Source: Rhodovulum strictum (GTDB lineage Bacteria > Pseudomonadota > Alphaproteobacteria > Rhodobacterales > Rhodobacteraceae). Taken from it: DNA of 64,000 nt. The notes under the pieces are model-generated. The model was not told where the DNA came from and did not search any database. It saw only the letters and a list, made by a program, of their open reading frames with translations. The stretch covers positions 1-64,000 of the forward strand of contig NZ_WJPO01000005.1 of NCBI RefSeq assembly GCF_009649175.1. The letters are read 5' to 3'. The translations under genes were made by a program, and so were the position numbers. Within the stretch, counting starts at the first letter, position 1; each line of letters begins with the position of its first letter. Below are positions 1 through 64,000 of the stretch, in pieces.

Positions 1-13
1 CGCCGCCGGATGG

Positions 14-1063
14 GTGGGTGGATGTTCACCCGGAGATTACGCCGCCTTCAAATTTCCACCAATTCCGAGACACGACCGCGGCCAGATCGCCTATTCGCTG
101 CGCACCCGGTCTGCGTCCGTTGCTGCTTCGAGGGCAGCGAGGGCAGCGCAACAACTCGATGAGTATTGGTTTCACCTGCGGGTCAAAGACCGCGATCTTC
201 CGGGGAAGCATCTGCTCCGGTTGCAATCGGCGACACCCTCGGCGCCATCGGTTGAAACTGCCGTGCATACTGGGGCTGCAGTGAAGCTGTCAGAGGCAGT
301 CGGCATTTACCTTCGGGTCAAGGGCAGGAACCGGGGCGGAGCATTTCAACGAACCACCGAGAGGTCCTGCGGCTATGTCATCGACATCTGCGGCGACAAG
401 GATTTGCTTGCCTACACGAAGGGGGATGCCACCCGGTTCAGGGACGTCCTGATCGAGCGGGGCCTGACTGGGAGCAGCATTGCCCATCTCAGGATCAACG
501 GTGAGGAAGTTGTCGAGCTGGACTACGGGCAGGTCATGCCGCGTCTGGTCTACGCGCTGGCAGGAAAGGTCCCGAGCATGGATGACCTATACGCCATACC
601 CTGCTTCGAGGAGCATCGCCCCGGCATCAAGAAGGTCGCGTCCTCGATGCTCTTCGTTGAAGCCCCGATTTCGCGCTTCCCACAGGACACCCGGCATCTC
701 TTCCCGAAGTCAGTGAAGATCGGCGACGTGACAGAAGCCATCATGGCGGCACACCCCGAGATCGCGGACAGCTTCTTCAACGGCATCGGTCACCGCTGCC
801 AGTTCCTCGAAAGCGAAATCCTTGTCGAGGTTCTGCTTGTCCTCAAGGGCATGGGGATTGTCGCCCTCCCCATTCATGACGCCATCCTCGTCCCAGCCTC
901 AGCTGCAGCCCAAGCCAAGGCTGTCATGCTGGAGGTCTTCAAGAAGAGGACGGGACAGGAGGGGGTGGTAGACCTCATCACCAAGGACCAGCTCGAAGCC
1001 AGTGATGAAGCCGAGGACGAGGCTGTGGTCGAGGCAGAGGAGGAGCTGCTGCTTGCAGCCTGA
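14..1063 (+). CDS. Chimeric ORF: tyrosine-recombinase N-terminal fragment fused to a polymerase-palm-like C-terminal fragment
   Basis: Residues about 24-156 read like the N-terminal and SAM-like core-binding region of a phage-type tyrosine recombinase (AYSLRTR, LDEYWFHLRVKDRDLPG, YLRVKGRNR, ICGDKDLLAYTKGDA). The catalytic domain with its R-H-R-Y residues is absent. From about residue 157 the sequence changes to an unrelated segment with three motifs like those of family A polymerases: DYGQVMPR (D170-R177), R202-x3-K206 with F214, and PIHDA (H288-D289). The tail is acidic. A deletion that joined two genes in frame explains this best. The GTG at 14 is the first start, but the frame is open to base 2, so the true 5' end may lie outside. 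It is probably not a working integrase; whether it is expressed is unknown. Confidence 0.6.
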   Translation: MGGCSPGDYAAFKFPPIPRHDRGQIAYSLRTRSASVAASRAARAAQQLDEYWFHLRVKDRDLPGKHLLRLQSATPSAPSVETAVHTGAAVKLSEAVGIYLRVKGRNRGGAFQRTTERSCGYVIDICGDKDLLAYTKGDATRFRDVLIERGLTGSSIAHLRINGEEVVELDYGQVMPRLVYALAGKVPSMDDLYAIPCFEEHRPGIKKVASSMLFVEAPISRFPQDTRHLFPKSVKIGDVTEAIMAAHPEIADSFFNGIGHRCQFLESEILVEVLLVLKGMGIVALPIHDAILVPASAAAQAKAVMLEVFKKRTGQEGVVDLITKDQLEASDEAEDEAVVEAEEELLLAA

Positions 1064-1400
1064 GGCTTGGGGGTGATGGGAAGGAGGAGGGAGATGCTAC
1101 CCTACAGCATGACCCTACAGGAGGTAGCTAAAGCTCCCCATAGGGGGACCCATAAGCGAAGGCTGCGGGGTCTCCTTCCCCCCTCCCACCCAAACCCGGC
1201 ATGTTTAGGGGTCGCACCCCTCAGTGCCCTACCGATGCTGGCCAGGCCTCGGTTTCCCCCCATGGGGTGGGGTGACTGACCATGGCAGGATGGCTGCTAC
1301 AGGCTCTGGGAGAGTCGGAGAGGCTGATCTTCTCAGCCGATGGCCCAAGACACCGGGGGCGGGCATCAGCCCTCACAGCTCGTCTCAGCGGCTCTCCGCT

Positions 1401-1424
1401 GCCGTAGCACAAGCCGTAGCACAA
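1401..1424. repeat. Perfect 12-bp tandem duplication
   Basis: GCCGTAGCACAA occurs twice head to tail with no spacer. It lies in the apparently non-coding part of the element end, about 95 bp before the tRNA-Arg tail. It could be replication slippage or a pair of recombinase or excisionase arm sites; nothing here decides between them. Confidence 0.7.
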
Positions 1425-1517
1425 GATGCGCCTGTTGACGGTCCCAGCCGAAGCCTGATAGCCCTTGTTTTGCTGAGGCTACGAGCTGAGGCGACGCATG
1501 TGACGGGCGATGAACAA

Positions 1518-1533
1518 CCTGTCGGGTGCGCCA
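1518..1533 (+). other. Attachment-site remnant: 3' tail of a tRNA-Arg gene
   Basis: CCTGTCGGGTGCGCCA is the 3' half of a T stem, the 3' strand of the acceptor stem, the discriminator G and an encoded CCA. It closely matches the 3' end of bacterial tRNA-Arg. The preceding bases lack a T-loop TTCGA and no tRNA body lies upstream, so this is a tail and not a gene. Such tails are the duplicated att sites of elements that integrate into tRNA genes. Confidence 0.65.
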
Positions 1534-1734
1534 CTGAAAAATCTATATTTACAATGACTTACGCTGTGACGGGGTAACCTGCGAACCGGCCCGTCACGCT
1601 CTGGTCACGGCAACGGGGTTCCCGGCATGGCAGGCCACGGAATCGGGACGGCTGGCGCAGCCCCCCCGGCATGCAGCAGAACCTTGCCGTTCACGCGCAA
1701 CGCGATCGAGGCCGCCGACAGGCACGGTGCACGA

Positions 1735-1774
1735 TCACGAAAGAAAGGGCCCCCGAGGAGGCCCAGTTTCGTGA
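1735..1774. other. Two-part inverted repeat, possible terminator
   Basis: TCACGAAA (1735-1742) pairs with TTTCGTGA (1767-1774), and inside it GGGCC (1747-1751) pairs with GGCCC (1760-1764). An asymmetric internal loop separates the two stems. It lies about 80 bp beyond the stop of the minus-strand GIY-YIG gene. It may be that gene's terminator or a structured piece of the old element junction. Confidence 0.4.
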
Positions 1775-1855
1775 CCGGCACTCATCTTGTACCGCCCGTT
1801 TCTTGCCTGCGGCGCGGGCCACGTCAGGGACGAGCGCACCCGCCCCGGGATTTGT

Positions 1856-2227
1856 TCAGCTTGTCGATAAGAACAACCCGCCAAGCGCGTTGTGCTGGAC
1901 ATTTAGGGACGGGTTGAAGCTCTGGATTAGCCTGATCTCCGCCTCTTTGTACTGTACGTAGTCCAAGAGCCCCGGCCGATGGACCAGCAGCGCCGAAGCA
2001 CCCCTTGCCTTGGCTTGGTCTTTGCGTTCGTGATTGGCCAATCGCTTGCTCAGATCCTCGGCGCGTCCGATGTAGAGCGGCGAGTACCCGACAAGCCACG
2101 CAATGCAGAACATGTAGACCACATTCCGACCAGAGGGTGCCTCGTCGATACCGTAGACTTCGAATCTGTACGGAGTCTGCCTGTTATCCTCGATCTGTAC
2201 GATCCGGGGAGCGAGGGCGTTTTTCAT
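1856..2227 (-). CDS. Small GIY-YIG superfamily protein
   Basis: This predicted 123-residue protein has the hallmarks of the GIY-YIG nuclease fold: VVYMF for the GIY strand, PLYIGRAEDLSKRL for the YIG strand and its following Arg, then KEAEIRLIQ with the catalytic-type Glu and a late Asn (FNPSLNVQHN). I chose the ATG at 2227 because GAGGAAA stands 4-10 bases before it; an upstream TTG would add 12 residues. Stand-alone proteins of this size include repair-type and mobile-element nucleases. Its position just beyond an integration scar suggests mobile origin. The substrate cannot be read from the sequence. Confidence 0.75.
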   Translation of the reverse strand: MKNALAPRIVQIEDNRQTPYRFEVYGIDEAPSGRNVVYMFCIAWLVGYSPLYIGRAEDLSKRLANHERKDQAKARGASALLVHRPGLLDYVQYKEAEIRLIQSFNPSLNVQHNALGGLFLSTS

Positions 2228-2401
2228 TTCGTTTTCCTCGTGTTCAATCCACAGGTCACCCAAGTTTTCAGTGGGTAAGTCCTGTATTTCTCAGCACGCT
2301 ATTGATCCGCTCGTCCGTCCTTGGTCTTTCTTGGCTCGGTCGACCCGGAAAGGGCCGAACTTGCTTGTCCCGCAGCGTGCCAAATGATTGCGGGATGGGC
2401 C

Positions 2402-2429
2402 GGGGGTCGGTGCTGCAACACCGATCCCC
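2402..2429 (-). terminator. Hairpin downstream of nrdJ
   Basis: An 11-bp stem (2402-2412 with 2419-2429, one G-U pair) closes a six-base loop, CTGCAA, 15 bases past the nrdJ stop codon. No clear U run follows on the minus strand, so it may end transcription inefficiently or protect the mRNA 3' end. Confidence 0.55.
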
Positions 2430-2444
2430 ACGACCCTCAATCTC

Positions 2445-5400
2445 TCAGCTACACCCGCTCGTCGCCCCGCAGGTGTTGCATTTCAGGCAGGTGCCGTTGC
2501 GGACCAGCGTGTAGTTGCCGCATTCGCCGCAGGGGTCGCCCTCGTAGCCCTGCATGCGGGCCTTGGCGCGGGGGTCGAGGGCGGCGACGGCGGTGGCGGT
2601 GCCGGTCTGGGGCGCGAAGCCCGCGACCGCGGCCAGCGGGTCGGAGGCATCCAGCGCGGTGGCGCCGACCCCGCCTTGCAGCACCACCAGTTCCTGCGGC
2701 AGCCGCTTGCGCAGATAGCCGGTCGAGCTGATCTGGCGCAGCACCTCAAGCGATTTCGAGGCCGCGCTTTCCGAAACCGGCTTCACGTTCGGCTTGCCCT
2801 CGGCATCGCCGCCGCCCAGATCGTCGAAGGCCGCGCCCAGCGGCTTGACATGGGCCAGATCTGTCCGGTCGAGATAGCTGACCGCCAGTTCGCGGAAGAT
2901 GTAATCGAGGATCGAGGTCGCGTTCTTGATCGTCTCGTTGCCCTGCACGATGCCCGCGGGCTCGAACCGGGTGAAGGTAAATGCCTCGACGAATTCCTCG
3001 AGCGGCACGCCGTATTGCAGGCCCACGCTGACGGCGATGGCGAAATTGTTCATCATCGCGCGGAAACCCGCGCCTTCCTTGTGCATGTCGATGAAGATCT
3101 CGCCCAAGGATCCATCGGCATATTCGCCGGTGCGCAGATAGACCTTGTGGCCGCCGACAATGGCCTTTTGCGTGTAGCCCTTGCGCCGTTCGGGCAGCTT
3201 TTCGCGATGCGAGCGGACGATTTCCTTGACGATGACCTTTTCGACGATCTTCTCGGCGATGACCTGGGCCTTTTCGGCGGGGGTGCCGGTGGCCAGGATT
3301 TCCTCGGCTTCCTCGTCATCCTCGACGAGGCTGGCGGCCAGCGGTTGGCTGAGTTTCGAACCGTCGCGATAGAGCGCGTTGGCCTTGACCCCCAGCGACC
3401 AGGACAGTTCATAGGCGTTCAGGCAATCCTCGATGCTGGCATCGTTGGGCATGTTGATCGTCTTCGAGATCGCGCCCGAGATGAAGCTTTGCGCCGCGGC
3501 CATCATGCGGATGTGGCTGTCGACGGACAGGAATCGCCTACCCTTCTTGCCGCAGGGATTGGCGCAGTCGAAGACATGGTAATGCGCGGGGTCGAGATGC
3601 GGGGCGCCCTCAAGCGTCATGGTTCCGCAGACATGGTCGTTGGCGGCGTCGATCTCGGCCTTGCTGAAGCCCAGATGGCGCAGCATGTCGAAGCCGGGAT
3701 CGTTCAGCTTTTCGGCCGGGATGCCGAGCACTTCCTTGCAGAATGCCTCGCCCAGGGTCCACTGGTTGAAGACGAAGCGGATGTCGAAGGCCGAGGGCAG
3801 CGCGGCCTCGATCTTGTCCAGTTCCGCCCGGCCGAAACCATGGCCGATCAGCGCGGTGTGGTTGATGCCGGGGCAATTGCCGATCGAGCCGTGGCCGACC
3901 GCATGGGCGACGATTTCCTCGATCTGCGCCGGAGCGTAGCCCAGCGTTTCCAGCGCGGCGGGCACCGAGCGGTTGATGATCTTGAAATAGCCGCCGCCGG
4001 CCAGCTTCTTGAACTTGACCAGCGCGAAATCGGGCTCGATCCCGGTGGTGTCGCAATCCATCACCAGCCCGATCGTGCCGGTGGGCGCGATCACGCTGAC
4101 CTGCGCGTTGCGGTAGCCATGCCTTTCGCCCAGCGCCAGCGCCTCGTCCCAGGCGCCGCGGGCCAGCTCGATCAGGCGGGCATCGGGGCAATTGGCGTGA
4201 TCGAGGGCGACCGGGCTGACGGCCAGCCCTTCGTAGCCTTCGGTCTGGCCATGGGCGGCGCGGCGGTGGTTGCGGATGACGCGCAGCATGTGATCGGCAT
4301 TGCGCGCATGGCCCGGGAAGGCGCCAAGTTCGCCCGCAATCTCGGCCGAGGTGGCATAGGCGATGCCGGTCAGGATCGCGGTCAGCGCCCCGCACAACGC
4401 GCGGCCCTCGGGCGAGTCATAGCCCAGACCCATGTTCATCAGAAGCCCGCCGATATTGGCGTAGCCAAGCCCCAGCGTGCGGAAATCATAGGAAAGCTGG
4501 GCGATTTCCTTGGACGGGAACTGCGCCATCATCACGCTGATTTCCAGCGTCAGCGTCCACAGACGGGTGGCGTGGATGTAATCCTCGGCCCGGAACACGC
4601 CGTCGCCCTGGAAGGTCAGCAGGTTCATCGAGGCCAGGTTGCAGGCCGTGTCATCGAGGAACATGTATTCCGAACAGGGGTTCGAGGCGCGGATCTCGCC
4701 ATCCTCGGGGCAGGTGTGCCAGCCGTTGATCGTGTCGTGGAACTGGATGCCCGGATCGGCGCAGGACCAGGCGGCATGGCCCACCTGCGCCCAGAGATCG
4801 CGCGCCTTGACGGTCTTGGCGACCTTGCCATCGGTGCGGCGTACCAGTTCCCAATCGGCATCCTCGCGCACGGCGCGCAGGAAGGCGTCGGTCACGCGCA
4901 CCGAGTTGTTCGAGTTCTGGCCCGACACGGTGGCATAGGCGTCGCTATCCCAGTCGGTGTCATAGGTCGGGAACTCGATCGAGGCATAGCCCTGGCGTGC
5001 GTAATCCAGCACGCGCTTGACATAGGCTTCGGGGATCAGTGCCTTTTTCGCGGCGCGGATCGCGGCTTTCAGCCCCTCGTTCGCCGCGGGGTCATAGGCG
5101 CTGGCTTCCTTGCCGTCCCAGGCCCGGATCGCGGCGAAGATCGCGTTCAGGTGCTTTTCGTGCATCTTCGAGCCCGCAACGAGGCTGGCGACCTTCTGTT
5201 CCTCGATGACCTTCCAGTTGATGAACTGCTCGATATCGGGGTGATCCATGTCGCAGATCACCATCTTGGCCGCGCGCCGCGTGGTGCCGCCCGACTTGAT
5301 CGCGCCCGCCGCCCGGTCGCCGATGCGCAGGAAGCCCATCAGGCCCGAAGACTTGCCGCCGCCCGAGAGTTTCTCGCCCTCGGCGCGCAGGCTGGAAAAA

Positions 5401-6101
5401 TTGGTGCCGGTGCCCGAGCCGTACTTGAACAGCCGCGCCTCGCGCACCCACAGGTCCATGATGCCGCCCTCGTTCACCAGGTCGTCCTTGATCGACTGGA
5501 TGAAGCAGGCATGCGGCTGCGGGTGTTCATAGGCCGAGGCCGACCGGGTCAGCTTGCCGGTCTTCCAGTCGACATAGAAATGCCCCTGCCCCGGACCGTC
5601 GATGCCATAGGCCCAGTGCAGCCCCGTGTTGAACCATTGCGGGCTGTTCGGCGCGGCCATCTGGGTGGCCAGCATGTAGCGCATTTCGTCGTAATAGGCG
5701 CGGGCGTCGGACTCGGTGGTGAAATAGCCGCCCTTCCAGCCCCAATAGGCCCAGGCGCCCGCCATCCGGTCAAAGACCTGCTTGGCCGAGGTTTCGCCGC
5801 CGAAGCGGGCCTCCTCGGGCAGATCGGCCAGCGCCGCCTCGTCGGGGACCGAGCGCCAGAGGAACTCGGGCACGTCCTTTTCGCGCACGCGCTTGAGCCG
5901 CGCGGGCACGCCCGCCTTGCGGAAGTATTTCTGCGCGATCACGTCGCTGGCGACCTGGCTCCAGCCTGCGGGCACCTCGACGGCATCCAGACGAAAGACC
6001 ACGGTGCCATCGGGATTGCGGATCTCCGAGGTGGTGGTGGTGAACTCGATCGCGCCATAGGCGGCGGTCGCTTCGGTGGTGAATTTGCGTTCGATCTTCA
6101 T
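2445..6101 (-). CDS. nrdJ: Class II (adenosylcobalamin-dependent) ribonucleoside-diphosphate reductase
   Basis: This 1218-residue enzyme reduces ribonucleotides to deoxyribonucleotides using a B12-generated radical and needs no oxygen, which suits a facultative phototroph. Visible features are [13 protein letters not shown], the phosphate-binding region with [12 protein letters not shown], the active-site stretch NPCSEYMF, and [20 protein letters not shown]-terminal four-cysteine zinc ribbon ([17 protein letters not shown]) is also present, and its length is usual for the large NrdJ type. The start is the ATG of MKIERKF at 6101; the open frame runs further upstream but has no family-like sequence there. 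It stands alone. Two NrdR-type boxes lie in front of it, so repression by NrdR when deoxynucleotides are plentiful is likely. Confidence 0.96.
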
Positions 6102-6269
6102 CTGTCTGCCCCGTTCCTTCTGTCGCGAGCCGGGGGCAAGGGCGCCCCATCCGCGAATTCCCTGCCATCGGGAAAGGACATCCTGACCCCGGCCGCCCCT
6201 CGCCGCCGGGTCGCGCGCCCGTTGCCCGGGCTGCGCCATCTGTCTGCTGTCCTGTCCCGCTCTACGCTG

Positions 6270-6285
6270 ACACTAGATATTGTGT
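6270..6285. promoter_or_regulatory. NrdR box 1 upstream of nrdJ
   Basis: ACACTAGATATTGTGT is a near-palindromic 16-mer matching the NrdR consensus acaCwAtATaTwGtgt at almost all positions. It covers a possible -10 hexamer (TATCTA on the minus strand). NrdR is the ATP/dATP-sensing repressor of ribonucleotide reductase genes. Confidence 0.75.
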
Positions 6286-6301
6286 TCCTGCGCTCAGCCA
6301 A
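6274..6301 (-). promoter_or_regulatory. Candidate nrdJ promoter
   Basis: On the minus strand TTGGCT (6301-6296) and TATCTA (6279-6274) are separated by 16 bases. The -10 falls inside NrdR box 1 and the -35 touches box 2, the arrangement expected for repression by steric block. The hexamers are imperfect and the start point is not proven. Confidence 0.4.
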
Positions 6302-6316
6302 CACAAATTGACGTAG
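6301..6316. promoter_or_regulatory. NrdR box 2 (weaker) upstream of nrdJ
   Basis: ACACAAATTGACGTAG matches the first six positions of the NrdR consensus and 9 of 16 overall. It begins exactly 31 bp from box 1. NrdR operators usually come as two boxes about three helical turns apart, so the spacing supports the call although the second half-site is poor. Confidence 0.5.
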
Positions 6317-6606
6317 ATCGCCATAATTGGTCAACGGAAATTTCATACTCGTCCCCAAGTTTTTCGGCTTGACCGCGCAAGCGAGTCCGGGTCGGGCGAT
6401 TCACCGCCAGCGGGCGGCGTTGCTCCGGATCGGGGCGGATGGGGAAAACCGCACGGATAGAGGGACTTACACGCCAAGGTTGTGGCGCGCATCCGGGACA
6501 GGCCCTACACCGGTAAGGAAAATTAACGCGGGCTCAAGGGGTTAACGCGGATGCCTTGGGTGGCATCTGCGCGGGAATCGGGCGTCCTGCGGACCCTGAA
6601 AGGGGC
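6317..6606. other. Intergenic stretch between nrdJ control region and tRNA-Pro
   Basis: I see no credible gene here. Short frames on both strands lack ribosome binding sites and family resemblance. No adenosylcobalamin riboswitch-like conserved box is visible upstream of nrdJ. Confidence 0.5.
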
Positions 6607-6683
6607 TGGTCGGGGCGGCGGGATTCGAACCCACGGCCTTCGGTACCCAAAACCGACGCGCTACCAAGCTGCGCTACGCCCCG
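6607..6683 (-). tRNA. tRNA-Pro (anticodon TGG)
   Basis: On the minus strand a complete cloverleaf can be drawn. The acceptor CGGGGCG/CGCCCCG spans 6683-6677 and 6617-6611. The D arm contains AGCTTGGTAGC, and the anticodon stem TCGGT/ACCGA closes the loop TTTGGGT with anticodon TGG. The T arm is GTGGGTTCGAATCCCGC. The discriminator A is followed by an encoded CCA (6609-6607). The anticodon reads CCN proline codons through wobble. It appears to be a single-gene unit. Confidence 0.95.
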
Positions 6684-6724
6684 TGCGCGCCTCATAGCGC
6701 CCGCCGCGACACAAGGGAAGCGAA

Positions 6725-7207
6725 TTAGGGACAGGGCCAGGCCGCATCCGGGCCAAAGGCGGGGTGGCGCAACTCGCTGCCCGGGCCGATCCCCAGCCGA
6801 TCCGCCAGCCCGCCATTGATTTCCAGCACCGCCTGAACCCCCTCGCCCCCGTCGATCGGCGTGCGGTCCAGCGGGCGGGCATTCTGATGCACCTTCAGCA
6901 CGCGGCCCTCGGGATCGAGAAACAGCATGTCGAGCGGGATCAGCGTGTCCTTCATCCAGAAGGCCACGCGCTGGGGATGGTCATAGACGAACAGCATCCC
7001 CGCCCAGGCGGGCAGCGTCTCGCGATGCATGAGCCCGCGCGCGCGCGTTTCCTCGGAATCGGCGATCTCGACCGTGAAGCGCGCGCTGCCCCAGTCGCCG
7101 CGCAGATCGACGCGGGTGCCGTCGCATTGCGCGCGCGCGGCACCGGCCATGGCCAGCACCAGCGCCGCGATCAGTCCCGCGAAGTGGAGGAAACTGCGCT
7201 TTCCCAT
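6725..7207 (-). CDS. DUF192 family secreted protein
   Basis: This 160-residue protein has a clear signal peptide (about residues 1-27, hydrophobic core LIAALVLAMAG, AxA-type end ARA-Q) followed by a DUF192 domain. Family features are RARGLMHRETLPAWAGMLFVYD, FWMKDTLIPLDMLFLD and the late VLEINGG. DUF192 proteins are small beta-rich periplasmic or membrane-associated proteins of unknown biochemical role. The start ATG at 7207 gives the signal peptide; a longer frame upstream is only the overlap with the cold-shock gene. Its first 37 bases overlap the end of that gene, so the two are probably one transcript. Confidence 0.85.
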   Translation of the reverse strand: MGKRSFLHFAGLIAALVLAMAGAARAQCDGTRVDLRGDWGSARFTVEIADSEETRARGLMHRETLPAWAGMLFVYDHPQRVAFWMKDTLIPLDMLFLDPEGRVLKVHQNARPLDRTPIDGGEGVQAVLEINGGLADRLGIGPGSELRHPAFGPDAAWPCP

Positions 7208-7713
7208 GGCCCCACCATCACCGCCAGTTGCCCGCGCTGGCCTTCGGTCACGCGGATCGCGATTGCCTCGCCCGGTTGCAGATCGGCCAGACCGGACCGG
7301 CGCAACACCTCGATATGAACGAACACGTCCTGATTGCGGCCGAACACATTGGCAAAGCCGAAGCCCTTGGACTTGTCGAACCACTTGACCCGCGCCGGTT
7401 CAAGCGGCAGCGCCGCCAGTTCCTCGGGTTCAAGGCGCAGCGCATCCTCGAAAAGCTGGGTATCGCCCAGGGCGGGCGGGTCGATGCGCAGGATCTCGGT
7501 CGCCTGCAAGCCCCGCGCCGTCTCTTGCACCAGAAGCTCGACGCCCGCCCCGTCCGACACCGAGCTTTGCCCGAAATTCCGCAGGACATTGGCATGAAGC
7601 AGGATATCAGGGCCGCCCGTCCCGGCCACCACGAACCCGAACCCCTTGGTCGGGTCGAACCATTTCACATGCCCCTCCACCCGTCGGGGTGGCGTATCGT
7701 TTTCCCTGGTCAT
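7171..7713 (-). CDS. Double cold-shock-domain protein
   Basis: These 180 residues contain two cold-shock domains. The first (about 12-80) has VKWFDPTKGFGFV and DILLH, and the second (about 106-172) has VKWFDKSKGFGFA and DVFVH. These are the RNP1 and RNP2 motifs that bind single-stranded RNA or DNA. An acidic linker (about 81-104) joins them. Tandem-domain proteins of this type are common in alphaproteobacteria and act as RNA chaperones or growth-phase regulators. The gene overlaps the DUF192 gene by 37 bases, suggesting translational coupling. Whether it is cold-induced cannot be told from the sequence. Confidence 0.93.
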   Translation of the reverse strand: MTRENDTPPRRVEGHVKWFDPTKGFGFVVAGTGGPDILLHANVLRNFGQSSVSDGAGVELLVQETARGLQATEILRIDPPALGDTQLFEDALRLEPEELAALPLEPARVKWFDKSKGFGFANVFGRNQDVFVHIEVLRRSGLADLQPGEAIAIRVTEGQRGQLAVMVGPWESAVSSTSRD

Positions 7714-7831
7714 GATCCCCTAACCGGATGAACCGATCACCCCCCCTGCACTCCCATTTCATAGACCGCCGCCGCGATGCAAGGCAATTCCCGGACCGCC
7801 GGGCGCCGCCTGCCCGTCCCGCGGGCTGCTT

Positions 7832-8437
7832 TCAGGGGTACAATCTTACTATGTCCCACGCTCCGCGAACCGTCTCTCGCCGCCAGCGGAACCGGTCATG
7901 CAGACGGAACGCCCCGTCGGCCCAGAACTCGATTTCCAGCGGCCGCAGCCGGATTCCGCCCCAGAACGGCGGGCGGCCCGGTGTCATCCCCTTCTGCGCG
8001 GTCACCCGCGCAACATCGGCCATCAAGGCGCCCCGCGAGCCAAGCGGGCGCGATTGCTGCGAGGCCCAGGCGCCAAGCCGGCTTTGCAGCGCCCGCGACG
8101 CATAATAGGCATCTGCCTTGTCGCCCTCCTCGCGTTCGGTCACCCCGCGCACCCGCACCTGACGCCTCAACGACTTCCAATGTAACACGAAAGCGGCCTT
8201 GCCGGTTGCAGAAATCTCGGTGCCCTTCGCGCTTTGGTAGTTCGTGTAGAACACGAAGGCATCCGGCTCGATCTCGCGCAGAAGGACCATGCGCACATTG
8301 GGCATTCCCGCGGCATCGACGGTGGCCAGCGCGATCGCGTCGGGATCGTTCGGCTCGGTCCGCACCGCCTCGGCCAGCCAGTCCCGTGCGATCGCGAACG
8401 GGTCGTCGCCCGCGAAGATCCCCTGCCTGTCGGTCAT
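7832..8437 (-). CDS. pdxH: Pyridoxamine/pyridoxine 5'-phosphate oxidase
   Basis: This FMN enzyme oxidises pyridoxamine or pyridoxine phosphate to pyridoxal phosphate, the last step of vitamin B6 synthesis and salvage. The 201 residues have the usual length and family blocks: [27 protein letters not shown] (FMN phosphate binding), [37 protein letters not shown] and the C-terminal RLHDRF. The start ATG at 8437 gives the normal N terminus. It is divergent from fabI across about 100 bp that must hold both promoters. Confidence 0.95.
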
Positions 8438-8536
8438 GTCTTCGTGCTCCTGCCGCGTGTCGTGGCGGTCTTGATGGGTCGGTGCAATTGCCCTACACCC
8501 ACGTCAACTTATTGCAAGGTGGTCGAGGGACGCCGG

Positions 8537-9355
8537 ATGTCAACGAAACTCATGGAAGGCAAGCGCGGTCTCATCATGGGGCTTGCGAACGACAAGTCCA
8601 TCGCCTGGGGCATCGCGCAGCATTGTGCGGCGCAGGGCGCGGAACTGGCGTTCTCGTACCAGGGCGAGGCGCTGAAGAAGCGGGTCGAGCCGCTGGCGGC
8701 AAGCCTTGGCACCGATATCGTGCTGGAATGCGACGTGTCCGAGGAAGCGTCGCTGGACAGGCTGTTCGACGCGCTTGGCCAGCGCTGGGACCGGCTGGAT
8801 TTCATCGTCCACGCCATCGGCTTTTCCGACAAGGAACAGCTTCGCGGCCGCTATGTCGATACCACGCGCGACAATTTCGCGATGACGATGGATATCTCGG
8901 TGTTCTCGTTCACCGCCGTCGTCCAGCGCGCCGCACGGATGATGACCGAGGGCGGCTCGGCGCTGACGCTGACCTATTACGGCGCCGAGCGGGTGATGCC
9001 GCATTACAACGTGATGGGTGTTGCCAAGGCCGCGCTGGAGGCGAGCGTGCGCTACCTGGCCGAGGATCTGGGCAAGGACGGCATCCGCGTGAACGCGATC
9101 AGCGCCGGGCCGATTAAGACGCTGGCGGCCTCGGGCATCGGGGATTTCCGCTACATCATGAAGTGGAACGAGCTGAACTCGCCGCTGCGGCGCAATGTCA
9201 GCCAGGACGAGGTGGGCAAGTCGGCGCTTTACCTGCTGTCCGATCTGGGCAGCGGCGTCACCGGCGAGGTGCACCATGTCGATGCGGGCTATCACGTCGT
9301 CGGCATGAAGGCCGTGGACGCGCCCGATATCGACGCGGTCACCGGGCGCAAGTGA
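8537..9355 (+). CDS. fabI: Enoyl-[acyl-carrier-protein] reductase (NADH)
   Basis: It catalyses the final reduction in each fatty-acid elongation cycle. It is a short-chain dehydrogenase of 272 residues with the FabI-specific nucleotide site (GLIMGLANDKSIAWGIA) and the catalytic pattern Y147, Y157-x6-K164 (in TYYGAERVMPHYNVMGVAK). The late SGIGDF...NSPLRRN substrate-loop region is also present. I chose the ATG at 8537 because the open frame upstream has no FabI-like sequence. FabI is the target class of triclosan and isoniazid-like inhibitors. gpt follows 30 bases later on the same strand. Confidence 0.96.
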   Translation: MSTKLMEGKRGLIMGLANDKSIAWGIAQHCAAQGAELAFSYQGEALKKRVEPLAASLGTDIVLECDVSEEASLDRLFDALGQRWDRLDFIVHAIGFSDKEQLRGRYVDTTRDNFAMTMDISVFSFTAVVQRAARMMTEGGSALTLTYYGAERVMPHYNVMGVAKAALEASVRYLAEDLGKDGIRVNAISAGPIKTLAASGIGDFRYIMKWNELNSPLRRNVSQDEVGKSALYLLSDLGSGVTGEVHHVDAGYHVVGMKAVDAPDIDAVTGRK

Positions 9356-9385
9356 TCCCCTGACATCCCCCGAAAGGAACCTGCC

Positions 9386-9892
9386 ATGTCGCCCTCCGAC
9401 CGTCTGCCGCATGAAAAGGGCTTTCACGTCAGCTGGGACCAGCTTCACCGCGACGCGCGTGCGCTGGCGTGGCGGCTGGACGGTCAGGGGCCGGATGGCG
9501 GCGGCTGGCGGGCGGTGGTGGCGATCACGCGGGGCGGCATGGCGCCCGCGATGATCGTGGCGCGCGAGCTGGATATCCGCATCGTCGACACGATCAGCGT
9601 GAAATCCTACAACCACCAGACCCAGACCGCGCCGCATGTCATCAAGACCCCCGACATGGGTCTGGTGGGTGACGGCACCGGCGTTCTGATCGTCGATGAT
9701 CTGGTCGATACCGGCCGCACGCTGGAAGTGGTGCGCCAGTTGATGCCCAAGGCGCATGTCGCGACCGTCTATGCCAAGCCTAAGGGCCGGCCGATGGTCG
9801 ATACCTTCATCACCGAGGTCAGCCAGGATACCTGGATCTTCTTCCCCTGGGACATGGCGCTGCAATATGTGGAACCCTACCGGGGCGCCTGA
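9386..9892 (+). CDS. gpt: Xanthine (guanine) phosphoribosyltransferase
   Basis: It salvages xanthine and guanine by transferring the phosphoribosyl group of PRPP. The 168-residue protein has the type I PRTase PRPP-binding motif [15 protein letters not shown], the early [10 protein letters not shown] loop and a C-terminal WIFFPWD that matches the base-binding region of bacterial Gpt. AAAGGAA precedes the start. Its stop lies 3 bases before the ATG at 9896 that probably began the next gene, so the two were likely translated together. Confidence 0.93.
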
Positions 9893-9972
9893 TCCATGCC
9901 GCGCCCGCTGAACCCGCGCATGGCCACCACCTTTGCGCCCCCGGTGATGGAGGCGCGGCGCTGGTTGCAGGG

Positions 9973-11073
9973 GTGGCGTTTCCCGATGACCGGCCGCTGA
10001 TCAATGTCAGCCAGGCCGCCCCGATGGAGCCCCCGCCCGAGGCCCTGCGCCAGGCGATTGCCGAGGCCGCGCTGACCGATCCGGGGGCGCATCTTTACGG
10101 CCCTGTCCTTGGCCTGCCCGACCTGCGCGCGGAAGTGGCGGCGCAATGGTCGGCCAGCTATGGCGGCCGGATCTCGGCGCAACAGGTCGCGATCACGCAG
10201 GGCTGCAACCAGGCGTTCTGCGCGGCGATGGCGACGCTTGCGGGCGACGGGGACGAGGTGATCCTGCCGACGCCGTGGTATTTCAATCACAAGATGTGGC
10301 TGGACATGGCCGGGATCCGGGCCGTGCCGCTGCCCACCGGCGACAGCCTTGTGCCCGAAATCCGGAACGCCGCCCAGCTCATCACGGAACGCACCCGGGC
10401 CATCATTCTGGTCACGCCGAACAATCCCGCGGGCGTCGAGTATCCCGCCGCACTGATCGCCGATTTCATGGCGCTGTGCCGCCGCCACGGCATCGCGCTG
10501 ATCCTGGACGAGACCTATCGCGATTTCCATTCCGGCACGGGCGCGCCGCACGATCTGTTCGCCGATCCCGACTGGGCCGATACGCTGATCCAGCTTTATT
10601 CCTTTTCCAAGGCATACCGGCTGACCGGCCACCGCGTCGGCGCGATGGTGGCGCATGAGGACAGGCTGGCCGAGGTCGAGAAATTCCTAGACACCGTGGC
10701 GATCTGCCCCAACCAGCTTGGTCAGCGCGCGGCACTTTGGGGGATGCGCAATCTCGGGCAATGGCTGGCGGGGGAACGGGCCGAGATCCTGGAACGCCGC
10801 GCGGCCATCGAGGCGGGGTTCGCCACGCTGGAGGGCTGGCGGTTGCTGGGCGCGGGCGCCTATTTTGCCTATGCCGCGCATCCCTTTGCGATCCCGTCCG
10901 ACGCGCTGGCCCGCAACCTGGTGGCCGGGGCGGGCGTGCTGCTGTTGCCCGGCACGATGTTCCAGCCCGAAACCGATCCCGGCGCGCGCCGGCAGTTGCG
11001 CATCGCCTTTGCCAATATCGACCGCGACGGCATTGCGCGGCTGTTTCAGCGGCTGGCCGCCTTTCGCCCCTGA
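9973..11073 (+). CDS. PLP-dependent aminotransferase class I/II (probable 5' frameshift)
   Basis: The 366 residues form a fold-type I aminotransferase with NNPAG, LDETYRDF, SFSKAYRLTGHRVG (PLP-lysine) and C-terminal LRIAFAN. The frame opens at a GTG at 9973. Another frame starting at ATG 9896 encodes about 24 residues (beginning MPRPLNPRMATTFAPP, ending EARRWL) that look like the missing N terminus. One extra base between 9965 and 9973 would join it smoothly to GVAFPDDRPL. Either a one-base deletion has clipped the protein or the sequence has an error here. The specificity is unknown; it belongs to the broad aspartate-aminotransferase-like group. The active-site half is intact. Confidence 0.82.
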   Translation: MAFPDDRPLINVSQAAPMEPPPEALRQAIAEAALTDPGAHLYGPVLGLPDLRAEVAAQWSASYGGRISAQQVAITQGCNQAFCAAMATLAGDGDEVILPTPWYFNHKMWLDMAGIRAVPLPTGDSLVPEIRNAAQLITERTRAIILVTPNNPAGVEYPAALIADFMALCRRHGIALILDETYRDFHSGTGAPHDLFADPDWADTLIQLYSFSKAYRLTGHRVGAMVAHEDRLAEVEKFLDTVAICPNQLGQRAALWGMRNLGQWLAGERAEILERRAAIEAGFATLEGWRLLGAGAYFAYAAHPFAIPSDALARNLVAGAGVLLLPGTMFQPETDPGARRQLRIAFANIDRDGIARLFQRLAAFRP

Positions 11074-11139
11074 CGCTTGCGGGGGCGGCTGCAAACCCCT
11101 ACACAGCTTCCCAAACGCGCCAGCGCAGGGAGGCAGCCC

Positions 11140-12987
11140 ATGTCCAAATCCGTCGGCAAGCAGGCATCCCGGGCCGCCGTCTGGGTTCTGATGGGGCTGT
11201 TGATCCTAGGGCTCGGCGGGTTCGGCATCTCGAATTTCGGCGGCTCGATCGACGCCATCGGCACGGTCGGCAAGGAAAAGATCGCCGTCGATTCCTATGC
11301 CCGCGCGCTGCGGCGCGAGTTGAACGCCCAGCAGGCCGCCACCGGCCGCGTGGTCGGCTTTGCCGAGGCCGAGGCGGGCGGGCTGGTCGACCAGGTGCGC
11401 GCGCGCCTGATCGGGGACGCCGCGCTGGACAACGAAACCCGGCGGATCGGCATTTCGGTGGGCGATGCGCGCGTTGCCCAGGAGGTGCTTGAGGTGCCCG
11501 CCTTTCAGGGCACGGATGGCCAGTTCAACCGCGAGAACTATCGCTTCGTGCTGCAACAGAACGGGCTGACGGTTGCCCAGTTCGAGGCGCAGATCCGCAA
11601 GGATACCGCCCGCTCGCTGTTGCAGGCGGGCGTGATGGCGGGACTTGGCGAGCCCGAGACCTATGCCGACACGCTTTACAACTTCATCGCCGAACGGCGC
11701 AGCGCCAGCCTGATCCGGCTGGACGCCGCCGCGCTGGACGCCCCCGTTCCCGACCCGACCGAAGCCGAGATCGCGGCCTATTACCAGGCGAATCCCGCCG
11801 CCTATACCGCGCCCAGCATCCGCCAGATCACCTATGCCTGGCTGACGCCCGAGATGATGCTGGACCGGATCGAACCTGACGAGGCGCTGCTGCGCGAGCT
11901 TTACGAGGACCGGATCGACGAGTTCGTGCAGCCCGAACGCCGACTGGTGGAACGACTGGTCTTCCCCACCGAAGAAGAAGCCGCTGCCGCCATGGCGGCG
12001 ATCACGGCGGGGGAAAGCACGTTCGATGCGGCGGTCGAGGCGCGCGGGCTGCGTCTGTCGGATGTCGATCTGGGCGATGTCACCGAGCATGGCATCGGCG
12101 GCGCGGCGGGGGCGGCGGTCTTTGCGCTGGACGGCCCCGGCGTGACCGGCCCGCACCTGTCCGATATCGGCCCCGCGATCTTTCGTGTGAACGGCATCCT
12201 GGCCGCGCGCGAGACCAGCTTCGAGGATGCCCGCGAAGCGCTTGTCGACGAGTCGATCCGTGACCGCGCAGCCCGGATGATCGGCGATCTGGTCAACGAT
12301 TACGACGACCGTCTGGCCGCCGGGGCGACGCTGGAGGATCTGGCCGCCGAGACCGAGATGGAGCTTGGCCGCATCGACTTTACCGGCGAACCCGCCGATG
12401 GCATCGCGGCCTATGAATCCTTCCGCGATGCGGCCGCCGATCTGGCCGCAGGCGATTTCCCCGAGCTTCTGGAACTTGAGGATGGCGGCATCTTTGCGCT
12501 GCGGCTCGACGCCGATCTGCCGCCCGCCCTGCGCCCGCTGGACCAGGTCCGCGCCGAGGTCGCTGCCGACTGGCGCGCGGCCGAGATGCGGGCACGTCTT
12601 GGCCGGCAGGCCGCCGCACTTGCGGGCCGCGTTGCAACGGGCGAAGCGTTCGACGCGCTGGGCCATCCGGTCGAGACCGAGGCGGCGCTGTCGCGGGGCG
12701 GGCTGACGCCCCCGGCGCTGGGCGAGGCGCTGTTCGACATGGCCGCGCCGGGCGAAACCCGCGTCGTCACCGCGGGCGAAGGGGCCTGGCTGATCCGGCT
12801 GGACGCGATCCTGCCGCCCGATCCCGACGACCTGGCCGCGGGCTTCCTGCGCGAGACCATCGCCGCGCAGGCCGCGCAAGGCATGGCGCAGGATCTGTAC
12901 GGCTATTTCGCGCAGGAACTGGTGAATGCCGCCGGCCTGACGCTTGACCAATCGGCGCTTAACGCCGTTCACGCCCAGTTCCGGTAG
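11140..12987 (+). CDS. ppiD: Membrane-anchored periplasmic peptidyl-prolyl isomerase, PpiD/SurA-like
   Basis: The 615 residues start with a short basic cytoplasmic segment and one membrane anchor (about 13-34), followed by a SurA_N-type chaperone region (about 40-200). A parvulin-like region lies in the middle, and a long C-terminal part ends at the stop. PpiD-type proteins sit in the inner membrane and help newly exported outer-membrane proteins fold. The ATG at 11140 follows GGGAGG. The stop lies only 4 bases before trpE, an adjacency I believe is common in Rhodobacterales. The parvulin core is divergent, so isomerase activity is less certain than the chaperone role. Confidence 0.85.
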   Translation: MSKSVGKQASRAAVWVLMGLLILGLGGFGISNFGGSIDAIGTVGKEKIAVDSYARALRRELNAQQAATGRVVGFAEAEAGGLVDQVRARLIGDAALDNETRRIGISVGDARVAQEVLEVPAFQGTDGQFNRENYRFVLQQNGLTVAQFEAQIRKDTARSLLQAGVMAGLGEPETYADTLYNFIAERRSASLIRLDAAALDAPVPDPTEAEIAAYYQANPAAYTAPSIRQITYAWLTPEMMLDRIEPDEALLRELYEDRIDEFVQPERRLVERLVFPTEEEAAAAMAAITAGESTFDAAVEARGLRLSDVDLGDVTEHGIGGAAGAAVFALDGPGVTGPHLSDIGPAIFRVNGILAARETSFEDAREALVDESIRDRAARMIGDLVNDYDDRLAAGATLEDLAAETEMELGRIDFTGEPADGIAAYESFRDAAADLAAGDFPELLELEDGGIFALRLDADLPPALRPLDQVRAEVAADWRAAEMRARLGRQAAALAGRVATGEAFDALGHPVETEAALSRGGLTPPALGEALFDMAAPGETRVVTAGEGAWLIRLDAILPPDPDDLAAGFLRETIAAQAAQGMAQDLYGYFAQELVNAAGLTLDQSALNAVHAQFR

Positions 12988-12991
12988 GCCC

Positions 12992-14506
12992 ATGGCGAAG
13001 ATCGTTCCCGAATTCGCGGCATTCGAGGCCGCCTATGATGCCGGCAAGGCGCAACTGGTCCATGCAAGGCTGGCCGCCGATCTGGACACGCCGGTATCGC
13101 TGATGCTGAAGCTTGCAGGCGCGCGGACCGACAGCTTCATGCTGGAATCGGTCACCGGCGGCGAGGTGCGCGGGCGCTATTCGGTCGTGGGCCTGAAACC
13201 CGACCTGATCTGGGAATGCCGGGGCGAAACCAGCCGCGTCAACCGCCACGCCCGGTTCGACGCGGATGCGTGGGAACCGATGGCGGGCAGCCCGCTGGAC
13301 ACGCTGCGCGCGGTGCTGGCCGAAAGCGCGATAGAGATACCCGACGATCTGCCGCCCATCGCGGCGGGGCTGTTCGGCTATCTGGGCTATGACATGATCC
13401 GGCTGGTCGAGCGGCTGCCCGATGTCAATCCCGACCCGCTGGGCCTGCCCGATGCGGTGATGCTGCGCCCTTCGGTCGTCGCGGTGCTGGACGGGGTCAA
13501 GGGCGAGGTGACGGTGGTCTCGCCCGCCCGGCCCGAACCGGGGCTGTCGGCGCGCGCGGCCTATGCCCAGGCCGCCGAGCGAGTGATGGACGCGCTGCGC
13601 GATCTTGACCGCGCGGTGCCAGCCGAAACCCGCGATTTCGGCGAGGCGCGCGAGGTGGGCGAGCCGGTCTCGAACTTCACCAAGGACGGCTACATGGCCG
13701 CCGTGGAAAAGGCCAAGGAATATATCCGCGCGGGCGACATCTTTCAGGTCGTGCCCGCCCAGCGCTGGACGCAGGATTTCCCGCTGCCGCCCTTTGCGCT
13801 GTACCGAAGCCTGCGGCGCACGAATCCCTCGCCCTTCATGTTCTTCTTCAATTTCGGCGGCTTCCAGGTGATCGGCGCCAGCCCCGAAATCCTTGTGCGG
13901 CTGCGCGACGGTCAGGTGACGATCCGGCCCATCGCCGGAACCCGCCCGCGCGGCGCCACGCCCGAGGAAGACAAGGCCCATGAGGCCGACCTGCTGGCCG
14001 ATCAGAAGGAACTGGCCGAACATCTGATGCTGCTGGATCTGGGTCGCAACGATGTGGGGCGCGTGGCCAGGATCGGCACCGTGCGGCCGACCGAGGAATT
14101 CGTGATCGAGCGCTATTCGCATGTCATGCATATCGTCTCGAACGTGGTGGGCGAGATCCGCGAAGGCGAGGATGCGCTGTCGGCGCTGCTGGCCGGGCTG
14201 CCCGCGGGCACGGTGTCCGGCGCGCCCAAGGTCCGCGCGATGGAGATCATCGACGAACTGGAACCTGAAAAGCGCGGCGTCTATGGCGGCGGCGTGGGCT
14301 ATTTCTCGGCCGGGGGCGAGATGGACATGTGCATCGCGCTGCGCACGGCTGTCGTCAAGGATGACAAGCTCTATATCCAAGCGGGCGGCGGCGTGGTCTA
14401 TGACAGCGACCCCGAGGCCGAATGGCAGGAAACCGTGAACAAGGCCCGCGCGCTGCGCACAGCCGCCGCCGAAGCCGCCCGTTTCGTGCGCAGGGGTAAT
14501 GGCTGA
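12992..14506 (+). CDS. trpE: Anthranilate synthase component I
   Basis: It converts chorismate to anthranilate using ammonia supplied by TrpG, the first committed step of tryptophan synthesis. The 504 residues have the N-terminal domain with GRYSVVGLKP and the chorismate-binding domain with GDIFQVVPAQR, NPSPFMFF, PIAGTRPRG, the VMHIVSNVVGEI block and GTVSGAPKVRAMEI. The ATG at 12992 is chosen because the frame upstream lies within ppiD. Only 4 bases separate it from ppiD, leaving no room for a leader-peptide attenuator at this start. trpG and trpD are not in the window on this side. Confidence 0.96.
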   Translation: MAKIVPEFAAFEAAYDAGKAQLVHARLAADLDTPVSLMLKLAGARTDSFMLESVTGGEVRGRYSVVGLKPDLIWECRGETSRVNRHARFDADAWEPMAGSPLDTLRAVLAESAIEIPDDLPPIAAGLFGYLGYDMIRLVERLPDVNPDPLGLPDAVMLRPSVVAVLDGVKGEVTVVSPARPEPGLSARAAYAQAAERVMDALRDLDRAVPAETRDFGEAREVGEPVSNFTKDGYMAAVEKAKEYIRAGDIFQVVPAQRWTQDFPLPPFALYRSLRRTNPSPFMFFFNFGGFQVIGASPEILVRLRDGQVTIRPIAGTRPRGATPEEDKAHEADLLADQKELAEHLMLLDLGRNDVGRVARIGTVRPTEEFVIERYSHVMHIVSNVVGEIREGEDALSALLAGLPAGTVSGAPKVRAMEIIDELEPEKRGVYGGGVGYFSAGGEMDMCIALRTAVVKDDKLYIQAGGGVVYDSDPEAEWQETVNKARALRTAAAEAARFVRRGNG

Positions 14507-14528
14507 GGCAAGGCACCCGAAAGGGAAA

Positions 14529-14550
14529 ATGGCCGCCCGAAGGCGGCCAT
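14529..14550. terminator. Hairpin terminator between convergent trpE and the fibro-slime gene
   Basis: A perfect 9-bp stem (ATGGCCGCC with GGCGGCCAT) closes the tetraloop CGAA. It lies between the two stop codons. A pyrimidine run follows on the minus strand, so it should serve the minus-strand gene best and may serve both. Confidence 0.75.
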
Positions 14551-14573
14551 CTGTCGTCAACAGGCCGTGACGA

Positions 14574-15350
14574 TCAGGCCTGAACCTTGCGGCGGCGTGC
14601 CAGCAGCGTGATCCCCGCCAGACCGCCCGCCAGCAAGGGCAGCGACGCGGGAAGCGGCACTGCCGGGGTCGACAGGGGCAAGGTGGTCGTGATCGTGAAG
14701 TTCGACTGGCTCGTGTGCCGCTCGGCAAAGAAGATGCTGAAACCGTAATTCGTGTCCTGCGACAGCCCGAGAGAGTCGATCAGGGTCTGACCGGTAAATC
14801 CGCCCGTCACGGCGCCATGCACCCCGCCCAGATCCAGTGCCAGCTTGCCGCCAACGAACACCCACAGATCGTCGTCACCTGTGAAGGTAAAGCTGTCGGT
14901 CGGCTTGAAGGACAGCGTGCCCGTTATCTCGTAGGTGAAATGGTAGTTGTGCGCCCGGCCCTGATTGCCGAAAAGCTGGTCGTCGATCGGGAAGAAGCTG
15001 TTGCTCGAATACTGGAACACGCCACTGCCAGGCGCGGTCTCGTTCAGCGTCAGCGTCAGACTGGTGGACTGATTGACCCCGGGCACGTCGCGATACCACT
15101 GGGCGAAATCCGCCTGGGTGCTGAACTGGCTGGACGCCAGGCCCAGCGGGCTGAGCACCGGCTTGCCGTCCGCATCAAGCGTCGTCTCGATCGCACCGGT
15201 CTGAAGCCCTCCGATCACGGCCTCGAAATCGGGATGGCTGTCCTTGAAGTCCCGAATCGTGCCGGTCAACTCAAGCGTTGCGGCCGACACCATTCCGGCC
15301 GAAAACAAAGCCATTGCGGCAGCGATGGCTGTGGTCGTCTTGCAGTACAT
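14574..15350 (-). CDS. Fibro-slime domain protein with VPLPA-CTERM sorting signal
   Basis: This 258-residue exported protein has a signal peptide (about 1-23) and a fibro-slime-like domain. Its signature includes FTFTGDDDLWVFVGGKLALDLGGVH, here at about residues 165-190. The C-terminal tripartite tail has VPLPA (231-235), a hydrophobic stretch and a basic RRRK cluster. VPLPA-CTERM is the Rhodobacterales variant of the PEP-CTERM signal, processed by an exosortase. The protein is therefore probably released to the cell surface or extracellular matrix after cleavage. No exosortase gene is in the window. It is transcribed away from tamB, downstream of it on the same strand. The ligand or matrix role is unknown. 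Confidence 0.85.
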   Translation of the reverse strand: MYCKTTTAIAAAMALFSAGMVSAATLELTGTIRDFKDSHPDFEAVIGGLQTGAIETTLDADGKPVLSPLGLASSQFSTQADFAQWYRDVPGVNQSTSLTLTLNETAPGSGVFQYSSNSFFPIDDQLFGNQGRAHNYHFTYEITGTLSFKPTDSFTFTGDDDLWVFVGGKLALDLGGVHGAVTGGFTGQTLIDSLGLSQDTNYGFSIFFAERHTSQSNFTITTTLPLSTPAVPLPASLPLLAGGLAGITLLARRRKVQA

Positions 15351-15483
15351 GGCAAACCCCTTTGCACCCTTAACGGCCCGATCATAGCACGATCAAGCAA
15401 ACCTGCGCATGATCCTTTTGGAGTCCTCGGAATCCGTGAACAGTCGCACGGACACAGCGCAGATTGTTTCGTCTTCGTCCGGA

Positions 15484-18400
15484 TCAGTAATCGCGTTCGT
15501 AGAAGATGCCGATCCCGGTATCGCCATCGGCGCCCAGCCGTCCGCGTACCGTGACCTGCGGCGACAGATCAAAATTCAGCTCGATCCGGGTCTGGCCCGC
15601 GCCATCGACCGTGACCTCGGAATAAAGATCGTCGGACAGGTACTTGCCGATGCTGACCTCGGTCTCGCCGTCCTCGGTCTGGCGCAGGTCAAGGTCGTCC
15701 AGCCCCGTGCCCTGGCGCACCCGGCCCAGCAGCCCCGCGCCATCGCCGCCCGCCAGCCCCGCAACCGCGGTGGCAAGCTGGAGCGCCTGAAAGGCCGAAA
15801 GCTGCGTGATGCCGCGCCCGAACAGAAGCCGGGACAGCACCTCGTCCTCGGGCAGGTCGGGTTCGGAGCGGAAGCGGATCTCGGGCGCGCTGGCGCGGCC
15901 TTCGAGCATCACCTGCGCACTGATATCGCCGCTGCGGGTCGCCGCCACGAAGCGCAGATAGGGGTCCAGGGCACCTTGCAGCGACACCTGCCCCTCGGTC
16001 AGTTCGAAGCGGCGCGACAGGATATCGAGCCGCCCGCGGATCAGGTCGAACCGGCCATCGGGGATCACATCGGCCGTTGTGCCGCGCAGCCGCAGCGTGC
16101 CGCCGACCTCGGCATCCAGACCGCGGCCGCGCACGAAGACCTGCCCCGGCGCCACGATGGTCAGATCCAGCGGATAGGGCCGCCCGCCGCCGTCGCGCCC
16201 GGTCCCGGCCAGCAAGCCCGCGCGGGCGCGCGTGGCGCGCGAGGCGGCGCTTTCGCCGATATGGGTGATCTCGGGGATCGGGCCGCCAGCGGTTGCCCCG
16301 CCCGAGGGCACCGCGATCTCGGTGCGGCCAAGGTCGATCCGCCCCGCGATCAGCGCCCCGCCCGCAAGCGGGCCGCGCATCGTCAGCCGCCCGTCGAGCC
16401 GCGTTTCGAACAGCGGATCGTTGCGCAGCGGGGCACGATCAAGCGCAATCGCCAGATCGCCGTCAAAGGGTGCGGCCAGCGTCACCGGCCCGGTCACGCT
16501 GACCCGGCCGCTGCCATCGACCGCCCCGGCCAGCTCGATCTGCGCCCGCCCGCCCGACAGCGCGACCGCCCCGGCGATTCCGGTCACGGCCAGACCCTGG
16601 GCAGGCAGCGCAAGCCGGGCGCCCTCGGTCACCGCGCGGCCCGACAGCGCGGACAGCGCCAGCGGCCCGCGCAGCGCAAGATCATAGCGCGCCTGCCCGT
16701 CCAGACTGCGCGGCGCGATGAAGCCGTTGACCAGCGCAAGCGGCGCCGTGCCCGTTGCACTCAGATCGGCCTGCGCGCCGTCCAGCGCCAGGGTTCCGGC
16801 CAGCCGCGCGGTGGTGCCCCCCGGCCCCGTCGCGTCAAGCGCCAGCCGCAGATCGCCATTGGTGGGCTGCGCCCGGCCCGTGACCGTCAGCGGCCCGGGA
16901 AAGCCGGGGGCCAGCAGCGCCAGATCGGCCAGCCGCCCCGACAGGGTCAGCGCGTCGCCCTCTGCCTCAGCCGCGTTCAGGCGCAGGACCGGCGTGGACA
17001 GGTCCAGCGCCTCGATCATCGGCGTTCCGTTCCGGCGCGCGCCGCGGGCCGATATCCGGCTTTCGTCGCCGATCAGCCTGTCGATGGCGCCCAGCCCCAG
17101 CGCCAGCCCCTGCCCGCGCGCGTCAAGCTCGGCGCTGAGATCGCCGCGCAGCGCGCCCGCCCCTGTCAATGTCGCGTCCAGCGCCCCGCGCAGCGGCCGG
17201 CCCGCAAGCCCCGAAAAGGGCGCCAGATCGCGCGCGGCAAGCGTGACGCGCCCCTCGGCGGGCAATGCCGGATCGTCGGGGGTGAGCGCACCGGTGGCCG
17301 TCAGCCGCGCGCCTGCGCCGGTGGCCTCCAGCCGGTCGATGCGGATGCGCCCGCCATCTTCCCAGCCAAGGCTTGCGTCGATATTGCCCGGCCCCGACAG
17401 GCGCCCATCGACAAGCGCAAGCTCGGGCAGCTCGCCCGACAGGCGCAGGCCCGCCGCGGCGGTGGACAGATCGCCCTCGGCCGTCAGGCGCAGCGCGGGC
17501 GTCTCGATGGCCAGCGCGCGCAGCGCGGTCCCCGCAGGCCCCCGCGCCGCCGCAAGCGACAGGTTGCCCGCCCCGGCGAGCAGCGGATCGAGCCGCGGCG
17601 TGCCGATTGACAGATCGCGTGTATCGGCCGCAAGGCGCAGGTCGAACACCCCGTCGAGCAGGCCATAGCGGCCCTGAACCCGCGCCTCGGCCGCGCCACC
17701 GAGCGCCGCGCCTGTCAGCGGCGCGATCCGGGCCAGATCGTCCAGCGCCAGTTCGGCCTGTCCATCCAGCGGCAGGCCCGCCCGCAGCGCGCCAAGCGTA
17801 CCGCTGGCCGTGGCGCGCAGCCCGCCCGCATCCAGCCGCAGCGCATCGAGCCGCAGATCGGCCCCCTCGGCATGGACGATCCGCGCGGTGCCGCGCAGTG
17901 CATCGCCCAGCGCCCGGGCAAGCGCCGGGTCGTCATGGGCAAGCCCCGTCGCGGCAAAGGTCAGATCGGCGGTCAGCGCGGTGGGGCTGACGGGCCGGAT
18001 CGTGCCGCTGCCCGCAATCGCGGCCCGGCCAAGCGCCAGCCCTTCGCGCGCAAGCCCGTCCAGAACCGCCTCGGCCTGCCATTCCTCGCCCAGCGCAGCA
18101 TCGAAACGGGCGGTCAGCCGCGCACCATCGACGCGGGTTTCCGGGCCCGCAAGCGGCAGCGCGACGGGGCCGGTCAGCGTGCCGTCCAGCGCCAGCCGCT
18201 CGGGCAGGCCGGACGGGGCCAGCGCCAGCGTGCCGCCCAGCGTCAGCGCGCCGGTTTCCAGATCGAGGCGCGAGAGGTCGGTGCCGCCATCGGCCCGCCT
18301 TGTGCCCGCGACCTGCACCCGCGCGGCATCGCCAAAGAAGGGCCGGACCTGCTCGGCCACCAGCGGCGCGACATCGCCCGCAATGTTCAGCGCAAAGCGC

Positions 18401-19188
18401 GAGGTGCCGGGGCTGTCGGCGGGCTCGTCCAGAGTGAAGCGGCCGCTCACGCGCTGCACCCCGTCGGTCGCCAGCGCAAGATCGGCGCCGAAATCCGACA
18501 ATGTGCCCGCGCCCGCCAGCGTCAGCGCAACCGGCGGGCTGCCGGGCAGGCCCAGAAGCCCCGCGACCAGCCCGCCTGCCCCCTCGCTCAGCGCGATATC
18601 CAGCGCCAGCGCGCGGCTGTCATTGGCAAAGCTTGCCACCACGGCAAAGCGCCCCTCGGCATCGTTGCGGGTGGCGTTCAGGTCGACCGCCCCTGCCCCG
18701 TCCGTCAGCCAAAGCGCGGCCGTGATCGCAAGTTCGGCCGACTGGCCCAGCACCGCCGCGCCCAGATCCAGCCGGGGCGTCGCGATCTCGCCGATCTCGA
18801 TGGCGACGGGCAGTTCGGGTAGCTGGAAGGGCTGCGCCTCGGCATCCTCGACCCGGGGGCCGTCCTCGCCCACGGGAAGCCGGATCAGCTCGATTTCCTC
18901 GGCGCGCAGGCGCCGGACGGCGACCCGGCCGCGCAGCAATGCGGCGCGCGACCAGTCAAGCTCGGCGCCGCGGATCGTCAGCCAGACCCCTTCGGCATCG
19001 GCAATGGTCAGCGTTTCAAGCGTGGCCCGCGACGAGAGCGCGCCGCGAAAGCCGGTGATGTCGATCTCGCGCCCGGCCGAGGACAGCCGGTCGGCCAGGA
19101 ACCGCTCCAGCAGGCTGCGGTCATCATCTTGCGCGGCCAGCGGCTGGGCGGTGGCGATCATCAGGACAAGGGCAAGCCGCAATCGCAT
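15484..19188 (-). CDS. tamB: Translocation and assembly module subunit TamB
   Basis: This is a very large (1234-residue) inner-membrane-anchored periplasmic protein with an N-terminal signal/anchor. Its long repetitive body is rich in Leu, Gly, Ala and Asp, as in TamB beta-taco folds. A C-terminal DUF490 domain ends in the beta-strand pattern QTRIELNFDLSPQVTVRGRLG. TamB bridges the envelope and works with TamA in outer-membrane protein insertion; related AsmA-like proteins move phospholipid. Its ATG overlaps the tamA stop by one base (TGATG), so the two are translationally coupled, which confirms the identity. Confidence 0.92.
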   Translation of the reverse strand: MRLRLALVLMIATAQPLAAQDDDRSLLERFLADRLSSAGREIDITGFRGALSSRATLETLTIADAEGVWLTIRGAELDWSRAALLRGRVAVRRLRAEEIELIRLPVGEDGPRVEDAEAQPFQLPELPVAIEIGEIATPRLDLGAAVLGQSAELAITAALWLTDGAGAVDLNATRNDAEGRFAVVASFANDSRALALDIALSEGAGGLVAGLLGLPGSPPVALTLAGAGTLSDFGADLALATDGVQRVSGRFTLDEPADSPGTSRFALNIAGDVAPLVAEQVRPFFGDAARVQVAGTRRADGGTDLSRLDLETGALTLGGTLALAPSGLPERLALDGTLTGPVALPLAGPETRVDGARLTARFDAALGEEWQAEAVLDGLAREGLALGRAAIAGSGTIRPVSPTALTADLTFAATGLAHDDPALARALGDALRGTARIVHAEGADLRLDALRLDAGGLRATASGTLGALRAGLPLDGQAELALDDLARIAPLTGAALGGAAEARVQGRYGLLDGVFDLRLAADTRDLSIGTPRLDPLLAGAGNLSLAAARGPAGTALRALAIETPALRLTAEGDLSTAAAGLRLSGELPELALVDGRLSGPGNIDASLGWEDGGRIRIDRLEATGAGARLTATGALTPDDPALPAEGRVTLAARDLAPFSGLAGRPLRGALDATLTGAGALRGDLSAELDARGQGLALGLGAIDRLIGDESRISARGARRNGTPMIEALDLSTPVLRLNAAEAEGDALTLSGRLADLALLAPGFPGPLTVTGRAQPTNGDLRLALDATGPGGTTARLAGTLALDGAQADLSATGTAPLALVNGFIAPRSLDGQARYDLALRGPLALSALSGRAVTEGARLALPAQGLAVTGIAGAVALSGGRAQIELAGAVDGSGRVSVTGPVTLAAPFDGDLAIALDRAPLRNDPLFETRLDGRLTMRGPLAGGALIAGRIDLGRTEIAVPSGGATAGGPIPEITHIGESAASRATRARAGLLAGTGRDGGGRPYPLDLTIVAPGQVFVRGRGLDAEVGGTLRLRGTTADVIPDGRFDLIRGRLDILSRRFELTEGQVSLQGALDPYLRFVAATRSGDISAQVMLEGRASAPEIRFRSEPDLPEDEVLSRLLFGRGITQLSAFQALQLATAVAGLAGGDGAGLLGRVRQGTGLDDLDLRQTEDGETEVSIGKYLSDDLYSEVTVDGAGQTRIELNFDLSPQVTVRGRLGADGDTGIGIFYERDY

Positions 19189-21005
19189 CAGAAGGCCTGC
19201 CCGATGCCGATATAGATCTGCACGCCATCCCCGGTGCCGCCGCCCACGGGTGCCGCGATATCCACCCGGATCGGGCCGATGCCGGTATCATAGCGCAGCC
19301 CCAGCCCCGCGCCCGAATGCCAGTCGCCATCGCCGCCCCAGGAATCGGCGCCGACAAACCCCGCATCGGCAAAGGCCACAAGCCCGATATTGCGGCGCAT
19401 CCCCACCCGCGCCTCGGCCGAGAGCCCGACGAAGGAGCGCCCGCCGATCCGCTCGCCGCCGGGCAGATCGACCGCCAGCGACTGATAGGGCTGGCCGCGC
19501 ACCGTGCCGCCGCCGCCCGAGAAGAACAGCAGCGCGGGCGGCACGCCCTCGGCCCCCGCGCCAAGGACCGAGCCGAATTGCAGCCGCCCCGCCAGCACCA
19601 CCCGCTCGCCCATGCTGCGATAGAGCCGCGCATCGGCCGTCAGCCGCGCGCCGCTTTCGGCCGAGCCCCCGAGCGCAAGGAAGGGCATCACGCCAAGGCC
19701 AAGATAGCTGCCGCCGGCGGGGTTCAGCAGGTTGTCGCGGTCGTCGCGGGTGGCCGTGACCGGCAGCAGCGCATGGGTCATGCTGCGTCGGCCCAGATCG
19801 TCGCGCACGTCGGAATAGCTGAGCAGAATCGCCGCCTCGCCCGCCAGCCGTTTCGACAGCGTGCGCGTCAGCCCGATGCCGAAGCGGGCGGTATCCTCGC
19901 GGGAATCGGGCTCGTCCAGATGCTCGATGGCGGCGAGGGCGAAGAACCCCGTATCGGGGCCGATGAAGGCCGGGCGGTCAAGGCGCAGGGCCAGCCGGTA
20001 ATCCTCGCCGCCGCCTTCGGTGCCGCCGATCCCCGAGATCGCGGCGTCGAATCGCAGCCGCTCGGCCCCGCCCATCAGGTTGCGATGCAGCCAGAAGGCC
20101 GACAGCGCGACACCTTCGAGCGAGGACAGCTCGGCGCCGAAGCCCAGCCGCCGCGGCCTGTCATCGGTGACGTTCAGCGTGATGTCCATGCGCCCGTCCG
20201 GGTCCAGCGTCTCGGCCTCGGCCAGGCTGACCGAGCGGAAGGCGCCGGTGCGTCGCAGCCGGTCGGCGCTGCGCTCCAGCGCCTCGGGATCGAAGCGGCG
20301 TCCGGTGGGCAGCCCGGCAATCGCGCGCAGCCGTTCCGGCCGCACCGCCGAGCGCCCGGCGATCACCAGATCGCCGAACTGCACCACCGGCCCGGGCACC
20401 AGCCCCAGCCGCGCGTCAATCGTGGCGCCGGGATGTTGCGCGATGATGCGCTGGTCGCCCAATTCCACCTTGGCATGCCCGGCCGCGCGCCATCCGGCAA
20501 CGCCCGCCGCCGCGGCGTCGCGGATCGCGGTGCTGCGCGCGCGCTTGCCGGGGGCAAAGCCTTCGGGCAGTTCGGTGCCGGGGGCCAGCGGGGCGATCTG
20601 CGCCACGGAAAAGGCAAAGGCGGGGCCCTTGTCGATGTCGATCTCGACCCGCGCGATGCGATCGGGCAGCGCCAGCGGAGAGATATCGGCCGCCTCGCGC
20701 CCATCGAGCCGGATATGGATGACCGGCGCGTAATAGCCGCGCGCGTAAAGCGCCCCGATCAGCCGGGCGTAATCGGCCCGCGCCGCGGCAAGGATGTCCT
20801 GCGCGCTGGCATCCGGGCCTGCGGCGGCCTCGAGGCTGAGTGCAGAGGCCCGCAATGCGTCGCGCAACCCGTCCGACGCGCCGGGGGCGGACAGCCGGAC
20901 CTCGGCCGCCCATGCAGGCGCCGACGAGAGCGCCAGCGCCACAAGCGCCACGAGACATCCGGTTCGGTTCGATTCGGCCAAGACGCGCCCCCTGTCGCCG
21001 CCCAT
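19188..21005 (-). CDS. tamA: Autotransporter/outer-membrane protein assembly factor TamA (BamA family)
   Basis: The 605 residues have a signal peptide (core CLVALVALALSSAPAWA), three POTRA-like segments (about 35-270) and a C-terminal 16-stranded-barrel region typical of the Omp85 superfamily. Late features are FFSGGGGTVRGQPYQS (the conserved loop region) and GLGLRYDTGIGPIRVDIA, ending in a terminal Phe. The start is uncertain. The ATG at 21005 has no clear Shine-Dalgarno sequence, whereas a TTG at 20981 has AGGGGGCG before it. The gene begins 54 bases after pucC on the same strand. Confidence 0.9.
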   Translation of the reverse strand: MGGDRGRVLAESNRTGCLVALVALALSSAPAWAAEVRLSAPGASDGLRDALRASALSLEAAAGPDASAQDILAAARADYARLIGALYARGYYAPVIHIRLDGREAADISPLALPDRIARVEIDIDKGPAFAFSVAQIAPLAPGTELPEGFAPGKRARSTAIRDAAAAGVAGWRAAGHAKVELGDQRIIAQHPGATIDARLGLVPGPVVQFGDLVIAGRSAVRPERLRAIAGLPTGRRFDPEALERSADRLRRTGAFRSVSLAEAETLDPDGRMDITLNVTDDRPRRLGFGAELSSLEGVALSAFWLHRNLMGGAERLRFDAAISGIGGTEGGGEDYRLALRLDRPAFIGPDTGFFALAAIEHLDEPDSREDTARFGIGLTRTLSKRLAGEAAILLSYSDVRDDLGRRSMTHALLPVTATRDDRDNLLNPAGGSYLGLGVMPFLALGGSAESGARLTADARLYRSMGERVVLAGRLQFGSVLGAGAEGVPPALLFFSGGGGTVRGQPYQSLAVDLPGGERIGGRSFVGLSAEARVGMRRNIGLVAFADAGFVGADSWGGDGDWHSGAGLGLRYDTGIGPIRVDIAAPVGGGTGDGVQIYIGIGQAF

Positions 21006-21059
21006 ACTGGTCCAAGCGGCGCAGGGATTGAAGGCCGAAGCGCGGAAACGTGATGCCGC

Positions 21060-22472
21060 TCAGGTCGAGCGGCGCTCGGCGCCGAAAACCTTTTGCGCAA
21101 CAAGCGGGTAGGCCACCACAACCGTCACCACGAGAAACAGCAGCTCTGCCCCGTAGACAAAGAAATAGGGCGTGGCCGGACCGAACAGACCCGAGAATGG
21201 CGACAGCAGGATCAGGTCGCGCGCAATCCCGCCCAGCGCGATCGCGATACCTGCCGAGGTGGCCTGAACCGCCCCCCAGGCGCCCAGCGCAAGGCCCACC
21301 TGTTCCTTCGGGGCGGCGCGCATGGTGGCGGTCAGGGTGCCGTGGCTGAACAGCCCCGCCCCGAATCCGGCCAGCCCCGTGCCGATGATGAAGATGGCCG
21401 GGCTTTGCAGCGTGGCCGAGAAGGTGATCAGCGCAAAGGCCGGCACCCCCACCAGCGCCCCCGCCCCCGCCATCACCATCGGATCGGCGCCGCGGCTGAG
21501 CACGCGCGAGGCCAGCGCAAAGCCGATCAGCCCGCCCATCGCCAGCGTTGCCGTCAGCCGCGTGGTCGAGGCGACGGACATTCCCAGCACCTCGCCGCCA
21601 TAGGGTTCCAGCAGCACCTCGGCCAGACCGAAGCCCATCGTGCCAAGCCCGATGATCCACAGCAGCCGACGCGGGTTGGCGCCGCGCATGAACAGCCCCC
21701 AGGCATCCGAGAAACTGGGGTCGGGCTCGGGATTGACGCGCTGGCGATAGGCCCGCTCGCGGTCGCGCGCCTCCATCTTCCAGATCGCGAGGACGTTGAA
21801 GACCAGCGTCATCACCGCGGCGCCCTGGATCACCTGGATCAGGCGCGGGTGGCTGAAATTTTCCAGCAGCTTGCCGAAGATCAGCGCACTGGCGATCATG
21901 CCCGCCAGCATCATCACATACATCAGCCCGACCACATTGGGCTGATCCTCGCGCGGGGCAAGATCGGTGGCCAGCGCAAGCCCGACGGTCTGGACGATAT
22001 GCACGCCCGCCCCCACCAGCAGGAAGGCAAGCGCCGCGCTGACAAGCCCGATCCAGAGCGGCGCATCGGCCGCGAATTGCTGTTGCGACAGCACGATCAG
22101 CGCAAGCGGCATGATCGCGAAACCGCCCCATGCCAGCAGCGTGCCCTTCCAGATATAGGGCACCCGGCGCCAGCCGAGCGCGGATTTGTGGGTGTCGGAC
22201 TTGAACCCGATCAGCGCCCGGAACGGCGCGAACAGAAGCGGCAGCGCGATCATCACGCCGACGATCGTGGCGGGAACCTCAAGCTCGACGATCATCACGC
22301 GGTTCAGCGTGCCGACCAGCAGCACCATCGACATGCCGACAGACACCTGGAACAGGGCCAGGCGCAACAGGCGTGACAGGGGAAGGTCGTCGCTGGCAGC
22401 CTCGGCAAAGGGCATCAGGCGCATGCCTGCGCTCGCGATGCCCTGGATCGCCATCCGGCTAAGTCGATTCAT
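21060..22472 (-). CDS. pucC: LH2 assembly factor PucC (MFS-like BCD family)
   Basis: This 470-residue membrane protein has about 12 hydrophobic segments and belongs to the PucC/LhaA/Bch2 family. These proteins are needed for high-level light-harvesting 2 complex assembly and are thought to handle bacteriochlorophyll or the apoproteins. Family-like sequences include GFKSDTHKSALGWRRVPYIW, APREDQPNVVGLMYVMMLAGM and LFSHGTLTATM. It lies third in the puc operon, 157 bases after pucA, with a strong hairpin in the gap that can set the lower PucC level. A short GCCGCT/AGCGGC hairpin straddles its stop (21055-21073), possibly a weak terminator before tamA. Confidence 0.95.
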   Translation of the reverse strand: MNRLSRMAIQGIASAGMRLMPFAEAASDDLPLSRLLRLALFQVSVGMSMVLLVGTLNRVMIVELEVPATIVGVMIALPLLFAPFRALIGFKSDTHKSALGWRRVPYIWKGTLLAWGGFAIMPLALIVLSQQQFAADAPLWIGLVSAALAFLLVGAGVHIVQTVGLALATDLAPREDQPNVVGLMYVMMLAGMIASALIFGKLLENFSHPRLIQVIQGAAVMTLVFNVLAIWKMEARDRERAYRQRVNPEPDPSFSDAWGLFMRGANPRRLLWIIGLGTMGFGLAEVLLEPYGGEVLGMSVASTTRLTATLAMGGLIGFALASRVLSRGADPMVMAGAGALVGVPAFALITFSATLQSPAIFIIGTGLAGFGAGLFSHGTLTATMRAAPKEQVGLALGAWGAVQATSAGIAIALGGIARDLILLSPFSGLFGPATPYFFVYGAELLFLVVTVVVAYPLVAQKVFGAERRST

Positions 22473-22570
22473 GCGGTCGCTCTCTGCACGGCGCGATGCG
22501 TCACAGCCGTATTCCGATTGCCCGCGGGCGCGCGTTTTCCAGTCATGGGCCCGGACATGCGGGCCGAGAT

Positions 22571-22602
22571 GCGAAGGCCGAGGACTGATCCCCGGCCTTC
22601 GC
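22571..22602 (-). terminator. Intercistronic hairpin between pucA and pucC
   Basis: Two 13-base arms (22571-22583 and 22590-22602) pair with one mismatch around a six-base loop. In known puf and puc operons such hairpins stop most transcripts and protect the upstream mRNA from 3' decay, giving far more antenna peptide than assembly factor. The same role is likely here, though not shown. Confidence 0.75.
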
Positions 22603-22629
22603 CGTGTTCGCTACACGGATCGCAGGCCC

Positions 22630-22812
22630 TTAGGCCGCGTCGGTTTCCGAGGTGGTGACCACGGCGGCGCCTTGCTTGTAGTAGTCAGCAAAGAAGCCGG
22701 ATTGGGTCACGAGGCCCAGGTGGACCAGGAACGAGCTGATGGCAACGGCGCTCAGGAAGAGCGGGATGCCGACGGTCGGCTTAACGACGAGCCAGAGTTT
22801 CGCGTTGTTCAT
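22630..22812 (-). CDS. pucA: Light-harvesting 2 alpha polypeptide
   Basis: This 60-residue antenna subunit has a single membrane helix. It shows the LH2 alpha pattern KLWLVVKPTVGIPLFLSA, the bacteriochlorophyll-ligating His31, and Tyr44-Tyr45, which hydrogen-bond the B850 pigments. Tyr at both sites points to an 850-nm rather than an 800-820-nm form. The C-terminal tail after residue 48 is polar. It begins 15 bases after pucB, with AGGAGT in the gap on the minus strand. Alpha-beta pairs assemble into rings around bacteriochlorophyll a and carotenoid in the intracytoplasmic membrane. Confidence 0.97.
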   Translation of the reverse strand: MNNAKLWLVVKPTVGIPLFLSAVAISSFLVHLGLVTQSGFFADYYKQGAAVVTTSETDAA

Positions 22813-22827
22813 ACCTTGGTACTCCTC

Positions 22828-22983
22828 TTAGCCGAGCCACGGCGTGCCGACGGCAGCCAGGAAGTGCGCGACGAGCGCGATGGCGCCGAACACGCGGGTG
22901 CCATCGATCACTTGCTTGTGCACTTCTTCGGCTTCAGCGAGCGTCAGGCCGGTCGGCCAGACTTTGTTGGGATCGTCAGTCAT
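22828..22983 (-). CDS. pucB: Light-harvesting 2 beta polypeptide
   Basis: The 51-residue beta subunit closely resembles the Rhodobacter protein: [13 protein letters not shown] at the start, EAEEVHKQ with His22, His40 as bacteriochlorophyll ligand in ALVAHFLA, and TPWLG at the end. I take the ATG at 22983, preceded by GGGGAGA; the longer open frame upstream is leader sequence. It is first in the pucBAC operon. The 5' region carries PpsR-type operators, so expression should rise at low oxygen. Confidence 0.97.
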
Positions 22984-23118
22984 ATTGTCGTCTCCCCAAT
23001 ATGGTTTCGACTGCGTTTGCGTGCAGAACCTGCACCTCTTCGACAAGACCGGACCGGTCAACCGCTTTCACTTTCATGTCCGCGACGCTGCCGGTCCAGC
23101 CTCGTCACTTAGAAACGA

Positions 23119-23136
23119 TGTCACAAGCGATTGACG
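23119..23136. promoter_or_regulatory. PpsR/CrtJ site, distal copy (one mismatch)
   Basis: TGTCACAAGCGATTGACG fits TGT-N12-ACA except for the last base. It is 7 bp from a perfect site; PpsR/CrtJ binds such close pairs cooperatively. It covers the likely -10 region of the puc promoter. Confidence 0.6.
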
Positions 23137-23149
23137 TTGGCAATGTCAA
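23121..23149 (-). promoter_or_regulatory. Candidate pucBAC promoter
   Basis: On the minus strand a perfect TTGACA (23149-23144) is followed after 17 bases by TTGTGA (23126-23121). The -10 is poor, but each hexamer lies inside one of the two PpsR sites, as expected for a repressed puc promoter. It would give a leader of about 130 nt before pucB. An inverted repeat TTGAC-N9-GTCAA also spans 23131-23149. The rest of the 23162-23371 gap shows no clear plus-strand promoter. Confidence 0.5.
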
Positions 23150-23161
23150 CGTAGGCTTACA
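23144..23161. promoter_or_regulatory. PpsR/CrtJ site, perfect copy
   Basis: TGTCAACGTAGGCTTACA is a full TGT-N12-ACA match, the operator of the aerobic photosynthesis-gene repressor PpsR (CrtJ). It contains the TTGACA (minus strand) taken as the puc -35. Confidence 0.75.
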
Positions 23162-23371
23162 GAGGCCCCGGATCGTGCGGCATATTGAGCAGCCCTGACA
23201 GCCTGTCGCAGGAGTCGCAGCCGCCCTGCCCTGCGACCCTGCGGACCCTTGATCTCGGCCCGTGCAGATGGGGTAATCGGGGCGCCGAACCGCAACTGTC
23301 GTTCATGTCGGACCGGAACAAGGCTTTCGCATCCGACGACGACACAGACCCTGGAAAGAACCGGAGGAACG

Positions 23372-23695
23372 ATGAACAGCTATCCCTGGGACGCCTGGTG
23401 GCCCAAGCTCTCTGCCAACCAGCACATGACCGACGTCAAGATCGACCGCACCAAGACGACGATGTTCTCGGACGCGCTGGGCCTTGCGCTGCTGTCCGAC
23501 AAGAAGCCGAATTTCGAACTGAAGACGTCCAACCCCACGCCGCTGTCGTCCAAGATGGGCTGGGATCTTCTGGGCGGTAAGGGCGAAGGCAATGTCGTGC
23601 TGACCACCGCCGAGCCCTACCCGCTGTCCGCGCGCATGGGCTGGAAACTGCTCAGCGAGCGCAAGTACTACGCCATCGCCGCGCATCAGCAATAA
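23372..23695 (+). CDS. Small three-repeat protein of unknown function, divergent from puc
   Basis: I do not recognise this 107-residue protein. It contains three copies of a repeat with core TPLSxxhGhxhhSxRK (h, hydrophobic): TMFSDALGLALLSDKK at 30-45, TPLSSKMGWDLLGGKG at 56-71 and YPLSARMGWKLLSERK at 83-98, spaced 26 and 27 residues. The N terminus is Trp-rich (WDAWWPKL). It has no signal peptide or membrane helix. GGAGG precedes the ATG. It is divergent from pucB and shares a control region with tandem PpsR sites, so a link to photosynthesis is plausible. Its size (about 12 kDa) is near the 14-kDa LH2 gamma protein PucE of R. capsulatus, but I cannot confirm homology. A second protein with this repeat lies at 30092-30361. 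Confidence 0.8.
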   Translation: MNSYPWDAWWPKLSANQHMTDVKIDRTKTTMFSDALGLALLSDKKPNFELKTSNPTPLSSKMGWDLLGGKGEGNVVLTTAEPYPLSARMGWKLLSERKYYAIAAHQQ

Positions 23696-23810
23696 GACTG
23701 CACGGACGACCCGACGCCCGCGCCGACCCCAGGTCTGCGCGGGCGTCTTGCGTCTGGCGCCCCGATCCGGCGGCCCGGACGCGCACCGGCAAAGCGAAAG
23801 GGTCAAGCGA

Positions 23811-23839
23811 AAGGGCCGGCCCATGCGGACCGGCCCCTT
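23811..23839. terminator. Hairpin between the three-repeat gene and ndk
   Basis: AAGGGCCGG (23811-23819) pairs with CCGGCCCCTT (23830-23839) with one bulged base and a ten-base loop. It lies in the convergent gap and can serve either gene. Confidence 0.6.
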
Positions 23840-23851
23840 GAGTTTCGCGGC

Positions 23852-23876
23852 GCAGGATCCTTCCAGAGGATCCTGC
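23852..23876. terminator. Hairpin at the 3' side of ndk
   Basis: A perfect 9-bp stem (GCAGGATCC with GGATCCTGC) closes a seven-base loop, 7 bases beyond the ndk stop on the minus strand. There is no long U run. With the neighbouring hairpin it forms a two-way termination zone. Confidence 0.6.
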
Positions 23877-23883
23877 CAAGACG

Positions 23884-24306
23884 TCAGCCGACCAGTTCGA
23901 GGCCCGAGAAGAAATAGGCGATCTCGACCGCGGCGGTGTCCTCGCCATCCGAGCCATGCACCGAGTTCTCGCCGATCGAAAGCGCGAATTCCTTGCGGAT
24001 CGTGCCCTCGGCCGCCTCGGCGGGGTTGGTGGCGCCCATCACTTCGCGATTCTTCGCCACCGCATTCTCGCCTTCCAGCACCTGCACGACGATCGGCTCG
24101 GAGGCCATGAACTCGCACAGTTCGTCATAGAAGGGGCGCTCCTTGTGGACGGCATAGAACACGCCGGCCTGCGCCTTGGTCAGGTGGATGCGCTTCTGCG
24201 CGACGATGCGCAGGCCCGCGGCTTCGAGTTTCGCGTTGATCGCGCCGGTCAGGTTGCGGCGCGTCGCGTCGGGCTTGATGATCGAGAAGGTGCGCTGGAT
24301 CGCCAT
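23884..24306 (-). CDS. ndk: Nucleoside diphosphate kinase
   Basis: It transfers the gamma phosphate of ATP to nucleoside diphosphates through a phosphohistidine. The 140 residues are the standard length. [14 protein letters not shown] opens the fold, [12 protein letters not shown] and [21 protein letters not shown] are family blocks, and the active His117 is in ENSVHGSD. The ATG at 24306 gives the conserved N terminus. The gene is divergent from the ABC-F gene and convergent with the three-repeat gene, so it is probably a single unit. Confidence 0.97.
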
Positions 24307-24436
24307 GTCGGATGTCCTTGTGTGCTGCGGCACCCCCGCGCGGGGGTGCGGGAAAAATCGCGGCCCTGCTAGCATGGGGCCTGTCCGGTGAAAAGCCGCG
24401 ATTGACGGCACGCGGCGGGGCTGGCACTGACCGCGC

Positions 24437-26284
<1,848 letters not shown>

Positions 26285-26285
26285 C

Positions 26286-26906
26286 TTGGACCCGACCTTC
26301 TACATATCGGCCTTTGTCACGCTGTTCGTGGTGATCGACCCGATCGGGCTGGCGCCGCTGTTCGTGGCGCTGACCCAGGGCATCGACCCGCGCGCGCGCC
26401 GTGCGATCGCGTTCCGCGCCGCCGCCATCGCCATCGGCCTGCTGACGTTGTTCGGCATCTTCGGCGAACAGGTGCTGGGATTCGTCGGCATCTCGATGCC
26501 CGCCTTCCGCATCGCGGGCGGCATCCTTCTGTTCCTGACCGCGCTTGACATGCTGTTCGAACGGCGCACGAAACGGCGCGAGGATCAGGCGCACGAGGAT
26601 CGCCCCGATCCATCGGTCTTTCCGCTGGCAACGCCGCTGATCGCGGGGCCCGGCGCAATGGCGACGATGATCCTGCTGATCGGCGCGGTCGGGCGCGAAC
26701 CGGTCGCGATGGTGCTGATCCATCTGGTGATGCTGGCGGTGATCGGGGTCGTGCTGCTGATGTTCCTGGCGGCCGGGCTGATCGAACGCGCGCTGGGGCG
26801 GACCGGCATCAACGTGGTCACGCGGCTTCTGGGGATGCTGCTTGCGGCGCTGTCGGTGCAGTTCGTGCTGGACGGGTTGCGCGATTTCGGGCTTGCGCCG
26901 GTCTGA
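26286..26906 (+). CDS. MarC family integral membrane protein
   Basis: The 206 residues have six predicted membrane helices and the MarC/UPF0056 features TLFVVIDPIGLAPLF near the start, GGILLFLTALDM, and FPLATPLIAGPGA in the second half. I chose the TTG at 26286 because it gives the family N terminus MDPTFYISAF and lies one base after the upstream stop; the longer frame runs inside the ABC-F gene. MarC proteins were once linked to multiple antibiotic resistance, but their real transport role is unsettled. Confidence 0.88.
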   Translation: MDPTFYISAFVTLFVVIDPIGLAPLFVALTQGIDPRARRAIAFRAAAIAIGLLTLFGIFGEQVLGFVGISMPAFRIAGGILLFLTALDMLFERRTKRREDQAHEDRPDPSVFPLATPLIAGPGAMATMILLIGAVGREPVAMVLIHLVMLAVIGVVLLMFLAAGLIERALGRTGINVVTRLLGMLLAALSVQFVLDGLRDFGLAPV

Positions 26907-26965
26907 CACCCTCGCGATTGCGGGGCCGGTCCCTATATCGGGGACAGGAACCCGAAAGGATGGCC

Positions 26966-27547
26966 ATGGACGGCGACAGCCTTGCAAGACTGCTTTACCT
27001 CGTGCTGCTCGGCTCGGCGATTGCCGGGTATTTCTTCGTCGCGAACCGCCACCGTCTGGGTCAGGTCGCGCAACAGGCGGCGATCTGGGGGCTGATCTTC
27101 GTGGGCGTTATCGCGGGATTCGGGCTGTGGTCGGACATCCGCCGCGACGTGGCCCCGCGTCAGGAGGTGTTCGCCGATCAGGCCCGCGTCGAGGTGCCCC
27201 GCGCGCCGGACGGGCATTACTACCTGACGGTCCGGATCAACGGCGCGCCGATCCGATTCGTGGTCGATACCGGCGCGACGGACGTGGTCCTGACCCGGCG
27301 CGATGCGCAGCGGGTGGGGCTTGACCCCGATGCGCTGGACTATATCGCCGAGGCGCGCACGGCGAACGGGGTGGTGCGCACCGCGCCGGTGCGGCTGGAA
27401 CTGGTGGAACTGGGACCGATCGAGGATCGCGGCGTCCGCGCCTTCGTCAATTCGGGCGAGATGCGGGAATCGCTTCTGGGCATGGGCTATCTGAACCGCT
27501 TTGCACGGATCGAGCTTGTGCGCGACCGGATGATCCTGACCCGCTGA
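26966..27547 (+). CDS. Membrane-anchored retropepsin-like aspartic protease (clan AA, TIGR02281 type)
   Basis: The 193 residues have two N-terminal membrane segments (about 9-26 and 38-56) and a C-terminal periplasmic domain with the catalytic motif FVVDTGATDVVLT (Asp101-Thr-Gly), then a late LLGMGYLNRF. Such single-domain bacterial enzymes dimerise to make the active site, as retropepsins do; their targets are largely unknown. Two ATGs are possible (26960 and 26966). AAAGGA ends 5 bases before the second, which I prefer. It is convergent with holC, leaving only 6 bases between stops. Confidence 0.85.
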   Translation: MDGDSLARLLYLVLLGSAIAGYFFVANRHRLGQVAQQAAIWGLIFVGVIAGFGLWSDIRRDVAPRQEVFADQARVEVPRAPDGHYYLTVRINGAPIRFVVDTGATDVVLTRRDAQRVGLDPDALDYIAEARTANGVVRTAPVRLELVELGPIEDRGVRAFVNSGEMRESLLGMGYLNRFARIELVRDRMILTR

Positions 27548-27553
27548 AGGCGT

Positions 27554-28012
27554 TCAGCCCCCGCTGTCGCGCCGAATCTCCCAGCGCCCCGAGTCCTCGG
27601 ACCAGTATTGCGCGCGCAGCCCTGCCCCGGTCAGCGCCCGCCATTGGCCGCGCGCCGCCTCGACCGCCACAGGATCGTTGCCGTCGAACAGGATGCAGAC
27701 CCGTTCCATCGCCGCGGCCTCTTGCGGCGTGACCTGCGCGCCATCGACCGCCATCAGGCAGACCGCGCCGTTCGGGATGTCCGGCCCCGTGGTCAGCAGT
27801 ACGGGCTGATCGGCGTCGAACGCGCCCCCCGCACGGCCATGCGGCAGGAAACCGTCGCCCTGCCAGAGCAACTCGTCCAGCCAGTCAAGCCGCCCCGCAT
27901 CGGCCCCCCGCACCACGACACGCCAGCCCTGCGCCAGCGACTTGTCCAGAAGCGCGGGCAGCGTCGCCTCGATCGGGCGGCGGGTCAGGTGGTAGAACAT
28001 CACGATCCCCAT
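27554..28012 (-). CDS. holC: DNA polymerase III chi subunit
   Basis: The chi subunit belongs to the clamp-loader complex and contacts single-strand-binding protein on the lagging strand. The 152 residues begin with MFYHLTRRPIEATLPALLDKSLAQGWRVVV, the family pattern, followed by LWQGDGFLPHG and FDGNDPVAVEAARGQWRAL. Alphaproteobacterial chi is divergent but this length is normal. It is divergent from the redoxin gene. Confidence 0.88.
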   Translation of the reverse strand: MGIVMFYHLTRRPIEATLPALLDKSLAQGWRVVVRGADAGRLDWLDELLWQGDGFLPHGRAGGAFDADQPVLLTTGPDIPNGAVCLMAVDGAQVTPQEAAAMERVCILFDGNDPVAVEAARGQWRALTGAGLRAQYWSEDSGRWEIRRDSGG

Positions 28013-28175
28013 GCGCCGATGAAAGACCGGCCCGGGGGCCGGATTGCAAGCGGGAATCGGGACTGGCCGAATGGCGCAGAGCGCCTATTATCCCGCGCAA
28101 GCCCGCCCGTTCGCGCGGCGGGATACCGGCCCCATGGGCGCCGGGCATCGCATGCACAGGAACGGAGTTCACCCG

Positions 28176-28733
28176 ATGGCAGTGTCGACCCCCATCTGCG
28201 ATTTCGGCTGGAAGGCCCCGGATTTCGCCCTGCCCGGCACCGATGGGCGGACCTGGACGCTGGACGGCATCCGGGGCACCCGGGGCACGCTGATCATGTT
28301 CATCTGCAACCATTGCCCCTATGTGATCGCCGTGCGCGACCGGATCATCCGCGATGCCCGCGATCTTCAGGCGCTGGGAATCGGGGTGGCCGCGATCAGT
28401 TCGAACGACGCCGCCGCCTATCCTGCCGACAGCTTCGAGAACATGCAGCGGCTTGCGCAGGAACTGGCGCTTCCGTTCCCGTATCTCTATGACGAGGATC
28501 AGTCGGTCGCAAAGGCGTATGACGCCGTCTGCACCCCGGATTTCTTTGGCTTCGATGCCGGGCTGGGGCTGCAATATCGCGGGCGGCTGGATGCCTCGCG
28601 CAAGGAGGCGGGTCCGCCGGATCTGCGCCGCGACCTTTACGAGGCGATGAAACAGGTGGCCGAGACCGGCCAGGGACCGCAAGAGCAGATCCCGTCGATG
28701 GGTTGCTCGATCAAATGGAAGGACGCCGCGTGA
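28176..28733 (+). CDS. Thioredoxin-like redoxin (AhpC/TSA-related)
   Basis: The 185 residues have a thioredoxin fold with APDFALPGTDG near the start and ICNHCPYV, giving a CxxC pair at Cys44 and Cys47. Proteins with this HCPYV pattern form a peroxiredoxin-like family whose substrates are not well defined. CGGAG lies before the ATG at 28176. The stop overlaps the next start in GTGA, so it is coupled to gph and cbbY. A redox or stress role next to two sugar-phosphate phosphatases is possible but unproven. Confidence 0.85.
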   Translation: MAVSTPICDFGWKAPDFALPGTDGRTWTLDGIRGTRGTLIMFICNHCPYVIAVRDRIIRDARDLQALGIGVAAISSNDAAAYPADSFENMQRLAQELALPFPYLYDEDQSVAKAYDAVCTPDFFGFDAGLGLQYRGRLDASRKEAGPPDLRRDLYEAMKQVAETGQGPQEQIPSMGCSIKWKDAA

Positions 28734-29392
28734 AGGCCATCATCTTCGACCTCGACGGAACGCTGATCGACAGCGCGCCCGACATCCATGCCGCCGTCAA
28801 CCGCACGCTGGCCGAAACCGGCGATGGCGAGCTGCCGCTGGACACCATCCGCGGCTTCATCGGCAATGGCGTGCCCGTGCTGATCGAGCGGGTGATCGCG
28901 GCGCGCGGGCTGGACCCGGCGCGGCAGGCGGCGATGGTCGACACCTTCATGCGCCATTACGAGGCCGACCCCGCCACGCTGACCACGCTGTTTCCCGGCG
29001 TCAAGGATGCGGTCGAACAGTTCCGCGACGAGGGCTGGGCGATGGGTGTCTGCACCAACAAGCCCGAAGCCGTCTCGCGCGCGATTCTCGACCGGCTGGG
29101 GATCGGGTCGTTCTTCGGCACGGTGGTCGGCGGCGACACGCTGGACGTAAAGAAACCCGACCCCGCCGTGGCGCTGGCCGTCAAGGAACGGCTGGGCGCG
29201 ACGGTGGCGGTCTATGTCGGCGACAGCGAGATCGACGCGGAATGCGCCTGGAAGGCGGGGATGCGCTTTGCCCTGTTCACCGAGGGCTATCACCGCGCCG
29301 ATGACGTGGACGACATCCCGCAGGATGCGCGATTCTCGGATTTCGACGTTGCGGTGGCCATCGTCGCCCGGCTGGCCGACGAGCTGCGATGA
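28730..29392 (+). CDS. gph: Phosphoglycolate phosphatase-like HAD hydrolase
   Basis: The 220 residues carry the four HAD motifs: FDLDGTLIDSAPD (nucleophile Asp), CTNKP, the Lys in VKKPDP, and VGDSEID. The cap (about 15-85) and overall sequence fit phosphoglycolate phosphatase, which removes the 2-phosphoglycolate made by Rubisco oxygenation. I chose the GTG at 28730, in GTGA overlap with the redoxin stop and after GAAGGA; an ATG at 28715 is the alternative. The stop overlaps the cbbY ATG by four bases. Relatives act on other phosphates, so specificity is likely but not certain. Confidence 0.87.
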   Translation: MKAIIFDLDGTLIDSAPDIHAAVNRTLAETGDGELPLDTIRGFIGNGVPVLIERVIAARGLDPARQAAMVDTFMRHYEADPATLTTLFPGVKDAVEQFRDEGWAMGVCTNKPEAVSRAILDRLGIGSFFGTVVGGDTLDVKKPDPAVALAVKERLGATVAVYVGDSEIDAECAWKAGMRFALFTEGYHRADDVDDIPQDARFSDFDVAVAIVARLADELR

Positions 29393-30087
29393 GCCTGCGG
29401 GCGCTGATCTTCGACGTCGACGGAACGCTTGCCGAAACCGAAGAGGCGCACCGGCGGGCGTTCAACGACAGTTTCGCGGCCTGGGGCCTTGACTGGTCCT
29501 GGGACCGCGAGGCCTATCGCCGCCTGCTGCGCACCACCGGCGGCAAGGAACGGATGCTGGCCTTTCAGGCCGGCCTGCCCGACGGGGCGGCGCGGCTGAG
29601 CGACGATCAGATCGCGCAATTGCACCGCGAAAAGACCGCCCGCTATGGCGAGATACTGGCCGCAGGCGATCTGGCGCTGCGTCCCGGCGTGGCCGAGTTG
29701 ATCGCCACCGCGCGGGATGCGGGGCTGCGACTGGCGGTTGCGACCACCACCAACCTGCCCAATGTCGAGGCGCTGGCGCGCTGCTGCTGGGGATGCGCGG
29801 CGCGCGAGGTGTTCGACGTGATCGCCGCGGGCGACGAGGTGGCGGCCAAGAAACCCGCGCCCGATGTGTTCGACCTGGCCCTTGCGCGGCTGGCGCTGGA
29901 CCCCGATGCCTGCCTCGCCTTCGAGGACAGCCGCAACGGCCTGCTCTCGGCCATGGGCGCGGGGCTGTCGGTGATCGTCACCCCCAGCGCCTATACCGAC
30001 CACGAGGATTTCACCGGCGCGGCGCATGTCCTGCCCACGCTGGAACGCGCGCATTGGCCCGCGTGGCTGGCCGCCATCGCGGGCTGA
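29389..30087 (+). CDS. cbbY: CbbY-family HAD phosphatase
   Basis: The 232 residues have FDVDGTLAETEEAHRRAFN, TTTNLPN, AKKPAPDVF and FEDSRNGLLSAMGAGL, closely fitting CbbY. Its proven role in Rhodobacter sphaeroides is to remove xylulose-1,5-bisphosphate, a misfire inhibitor of Rubisco. Lying in ATGA overlap with gph, it forms a neat pair that clears two Rubisco by-products. No other Calvin-cycle gene is in the window. Its stop is 4 bases from the convergent two-repeat gene. Confidence 0.87.
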   Translation: MSLRALIFDVDGTLAETEEAHRRAFNDSFAAWGLDWSWDREAYRRLLRTTGGKERMLAFQAGLPDGAARLSDDQIAQLHREKTARYGEILAAGDLALRPGVAELIATARDAGLRLAVATTTNLPNVEALARCCWGCAAREVFDVIAAGDEVAAKKPAPDVFDLALARLALDPDACLAFEDSRNGLLSAMGAGLSVIVTPSAYTDHEDFTGAAHVLPTLERAHWPAWLAAIAG

Positions 30088-30091
30088 GGGC

Positions 30092-30361
30092 TCAGCGCAG
30101 CGACAGGAACCGCTTGCCCGTCCTGAGCCGCATCCCCGATTTCCGGCGCGAGATCATCGGGAAATAGAAGAACGACGACAAGGGCGTGGGCCAGTCGGTG
30201 TTCAGCCGCGTTGTCGATGCCTTGCGCGACACCATCGGCAGCCCGAAGAAATCCGAGAACGGCGTGGCGCTGTTCCGGTCCAGGTGCCAGGTGTAATCGC
30301 TCATCACATAGTCGAAGGGGGCCACGCTCTTGATGAAGGTGGAATCCTGCTTGCCTGCCAT
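30092..30361 (-). CDS. Small two-repeat protein of unknown function
   Basis: I do not recognise this 89-residue basic protein. It holds two copies of the repeat seen in the puc-adjacent protein at 23372-23695: TPFSDFFGLPMVSRK at 33-47 and TPLSSFFYFPMISRRK at 59-74, spaced 26 residues. The C terminus is strongly basic (RRKSGMRLRTGKR). It has no signal peptide or obvious membrane helix. AGGAAA stands before the ATG at 30361. It is convergent with cbbY and lies 94 bases downstream of the amidohydrolase on the same strand; that gap contains a short CTGA...TCAG hairpin (about 30377-30403). The shared repeat and spacing show the two proteins are related. Confidence 0.78.
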   Translation of the reverse strand: MAGKQDSTFIKSVAPFDYVMSDYTWHLDRNSATPFSDFFGLPMVSRKASTTRLNTDWPTPLSSFFYFPMISRRKSGMRLRTGKRFLSLR

Positions 30362-30455
30362 GGGGTTTCCTTTCGTCTGAACCCTGCCCGAGCGGGGATC
30401 AGACTACCTCAGCGTGCGCGTTCCCGAAAGATGCACGATCCGCACAGGCCCGGGT

Positions 30456-31622
30456 TCAGGCGGCAGGCAGCCGCGCCTCGACCAAGCCTGCAAACCAGGA
30501 CGATCCGAACGGGATCGCCGCGTCGGAAAACTCGTATTCGGGGTGATGCACCATCTGCGTGTCGCCGTTGCCGACAAAGATATAGGCGCCGGGCCGTGCG
30601 TTCAGCATGTAGCTGAAATCCTCGCCCCCCATCATCGGCGCCACGTCGCGGCGCACCCGGCCCGAGACGGATTCGGCCACCTGCGCGGCAAACTCGGTCT
30701 GGTCGGGGGCATTGTCGGTCACCGGATAGCCGCGCCGCCAGGCAATGTCGGCCCGCGCGCCGTAGGCCGCTGCGGTATGCTCTACGATCCGGCGGAACTG
30801 CGCCTCGGCCCGGTCGCGTACCGCTTCCTCAAGGCTGCGCACCGTCCCGCGCATCCGCACATGCTGGGCGATCACGTTGCTGGCCTTGCTGTCGGTCTCG
30901 ACCGTGCAGACCGAGACGACGACCTGTTTCAGCGGGTCGATGCCGCGCGAGGCGATGGATTGCAGCGCCACGACGATCTGGCTGGCCACAAGCACCGTGT
31001 CGATGCACTCATGCGGCTTGGCGGCATGCCCGCCCTTGCCGGTGACCGAGATCTCGAAATCGTCGGTCGCGGCCATGATCGGCCCGGTGCGGATCGCGAA
31101 TTCGCCCACCGGCAGGCCGGGCATGTTGTGCATGCCGTAAACCTCGTGGATGCCGAACCGCTCCATCAGCCCATCGTCAACCATCGCCTTGCCGCCTGCG
31201 CCGCCTTCTTCGGCAGGCTGGAAGATCACCACCGCATTCCCGTCGAAATTCCGAGTCTCGGCCAGGTATTTCGCCGCCCCCAGCAGCATCGCGGTATGCC
31301 CGTCATGGCCGCAGGCATGCATCTTGCCCGGGTGTTTCGAGGCATGCGGCAGCCCCGTCGCCTCGATGATGGGCAGCGCGTCCATGTCCGCGCGCAGCCC
31401 GATCGCCCGCCCCCGGCTGTCCGTGCGCCCCCGGATCACACCGACAACGCCCGAGCGGCCGATCCCCTCCACCACCTCGTCGCAGCCGAAGTCACGCAGC
31501 TTTGCCGCCACCAGTCCCGAGGTGCGCGGCAGGTCGTACATCAGTTCGGGATGGGCATGGATATCGCGCCGCCATTCGGCGATCTCGTCCTGCAATTCGG
31601 CGAGGCGGTTCTTGACGGGCAT
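30456..31622 (-). CDS. M20 family metallo-amidohydrolase (hippurate hydrolase-like)
   Basis: The 388 residues fit the M20D peptidase subgroup: HAHPELMYDLPRT, DMDALPI, HACGHDGHTAMLLGAAKYL (metal ligands), QPAEEGGAGGKAM with the catalytic Glu pair, the dimerisation domain with GKGGHAAKPHECID, and MMGGEDFSYML. Such enzymes cleave N-acyl amino acids or hippurate in the cytoplasm. The ATG at 31622 is chosen because it gives the normal N terminus and follows a purine-rich AGGAGAGA; the long upstream frame is not family-like. The true substrate cannot be read. Confidence 0.9.
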   Translation of the reverse strand: MPVKNRLAELQDEIAEWRRDIHAHPELMYDLPRTSGLVAAKLRDFGCDEVVEGIGRSGVVGVIRGRTDSRGRAIGLRADMDALPIIEATGLPHASKHPGKMHACGHDGHTAMLLGAAKYLAETRNFDGNAVVIFQPAEEGGAGGKAMVDDGLMERFGIHEVYGMHNMPGLPVGEFAIRTGPIMAATDDFEISVTGKGGHAAKPHECIDTVLVASQIVVALQSIASRGIDPLKQVVVSVCTVETDSKASNVIAQHVRMRGTVRSLEEAVRDRAEAQFRRIVEHTAAAYGARADIAWRRGYPVTDNAPDQTEFAAQVAESVSGRVRRDVAPMMGGEDFSYMLNARPGAYIFVGNGDTQMVHHPEYEFSDAAIPFGSSWFAGLVEARLPAA

Positions 31623-31919
31623 CTGTCTCTCCTGAGGGCGCGGCGTTTGCCGCATCACGGGCGACAAGGTGAGCCGCCCCCCGCCCAAGGTCAAGCCGGG
31701 CCGGTTTCGGGGCTGCGGGTGAAATAAGAACGCCCGTTCCGCCCCATCGCATGCGCCGCACCCTGGTTCGCGCGCGGCACCGGCCCGCGATCGCCCGTCC
31801 CCGCCGGTCCCGCAGGCGCGAACAGCGTTCCGGTCCCGCGCGGCACGGGACAGCGCCCGAGGCTTGATCGGCGTGACCGCGCGGGGCATCTGCGGTCCAG
31901 CACCTCCGGAGTATCCGCC

Positions 31920-32999
31920 ATGTTCGAGACCTTCGGCTTCGAGACCCTTACCGCCCCGCAGGCAGCCCCGTTCCTTGGCCTTGCGCTGGGGCTGATCTTC
32001 GGCGTGCTGGCCGAGGTGACGGGCTTCTGCTTTCGCCGCGCCGTCGCCGGCCCGGCCGAGACGCGCCGCCCGGCGCTGGGCATCTGGATGGCCGCGCTTG
32101 CCGCCGCGATCCTGGGCACGCAGGGGGCCGTTGCGGCGGGGCTGATCTCGTTTCAGGGCCACCGCTTCCTGTCGCCCGACCTGCCGGTGCTGGCGATCCT
32201 TGCGGGCGGGCTGATGTTCGGCGCGGGCATGGTGCTGACGCGGGGCTGCATCGGGCGACTGACGGTGCTGAGCGGCAGCGGCAACCTGCGCGCGGCGCTG
32301 GTGCTTGTGATCGTCGCGATTGCCGCGCATGCCACGATGAAGGGCGTGCTGGCGCCGCTGCGGGTTGCGGCGTCCGAGTTCACGCTGCCCGTGGGCGAGT
32401 GGGGCCTTGCCGCGCTGCCGGGCGGCGCGCTGCTCTGGGCGGCGATCCTTGCCGCCGGTGCCGGGGCGCTGGCCTGCTGCTCGGGCGCGCCGCGGGGCAA
32501 GCTGGCGCTGGCGGTGCTACTGGGCCTTCTGGTTCCGGCGGGCTGGGTGGGCACGGGCTTCGTGCTGTTCGACGAATTCGACCCGATCCCGCTGGAAAGC
32601 CTGTCCTTCACCGCACCCGCGGCCGATGCGCTGTTCTGGTCGGTCGCGTCCACCGCCGTTGCGCCGGGCCTTGGCGTCGGGCTGATCGGCGGCGTGCTGG
32701 CCGGTGCGCTGGCATCCGCGCTGATCGCGGGCCGCTTCCGCTGGCAAAGCTTCGAGGGTCCGGCCCAGACCGGCCGCTATCTTGCGGGCGCGGCGCTGAT
32801 GGGCGTGGGCGGCGTGCTGGCGGGCGGCTGCACGATCGGTGCGGGGCTTGCGGGCGTGCCCACGCTTGGCCTGTCGGCCTTGATCACGCTGGGCGCCATC
32901 GCGCTGGGGGCGCGCGCGGCCGAGGCCGCGCTCAGTGCTCCATCCCGCGGCGGATCGAGCGCACCATCGCCCACACGCCAGCCACCACAAAGGGCGTGA
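31920..32999 (+). CDS. YeeE/YedE family sulfur-compound transporter
   Basis: This 359-residue integral membrane protein has about nine hydrophobic segments and two YeeE-type halves with conserved cysteine motifs: TGFCFRR (Cys37), TRGCIGRL (Cys110) and GGCTIGAGL (Cys304). Characterised relatives (TsuA) take up thiosulfate through such cysteines, and others handle selenium or sulfur. CCGGAG precedes the ATG. The last 68 bases overlap the 3' end of the convergent DUF3422 gene, and the polar C-terminal tail after residue 340 comes from that overlap. No sulfur-oxidation genes are nearby. Confidence 0.87.
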   Translation: MFETFGFETLTAPQAAPFLGLALGLIFGVLAEVTGFCFRRAVAGPAETRRPALGIWMAALAAAILGTQGAVAAGLISFQGHRFLSPDLPVLAILAGGLMFGAGMVLTRGCIGRLTVLSGSGNLRAALVLVIVAIAAHATMKGVLAPLRVAASEFTLPVGEWGLAALPGGALLWAAILAAGAGALACCSGAPRGKLALAVLLGLLVPAGWVGTGFVLFDEFDPIPLESLSFTAPAADALFWSVASTAVAPGLGVGLIGGVLAGALASALIAGRFRWQSFEGPAQTGRYLAGAALMGVGGVLAGGCTIGAGLAGVPTLGLSALITLGAIALGARAAEAALSAPSRGGSSAPSPTRQPPQRA

Positions 33000-34218
33000 G
33001 CAGCGCGGTCAGAAGCCCGGTCGAAAGCTCCAGCGCATCGGCCACCGGATAGACCAGATAGGACGCCAGACTGACGGCGTAATAGCTGATCGCCACGACC
33101 GACAGCCCCTCGACCGTGCGTTGCAGGCGCAGTTGCAGATCGGCGCGCTTGTCCATGCTTTCCAGAAGCTTCTGGTTCTGCGCCGAGCGTTCCACATCGA
33201 CCTGTGTGCGCAGCAGGTTCGCCGCCCGCACCGCCCGCCGTGTCATGCTGTTCAACTGCGCCTCGGTCGCCTTGACGGTGCGCATCGAGGGTTCGTAGCG
33301 GCGCATCATGAATTCGCGGAAGGTCTGGCGATAGGCGAAGCGTTCCTCGCGCAGCACCTCGATGCGCTGATCCACAAGCGCCTCGTAGGCGGTCGTGGCC
33401 GAGAAGCGGAACGCGGTCTGCGCCAGCAGGCTTTCCAGTTCCGCCGATACCGCCAGCAGGTTGCGCAGCGTCTCCTCGGGCTGGCGGTGGCCCGCCCGCA
33501 TCTCGCCCACAAGCTCGGTCAGTTGCGGGTCGATCTCGGCCAGCCGCGCCGACAGTTCGCGCGCCCGCGGCAGGCCCAGCATCGACATCGCCTTGTAGGT
33601 CTCGATCTCGGTCAGCCGCTGCACGATCCGCCCCACGCGCCGCTCGCCCGTGCCCGGCCGCGCGAAGACCGCGAAACGCATGTGCCCGCCCGGGTCGATC
33701 CGGAAATCGGTCGCCATGATCCCGGCATCTTCCAGGATCGACGAGGCGCACAGGCTGTCGGCCACGAACCAGTCCGACAACCGCTCGTCGATATCGTCGC
33801 GCCCCTCTTTCAGCTGTTCGACCCGGATCAGCGCCGAGGTCAGCCGCGCCCCGGGCGCGCGTTCCAGCCAATCCTCGGGAAACACTTCCCATGCGGCGGG
33901 GTCGAAGGGCCGCTCGGCCACGCCGGGGGCGAAGATCGTGTAGGTAACGAATTCCGCATGGCTTTCCCACTTGATCTTGTAACGCCCCATCGCGCCGAAG
34001 AAATGCGTGTCGCCGGGCTTGGGGTGCTGTGCGCCGAACCGGTCCAGCAGGTCCAGCAGATGCGTCCGGTCCGCCTCGCGGTCGCGGTTGACCGCATCGC
34101 GCGGCGGCTTGATCGCCAGAAAGGCCGCATGGCAGGGCGGCTGCAAGGACGGGAACGGCCGCGCGTGCAGCTCGTTGGTCAGCATGTAGCGCAGCGGGTG
34201 GTCTTCGATCGGGGCCAT
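32932..34218 (-). CDS. DUF3422 family membrane-anchored protein
   Basis: The 428 residues form a long soluble, largely helical region (ELHARPFPSL near the start is a family mark; heptad-like helices at about 240-375) and two C-terminal membrane helices (about 375-420) with a basic end. DUF3422 is common in proteobacteria and has no proven function. I chose the ATG at 34218 because the upstream TTG extension is not conserved-looking. Its 3' end overlaps the convergent transporter gene by 68 bases, an overlap that could cause transcript interference. Confidence 0.85.
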   Translation of the reverse strand: MAPIEDHPLRYMLTNELHARPFPSLQPPCHAAFLAIKPPRDAVNRDREADRTHLLDLLDRFGAQHPKPGDTHFFGAMGRYKIKWESHAEFVTYTIFAPGVAERPFDPAAWEVFPEDWLERAPGARLTSALIRVEQLKEGRDDIDERLSDWFVADSLCASSILEDAGIMATDFRIDPGGHMRFAVFARPGTGERRVGRIVQRLTEIETYKAMSMLGLPRARELSARLAEIDPQLTELVGEMRAGHRQPEETLRNLLAVSAELESLLAQTAFRFSATTAYEALVDQRIEVLREERFAYRQTFREFMMRRYEPSMRTVKATEAQLNSMTRRAVRAANLLRTQVDVERSAQNQKLLESMDKRADLQLRLQRTVEGLSVVAISYYAVSLASYLVYPVADALELSTGLLTALLTPFVVAGVWAMVRSIRRGMEH

Positions 34219-34475
34219 GGCGGGCTCTCGGCTGACTCGGGGCTGGTTCAACCTCTAGCGCATGGGCGCCGTTTGTAAACGCGGCAGGGGCGCACCCGGG
34301 ATCATCGCTCCTGTTCGCAAAGCATTAACCAAGGATCCAGATTGGTACTGTTCTCCCCCGGTTTCGACATGATCGACCGTCCGGCGTCAGGATTTCGTCA
34401 AGAAGAAACCGGAATTGTCTGACCTGTTCGAAATCGACCTTAACCTCGACCGACACCGAAGGGAGAGCTGCCGCC

Positions 34476-35018
34476 ATGACTGGCAAACCGCCCCTCGTGC
34501 AGGTGGCCTCGCACCGCGCTCTTGCCGCTGCGCGGATGCTTGTCGCCGCTTACTTCATCGCCCATGCCACCGGGATCATCGTCATGCCCGACGGCACGGA
34601 CCTGGTCCCGCGCGCCGAAACCGCCAGTGTCGTCTCCTGGGCGGCGATCACCGTAGTCTGGCTGACCGGAATCGCGCTGTTCCTCGGCCGCATCGTCCGG
34701 CCAGCGGCGCTGATCCTGGCGATCTATACGGTCTGCGTGGCGCTGATCTCGCATGCGGGCCTGTTCGCCATGCCGGGCCCGAACCACGCGCTTTGGGTCG
34801 AGCTTGCGCTGGTGGGGGCGCTGGTGATGATCGCGCTGACGGTGCATTACAAGCCCGGCAGCCCCACGCAGGACAGCGACGACCGGGCCGCCGCGGCCGA
34901 GGACGAACTGTTCCGCACCCGGCTGGAACTGGCCGAAACCCGCGCCGCGCTGGCCGAGATACAGGCCAGCGACAAGCGGATCTCCTACGCCCCTCCCCTG
35001 ATGCGCCGATCGGCCTGA
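34476..35018 (+). CDS. Small DoxX-like membrane protein with coiled-coil tail
   Basis: This 180-residue protein has four predicted membrane helices (about 14-36, 50-68, 74-96 and 106-124). A charged C-terminal tail (about 130-170) reads as a short coiled coil (EDELFRTRLELAETRAALAEIQ). The helix layout resembles DoxX-like proteins, but the match is weak and I give no function. GGGAGAG lies before the ATG. It is divergent from the DUF3422 gene and 41 bases before trmFO. Confidence 0.7.
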   Translation: MTGKPPLVQVASHRALAAARMLVAAYFIAHATGIIVMPDGTDLVPRAETASVVSWAAITVVWLTGIALFLGRIVRPAALILAIYTVCVALISHAGLFAMPGPNHALWVELALVGALVMIALTVHYKPGSPTQDSDDRAAAAEDELFRTRLELAETRAALAEIQASDKRISYAPPLMRRSA

Positions 35019-35059
35019 GCCCCCTTCCCTTGGGCCGCATCGCCCGCTAGATCGGGGCC

Positions 35060-36400
35060 ATGGCAGACCCCCTTCACATCGTAGGCGGCGGCATGGCGGG
35101 CGCCGAGGCCGCCTGGCAGGCCGCGCAGGCCGGGCTTGACGTGGTGATCCACGAGATGCGCCCGCAAACCGGCACCTTTGCCCACCGCACCGACCGGCTG
35201 GCCGAGATGGTGTGTTCCAACTCGTTCCGCTCGGACGATGACGAACAGAACGCCGTGGGCCTTCTGCATTGGGAAATGCGCGCGGCGGGCGGGCTGATCA
35301 TGGCGATGGCCGACGAAAACCGTCTGCCCGCGGGCGGCGCGCTGGCCGTGGACCGCGACCGCTTTGCCGAGGCGGTGACCGCGCGGCTGCTCGACCACCC
35401 GAAGATCAGCCTTGATCGCGCTGAAATCACGTCGTTTCCCGCGGATGGGCGCTGGATATTCGCGACCGGCCCGCTGACCTCGGACGCGCTGGGCCAGGCG
35501 ATCCGCGCCGAAACCGGCGCCGAGGCGCTGGCCTTTTTCGACGCCATCGCGCCCATCGTGCATGCCGACAGCGTGGACCTGACCCGGGCATGGTTCCAGT
35601 CGCGCTATGACAAGGGCGAGACCGAGGAAGAGCGCACCGCCTATCTGAACTGCCCGATGGATCGCGACCAGTACGACGCCTTCATCGACGCGCTGCTGGC
35701 CGCCGAGAAGACCGAGTTCCACGAGGGTGAGACCGCAGGCTATTTCGACGGCTGCCTGCCGATCGAGGTGATGGCCGAGCGCGGGCGCGAAACGCTGCGC
35801 CACGGGCCGATGAAGCCGGTGGGGCTGACCAACCCGCATGCCCCGGACATCAAGCCCCATGCCGTCGTTCAACTGCGCCGCGACAATGCGCTGGGCACGC
35901 TCTACAATATCGTCGGCTTCCAGACCAAGATGAAATACGGCGCACAAACATCTGTTTTCAGGATGATTCCCGGGCTTGAAAACGCCATGTTCGCGCGCCT
36001 TGGCGGGATCCACCGCAACACCTTCCTCAATTCGCCCACGCTGCTTGATGCCGAATTGCGGCTGAGATCGCGCCCGCATATCCGCTTTGCCGGGCAGATC
36101 ACCGGGGTCGAGGGCTATGTGGAATCGGCCGCGATGGGCCTGCTGGCGGGCCGTCTTGCCGCCGCGGAACACAGGGGCCGCAGCCTGCCGCCCGTGCCCG
36201 CGACCACGGCCACTGGCGCGCTGGTGGCCCATATCACCGGCGGCGCGGATGCCCGGACCTTTCAGCCGATGAATGTCAATTTCGGCCTGTTCCCGCCGGT
36301 CGAGGGGCTCCGGGCCGGGCGCCGCGGCCGGCGCGACCGCTACAAGGCCTATACCGACCGCGCCAAGGCCGACTGGACCGCCTGGCTCGCCCATGGCTGA
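35060..36400 (+). CDS. trmFO: Folate-dependent tRNA (uracil-54-C5) methyltransferase
   Basis: It makes the T-loop ribothymidine of tRNA using methylenetetrahydrofolate and FAD. The 446 residues have the FAD dinucleotide motif [13 protein letters not shown] at the start, VCSNSFRSD with Cys52, the second conserved Cys in [14 protein letters not shown], and GLYxx-type central blocks such as [27 protein letters not shown]. The family replaces the SAM-dependent TrmA in many bacteria. Its stop overlaps the gluQRS start by 8 bases, so the two tRNA-modifying genes are coupled. Confidence 0.96.
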
Positions 36401-37238
36401 GGCGCGCACCCGCTTCGCGCCCTCGCCCACCGGGCCCCTGCATCTTGGCCACGCCTTTTCCGCGCTGACCGCCTTTGACCGCGCCCGCGCCGCCGGGGGT
36501 GTCATGCTGCTTCGGATCGAGGATATCGACAGCACCCGCTGCCGCCCCGAATGGGAGGCGCTGATCTTCGACGATCTTGCTTGGCTCGGCATCGACTGGC
36601 CGCGCCCGGTCCAGCGCCAGTCCGCCCGCCTGCCTGCCTATGGCGCCGCGCTCGACCGGCTGGCCGTGATGGGGCTGACCTATCCCTGCCGCTGCCGCCG
36701 CGCCGATATCCGCGCCGCGCTGGCCGCGCCGCATGCGCCGGTACTCGGCCCCGACGGGCCGGTTTATCCTGGAACCTGCCGCACCCGCCCGATGGATCAG
36801 GCCGGTCCCGATGACGCGATCCGGCTGAACATGCAGGCAGCACTTGCCCGGCTGGGCACGCTTCCGGCCTTCACCGAAACCGGACCGTCCCATGCCGGGC
36901 GCCACGCGCTGGACCGCGAGGCGCTGATCGAGACGGTTGGCGATGTGGTGCTGGCGCGGCGCGATCTTGGCACCTCCTATCACCTCGCGGTGGTGGTGGA
37001 TGACGCCTTCCAGCAGGTGACCGAGGTCACGCGCGGCGAAGATCTGTTCGAGGCCACGCCGATTCACGTTCTGCTTCAGTGCCTTCTGGGCCTGCCCTCG
37101 CCAAGCTACCACCATCATCGCCTGATCGTCGACGAGGCGGGCAAGCGGCTGGCCAAGCGCGACGATGCCCGCGCGCTGGCGCGCTACCGCGCGGACGGCG
37201 CGACGCCGCAGGATATCCGCCGCCTTGTCGGGCTCTGA
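36393..37238 (+). CDS. gluQRS: Glutamyl-Q tRNA(Asp) synthetase
   Basis: This truncated relative of glutamyl-tRNA synthetase lacks the anticodon-binding domain. It attaches glutamate to queuosine at position 34 of tRNA-Asp. The 281 residues show [19 protein letters not shown] (class I HIGH-type motif at 17-20), the zinc cysteines in YPCRCRR, and a KMSKS-like KRLAKRD. The ATG at 36393 lies inside the end of trmFO. It is convergent with hisI across 41 bases that contain a dispersed repeat. Confidence 0.93.
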
Positions 37239-37249
37239 CGCGCCCGCTG

Positions 37250-37273
37250 CTTCTTCTTGGCACAAATACCCAT
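37250..37273 (+). repeat. 24-bp dispersed intergenic repeat, copy 1
   Basis: The element contains CTTCTTCTTGGCA followed by CAAATACCCAT and fills most of the 41-bp gap between the convergent genes gluQRS and hisI. A copy in the opposite orientation with one mismatch lies at 45246-45269, also between convergent genes. Confidence 0.75.
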
Positions 37274-37279
37274 GGCGCC

Positions 37280-37639
37280 TCAGCCTGCCAGAGGCGCCAT
37301 GATCTCCACTTCCTCGCCGTCGCGGATCGCGGTGTAGAAACAGCTTCGCCGGTTGGTGTGGCAGGCCGGACCCTCCTGCTCGACCAGCAGCAACAGGCAG
37401 TCGCGGTCGCAATCCACGCGCATCTCGATCAGCCGCTGGACATGGCCGCTGCTCTCGCCCTTGACCCAGAAGGCCTGCCGCGAGCGCGACCAATAGGTGA
37501 CGCGCCCGCTGTCCAGCGTGCGGGCAACCGCGTCTGCGTTCATCCAGGCCATCATCAGCACCGCGCCGCCCGTATCCTGGGTAATCGCCGGGATCAGGCC
37601 CGCCGCATCGTATTTCAGGCTTGCAGGATCGAAGGCCAT
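37280..37639 (-). CDS. hisI: Phosphoribosyl-AMP cyclohydrolase
   Basis: It opens the purine ring of phosphoribosyl-AMP, the third step of histidine synthesis. The 119 residues are a stand-alone HisI without the HisE domain. VLMMAWMNADA, TYWSRSRQAFWVKGE, the Mg-binding VDCDRDCLLL and the zinc-site EGPACHTNRRSCFY are all present. The ATG at 37639 gives the usual N terminus. It is alone here, divergent from the scaffold gene, with no other his gene in the window. Confidence 0.95.
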   Translation of the reverse strand: MAFDPASLKYDAAGLIPAITQDTGGAVLMMAWMNADAVARTLDSGRVTYWSRSRQAFWVKGESSGHVQRLIEMRVDCDRDCLLLLVEQEGPACHTNRRSCFYTAIRDGEEVEIMAPLAG

Positions 37640-37706
37640 GGCCGAACTCCTTTGAAAACGCGCGCGCCGGGGTTATCTATGCGCGATGCGGGCAGAAGGG
37701 AACGCC

Positions 37707-38159
37707 ATGACCGCCGAGACCGATCTCGTCAAGCTCTACTCCCAGCGCATCCTGGCGCTGGCGGCCGACATCCCGCATCTGGGCCGGCTGGAGGCGCCGA
37801 TGGCCAGCGCGCGCAAGCGCTCGCCGCTTTGTGGCTCGACGGTCAGCGTGGATCTGGACATCGCGAACGGGCGGATCACGCGCTTTGGCCAGGACGTCAA
37901 GGCCTGCGCATTGGGTCAGGCCGCGGCGGCGGTCGTCGGGGCCGCCATCCTGGGGCGCAGCCGGGACGAGGTGCAGCGCGCCCGCGACCAGCTCAAGGCG
38001 ATGCTCAAGGAAAACGGCCCGCCGCCCGAACCGCCCTTCGAGGGGCTGGAGGTGCTGGCCCCCGCGCGCGAATATCGCAATCGCCACGCCTCGATCCTGC
38101 TGGCGCTGGAGGCGACGCTGGAAGCCTTTGACGCCGCCGAAGCCGCGGCCTGCGCCTGA
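37707..38159 (+). CDS. IscU-like iron-sulfur cluster scaffold protein (two of three usual cysteines)
   Basis: The 150 residues resemble the IscU/NifU N-terminal scaffold: SPLCGSTVSVDL (Cys42) and FGQDVKACALGQAAA (Cys67) align with the first two cluster ligands. The third IscU ligand, normally in an HCS motif, reads RHAS (Ala128). A stray Cys149 is at the C terminus. Scaffold-type proteins of this kind are annotated widely in Rhodobacterales, but their partner is unclear. No iscS, sufS or fdx is nearby. AGAAGGGA precedes the ATG at 37707; a start 7 codons earlier is less likely. Confidence 0.82.
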   Translation: MTAETDLVKLYSQRILALAADIPHLGRLEAPMASARKRSPLCGSTVSVDLDIANGRITRFGQDVKACALGQAAAAVVGAAILGRSRDEVQRARDQLKAMLKENGPPPEPPFEGLEVLAPAREYRNRHASILLALEATLEAFDAAEAAACA

Positions 38160-38173
38160 TCCGTCACAAAAAA

Positions 38174-38202
38174 CCGCCGCGCTCCGGTGCGGGAGGCGGC
38201 GG
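38174..38202 (+). terminator. Terminator hairpin after the scaffold gene
   Basis: CCGCCGC (38174-38180) pairs with GCGGCGG (38196-38202) across a 15-base loop, 14 bases after the stop. There is no U run after it on the plus strand, but an A run before it would give U residues in the minus direction. Confidence 0.5.
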
Positions 38203-38284
38203 CAAGGTATGCGTCCGTGCAGAGAGAGGCAGGCTCCCGGCCCCTTGGGGAAAGGCGCAGGCACAGACAGCGGGCAGTGAACCG

Positions 38285-38407
38285 TCAGTAAAGCGCGGGC
38301 AGGTGCAGCCCCGCGAACAAGGCCACCATCAGCGCGGCGGCGCCAATCGCATCCTGCCAGAGGGTGGCGCGGCTGCGCTCAAGGGTGGCGAGCAGTTCGG
38401 TCAGCAT
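38285..38407 (-). CDS. Predicted 40-residue single-helix membrane peptide
   Basis: This short frame encodes MLTELLATLERSRATLWQDA and then one hydrophobic helix (about 21-38), ending in LPALY. GGAGG stands 8 bases before the ATG at 38407, a strong ribosome binding site. It lies downstream of recG on the same strand, about 110 bases away. It resembles in size and layout the 45-residue peptide before rseP. The function is unknown; it is supported only by the start region and the coherent helix. Confidence 0.55.
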   Translation of the reverse strand: MLTELLATLERSRATLWQDAIGAAALMVALFAGLHLPALY

Positions 38408-38515
38408 CGGGGCAACCTCCTGTCGGGTAACTTGTTGCCTATTTGTTCTCATACTTTCGGTTGCGCGTAAAGAACTTTTTAAGAACTTTCCGGAACAGAC
38501 CAGAACGGAACGCCC

Positions 38516-42753
<4,238 letters not shown>

Positions 42754-42785
42754 TCAGTGATAGGGGCGCCGCGGCGGGATTTCCA

Positions 42786-42802
42786 GCGGCCGCCTGGGCC
42801 GC
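42786..42802 (-). terminator. Weak hairpin after ctrA
   Basis: GCGGCC pairs with GGCCGC around a five-base loop, starting 8 bases after the ctrA stop. The stem is short and no U run follows, so partial termination before ligA at most. Confidence 0.35.
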
Positions 42803-42809
42803 CCGGCTG

Positions 42810-43529
42810 TCATGCGCCCAGGGCGATCGACCTTGGCAACTCGCCGCGCACGGGTTCGGGATCGCGCAGCACATAGCCCCGGCCCCAGACCGTCTCGATA
42901 TAGGTCTCGCCGCCGGTGGCCTGGGCAAGCTTCTTGCGCAGCTTGCAGATGAAGACGTCGATGATCTTGAGTTCGGGCTCGTCCATGCCGCCGTAAAGAT
43001 GGTTGAGGAACATCTCCTTGGTCAGGGTGGTGCCCTTCCTCAGCGACAGAAGTTCCAGCATCTGGTATTCCTTGCCGGTCAGATGCACCGCCTTGCCCGC
43101 GACCTCGACGGTCTTGGCGTCAAGATTGACCTCGACCCGGCCGGTGCGGATGACCGACTGCGCATGTCCCTTGGACCGGCGGATGATCGCATGGATGCGC
43201 GCCACCAGTTCCTCTCGGTGAAAGGGCTTGGTCATGTAATCATCGGCGCCGAAGCCGAAGCCCTTGATCTTGTTCTCGGTATCCGCTGCCCCCGACAGGA
43301 TCAGGATCGGCGTGTCGATCCGCGCGAGGCGAAGCTGGCGCAGCACCTCATGGCCATTCATGTCGGGCAGGTTCAGATCGAGCAGGATCAGGTCGTAATC
43401 GTAGAGTTTCGCAAGGTCGATGCCTTCCTCGCCCAGATCGGTCGTATAGACGTTCAGGTTGGCATGGGTCAGCATCAATTCGATGCTTTTTGCCGTGGTC
43501 GGGTCGTCTTCAACCAGTAATACGCGCAT
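42810..43529 (-). CDS. ctrA: Cell-cycle master response regulator CtrA
   Basis: The 239 residues form an OmpR-type regulator: receiver domain with phosphorylated Asp51 ([11 protein letters not shown]) and the acidic pair E7-D9, and a winged-helix DNA-binding domain with [12 protein letters not shown] and [12 protein letters not shown]. The sequence closely fits alphaproteobacterial CtrA. In Caulobacter it controls replication and division. In Rhodobacter relatives it is non-essential and drives motility and gene-transfer-agent genes. The A+T-rich upstream region holds a possible CtrA site, so autoregulation is likely. SciP, its antagonist, is encoded just upstream on the same strand. Confidence 0.96.
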
Positions 43530-43582
43530 GGCGAGGGTCTCCGTTATGTCGTCGAACGTTTACGAACCCTGACGAAAAATGG

Positions 43583-43597
43583 TTAACGCTACCTTAC
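43583..43597. promoter_or_regulatory. Candidate CtrA-binding site upstream of ctrA
   Basis: TTAA-CGCTACC-TTAC matches the CtrA consensus TTAA-N7-TTAA with one mismatch, about 55 bases before the ctrA start. Further TTAA half-sites occur at about 43611-43650, so the whole 43530-43650 gap is unusually A+T-rich. Confidence 0.45.
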
Positions 43598-43649
43598 CTT
43601 GACGATCATATTAACATTTACAATTTTAAGTTGTCCAGTTAATTTCGCG

Positions 43650-43928
43650 TCAGGGTTGTCGGAACTCCTTGAGCGCCGTCACCTTCAGCCCCCGCAACCC
43701 ATGCTCGCGCACCGCGCGCTTCCAGCTTTCGAATTCTTCCTCGGACAGCGAATAGCGCTCCAGCGCCTCGGCCTCGGATATCAGACCGGCAGCGACGGCC
43801 TTGACCACGGCGGCCTTGCGGCTGGCGACCCAGCGAAAGGTGTCCACCGGCGGCAGGTCCGCGCGGGTCATCTTGGTTCCGTCGGGCAGCGTGACGGTCC
43901 GGGGCCCCTCGATGCGTTTCAGAAACAT
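43650..43928 (-). CDS. sciP: CtrA inhibitor SciP (DUF1153)
   Basis: The 92 residues match the DUF1153 family: KRIEGPRTVTLPDG, ADLPPVDTFRWVASRKAAVVKAV and the helix-turn-helix-like EALERYSLSEEEFESWKRAV. In Caulobacter SciP binds CtrA and DNA and blocks CtrA-driven transcription. I prefer the ATG at 43928; a TTG two codons earlier is closer to the GAGGGA and is possible. The gene is about 120 bases upstream of ctrA on the same strand, making a compact regulator-antiregulator pair. Confidence 0.9.
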   Translation of the reverse strand: MFLKRIEGPRTVTLPDGTKMTRADLPPVDTFRWVASRKAAVVKAVAAGLISEAEALERYSLSEEEFESWKRAVREHGLRGLKVTALKEFRQP

Positions 43929-44054
43929 CAGCAATCGTCCCTCTTGCGGCTGGCCTGAAACTGGCCCGTCATGCTTAAGGGTGGGTGAAGCCGAGGGTTG
44001 AGAGTATCTCGCATTTTCCTATATTCCCTGCGAATGTTCCCCAGGAGTGATCCC

Positions 44055-45203
44055 ATGCCGCTTGACAGCGCGACGCGCCCGCTGAACTCGCTGGGCTTTG
44101 CCAAGCCCGAGGCGGAAACCCGCGTGCTTGTCGCCATGTCGGGCGGCGTCGACAGTTCGGTTGTTGCCGCGCAACTGGCCGAGGAAGGCTATGACGTGGT
44201 GGGCATCACGTTGCAGCTTTACGACCATGGCGCCGCGCTGGCGAAAAAGGGCGCGTGCTGCGCCGGGCGGGACATCCACGACGCCCGCCGGGTGGCCGAG
44301 CAGGTGGGTTTCCCCCATTACGTCCTGGACTACGAAAACGCCTTTCGTGAGGCGGTGATCGAAGAATTTGCCGACGCCTATCTGGCGGGCGCAACGCCCG
44401 TGCCCTGCATCCGCTGCAACGAGAGGGTCAAGTTCCGCGACCTGCTGGAGACGGCCAGGGAGCTTGACGCCGACTGCATGGCGACCGGGCATTACATCCG
44501 CCGGATGATCGGCGCGCAGGGACCGGAACTGCACCGCGCCGCCGATCCTGCGCGCGACCAGTCCTATTTCCTGTTCTCGACGACGCGCGAGCAGCTCGAT
44601 TTCCTGCGCTTTCCGCTGGGCGGGCTGCCCGACAAGGCGGCAACCCGGGCGCTGGCGGCGAAATACGGGCTGCCCGTGGCCGACAAGCCCGACAGCCAGG
44701 ACATCTGTTTCGTCCCCGAGGGCAATTATGCCGCCGTGATCGAGAAGCTGCGCCCCGGCGCGGCCGATCCGGGCGAGATCGTGCATGCCGATGGCCGCGT
44801 GCTGGGGGAGCATGAGGGCGTGATACATTACACGATCGGCCAGCGCCGGGGCCTTGGGATCGGCGGGCTGGCCGAGCCGCTTTATGTCGTGCGGCTGGAT
44901 GTCGATGCGCGCCGGGTGATCGTCGGGCCAAAGGAGTTGCTGGCGACGCGGCTGGTGCATCTTGGCGAGGTGAACTGGCTGGGCGATGCGCCGATCGGGA
45001 CACGGGCCGAATGGCCGGTTCTGGTGCGCGTGCGCTCGACCCGGCCGCCGCGCGAGGCGATCCTGCGGCCGGTTTCGGAGCGCGAGGCGGTGGTCGAGTT
45101 GCTGGCCCCCGAGGAAGGCGTGAGCCCCGGCCAGGCCTGTGTCTTCTACGAGACCGAGGGCACCCGGGTTCTGGGTGGCGGCTGGATCCGGGCGGGCGGC
45201 TGA
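44055..45203 (+). CDS. mnmA: tRNA 2-thiouridylase
   Basis: It thiolates uridine 34 of tRNA-Lys, -Glu and -Gln, using ATP and sulfur relayed by a persulfide. The 382 residues have the PP-loop [29 protein letters not shown], the catalytic Cys in [20 protein letters not shown], the late [12 protein letters not shown] with the second Cys, and [16 protein letters not shown] precedes the ATG at 44055; the frame upstream is not family-like. It is divergent from sciP and convergent with lpxB. Confidence 0.96.
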
Positions 45204-45245
45204 GCCCCTGCGCAAGCGCCGCGCGGGATGTCGGGCGGCGGGATA

Positions 45246-45269
45246 ATGGGTATTTTTGCCAAGAAGAAG
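45246..45269 (-). repeat. 24-bp dispersed intergenic repeat, copy 2
   Basis: On the minus strand this reads CTTCTTCTTGGCA followed by AAAATACCCAT, one mismatch from copy 1 at 37250-37273. It lies between the convergent genes mnmA and lpxB, ending 8 bases from the lpxB stop. The two copies are inverted relative to each other. Confidence 0.75.
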
Positions 45270-45277
45270 ACCAGCGT

Positions 45278-46444
45278 TCAGCCAAGCCCGTCAAGGACGG
45301 CGCGGGCGGCGCGCAGGCCGGGGGCCTCGTCGCCCTGCCCCAGCCGGGTCATGGTCAGGCGCGCGGCCGAGAGTTGCGCGGCGCGGGCCGCGGGATCGTC
45401 CAGAAGCCGCACAAGCGCGGCGGCAATCGGCGCGGGCTTGCAGGCGGCGCCGAGGAATTCGGGAACGGCGCGGGTTTCCGAGACGATATTGACCAGCGTG
45501 ACCGTGTCGAGCCTCAGCATCCGGCCGATGATCGCGCGCGAAAGCCAGTTCATGTCATAGGCGATGACCATGGGCGTGGCGGCGGCGGCCAGTTCCAGCG
45601 AGACCGTGCCCGAGGCGGCCAGCGCCAGATCGGCGGCGACGAAACCGGCGCGCTTGTCGGCTGGCGGGGTGGTGCGGGGGTCGAGGATCAGCGGCGCGCC
45701 GGGCCAGTCGCGGGTCAGGTTCAGGACCGCATCCGCGACCGGTCTGGCCGCGGGGACGACGACACGCAGCGCCGGGTGGCGGGCCAGAACGGGGGCGAGT
45801 GCCGCGCCGAAGACCGGGGCAAGCCGCGCAACCTCGCCCCGGCGCGATCCGGGCAGGGCAAGGATCAGCGGGGCATCGGGCGCGATGGCATGAGCATTGC
45901 GGAACGCGGCGGCTTCGGCCGGGCTGGCCTGGGGCTGGGCGACGACCGGGTGGCCGACGAAATCGCAACGCATGCCTTCGGCCTGCATGTAGGGCGGCTC
46001 GAACGGGAAAAGCGCCAGCACCTGGTCGATCACCCGCGCCATCCGTGCCGCGCGTTTCGGTCGCCAGGCCCAGACGGTGGGGGCGACGTAATGCACCGTG
46101 CGGATGCGGCTGGCGGCCTTCACCCGGGCGGCGACGCGCAGGGAAAAATCCGGGCTGTCGATGGTGATCAGCGCATCGGGTTTCAGGTGCAGCACCTGAT
46201 CGGCGGATTGAGCGATCCGGCGTTTCAGCGCGAAATAGCGCGGCAGCACCTCGGCGATGCCCATGACCGACAGCTCGTCCATGGGAAAGAGGCTGGTCAG
46301 CCCCTCGTCCTGCATCAGCGGGCCGCCGATGCCGTGAAACGCGACCCCCGGCGCCAAGGATCTGAGCCCCGCCATCAGCGCCGCGCCCAGCGCATCGCCC
46401 GAAGGCTCGCCCGCGATCAGGAAGAACCGGGGCGGGCGGCTCAC
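45278..46444 (-). CDS. lpxB: Lipid A disaccharide synthase
   Basis: It joins UDP-diacylglucosamine and lipid X into the lipid A disaccharide. The 388 residues have the family opening RFFLIAGEPSGDALGAALM, MGIAEVLPRYF, IDSPDFSLR, HYVAPTVWAWRPKRA, GHPVV and the glycosyltransferase late block ASGTVSLELAAAATPMVIAY. It begins with GTG at 46444, overlapping the lpxI stop in GTGA, so the two are coupled. It ends the envelope cluster. Confidence 0.96.
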   Translation of the reverse strand: MSRPPRFFLIAGEPSGDALGAALMAGLRSLAPGVAFHGIGGPLMQDEGLTSLFPMDELSVMGIAEVLPRYFALKRRIAQSADQVLHLKPDALITIDSPDFSLRVAARVKAASRIRTVHYVAPTVWAWRPKRAARMARVIDQVLALFPFEPPYMQAEGMRCDFVGHPVVAQPQASPAEAAAFRNAHAIAPDAPLILALPGSRRGEVARLAPVFGAALAPVLARHPALRVVVPAARPVADAVLNLTRDWPGAPLILDPRTTPPADKRAGFVAADLALAASGTVSLELAAAATPMVIAYDMNWLSRAIIGRMLRLDTVTLVNIVSETRAVPEFLGAACKPAPIAAALVRLLDDPAARAAQLSAARLTMTRLGQGDEAPGLRAARAVLDGLG

Positions 46445-47274
46445 GGGGTTCGGACCCAGAGAAAGAGCCCGGCCCGATCGGCGCGGGCGATGGTTTCGGC
46501 GGGGTCGAGCAGCAGAACGCCCCCGGCCTCGACGACGATCCCGGCAAGGCCCGCGCGGGCGGCGGCCTCGACCGTGGCGGGGCCGATGGCGGGCAGGTCG
46601 ACGCGGCGATCCTGGCCCGGTTTCGGCGCCTTGCAGACCACGCCCCTGGCGCCCTTGGGATCGGGGCGGCAGGCGCCTGCGACCTCGGCCACCCAGGCCA
46701 GCATCGCGTCCGTGCCGGGCAGCGCCTCGACCGCAAGGCAGAGCCCCTGTGCCACCACCGCCCCCTGCCCCACATCCGCCGCCCCCAGCGCCGCGACGAT
46801 CTGTGCGGCGCGGGCGGCGTCGCGTTCGTCGGCGGGGCCGGGCCGGGCCTGTGTCAGCACGCCGGGCGGCGGCAGCAGGTCGGGCGCCACGGCCTCGGCG
46901 CCGACCACGGCAAAGCCCTCCTCCTCGAACAGGGCGATCACCGCGCGCAGGGTCGCGTCGTCGCCTTGGGCCAGCGCGGGGACGATCCGGGGCAGCAATT
47001 GCGCGGTGCGCGGGTCGATGCGTTCGGGGTCAAGCCGCGGCCGGGTCACGGCGCCGGCCATCACCACGCGGGTCACGCCGTTTTCGTGCAGGTGGTCGAA
47101 CAGAAGCGCCAGCCGTTCGAGCGCGAAGCGCAGCACCGGAAGCCCGTCGGGGTTGTCCATCGCGAAGCCCTCGACCTCGGCGATCACGAAGGGCGCGCCC
47201 GAGGCGGCCAGCGCCCGGGCCAGATGCGCGGGCAGCGCGCCGCGTCCGGCGATCAGGGCGGTCGCGCCCGCCAT
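46441..47274 (-). CDS. lpxI: UDP-2,3-diacylglucosamine pyrophosphatase LpxI
   Basis: It cleaves UDP-2,3-diacylglucosamine to lipid X, the step before LpxB. LpxI replaces LpxH in alphaproteobacteria and is unrelated to it. The 277 residues (DUF1009) show LIAGRGALPAHLA, FDHLHENGVTRVVMAGAVTRP, LLPPPGVLT, VVAQGLCLAVEALPGTDAML and CKAPKPGQDRRVDLPAIGPATVE. Start and stop overlap lpxA (TGATG) and lpxB (GTGA), so the three are one coupled unit. A metal-dependent mechanism is known for the family. Confidence 0.95.
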   Translation of the reverse strand: MAGATALIAGRGALPAHLARALAASGAPFVIAEVEGFAMDNPDGLPVLRFALERLALLFDHLHENGVTRVVMAGAVTRPRLDPERIDPRTAQLLPRIVPALAQGDDATLRAVIALFEEEGFAVVGAEAVAPDLLPPPGVLTQARPGPADERDAARAAQIVAALGAADVGQGAVVAQGLCLAVEALPGTDAMLAWVAEVAGACRPDPKGARGVVCKAPKPGQDRRVDLPAIGPATVEAAARAGLAGIVVEAGGVLLLDPAETIARADRAGLFLWVRTP

Positions 47275-48071
47275 CAGCGCGGGGTCAGGAAGGAGCGGTC
47301 GGTATCGGCCAGCACGAACTCGACCATCTCGCGGACATGGGGGCTGGTGGTCTCGTCATGGATGCGGCGGGCGCGGTCCATGAACGCGCCTTCGCCCTGG
47401 GCCAGCGCCTGAAAGGCGGCGCGCAGGGCCGAGATATCCTCGCGCGGGACGCCGCGGCGTTTCAGTCCGACCAGGTTCAGCCCGTCCAGCACGCCGCGCG
47501 GCCCCTGCACGAGACCATAGGGGATGACGTCATTCGTCACCATCGTCACCGCGCCGATGATCGCGCCCCGGCCGACGCGCACCCATTGGTGGATGCCCGA
47601 CAGCCCGCCGATGATGACATCGTCACCGATCACGCAATGGCCAGCCAGCGCCGAGTTGTTGACCATGATGACCCGGTCGCCCACCTGCGCGTCATGGGCG
47701 ACATGGGCGCCCATCATGAACAGGCAATCATCGCCGACCCGGGTGACACCGCCGCCGCCCTCGGTGCCGGTGTTCATCGTCACGCCCTCGCGGATGCGGT
47801 TGCGGGCACCGACGATCAGGCGGGTTTCCTCGCCGCGGTATTTCAGATCCTGCGGGATGTCGCCGATATTGGCGAAGGGGAAGATCACCGTGCCTTCGCC
47901 GATCTCGGTCAGGCCGGTGACGATGGCGTGGCTCTTGACCTCGACCCCGGCGCCCAGGCGCACCTTCGGCCCGATCACCGAGAACGGGCCGATGACGCAG
48001 CCCGGACCGATCCGGGCGCCGTCTTCGACGATGGCGGACGGGTGGATGCGCGCGGTCGGATCGACGGCCAT
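47274..48071 (-). CDS. lpxA: UDP-N-acetylglucosamine O-acyltransferase
   Basis: It puts the first 3-hydroxyacyl chain on UDP-GlcNAc from acyl-ACP, opening lipid A synthesis. The 265 residues form a left-handed beta helix of hexapeptide repeats from residue 1 to about 190 (IHPSAIVEDGARIGPGCVIGPF, FMMGAHVAHDAQVGD with the catalytic His, NNSALAGHCVIGD) and a helical C terminus. It lies 4 bases after fabZ. Confidence 0.97.
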   Translation of the reverse strand: MAVDPTARIHPSAIVEDGARIGPGCVIGPFSVIGPKVRLGAGVEVKSHAIVTGLTEIGEGTVIFPFANIGDIPQDLKYRGEETRLIVGARNRIREGVTMNTGTEGGGGVTRVGDDCLFMMGAHVAHDAQVGDRVIMVNNSALAGHCVIGDDVIIGGLSGIHQWVRVGRGAIIGAVTMVTNDVIPYGLVQGPRGVLDGLNLVGLKRRGVPREDISALRAAFQALAQGEGAFMDRARRIHDETTSPHVREMVEFVLADTDRSFLTPR

Positions 48072-48075
48072 CTTC

Positions 48076-48573
48076 CTACTCCTGCGGCAGGTCCATCATC
48101 GCGGTGAACTCGGCCTCGGCGGCAACCTCGTTGCCCACCATCGCGACGCCTGCGAATTTCCATACCTTCTTGCCGCCGCGCTTGACGGTGATGTGCAGTT
48201 CCAGCACATCGCCCGGCACGACCTTGCGGCGGAACTTGGCGCTCTCGATGGCCATGAAATAGACCAGAAGCTGGCTGTCGACCTTGCCCAGGGACAGACC
48301 GGCCATGACCGCTGCCGTCTGGGCCATGGCCTCGATGATGGTCACGCCGGGCATGACCGGGGCACCGGGGAAATGGCCCTGGAAATGCGGCTCGTTGAAG
48401 GTGACGTTCTTGATGCCCACCGCGCTCTGGCTTGGCACGATCCGCGTCACCCGGTCGACCAGCAGGAACGGGTAGCGATGCGGAATGACCCGCTGGATCA
48501 GGTGGATGTCGGCTTCGGCCGGAACCTGGGCGGCGGCCTCGCCGATGGCGTCATTCACGGGGGCACTGGTCAT
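48076..48573 (-). CDS. fabZ: 3-hydroxyacyl-[acyl-carrier-protein] dehydratase
   Basis: It dehydrates 3-hydroxyacyl-ACP in fatty-acid elongation and so competes with LpxA for the same substrate class. The 165 residues have [13 protein letters not shown] and the hot-dog active-site block [27 protein letters not shown] with catalytic His and Glu. I chose the ATG at 48573, which has GGAG 9 bases upstream; a start 14 codons earlier lacks family sequence. No lpxD stands between skp and fabZ. Confidence 0.96.
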
Positions 48574-48656
48574 CTGAACGCACTCCTTCCACTCGGCCGG
48601 TGCGCGGACCGGCATCCGGCAGCCCTAGCAACTCCCCACGTCCGGGGCAAGCCGGG

Positions 48657-49247
48657 CTACTCGGCCGCGGCATCTGTGCCGGGTTCCGGGCCGGTTCCGG
48701 CCGGTTCCGCCGCCTCGGGCGCAAGACGCGCGTCGATGGCCGCGATGGCCTCGTCGGTGATGTCCACCTGCTCGGCCGACAGGATCACCGCACCGCGCTC
48801 CAGCACGACCACGCCGCCCCGCTCGCGCACGATTTCCGCGACCAGAGGCAGCGCCTGGCGGTAGAACGCCTGTTGATCCAGTTCACGGCGCTGGGACAGC
48901 GCGCGTGCCTTTGCGTCCTGGGCGCGACGGATCGCCACCACCTTTTCGTCGAAGGCTTCGGCCAGCGCGCGGAACTCCTCGGGTGGCAGGGTGCGGCGGC
49001 GTTCGGTCAGGTCGCGTTCTTCGGCGATCAGTTCGGCCTCGATCTGCCGGTTCTCGGCACCAAGCGCGCCGGTTGCGGCCTCAAGCGCCTCGGCCAGCGC
49101 GCGCCCGGCACGGCTGTCGGCCAGAAGCCGCTCCTGATCCAGGGTCAGAACCGGGCTGCGCAGCATCTGCGCATCCTGCGCGGAACAGGGCATTGCGGCC
49201 AGCCCTGCCAGAAGGCCGGCCAGAACCGCCGCGCGCGCCTGTCTCAT
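48657..49247 (-). CDS. skp: OmpH/Skp-like periplasmic chaperone
   Basis: The 196 residues have a signal peptide (about 1-23, ending CSAQ) and a long charged helical region (about 45-150), as in the jellyfish-like Skp trimer that carries unfolded outer-membrane proteins. VLTLDQERLLADSRAGRAL near the start of the mature part is typical of OmpH. The C-terminal 20 residues are acidic and Ala/Pro-rich. It lies 3 bases after bamA, so its clients and its partner are co-expressed. Confidence 0.9.
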   Translation of the reverse strand: MRQARAAVLAGLLAGLAAMPCSAQDAQMLRSPVLTLDQERLLADSRAGRALAEALEAATGALGAENRQIEAELIAEERDLTERRRTLPPEEFRALAEAFDEKVVAIRRAQDAKARALSQRRELDQQAFYRQALPLVAEIVRERGGVVVLERGAVILSAEQVDITDEAIAAIDARLAPEAAEPAGTGPEPGTDAAAE

Positions 49248-49250
49248 GGC

Positions 49251-51575
49251 CTAGAACCGGGTCGAGATCGTCAGGTCGAAATTCTGGGTCCGGTCATAGT
49301 CCTTCTTCTTCACCGCCTCGGAGAAGTTGAAGCGCAACGGCCCGATGGGCGTGTTCCAGTAGATCGAGACACCGACTGCCGAACGCAGGCTGAAACTGTC
49401 ATCCACCCCGGACAGGTTGTTGTCCAGGTTCCAGACCGAGCCGACATCGGCAAACAGACCGCCTTTGATCCCGTATTCCTCGGGCAGGCCCAGCGGGAAT
49501 TCGGCCTCGAAGCGGGCCACCGCGAACATGGTGCCGCCCAGCGCCTCGTTGTCGGGGGTGCTCAGATCACGCGGACCGATCCCGTTGCCCTCGAAGCCAC
49601 GGATCTTGCCGTTCAGGAAATAGCGATCCAGAAGCCGGCTGTCCTGGTTGCCCAGCATCGACAGCACGCCGCCCTCGAACTCGGCCCTCAGCGTGATCTC
49701 CTCGTTCCAGACCATGGTCTGCGCCCCGATCAGCGCGGTCGTCTCGATGAATTCCAGATCACCGCCAAGCCCGGCGAAATCCTGGTTGAATTCAAGCCGG
49801 ATGCCGGAATTCGGGTCGAGCCCGTTGCGCCGGGAATCGTAGCTGTAGCTGTAGCCGATCTTGGACGTGGTCAGCGCGCCGCGGTCGGCATCGTCCTGAA
49901 TGATCTGCGCGTTGCCCTCATATCTGCGGATATTGCTCTCGCCCAAGGTATAGCGCAGCTCAAGCCGGCTGCTTTCGGACAGCGGGAATTGCAGCGAGGG
50001 CGAGATCTCGATCTGGCGGGTGTCGAACCTGGAATTGAAGCGTCCGTCGGTCTCGGCATAGAGCGCCGAGAAGCGGAAGCGCACATCCCGGCCAAGGAAG
50101 GCGGGTTCGGCAAAGACCAGCCGCGAGGTCGAGTTGTCGGTGCCGGTGTCGATGCGGAAGCTCAGCAACTGCCCGCGGCCAAGGAAGTTGGTCTCGGTGA
50201 AGGCGATCGCCGCGCCGGGGCCGTCGACCTCGGAATAGCTGAGCCCGAACGAGAGCGATCCGGTCGGCTGTTCCTCGACATCGACATTCACCACCATCTG
50301 GTCGGGCGCGCTGCCCTCGCGCGCGGTGACATCGGCACGCGAGAAGAAGCCCAGCGCGCGGATGCGGTCGGCGGATTCGCGGATCTCGCGCGGATTGAAC
50401 GGATCACCCTCGACGGTGCGGAACTGGTGGCGCACCACCCGGTCCAGCGTGGTGGCGTTGCCCTCGATGTCGATACGCTCGACGAACATCCGCGGCCCGC
50501 GGGTGACGGCGAACTCGATATCCAGCGTCAGGTCACGGTCATTGCGCACCACGCGCGGTTCGACCCGGATGAAGTTCAAACCCTTGCGCGTTGCCAGCCG
50601 CTCCATCCTTGCGATGGTGTTCTCGACCGCGAGCGGGCTGTAGACCTGCCCCGGCCGGATATTGGCCGCGCGCTGGAATTCGTCGGCATCGACCTCGGCC
50701 AGGTCCGAAACCGTGGTGATCTGGCCAAAGCGGAACTGCTGGCCCTCGCGGATGGTGAAGGTCAGAAGATAGCCGTCGCGGTTGCGCGTCAGTTCGGGCG
50801 CGACCGACAGCACCTGGAAATCGACAAAGCCGCGCGAGGTGTAGAAGTCGCGCAGCACCTGCTTGTCGAACTCGATCCGGTCGGCGATGAACGTGTCCGA
50901 CCTGATGATCCGGCGCAGGATGCCCGCCTGCTTGGTGCCCAGCGCCCGGCGCAACCGGCCCTCGGAATAGGCGCGGTTGCCCACGAACGAGATGCGCTCG
51001 ATCTCGACCACGGCGCCCTCGACGATCTCGAAGGCCAGATCGACGCGGTTTTCGGAGCGGCGGATGATCTTGGGCGTGACGCTGGCAGCCAGCCGGCCCT
51101 GCTGTTCATAGGCTGCGACGATTGCCGCGGCATCGGCCTCGGCCATGCTGGGCGAATAGACGCGGCGCGATTTCGACTGGATGATCGTGGCGAGGTCGTC
51201 ATCCTTGATCCGGCTGTTGCCCTCGAACGCGATGCGGTTGATCGTGGGGTATTCAGTAACCGAAATCACCAGCGTATTGCCGCGCGGCACCAGTTCGACA
51301 CGTTCGAACAGCCCGCTGGCCGCGATCGCCTGATAGGCGTCGTTCAGCCGCGCCGCCGACACCGCCTCGCCCCGGGCGATCCCGGCATAGGACAGAATCG
51401 TCGAGGCATCGACGCGCTGGTTGCCGGTGACCTCGACGGCCGAGAAGCGGTAGGTCTGCGCCTGCACCACATGCGGCATCAGCGTCGCGCTGCCCGCGGC
51501 CCCCAGAAATACCGATGCGGCCAGAAGTTTGGCCCGGCCCCGCCGACCGAGGTTCCCGCGTGCAAATCTCGACAT
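49251..51575 (-). CDS. bamA: Outer-membrane protein assembly factor BamA
   Basis: BamA is the Omp85 pore that folds beta-barrel proteins into the outer membrane. The 774 residues have a signal peptide (about 1-39), five POTRA domains (about 40-430; VTGNQRVDASTIL and FEGNSRIKDDDL start the first two) and a barrel. The barrel includes KIRGFEGNGIGPRDL, matching the conserved RGF loop, and ends with a terminal Phe signal. The start ATG at 51575 gives the twin-basic signal peptide. It lies within the conserved envelope cluster. Confidence 0.96.
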   Translation of the reverse strand: MSRFARGNLGRRGRAKLLAASVFLGAAGSATLMPHVVQAQTYRFSAVEVTGNQRVDASTILSYAGIARGEAVSAARLNDAYQAIAASGLFERVELVPRGNTLVISVTEYPTINRIAFEGNSRIKDDDLATIIQSKSRRVYSPSMAEADAAAIVAAYEQQGRLAASVTPKIIRRSENRVDLAFEIVEGAVVEIERISFVGNRAYSEGRLRRALGTKQAGILRRIIRSDTFIADRIEFDKQVLRDFYTSRGFVDFQVLSVAPELTRNRDGYLLTFTIREGQQFRFGQITTVSDLAEVDADEFQRAANIRPGQVYSPLAVENTIARMERLATRKGLNFIRVEPRVVRNDRDLTLDIEFAVTRGPRMFVERIDIEGNATTLDRVVRHQFRTVEGDPFNPREIRESADRIRALGFFSRADVTAREGSAPDQMVVNVDVEEQPTGSLSFGLSYSEVDGPGAAIAFTETNFLGRGQLLSFRIDTGTDNSTSRLVFAEPAFLGRDVRFRFSALYAETDGRFNSRFDTRQIEISPSLQFPLSESSRLELRYTLGESNIRRYEGNAQIIQDDADRGALTTSKIGYSYSYDSRRNGLDPNSGIRLEFNQDFAGLGGDLEFIETTALIGAQTMVWNEEITLRAEFEGGVLSMLGNQDSRLLDRYFLNGKIRGFEGNGIGPRDLSTPDNEALGGTMFAVARFEAEFPLGLPEEYGIKGGLFADVGSVWNLDNNLSGVDDSFSLRSAVGVSIYWNTPIGPLRFNFSEAVKKKDYDRTQNFDLTISTRF

Positions 51576-51719
51576 GTCGCCGTCCCGCCCTGACGTGTTT
51601 TTCTGCGACTTTAGCTACCGGGAACGCCCGAGGATGTCAAAAGGTCCGGGCCCGGAAAACCGGCGGCGTTGCCCGGTATCCTCATGTCGGGGAGCCGCAA
51701 AGGACCGGGGGCGGTGCGA

Positions 51720-51857
51720 TCAGAGCCCGGTCATCCAGCCCGCCAGCATCAGCGCCAGCGCGATGGCAAAGGGAAACAGCAGCCGGTCCCAGTTGAGCTG
51801 CATCAGCAGGCTGAGGCCGCGCAGGCCGTTGCGAAGCGTTTCGATGGCCTGGGTCAT
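51720..51857 (-). CDS. Predicted 45-residue single-helix membrane peptide
   Basis: This short frame encodes MTQAIETLRNGLRGLSLLMQ, then LNWDRLLFPF and a hydrophobic helix (about 29-45) ending in WMTGL. It lies between rseP and bamA on their strand, 84 bases after rseP and about 145 before bamA. No strong ribosome binding site is seen before the ATG at 51857. A coherent amphipathic-then-hydrophobic layout supports it. It may tune the neighbouring intramembrane protease or the Bam complex, but that is only a guess from position. Confidence 0.5.
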   Translation of the reverse strand: MTQAIETLRNGLRGLSLLMQLNWDRLLFPFAIALALMLAGWMTGL

Positions 51858-51941
51858 GGCGAATCCGTCCGTTAGCCCCGTGAAAGCGAACCGGCGGACA
51901 CCCTAGGCGCGCATTGTGGCGCCAATTGGGCCACTACCGGC

Positions 51942-53288
51942 CTAGGGACAGACCAGATCGTTCGTCAGCGCAAAGGCCATCAGGCCCAGCAGCATCGCCA
52001 GCCCGACCGCGGTCAGGAAACGCATCGCCCGGTCGCTGGGCGGCCGGCCGGTGATCCCCTCGTAGAGGTAGAACACCAGATGCCCGCCATCGAGCACCGG
52101 GATCGGAAACAGGTTCAGAAGCCCCACCGCCGCCGAAAGCATCGCGATGAACCAGATGAAGGTTTCCAGCCCCTGACTGGCCGCAGCGCCCGAGGTTTCG
52201 GCGATGCCGATGGGACCGGACAGGTTGCACGAACTGATCGCGCCGGTGAGCATGTGATAAAGCGCCGACAGGCTGGATTGCAGGATGTATCCCAGCTGAT
52301 CCACCCCGTAGCTCAGCGCCTCGACCGGGCCGGGCATCCGCGTCGCGCTTTCGAAGGCCAGACCGCCATTCATCCCGATGATCCAGCGCGTCTCGAAGCT
52401 GCCATCGGTCAGCGGCAGGTCCATGGACTTGGGCGTGAGGCTGAACTCCAGCGTCTCGCCCGCGCGCCAGATGCGGATGGCGACCGGCTGGCCGCCATTC
52501 TCGGCCACCCGCGCCTGCAACTCGCGAAAGGTGCGGACCGGCTCGCCCGCGATGGCAACCACCACATCGCCGGGCCGGAGCCCGGCATCCGCCGCAGCCG
52601 TCCGGGGCTGGACCGAGGACACGATTGGCGGGAACGGAAAGGGGCCGGGAACGTCGCGCTCGGCCCCGTCGCGGCGCACCGTATAGACCGGCGGCGCATC
52701 GACGGGCAGCGTCTCGACCGCGCGCAACAGGCTGACATGATCGGGGGTCGGAACACCGTTCAGCGCCAGGATCGTGTCGCCGGGCGCAAGCCCCCCCTGT
52801 TCGACGGCATCGGGCGGCAGCGCGACCAGCGCGCCCACGGTCGGCGGATCGACGGCGACGCCGCGCGCCAGCGACAGCGCCGCAAAGACGAGGATCGCAA
52901 GCGCGAAGTTGAACAGCGGTCCCGCCGCAACCGTCGCCGTGCGCGCCCAGAGCGGGGCGCCATGCATCGTGTGCCGCCGCGTATCCTGATCCATCCGCGC
53001 CACATCGGGCGAGGGCCGGGCCGAGGTGGCGCTGGCATCGCCCATGAAGCGCACGAAGCCCCCCAGCGGAAGCGCCGCGATCTGCCATTTCGTGCCATGC
53101 CGGTCAATGCGCGAGACCAGCACCGGCCCGAAGCCCAGCGAGAAAACCTCGGCCTTGATGCCCGTCCAGCGGCCGACGATGTAATGGCCGTATTCGTGGA
53201 CGGTGACGATGATCGAAAGCGCCAGGACAAAGGCGGCGATCGTGAAGACAAGGTTCCCCGCAGAGGGGATCAGGGTAACGAGATCCAA
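51942..53288 (-). CDS. rseP: RseP family site-2 zinc metalloprotease
   Basis: This 448-residue inner-membrane protease cleaves within membrane helices, for example anti-sigma factors and leftover signal peptides. HEYGH (zinc ligands and catalytic Glu) lies in the first helix, two PDZ-like segments follow (about 130-210 and 215-290), and the third zinc ligand is in NLFPIPVLDGGHL. The frame begins with TTG at 53288, giving the hydrophobic N terminus. Its target in this organism is unknown; no rseA or rpoE is in the window. Confidence 0.94.
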   Translation of the reverse strand: MDLVTLIPSAGNLVFTIAAFVLALSIIVTVHEYGHYIVGRWTGIKAEVFSLGFGPVLVSRIDRHGTKWQIAALPLGGFVRFMGDASATSARPSPDVARMDQDTRRHTMHGAPLWARTATVAAGPLFNFALAILVFAALSLARGVAVDPPTVGALVALPPDAVEQGGLAPGDTILALNGVPTPDHVSLLRAVETLPVDAPPVYTVRRDGAERDVPGPFPFPPIVSSVQPRTAAADAGLRPGDVVVAIAGEPVRTFRELQARVAENGGQPVAIRIWRAGETLEFSLTPKSMDLPLTDGSFETRWIIGMNGGLAFESATRMPGPVEALSYGVDQLGYILQSSLSALYHMLTGAISSCNLSGPIGIAETSGAAASQGLETFIWFIAMLSAAVGLLNLFPIPVLDGGHLVFYLYEGITGRPPSDRAMRFLTAVGLAMLLGLMAFALTNDLVCP

Positions 53289-53315
53289 ATTCAGGCGTCC
53301 TGGCTTGTGACTGCG

Positions 53316-54497
53316 CTAGCGTTCCAGGCCACGGACGATGTCGGCCGCCGCCTGTCGTGCCAGATGGTCCGTTTCCAGCACTTTCTCAAGGCTTTCGGGC
53401 GATTTTGTCAGAAGGCTGTCGCCGGACAGACGGTCCAGCACGGCCTCGACCACCTCGGCCATCTGGGTGAATCCGATCTGCCGGGCAAGGAAGGCATCCA
53501 GCGCCGCCTCCTTGGCGGCGTTGAAGGCGGCCCCCGTCAGCCCGCCCGCCTGCATCACCTCGCGCGCAAGCCGCAGCGCGGGCCAGCGGGCTTCGCAGGC
53601 GGGGCGGAAATTGAGCTGGCCGATCTGCACCAGATCGAGCCGCGCCACCGGCAGGTCGCGCCGGTCGGGCCAGTTCAGCGCATAGCCGATGGCGTGGCGC
53701 ATGTCGGGCGGGCCGACATGGGCCATGATCGCACCGTCCCGGAATCCAACCAGCGCATGGATCAGCGACTCGGGATGGACGACGGCCTCGATCCTGTCGG
53801 GGTCGATCCCGAAATATTCCTTGGTCTCAATCAGTTCCAGCGCCTTGTTGAACATCGACGCGCTGTCGACCGTGATCCGTTGTCCCATCGCCCAGTTGGG
53901 ATGCGACGACGCCTGTTCGGGGGTGGCGTTCTTCAGCGCCTCGATCGGCCAGTCGCGGAACGCCCCGCCAGACGCGGTGATGACGATGCGCTCGACCGCC
54001 TCGATCTCCTCGCCGACAAGGGCCTGGAAGATCGCCGAATGTTCGCTGTCCACCGGCAGGATGCGCGCGCCATGCTGCGCCGCCGTCGCCAGCAGAAGCG
54101 GCCCGGCGGTCACCAGGCTTTCCTTGTTGGCCAGCGCCAGCGTCGTGCCATGGCGCAGCGCCCGCATCCCCGGCACCAGCCCCGCGGCGCCCACAATGGC
54201 CGACATGATCCAGTCGGAGGGACGGTCCGCAGCCTCGGCCAGCGCCTGCGGCCCGGCCGCGGCCTCGACCCCCGAGCCTGCCAGCGCGGCCTTCAGATCG
54301 TCATAACACTCCTCATGCGCGGTCACGGCCAGATCGGCCTGAAGGGCGCGGGCCTGTTCGGCCAGCCGCGCGACGTTGCGCCCGCCACTCAGCGCGACCA
54401 CGTCATATTCCGCCGCCCCACCCTGCCGGGTCAGCAGGTCGACCGTGTTCTCGCCGATCGAACCGGTGGCGCCGAAAATCGTGATCCGCCGTGCCAT
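53316..54497 (-). CDS. dxr: 1-deoxy-D-xylulose 5-phosphate reductoisomerase
   Basis: It converts DXP to methylerythritol phosphate, the committed step of the non-mevalonate isoprenoid route, which here feeds carotenoid, phytol-chain, quinone and undecaprenyl synthesis. The 393 residues show the NADPH motif ITIFGATGSIGENTVDLL, ALANKESLVTAG, PVDSEHSAIFQ, ITASGGAFRD, HPNWAMGQRITVDSASMFNKALELIE and HPESLIHALVGF. It lies 7 bases after cdsA on the same strand. Confidence 0.97.
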   Translation of the reverse strand: MARRITIFGATGSIGENTVDLLTRQGGAAEYDVVALSGGRNVARLAEQARALQADLAVTAHEECYDDLKAALAGSGVEAAAGPQALAEAADRPSDWIMSAIVGAAGLVPGMRALRHGTTLALANKESLVTAGPLLLATAAQHGARILPVDSEHSAIFQALVGEEIEAVERIVITASGGAFRDWPIEALKNATPEQASSHPNWAMGQRITVDSASMFNKALELIETKEYFGIDPDRIEAVVHPESLIHALVGFRDGAIMAHVGPPDMRHAIGYALNWPDRRDLPVARLDLVQIGQLNFRPACEARWPALRLAREVMQAGGLTGAAFNAAKEAALDAFLARQIGFTQMAEVVEAVLDRLSGDSLLTKSPESLEKVLETDHLARQAAADIVRGLER

Positions 54498-54504
54498 GCC
54501 TGTT

Positions 54505-55296
54505 TCAGAACCTCACTTGGGGAACATAGACGACCTGGGCCACCAGCAGCATCAACAGCGCCGCGCCCAGAAGGCCGTCGAACCTGTCCAACAGACCGCC
54601 ATGGCCGGGCAAGAGCGAAGAGCTGTCCTTGACCCCCATGCGGCGTTTGAGCGCGCTTTCGGCCACGTCGCCCATCTGGCTGGCAAAGGACAGTGCCACC
54701 GAGATCCAGGGCAGATCGCGCCCCGCATTGGTGAAGGTCAGGAAGATCGCCCCGATCAGCGCGGCCGAGACCCAGCCCGCCACAGTGCCCGACCAGGTCT
54801 TTTTCGGGCTGACGCGCGGCCAGAATTTCGGCCCGCCGATGAAGCGGCCCGCGAAATAACCCGCCACATCGGTCGCGATCACCACCAGCACCAGCCAGAT
54901 CAGCCAGACCATGCCGAAATCGCCCCGGAAACTGGCCAGACCGTAACCCGCCACCAGGATCGCCAGCGCATAGACGCCATAGATCACCCGGTCACGCGGC
55001 ATCTGCCCGGCGCCGACCAGCGCGGGCGCGGCCAGCAGCGGCAGCGCATAGATGTCCGGCAAGGCCCAGGCGGCCAGTACCGCGCCGCCCGACAGCAGCC
55101 CCAGCGCAACCGGCCCGCGCCGGTCCTGCGGGGCGATCATGCGGCCAAGTTCCCACACCATCAGGCCCGAAACCGCCGCGGCCAGCATCGCGAACCAGAT
55201 GCCGCCCAGCGCGATCAGCACCACACCGACCACGGCCATCGCCGCGCCCGAGATCAGGCGTGCCGACAGATCCTCCCACGATCCCCGCATCGCCAT
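54505..55296 (-). CDS. cdsA: Phosphatidate cytidylyltransferase
   Basis: It makes CDP-diacylglycerol from CTP and phosphatidic acid, the branch point for all phospholipids. The 263-residue membrane protein has about seven helices and the signature near the C terminus: DVAGYFAGRFIGGPKFWPRVSPKKTWSG, then SQMGDVAESALKRRMGVKDSSSLLPGHGGLLDRFDG. Its ATG overlaps the uppS stop by one base (TGATG). Confidence 0.95.
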   Translation of the reverse strand: MAMRGSWEDLSARLISGAAMAVVGVVLIALGGIWFAMLAAAVSGLMVWELGRMIAPQDRRGPVALGLLSGGAVLAAWALPDIYALPLLAAPALVGAGQMPRDRVIYGVYALAILVAGYGLASFRGDFGMVWLIWLVLVVIATDVAGYFAGRFIGGPKFWPRVSPKKTWSGTVAGWVSAALIGAIFLTFTNAGRDLPWISVALSFASQMGDVAESALKRRMGVKDSSSLLPGHGGLLDRFDGLLGAALLMLLVAQVVYVPQVRF

Positions 55297-56021
55297 CAGG
55301 CCGTGACCGCCCCGAACCGGCGCTCGCGCGCGCTGTAATTCCCGACGATCTCGGCGAAATGGGTGGCCGTGAAATCGGGCCAGAGGACCGGCGTGAACTC
55401 GTATTCGGAATAGGCCGACTGCCAGAGCAGGAAATTCGAAATCCGCGCCTCTCCGCTGGTGCGGATCACCAGATCGGGATCGGGCAGAACGCAGGTGTCC
55501 AGAAAGCGCGCCAGCGTCTCGGCATCCACATCCTCGGGGTCAAGCCGCCCCTCTGCCACCTCGCGCGCCAGCCGCTTGGTGGCGCGGGCAACCTCGTCCC
55601 GGCCGCCATAATTGATGGCAACGGTCAGATGCACGAGGTCATTGGCCTCGGTCAGTTCCTCAAGCCCGCGCATCATGCGCACGAGCTTGGGCTCCAGCCG
55701 GTCGCGGTCGCCGATGAAGCGCACCCGCACGCCGTTTTCCAGAAGCGCCTGCGCCTCCTTGCGGATATAGCGGCGAAACAGGGTCATCAGGCCGGTTACT
55801 TCGGCCTGGGTGCGTTTCCAGTTCTCGGTCGAGAAGGCGAAAACGGTCAGGTAGCGGATGCCAAGCCCGGGGCAGGCCTCGACGATCTCGCGCACGCGCC
55901 GCGCACCTGCCTGGTGGCCGAACAGCCGCGGCCGGCCGCGCATCTGCGCCCACCGGCCGTTGCCATCCATGATTACCGCCACATGGGCCGGGCCGGTATG
56001 CTGGTTGTCCTTCGCGGCCAC
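55296..56021 (-). CDS. uppS: Undecaprenyl pyrophosphate synthase
   Basis: This cis-prenyltransferase makes the C55 lipid carrier for cell-wall and LPS sugars. The 241 residues have VAVIMDGNGRWA with the catalytic Asp, GHQAGARRVREIVEAC, LTVFAFSTENWKR, NYGGRDE and LVIRTSGEARISNFLLWQSAYSEYEF. I chose the GTG at 56021, which has AAGGGGA just before it. A start further upstream would overlap frr and adds no family-like residues. Confidence 0.95.
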   Translation of the reverse strand: MAAKDNQHTGPAHVAVIMDGNGRWAQMRGRPRLFGHQAGARRVREIVEACPGLGIRYLTVFAFSTENWKRTQAEVTGLMTLFRRYIRKEAQALLENGVRVRFIGDRDRLEPKLVRMMRGLEELTEANDLVHLTVAINYGGRDEVARATKRLAREVAEGRLDPEDVDAETLARFLDTCVLPDPDLVIRTSGEARISNFLLWQSAYSEYEFTPVLWPDFTATHFAEIVGNYSARERRFGAVTA

Positions 56022-56049
56022 GCCGTCCCCTTTTCCGACCCCGCAGATC

Positions 56050-56616
56050 TCAGACCTGCATGATTTCCTGCTGCTTGGATTCAAGCGCCTTGTCGATCTG
56101 GGCGATATGCCTGTCGGTCAGGTCCTGAATCTCGTCATGCCAGATCTTCTGGTCATCCTCGCTCATGCCCTGGGCCTTGGCCTTCTTGATCTGCTCCATC
56201 CCGTCGCGGCGCACGTTGCGCACGGCGACGCGGGCATGTTCGGCATATTGCGCGGCGACCTTGGTCAGTTCGCGGCGCCGTTCCTCGTTCAGCTCGGGGA
56301 TCGGCAGCATGATGATCGTGCCGTTCTTCTGCGGGTTGATCCCCAGGCCCGATTCCATGATCGCCTTTTCGACCTTGTTGACCAGCGCCTTGTCCCAGAC
56401 ATTGATGGTCACCATCCGCGGCTCGGGCACGTTGACCGTTGCGACCTGGTTGATCGGCGTCAGCGAACCATAGGCGTCCACGTGAATCGGCTCGACCATG
56501 CTGGCCGAGGCGCGTCCGGTCCGCAGCGACGCGAATTCCTGCCTGAGCGCACTCATGGCGCCGTCCATCCGGCGCTGAAGATCATCGAGGTCGATTTCCA
56601 GCTCGTCATCCGCCAT
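56050..56616 (-). CDS. frr: Ribosome recycling factor
   Basis: With EF-G it splits the post-termination ribosome. The 188 residues are the standard length. [78 protein letters not shown] and [24 protein letters not shown] are all typical. It lies 53 bases after pyrH on the same strand. Confidence 0.97.
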
Positions 56617-56669
56617 CGGTCTGAACTCTTCTGATTGGTTCGTTGTCGCGCGCAGAGATTGCTATAACG

Positions 56670-57407
56670 CTAACTATGCACGATTGTATAGGTGCCTTCC
56701 CCGGCTAGGATGCCGCGGAAGCCGCCGGGTTCGTCCAGCGAGAAGACGATGATGGGCAAGTCGTTGTCGCGCGCCAACGCGATCGCCGAGGCGTCCATCA
56801 CCTTGAGATTCTTCACGAGAACGTCATCATATGTGATGTCCTCATAGCGCACGGCATCCGACGCCTTCATCGGATCCTTGTCATAGACGCCATCGACCTT
56901 GGTGCCCTTGAAGATCGCCTCGCAGGCCATTTCGTTGGCGCGCAGCGTCGCGGCGGTGTCGGTGGTGAAATAGGGGTTGCCGGTGCCCGCTGCAAAGATG
57001 CAGACCCGCCCCTTTTCAAGGTGGCGCACCGCGCGGCGGCGGATATAGGGCTCGGCCACCTCGTCCATCCGGATCGCGCTGATGACCCGGCAGAAGACGC
57101 CCATCCCCTCAAGCGCGGACTGCATCGCCAGCGCGTTCATCACGGTTGCCAGCATCCCCATGTAATCGGCGGTCGTCCGCTCCATCCCCTGCGCGCTGCC
57201 CTGAAGCCCGCGAAAGATGTTGCCGCCGCCGATCACCATGCAGATCTCGACGCCCAGATCGCGCACCGATTTCACCTCGCGCGCGATGCGTTCCACGGTG
57301 GGCGGATGCAGCCCGAAGCCCTGGTCGCCCATCAGCGCCTCGCCCGAGATTTTCAGCATCACCCGTTTGTATTTGGGCTTCGCTTGCGTGGCGCCGGTGT
57401 CGTTCAT
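56670..57407 (-). CDS. pyrH: UMP kinase
   Basis: It phosphorylates UMP to UDP and feeds the UDP-sugar route used by the lipid A genes downstream. The 245 residues show [69 protein letters not shown] and VDGVYDKDP. It leads the envelope cluster. The rpsB-tsf pair that precedes pyrH in many bacteria is absent; miaA lies there instead, on the other strand. Confidence 0.97.
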
Positions 57408-57495
57408 AGGGTCTGCCTCTGCCCGTTATCTTGTGTCGGGCGCAAAATGTCGGAAAAGGCCGACAGGTTCAACGCCGAACGAGGCCGCTGCCCGC

Positions 57496-58368
57496 ATGGA
57501 ACTGCCCGAACTCGACCCTGCCCGCCCGGTGCTGATCGCCGGCCCCACCGCCAGCGGCAAGTCGGCGCTGGCGCTTGCGATTGCCGAGGCGCAGGGCGGC
57601 GTGATCGTGAATGCCGACGCGCTTCAGGTGTTCGCGGGCTGGCGCGTGCTGACCGCACGCCCCTCGCCAGACGAGGAAAACCGCGCGCCCCATGTGCTTT
57701 ACGGCCATGTCGGCTGGGCGGGGGACTATTCCGTGGGCCACTGGCTGCGCGAGCTGGCGCCGATCCTGGCGGGCGATGCGCGACCGATCATCGTGGGCGG
57801 CACCGGGCTTTACTTCACCGCGCTGACCGAGGGGCTGGCCGAGATCCCGGCCACGCCGCCCGCGATAAGGGCCGAGGCCGATGCGCGGATCGCCGCCGGA
57901 GAGGTCGCGGGGCTTCTGGCCGAGCTGGACGCCGCAACGGCCGCGCGGATCGACCGGCAGAACCCCGTCCGCGTCCAGCGCGCCTGGGAGGTGATGCGCG
58001 CCACCGGTCGCGGGCTGGCGGACTGGCAGGACGCCACGCCGCCGCCGCTCTTGCCGCTGGCCCGCGCCCAGCCCCTGCTGATCGAGGCCGGGCGCGACTG
58101 GCTGAACGCCCGCATCGAGACCCGCTTTGCCCGGATGATCGCCGCGGGCGCGCTGGACGAGGCGCGGGCCAATCTGCCGCGCTGGGATCCGGTGCTGCTG
58201 TCGGCGCGCGCCATCGGTGCGCCGGAACTGATCGCGCATCTGCGGGGCGAGATCACGCTGGACCAGGCCGTTTCGGCTGCCTGCACCGCCTCGCGGCAAT
58301 ATGCCAAGCGCCAGCGCACCTGGTTCCGCGCAAGGTTCGCGGCATGGCAGCGGATCGCGCCGGGCTGA
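57496..58368 (+). CDS. miaA: tRNA dimethylallyltransferase
   Basis: It adds the dimethylallyl group to N6 of A37 in tRNAs reading UNN codons, drawing on the isoprenoid pool made by the nearby dxr pathway. The 290 residues have the P loop GPTASGKS (16-23), [18 protein letters not shown], the [14 protein letters not shown] region, [15 protein letters not shown] and [12 protein letters not shown]. The ATG at 57496 is chosen because the open frame upstream lies in the pyrH antisense. It is divergent from pyrH. Confidence 0.95.
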
Positions 58369-58487
58369 CAGCCGCGCGCCGGGGGCGGACGAATCAAACC
58401 TGTTTTGCTTTACCCAACGCCGCGAATCGGTAAAAGGTTGTCCGATTCGAACCCGCATCCCCTGCGCCCCCCTGCCGAAAAGCTGCC

Positions 58488-59276
58488 ATGACGCTGTTTC
58501 CCGATATCCGGATCGTGCCGTTTTCGCGGCTCACGCAGGGCGGCCGCTGGCGGGCCGAGGCGATGCGCAGCTATTCCGCGCCGCAGCTTCTGTGGATCAC
58601 CAAGGGTCAGGGCCGGATCACGGTGGCGGGCGTCACCCGTGGCTATGGCGCGCATAACGCGATCTTCGTGCCCGCGCACACGATGCACGGTTTCGAGATG
58701 ACGGGACAGGTCTTTGGCTCGGCGGTGATGTTTCCGGGCATGGCCGATCTGGATCTGCCCGACACGCCGCATCATCTGCGCATCCGCGACGGACAGGTTC
58801 AGGTCGAGATCGCGACGCTGCTGGACGGGCTGGATCGTGAATTGTCGCGCAAGCGCACCGGCGCGCGCCGGGCGATCCGGCATTATGCGGGGCTGATCTC
58901 GGTCTGGCTGGAACGCCAGATCGAACTGGCCGAGGATGTGACGAGCATTCCCGTTTCGGCCCGCAGGCTGGCAGCAGGCTATGCCGCGCTGGTGGAACGC
59001 GAATTCCGCACGTCGAAATCGGTATCGGGCTATGCCGCCGATCTGGGCGTGACGCCGACCCATCTGACGCGGGTGTGCAACCAGACCTGCGGGCGCTCGG
59101 CGCTGGAATTGCTGACCGAGCGCAAGATCAGCGAGGCGCGGCGCCTTCTGGCCGATACACGGGCGCCCGTAAAGGACATCGCCAGCGCGCTGGGCTATGC
59201 CTCGCCCGCCTATTTCACCCGCGCCTTTCACGCCCGCACCGGCCGCAGCCCCAAGGAGTTCCGCAAGGGCGACTAG
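58488..59276 (+). CDS. AraC family transcriptional regulator
   Basis: The 262 residues have an N-terminal cupin-like sensing domain (about 5-130, with LLWITKGQGRITVAG and HTMHGFEM) and a C-terminal double helix-turn-helix (about 160-258). KSVSGYAADLGVTPTHLTRVCNQ and DIASALGYASPAYFTRAFHARTGRSPKEFR are the two recognition units. The ligand is unknown. The solute-binding protein gene begins about 120 bases downstream on the same strand, so it may be a target. Confidence 0.9.
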   Translation: MTLFPDIRIVPFSRLTQGGRWRAEAMRSYSAPQLLWITKGQGRITVAGVTRGYGAHNAIFVPAHTMHGFEMTGQVFGSAVMFPGMADLDLPDTPHHLRIRDGQVQVEIATLLDGLDRELSRKRTGARRAIRHYAGLISVWLERQIELAEDVTSIPVSARRLAAGYAALVEREFRTSKSVSGYAADLGVTPTHLTRVCNQTCGRSALELLTERKISEARRLLADTRAPVKDIASALGYASPAYFTRAFHARTGRSPKEFRKGD

Positions 59277-59397
59277 GCCTGCGGCTTCACGAACGCGCGA
59301 CCGCTTCGCTGCGCGCTTAGGGCGCTGGCAGCTTCCCGGCTATGCTCGTCCTGCGCGACCCGCCCGGATGACGGGTGCGCAAGACGCGAGAAGGCCG

Positions 59398-61038
59398 ATG
59401 ACCCGCCCCGGACCCAAGCCCCATGCCGCCGCCCTGCTCTACGCGCGCGAATACCGCGCCGGGCTGATGGACCGGCGCACCTTCCTGGCCCGTGCCACCG
59501 CGCTGGGCGTCGCGATCCCCGTGGCGCATGGGCTGATCGGCCTGCCCGCCCCCGCGCGGGCCGGGGCACGGCCCCGGGCGGGCGGTACGCTGCGCATCCA
59601 GATGGATTGCCACGCGCCGACCGATCCGCGCCGCTATGACCGCTCGGACCTGGCCAATGCGACCCGCGGCATCGCCGAATACCTGGTCGAGGTGCAGCCG
59701 GATGGCGCGCTGCGCCCGATGCTGCTGGCGGGATGGCGCGTCAATGGGGAGGCGACAGAATACCTGCTGAACCTTCGGCCGGGGGTCATGTGGAACAATG
59801 GCGCGCCCTTCACCGCCGAGGATGTCGAGGCCAATATCCTGGGCTGGTGCGACGCCTCGGTGCCGGGCAATTCCATGGCGGCGCGCATGGCCGCGCTGAT
59901 GCAGGGCGGCCGCGCCGCGCCGGGTGCGGTCGAGGTGCTGGACCGCCACAGCCTGCGGCTGCGGCTCGGCAAGCCCGATGGCACGCTGATGCTGGGCATG
60001 GCCGATTACCCGGCCGCCATCCAGCATCGCGACCTGATCGGAACGCCGGTGCTGGAGCATGGCATCGGCACCGGCGCCTTTCGCATCGACGAGGTCAGGC
60101 CGGGCGAACGCATCGTGCTGAGCCGCAATCCCGATCACGGCTATTGGGGCGCGGCCTATCTGGACCGGGCGGAATTCCTGGACCATGGCCCCGATCCCGC
60201 CGCATGGCTGGCCGGGGCGCGCGCCGATGCCTTCGACATGACCCATGAAACCGTGTCGGGCTTCGTCGACGCCTTCACCGCGCTGGGCTGGGTGGAAAGC
60301 ACGGTTGCCACCTCGTCGACGGTGGTGATCCGGCCGAACCGCGAGGCGGAGGTGAACGGCATCCGGCCCTATGCCGATCCTCGGGTGCGCCGGGCGCTGG
60401 CGCTGGCGGTGGACAATGCGATCGCGCTGGAACTGGGGCTTGCGGGGCGGGGGCAGGTCTCGACCAACAATTACCATGTGGCGCAGGGCGTGCATCCCGA
60501 CCATGCCGATTTCCCGCCGCATGAGCGCAACATCCCCGAAGCCCGCCGCCTGATGGAGGCGGCGGGCATGACGGGCTTCGAGCATGATCTGGTCTCGCTT
60601 GACGACGATTACCGCCGGAACACCGCCGACGCGGTGGCCGCGCAGTTGCGCGATGCGGGCTTCCGGGTGAAACGGACGCTGCTGCCCACGGCGGGTTTCT
60701 GGGCGGGATGGACCGGCTATCCCTTTTCCGCAACCGACTGGAACCATCGCGAGACCGGCATCCAGTTGTTGAACCTCGGCTATCGCTCGGATGCGGCCTG
60801 GAACGAGACGGGCTTTCGCGACGCTGCGTTCGATGCGCTGCTGGACAAGGCGACCGCGATTGCCGACAGCACCGCGCGCCGGGCGGTCATGGGCGAACTG
60901 CAACGGCGGATGGTCGAGGACGGAACGGCGATCATCCCCTATTGGCGCGCGCTTTGTCGCCATCACCGGCCCGGGCTGGCGGGGGCCGGGATGCACCCGA
61001 AATTCGAGATCAACATCCACCACCTGGGCTGGACCTGA
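59398..61038 (+). CDS. Tat-exported family 5 solute-binding protein (oligopeptide/nickel type)
   Basis: The 546 residues start with an extended N region and a twin-arginine signal (DRRTFLARATALGVAIP, Arg26-Arg27) ending near PARA, followed by an SBP_bac_5 fold. GGTLRIQMD begins the mature part, and VEVQPDGALRPMLLAGW, FTAEDVEANILGW, GTGAFRIDEVRPGERIVLSRNPDHGYW and RRALALAVDNAIALEL follow the family order. No permease or ATPase is beside it, so it is an orphan or serves a transporter elsewhere. GAGAAGG precedes the ATG. It is convergent with lpd, 10 bases apart. Confidence 0.88.
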   Translation: MTRPGPKPHAAALLYAREYRAGLMDRRTFLARATALGVAIPVAHGLIGLPAPARAGARPRAGGTLRIQMDCHAPTDPRRYDRSDLANATRGIAEYLVEVQPDGALRPMLLAGWRVNGEATEYLLNLRPGVMWNNGAPFTAEDVEANILGWCDASVPGNSMAARMAALMQGGRAAPGAVEVLDRHSLRLRLGKPDGTLMLGMADYPAAIQHRDLIGTPVLEHGIGTGAFRIDEVRPGERIVLSRNPDHGYWGAAYLDRAEFLDHGPDPAAWLAGARADAFDMTHETVSGFVDAFTALGWVESTVATSSTVVIRPNREAEVNGIRPYADPRVRRALALAVDNAIALELGLAGRGQVSTNNYHVAQGVHPDHADFPPHERNIPEARRLMEAAGMTGFEHDLVSLDDDYRRNTADAVAAQLRDAGFRVKRTLLPTAGFWAGWTGYPFSATDWNHRETGIQLLNLGYRSDAAWNETGFRDAAFDALLDKATAIADSTARRAVMGELQRRMVEDGTAIIPYWRALCRHHRPGLAGAGMHPKFEINIHHLGWT

Positions 61039-61048
61039 GCGCTCGCGG

Positions 61049-62443
61049 TCAGAAATGGATCGCGCGGCCCCAGGCGTCCAGCACGGATTCGTGCATCATT
61101 TCCGACAGCGTCGGATGCGGAAAGATCGTCTGCATCAGGTCGGCCTCGGTGCTTTCCAGACCGCGCGCCACGACATAGCCCTGGATCAGTTCCGTCACCT
61201 CGGCGCCCACCATATGCGCGCCCAGAAGCTCGCCGGTCTTCGCATCGAACAGGGTCTTGACCATCCCCTCGGGCTCGCCCAGCGCAATCGCCTTGCCATT
61301 GCCGAGAAAGGGGAAGCGGCCCACGCGGACCTCGTAGCCCTTTTCCTTCGCCCGCGCCTCGGTCAGCCCGACGCTTGCGACCTGCGGATGACAATAGGTG
61401 CAGCCCGCGATGGAGCCCGGCCGGATCGGGTGCGGATGGCCGCCCGCGATCAGTTCGGCCACCATCACGCCCTCGTGGCTGGCCTTGTGCGCCAGCCAGG
61501 GCGGCCCGGCGACATCGCCGATGGCATAAAGCCCCTTGATGCCGGTGCGGCAGAATTCGTCGGTGACGACATGGGTGCGGTCGATCCTGACCCCCAGCGC
61601 CTCCAGCCCCAGCCCCTCGACATTGCCGACGATGCCGACCGCCGAGATCACGGTATCGACCTCGAAAGCCTCGGTCCTGCCGCCCTGCTCGACATGGGCG
61701 GTCACCTTGTCGGTACCCCGGTCCAGCCGCGTGACGCTGGCGCCTTCAAGGATGCGCATCCCCTGTTTCTCGAACTGCTTCTTCGCAAAACCCGAGATCT
61801 CGGCATCCTCGACCGGCAGGATGCGCTCCATCACCTCGACCACCGTCGTTTCGGCGCCCAGCGTGTTGAAGAAGCTTGCAAATTCGATGCCGATGGCGCC
61901 CGAGCCGATGACCAGCAACTTTTTCGGCATATGCGGGGGCACCAGCGCGTGGCGATAGCTCCAGACCCGTTTGCCATCGGCCTCCAGCCCCGGCAGGTCG
62001 CGCGCCCGCGCGCCGGTGGCCAGCACGATGGCGGGTGCGGTCAGTTCCTCGCTGCCGGTGTCGGTTGCAACGGACACCCGGCCCGGACCGGCCAGAGTCG
62101 CCGCCCCCATGACGACCGTGACCTTGTTCTTCTTCAGCAGATGCCCGACGCCCCCCGCCAACTGCTTCGCCACCCCGCGCGAGCGTTTCACCACCGCGTC
62201 AAGGTCATAGCCGATGCCATCGGCCGTCAGCCCGAATTCGCTGGCCCGGTGCATCAGGTGAAAGACCTCGGCCGAGCGCAGCATCGCCTTGGTCGGGATG
62301 CAGCCCCAGTTCAGGCAGATGCCGCCCAGATGCTCGCGTTCCACGACGCAGACCTTCATGCCAAGCTGCGCGCCCCGGATCGCGGCGACATAGCCCCCCG
62401 GCCCCGCGCCGATCACGATCATGTCGAAGTTGCGCGCGCTCAT
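61049..62443 (-). CDS. lpdA: Dihydrolipoyl dehydrogenase
   Basis: This E3 flavoprotein reoxidises the lipoyl groups of 2-oxo-acid dehydrogenases and the glycine cleavage system. The 464 residues have the FAD motif VIGAGPGGYVAAIRGAQLG, the redox disulfide in GGICLNWGCIPTKAML, the NAD motif VIGSGAIGIEFASFF, GLYAIGDVAG and the C-terminal FPHPTLSEMMHE with the catalytic His. It stands apart from any E1 or E2 gene here, so the complex served is not shown. Confidence 0.95.
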   Translation of the reverse strand: MSARNFDMIVIGAGPGGYVAAIRGAQLGMKVCVVEREHLGGICLNWGCIPTKAMLRSAEVFHLMHRASEFGLTADGIGYDLDAVVKRSRGVAKQLAGGVGHLLKKNKVTVVMGAATLAGPGRVSVATDTGSEELTAPAIVLATGARARDLPGLEADGKRVWSYRHALVPPHMPKKLLVIGSGAIGIEFASFFNTLGAETTVVEVMERILPVEDAEISGFAKKQFEKQGMRILEGASVTRLDRGTDKVTAHVEQGGRTEAFEVDTVISAVGIVGNVEGLGLEALGVRIDRTHVVTDEFCRTGIKGLYAIGDVAGPPWLAHKASHEGVMVAELIAGGHPHPIRPGSIAGCTYCHPQVASVGLTEARAKEKGYEVRVGRFPFLGNGKAIALGEPEGMVKTLFDAKTGELLGAHMVGAEVTELIQGYVVARGLESTEADLMQTIFPHPTLSEMMHESVLDAWGRAIHF

Positions 62444-62477
62444 GCCGCCCCCCTGTCAGACCACCCGTGCCCGGCGC

Positions 62478-63056
62478 TCAGGCCTCGGCGCGAAACTGCT
62501 CGACGCAGGCGGCATAGCCGCCCTCCTCGAGAAAGGCGATCTCCTCGGGCGAGGAGCCGCGATGCAGCGCATCGTTGCGGAAGGGGAAGCGGCCGAAGCG
62601 TCGGATCAGTTCGCGATGGGCCTTGGCGTGCAGCAGGTTCTCGGCCCCGGTCTCGGGCATCCGGGTCAGCATCAGCCGCACGCAGCGGTCCTGATCCATC
62701 AGACATTCCGAATGCATCAGCGGCATGTAGAAGAACTGCCGTTCGGGTTCGCTGACGCGCGTATCGAAATTCTGGTCGATCGCCTGTTTCGCCGCCGCCC
62801 GCGCCAGCACATCGGTCGCAAAGGACCGCCAGTCGCCGCGGAACATGTTGCGCGGGAACTGGTCGGTCAGGATCAGGAAGGCCAGCGCGCCGGTGGGGTT
62901 GGTGGGCCAGTCATGCAGCGCGCCGGAATGGGCGGCCTCCCAGTCGGACTTGAACCGCGCGGTGATCGCGGCGTCGATGTCGGTATCGGCCTTGTACCAG
63001 CCTTCGGGGCCGACCTCGTTCAGCCAGAACTCGATGATCTCGTCGCGGCTTGCCAT
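62478..63056 (-). CDS. DUF924 family protein
   Basis: The 192 residues are a typical DUF924 protein: IIEFWLNEVGPEGWYKAD at the start, ALAFLILTDQFPRNMFRGD and FFYMPLMHSE in the middle, and RFPFRNDALHRGSSPEEIAFLEEGGY near the end. The family has a helical TPR-like fold and unknown function. It lies 34 bases upstream of lpdA on the same strand and may share its transcript. Confidence 0.88.
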   Translation of the reverse strand: MASRDEIIEFWLNEVGPEGWYKADTDIDAAITARFKSDWEAAHSGALHDWPTNPTGALAFLILTDQFPRNMFRGDWRSFATDVLARAAAKQAIDQNFDTRVSEPERQFFYMPLMHSECLMDQDRCVRLMLTRMPETGAENLLHAKAHRELIRRFGRFPFRNDALHRGSSPEEIAFLEEGGYAACVEQFRAEA

Positions 63057-63129
63057 TCCACTGCTCCTGCCTGCCCCTGCGCTGGGGGGATCGTTTCAGA
63101 TTAAGCCCTGTCGCGCAAGACGAACGGGC

Positions 63130-64000
63130 CTAGCGCGCCGGGTCGGACCGGCCCTCCCCGGCCTCGTCCTCGCGCGCCTCGGCCGCAACCTCGCCGGCGA
63201 CCTCGACGGCGACCGGCGAGGCGGTGGGCAGAACCGGCGCATAGGATCCGGTCTCGTCCACGGGAACGGGCGCGCGCTGGGTCATCCGGTAGGCGGTAAA
63301 GGCGGCCAGCGACAGCATCAGGATCGCGATGAACAGAAAGAAGCCCTGCGGCCCGATCAGCCCCATCATCCAGCCCGTGACCAACGGCCCCAGGATCGCG
63401 CCCACCCCGTTGATGAACAGCAACCCCCCCGAGGCCGCGGCCATGTCGTCACGGTCCAGATAGTCGTTGGTATAGGCGATCAGCAGTGCATAAAGCGGGT
63501 TCGACATGCCCCCGATCACGAAGGCCGTGACCAGAAGTGCCGCGAAGCTGCCCCCCAGCACCAGCGCCACGCCCGCCGCAACCCCGCCGATGGCCGCCGC
63601 GGCCAGGATCAGCGTGCGCCGGTCCATCCGGTCCGACAGCCAGCCGATCGGATATTGCAGGAACAGTCCGCCAATATAGATCGTCGCGATGAAGCCCGAG
63701 ATCTGGGCCACGCTGAGCCCGGCCGAGGTGCCATAGACCGAGGCCATGCCGAACAGCGCCGAGAACACGCCGCCCATCAGGAACATGCCCGCGGCCCCCG
63801 TTGGCGAGGTCCGGATCAGCCGACGCAGCGACATCGGCTTGGTCGTCTCGAAGGCGGGGGTGGGGCTGACCGACAGCAGGATCGGCGCGAACGAGATCGA
63901 GACCAGCACCGAGGGGATGATGAACAGCACGAACCCCGCCGGATCGGCGATCAGGATCAGCCCCTGCGCGCTGACGATCCCGGCCATCTGGGTAATCATG
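63130..64000 (-). CDS. MFS transporter, C-terminal part (runs off the window)
   Basis: At least 289 residues are visible, with about seven membrane helices. An MFS pattern shows in GWLSDRMDRRTLIL (the loop 2-3-like motif of the second half) and NPLYALLIAYTNDYLDRDDMAAASGG. The charged C-terminal tail (about 245-289, with GEVAAEAREDEAGEG) is cytoplasmic. The gene begins beyond 64000; the ATG at 63999 is probably internal. The YcaD-like group is the closest I can suggest. The substrate is unknown. Confidence 0.85.
   Translation of the reverse strand, partial: MITQMAGIVSAQGLILIADPAGFVLFIIPSVLVSISFAPILLSVSPTPAFETTKPMSLRRLIRTSPTGAAGMFLMGGVFSALFGMASVYGTSAGLSVAQISGFIATIYIGGLFLQYPIGWLSDRMDRRTLILAAAAIGGVAAGVALVLGGSFAALLVTAFVIGGMSNPLYALLIAYTNDYLDRDDMAAASGGLLFINGVGAILGPLVTGWMMGLIGPQGFFLFIAILMLSLAAFTAYRMTQRAPVPVDETGSYAPVLPTASPVAVEVAGEVAAEAREDEAGEGRSDPAR

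Follow-up and report, generated by a model that had tools for sequence, protein, structure and literature searches.

LH2 is a textbook antenna and is usually drawn with its alpha and beta polypeptides and its pigments only. Rba. capsulatus has an LH2 gamma protein of 14 kDa, PucE. In the literature, pucBACDE is given as the usual make-up of the cluster, and pucDE are counted among the co-regulated genes of the photosystem (PMC9231093; PMC9603517). In Rps. palustris, LH2-gamma is described as an extended ribbon that runs close to the cytoplasmic side within the plane of the membrane, embraces six of the nine alpha-beta pairs and carries six repeats of ~16 residues whose Ser residues ligate extra bacteriochlorophyll (PMC9618040). 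The authors of that work report gamma only in Rhodopseudomonas (PMC9618040). The gamma chain was located in the PDB entries 7ZCU, 7ZDI, 7ZE3, and 7ZE8.

Here, a stretch of 64,000 nt from Rhodovulum strictum (contig NZ_WJPO01000005.1; "the window") was analyzed, in which a gene for a repeat protein, termed A-type, stands beside the puc genes. The family to which it belongs resembles Rps. palustris gamma, by eye, in being made up of small tandem-repeat proteins in which a Ser stands close to a G-x-P-L-[LI] core, with charged residues between. It differs in repeat length (~26 residues in Rhodovulum and 25 or 15 elsewhere, as opposed to ~16 in gamma) and in that most relatives possess an N-terminal domain (N-domain) and have their gene within the puc operon. 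Gamma is extended in its structures and is part of LH2; for the present family both are proposed here. The positions of its genes strongly support an association with the antenna, and the A-type protein has probably been overlooked as an accessory component of LH2 or a helper in its assembly, since the family is encoded inside the antenna operon in many other phototrophs.

The three-repeat gene divergent from pucBAC

In the window, pucB (LH2 beta; 22828-22983), pucA (LH2 alpha; 22630-22812) and pucC (21060-22472) are all encoded on the minus strand. The two antenna genes pucA and pucB have LHC matches of 1.6e-7 and 4.5e-9, and pucC, a member of the family of bacteriochlorophyll delivery and LH2 assembly proteins, has a PUCC match of 4.6e-150. 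The A-type gene (23372-23695) begins with ATG on the plus strand and is thus divergent from pucB, pucA and pucC, as the original prediction had stated. It is preceded by the sequence GGAGGA (23363-23368, plus strand), of which GGAGG is kept in 15 of 15 aligned loci, and the good Shine-Dalgarno sequence ascribed to the gene is therefore present. The start region is kept across the genus Rhodovulum.

The encoded protein of 107 residues contains three units (residues ~30-55, 56-82 and 83-107) at a spacing of about 26-27. Its internal self-similarity score of 64 was reached in none of 300 shuffles (maximum 46), confirming the three ~26-residue repeats originally described; of the proposed core TPLSxxhGhxhhSxRK, the SxRK end is missing from the middle unit. 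Values of dN/dS were 0.125 and 0.194 in comparison with the two nearest species and 0.40 with a more distant one. The nearest named relatives, Rhodovulum steppense and R. tesquicola, are 93% identical. The 107-residue, three-repeat open reading frame is real, conserved and under purifying selection.

The maximum Kyte-Doolittle mean over 19 residues is only 0.45, in agreement with the claimed lack of a membrane helix. Searches of Pfam and NCBIfam with the A-type protein matched no family, so that it remains as unrecognized as the original prediction had it and shows no profile match to a known family unrelated to antennae; likewise, none of the family members tested against these two collections scored above cut-off. 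The PDB yielded no convincing relative. Chance was taken to explain matches to dUTPase (0.12), to synaptotagmin (0.15) and to designed TIM barrels (0.009); in the last, no single stretch was significant by itself. No description recognizable as that of the family was among the papers listed by searches of the open-licence PMC literature.

An alignment of 15 loci revealed two conserved blocks between pucB and the A-type gene. The first is a PpsR-like double site, consisting of one perfect TGT-N12-ACA (23144-23161), the PpsR consensus, and an overlapping conserved palindrome, TTGACGTTGGCAATGTCAA (23131-23149). Of the tandem PpsR sites originally proposed, one is a perfect match to this motif and its partner a degenerate, PpsR-like site. 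TGT-N12-ACA occurs upstream of 14 of the 15 puc-linked A-type genes in Rhodovulum and ten times in the whole window. The second block stands nearer to the A-type gene and comprises the promoter-like TTGATC-N17-GGTAAT (23249-23277, plus strand), in which TTGA is kept in all 15 Rhodovulum loci and GGGGTAAT in 14 of them, and, upstream of it, the box CCTGCGAC (23230-23237, plus strand; 14 of 15). The deviating locus, L046, departs from most of the conserved intergenic pattern. As judged from this alignment, the A-type gene has a promoter-like site of its own, separate from the PpsR-like double site.

A-, B- and C-type proteins of Rhodovulum

The repeat family was found in all 16 Rhodovulum genomes searched, each with at least two places of match. 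In 15 of them, an A-type gene and puc are divergently oriented neighbors; in the exception, G298, the nearest A-type relative (L047) is located elsewhere and puc lies on another contig. The proteins were aligned as A1 (A-type together with the A-like L047 and L054), A2 (C-type) and A3 (B-type), and the N-domain found in relatives outside the genus is absent from the aligned proteins of all three types. A Pfam match of L054 to TPP_enzyme_M_2 (2.7e-6) was below cut-off, sits on the repeats and was dropped.

B-type proteins have three to five repeats, or two that follow an N-terminal array of TNPQVETKT-like units (L063, L065, L067), and share a conserved C-terminus resembling FSKFIRQIxTGEVQK. All 13 aligned B-type genes (L049-L052, L056, L057, L061, L063-L065, L067, L069, L070) are preceded by a common upstream block, GACGCGGCGAAAA..CA(C/T)CTTG, and by a conserved leader ending in AGGTGGAnC-ATG. 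C-type proteins measure 89 to 108 residues. The C-type paralogue of the window (30092-30361, minus strand; 89 residues, two units, basic C-terminus) lies ~7 kb from puc beside gph- and cbbY-like genes, and in several other Rhodovulum genomes the C-type gene is found near form II Rubisco-like and rpe-like genes, all named here by sequence likeness. The regions read around B- and C-type genes in Rhodovulum contained no puc genes (apart from puc at ~7 kb in the window), and TGT-N12-ACA is absent from the 400 nt upstream of all B- and C-type genes listed.

The presence of two paralogue types elsewhere, with the C-type beside Calvin-cycle-like genes, would suit a general role of the Rhodovulum repeats outside the antenna, for example as a disordered scaffold for membranes or enzymes, with the A-type held at puc by conserved synteny only. 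An unrelated neighbor of the gene, presumably ndk by the look of its sequence, is syntenic as well. Such a role is nevertheless improbable in light of the independent linkage to puc in other families and of the failure to match any genus devoid of LHC genes, both of which are set out below.

Relatives at puc in other Alphaproteobacteria

A single-sequence search of 295 Rhodobacteraceae genera had returned the window genome only, and the resulting reading of the gene as a Rhodovulum orphan was overturned by profile searches. Profile A3 was built from B-type paralogues only, and the regions fetched around these contained no puc genes. Over 385 genomes of the class, it matched the window genome and 7 of the 384 others (3e-4 to 3e-9). 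All seven belong to other families and have the gene between pucBA and pucC; the encoded proteins are ~230-260 residues long, with an N-domain and several C-terminal repeats. At L100, the interval between the repeat gene and pucC also contains a second pucBA pair, and at L102 the repeat gene and pucC are ~2.2 kb apart. At L099, the gene call in the expected place of pucA was an antisense open reading frame. Profile A4, built from six of these seven proteins, matched 11 of 372 class genomes, among them three new ones and the window genome, where it recovered the B-type (9.7e-7) and the A-type (6.1e-5). The gene is flanked by pucB and pucC in G399, adjoins pucA convergently in G407 and, in G404 (L118, G404:C31), from another family of the class, diverges from pucB as in Rhodovulum. 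A weak match in G130 (0.009) was dropped, as no repeat protein was among the open reading frames listed there, and plasmids searched with three family proteins as queries held no relative. Altogether, 10 of 10 members found outside the bacterial family of the window are located at puc. Profiles blind to location thus led to genes in or beside the puc operons of other taxa, which gives good support to the antenna-associated role that had been suggested for the A-type protein.

Profile-profile comparison supports the homology of the Rhodovulum repeats with those of the puc-operon relatives: hhalign gave 98.4% for A3 with A4 (E 9.8e-15), 97.9% for A1 with A4 (4.5e-13) and 99.2% for A4 with A5 (1.9e-19), and matches of repeat-region profiles run both ways between the Rhodovulum proteins and the puc-operon family. 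No link was obtained when the Rhodovulum repeats (A3) were compared directly with the 25-residue ones (A6; 2.3%), and the connection between these two forms therefore runs through A4 and A5.

Within the Rhodobacteraceae, a PF00556 search of 295 genera found LHC genes in 121. Genera with at least four LHC matches were regarded as LH2-bearing, which gave 36 besides the window genome, with fewer matches in 84 and none in 174. Profile A4 matched 22 of the 36 with E up to 0.1. Two of these matches, those in G020 and G252 (above 0.05; open reading frames of 667 and 493 residues, located away from puc), were left out of the count; a true member was later found in G020 but not in G252. Direct reading of the puc regions in the remaining LH2-bearing genera revealed further members. 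Profile A7, made from 27 members and run over an even draw of 270 genera, matched 33, namely 29 of the 36 LH2-bearing genera, three genera with a smaller number of LHC matches and the window genome. In G274, G279 and G285 the gene is present by A4 search or region reading, though not among the A7 matches. In total, a related protein with an N-domain and C-terminal repeats occurs in 32 of the 36 LH2-bearing genera, and A7 matched none of the 174 genera lacking LHC genes, a number counted over the 295 genera from which the 270 were drawn. The profile searches returned no even spread through non-phototrophs. One of the three genera with a smaller number of LHC matches, G058, gave an N-domain-only protein, away from puc and without repeats, which was dropped as a member.

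No true member was found in G051, G091, G111 and G252 by A4, by A7 or by reading their puc regions. Over its whole length, the LH2 beta of G051 matches a 47-residue chain of 7PBW, the LH2 of Rba. sphaeroides; in this Rba. sphaeroides-like operon pucC is present and the repeat gene was not found.

Immediately upstream of the repeat gene, and on the same strand, lies pucC in 31 of the 32 genera, the 32nd locus (L144) being situated at a contig end. Together with G098, a genus with fewer LHC matches that has pucB, pucC and the repeat gene, loci with pucC upstream number 32, and an exact 4-nt overlap with pucC is seen in 16 of these, G098 included; start codons were picked by motif, which makes the gaps at L130, L142, L147 and L163 rough. 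Relatives outside Rhodovulum are probably co-transcribed with puc and translationally coupled, given that nearly all members found lie in or next to puc operons and that the 4-nt overlap is frequent. Two tandem copies are present in G235, and around extra copies in G001 and G185 the sequence read contained no puc genes. G126 has only two LHC matches; its family gene (L170 4552-5368, plus strand, G126:C3) has a broken frame and adjoins a truncated pucC, and the 9 kb read revealed no LH2 beta. The repeat gene and pucC may decay together once LH2 is lost.

The operon position after pucC is shared with pucD and pucE of Rba. capsulatus, to which the Rhodobacteraceae relatives can be likened by position only. 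Together with the typical pucBACDE order, the co-regulation of pucDE and the assignment of PucE as LH2 gamma, it raises the possibility that the family is a wider form of PucD/PucE, compatible with a ribbon on LH2; in that case, the finding would extend the known gamma and add no new component. We incline somewhat against this identity. None of the puc beta sequences listed for the 36 LH2-bearing genera looked capsulatus-like; the window gene itself, unlike pucD and pucE, is divergent from pucB and not downstream of pucC.

Repeat architecture and a possible ribbon on LH2

The repeat unit follows the pattern S/T-x-x-hydrophobic, G/N-W/x-P-L-L-S, often continued by basic residues. In a long Rhodobacteraceae subfamily, eight units were counted in 7 of 7 complete members aligned, leaving out the truncated long copies L154, L163 and L169 and the extra copies; the 25-residue spacing is exact except for one of 26, and the pattern applied for a terminal SFSKLFGLPT-like motif is matched by five of these seven. 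In some puc-operon relatives, the first ~90 residues are weakly like YflT, or general stress protein 17M (PF11181; 0.0014 and 0.0034, both below the Pfam cut-off), a domain that the window protein lacks entirely. For the A- and B-type, AlphaFold returned pLDDT of 50 and 53 and pTM of 0.13 and 0.15, from shallow alignments of 17 and 20 sequences. Within that limit, neither of the Rhodovulum types modeled is predicted to adopt a globular fold, as would be expected of an extended chain.

Operon position, the regularity of the repeats, a unit number near the ring size and the lack of a predicted fold lead us to propose, at about even chances, that the A-type protein is a Rhodovulum-specific branch, devoid of the N-domain, of an LH2-associated family whose repeats form a ribbon on the cytoplasmic face of LH2. 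The repeat region would run as an extended chain along the cytoplasmic membrane face of the ring and work in a gamma-like manner, with each unit docking on one alpha-beta pair and its basic residues meeting lipid headgroups; the unit might ligand bacteriochlorophyll via its Ser or, in one variant, its His. The N-domain, where present, would serve as an anchor for the chain or act together with PucC. On this scheme, the Rhodovulum protein with its three units would span roughly three alpha-beta pairs, and the long form (8 x 25 residues, mostly with the terminal motif) could belt the whole ring.

Several observations weigh against a ribbon. Homology to Rps. palustris gamma is not claimed because the score of gamma against A4 (5.3 bits) was equaled by 25 of 1000 permuted gammas and is thus not significant, and no match was reported for gamma against a single-repeat profile. 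In addition, the direct A3-A6 comparison failed, the low AlphaFold confidence rests on shallow alignments of A- and B-type proteins, the B- and C-types (without TGT-N12-ACA) and the extra G001 and G185 copies have no puc genes in the regions read, and 4 of the 36 LH2-bearing genera are without the gene, one of them with an Rba. sphaeroides-like LH2 beta.

The chief rival is an assembly factor linked to PucC, which would deliver or hold alpha-beta units or bacteriochlorophyll while the ring is assembled and would not persist as a subunit. Tight coupling of the repeat gene to pucC, the breakage of both genes in G126, the weak likeness of the N-domain to a stress-protein domain and low-confidence models that fit a flexible tethering chain are all consistent with such a factor. 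It is nonetheless rather unlikely, as the Rba. sphaeroides-like puc operon has pucC without the repeat gene, the Rhodovulum form lacks the N-domain, and regular eight-fold repeats are more to be expected of a stoichiometric partner of the ring.

A ribbon on LH2 admits a broader, more tentative reading, toward which we are somewhat skeptical: LH2 of most Rhodobacteraceae and of several other Alphaproteobacteria may possess an overlooked third subunit, a tandem-repeat ribbon that belts the cytoplasmic face, each repeat matching one alpha-beta pair, and that possibly binds additional bacteriochlorophylls. That such a subunit had gone unnoticed would be explained by the absence of the gene from the main model, Rba. 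sphaeroides. A conserved, unnamed gene at puc in 32 of 36 LH2-bearing genera would make the Rba. sphaeroides picture incomplete, and what limits or tunes the ring size and B800 pigment content of LH2 would become directly testable.

A variant repeat form is seen in the extra copy of G001 (L172 4264-5358, plus strand, G001:C2), for which no puc genes were found in the 9 kb read. It contains nine FMAK-type units of 15 residues (MAKFPFGHIVPGHKF) and eleven VPGH motifs, whose regular His could be pigment ligands.
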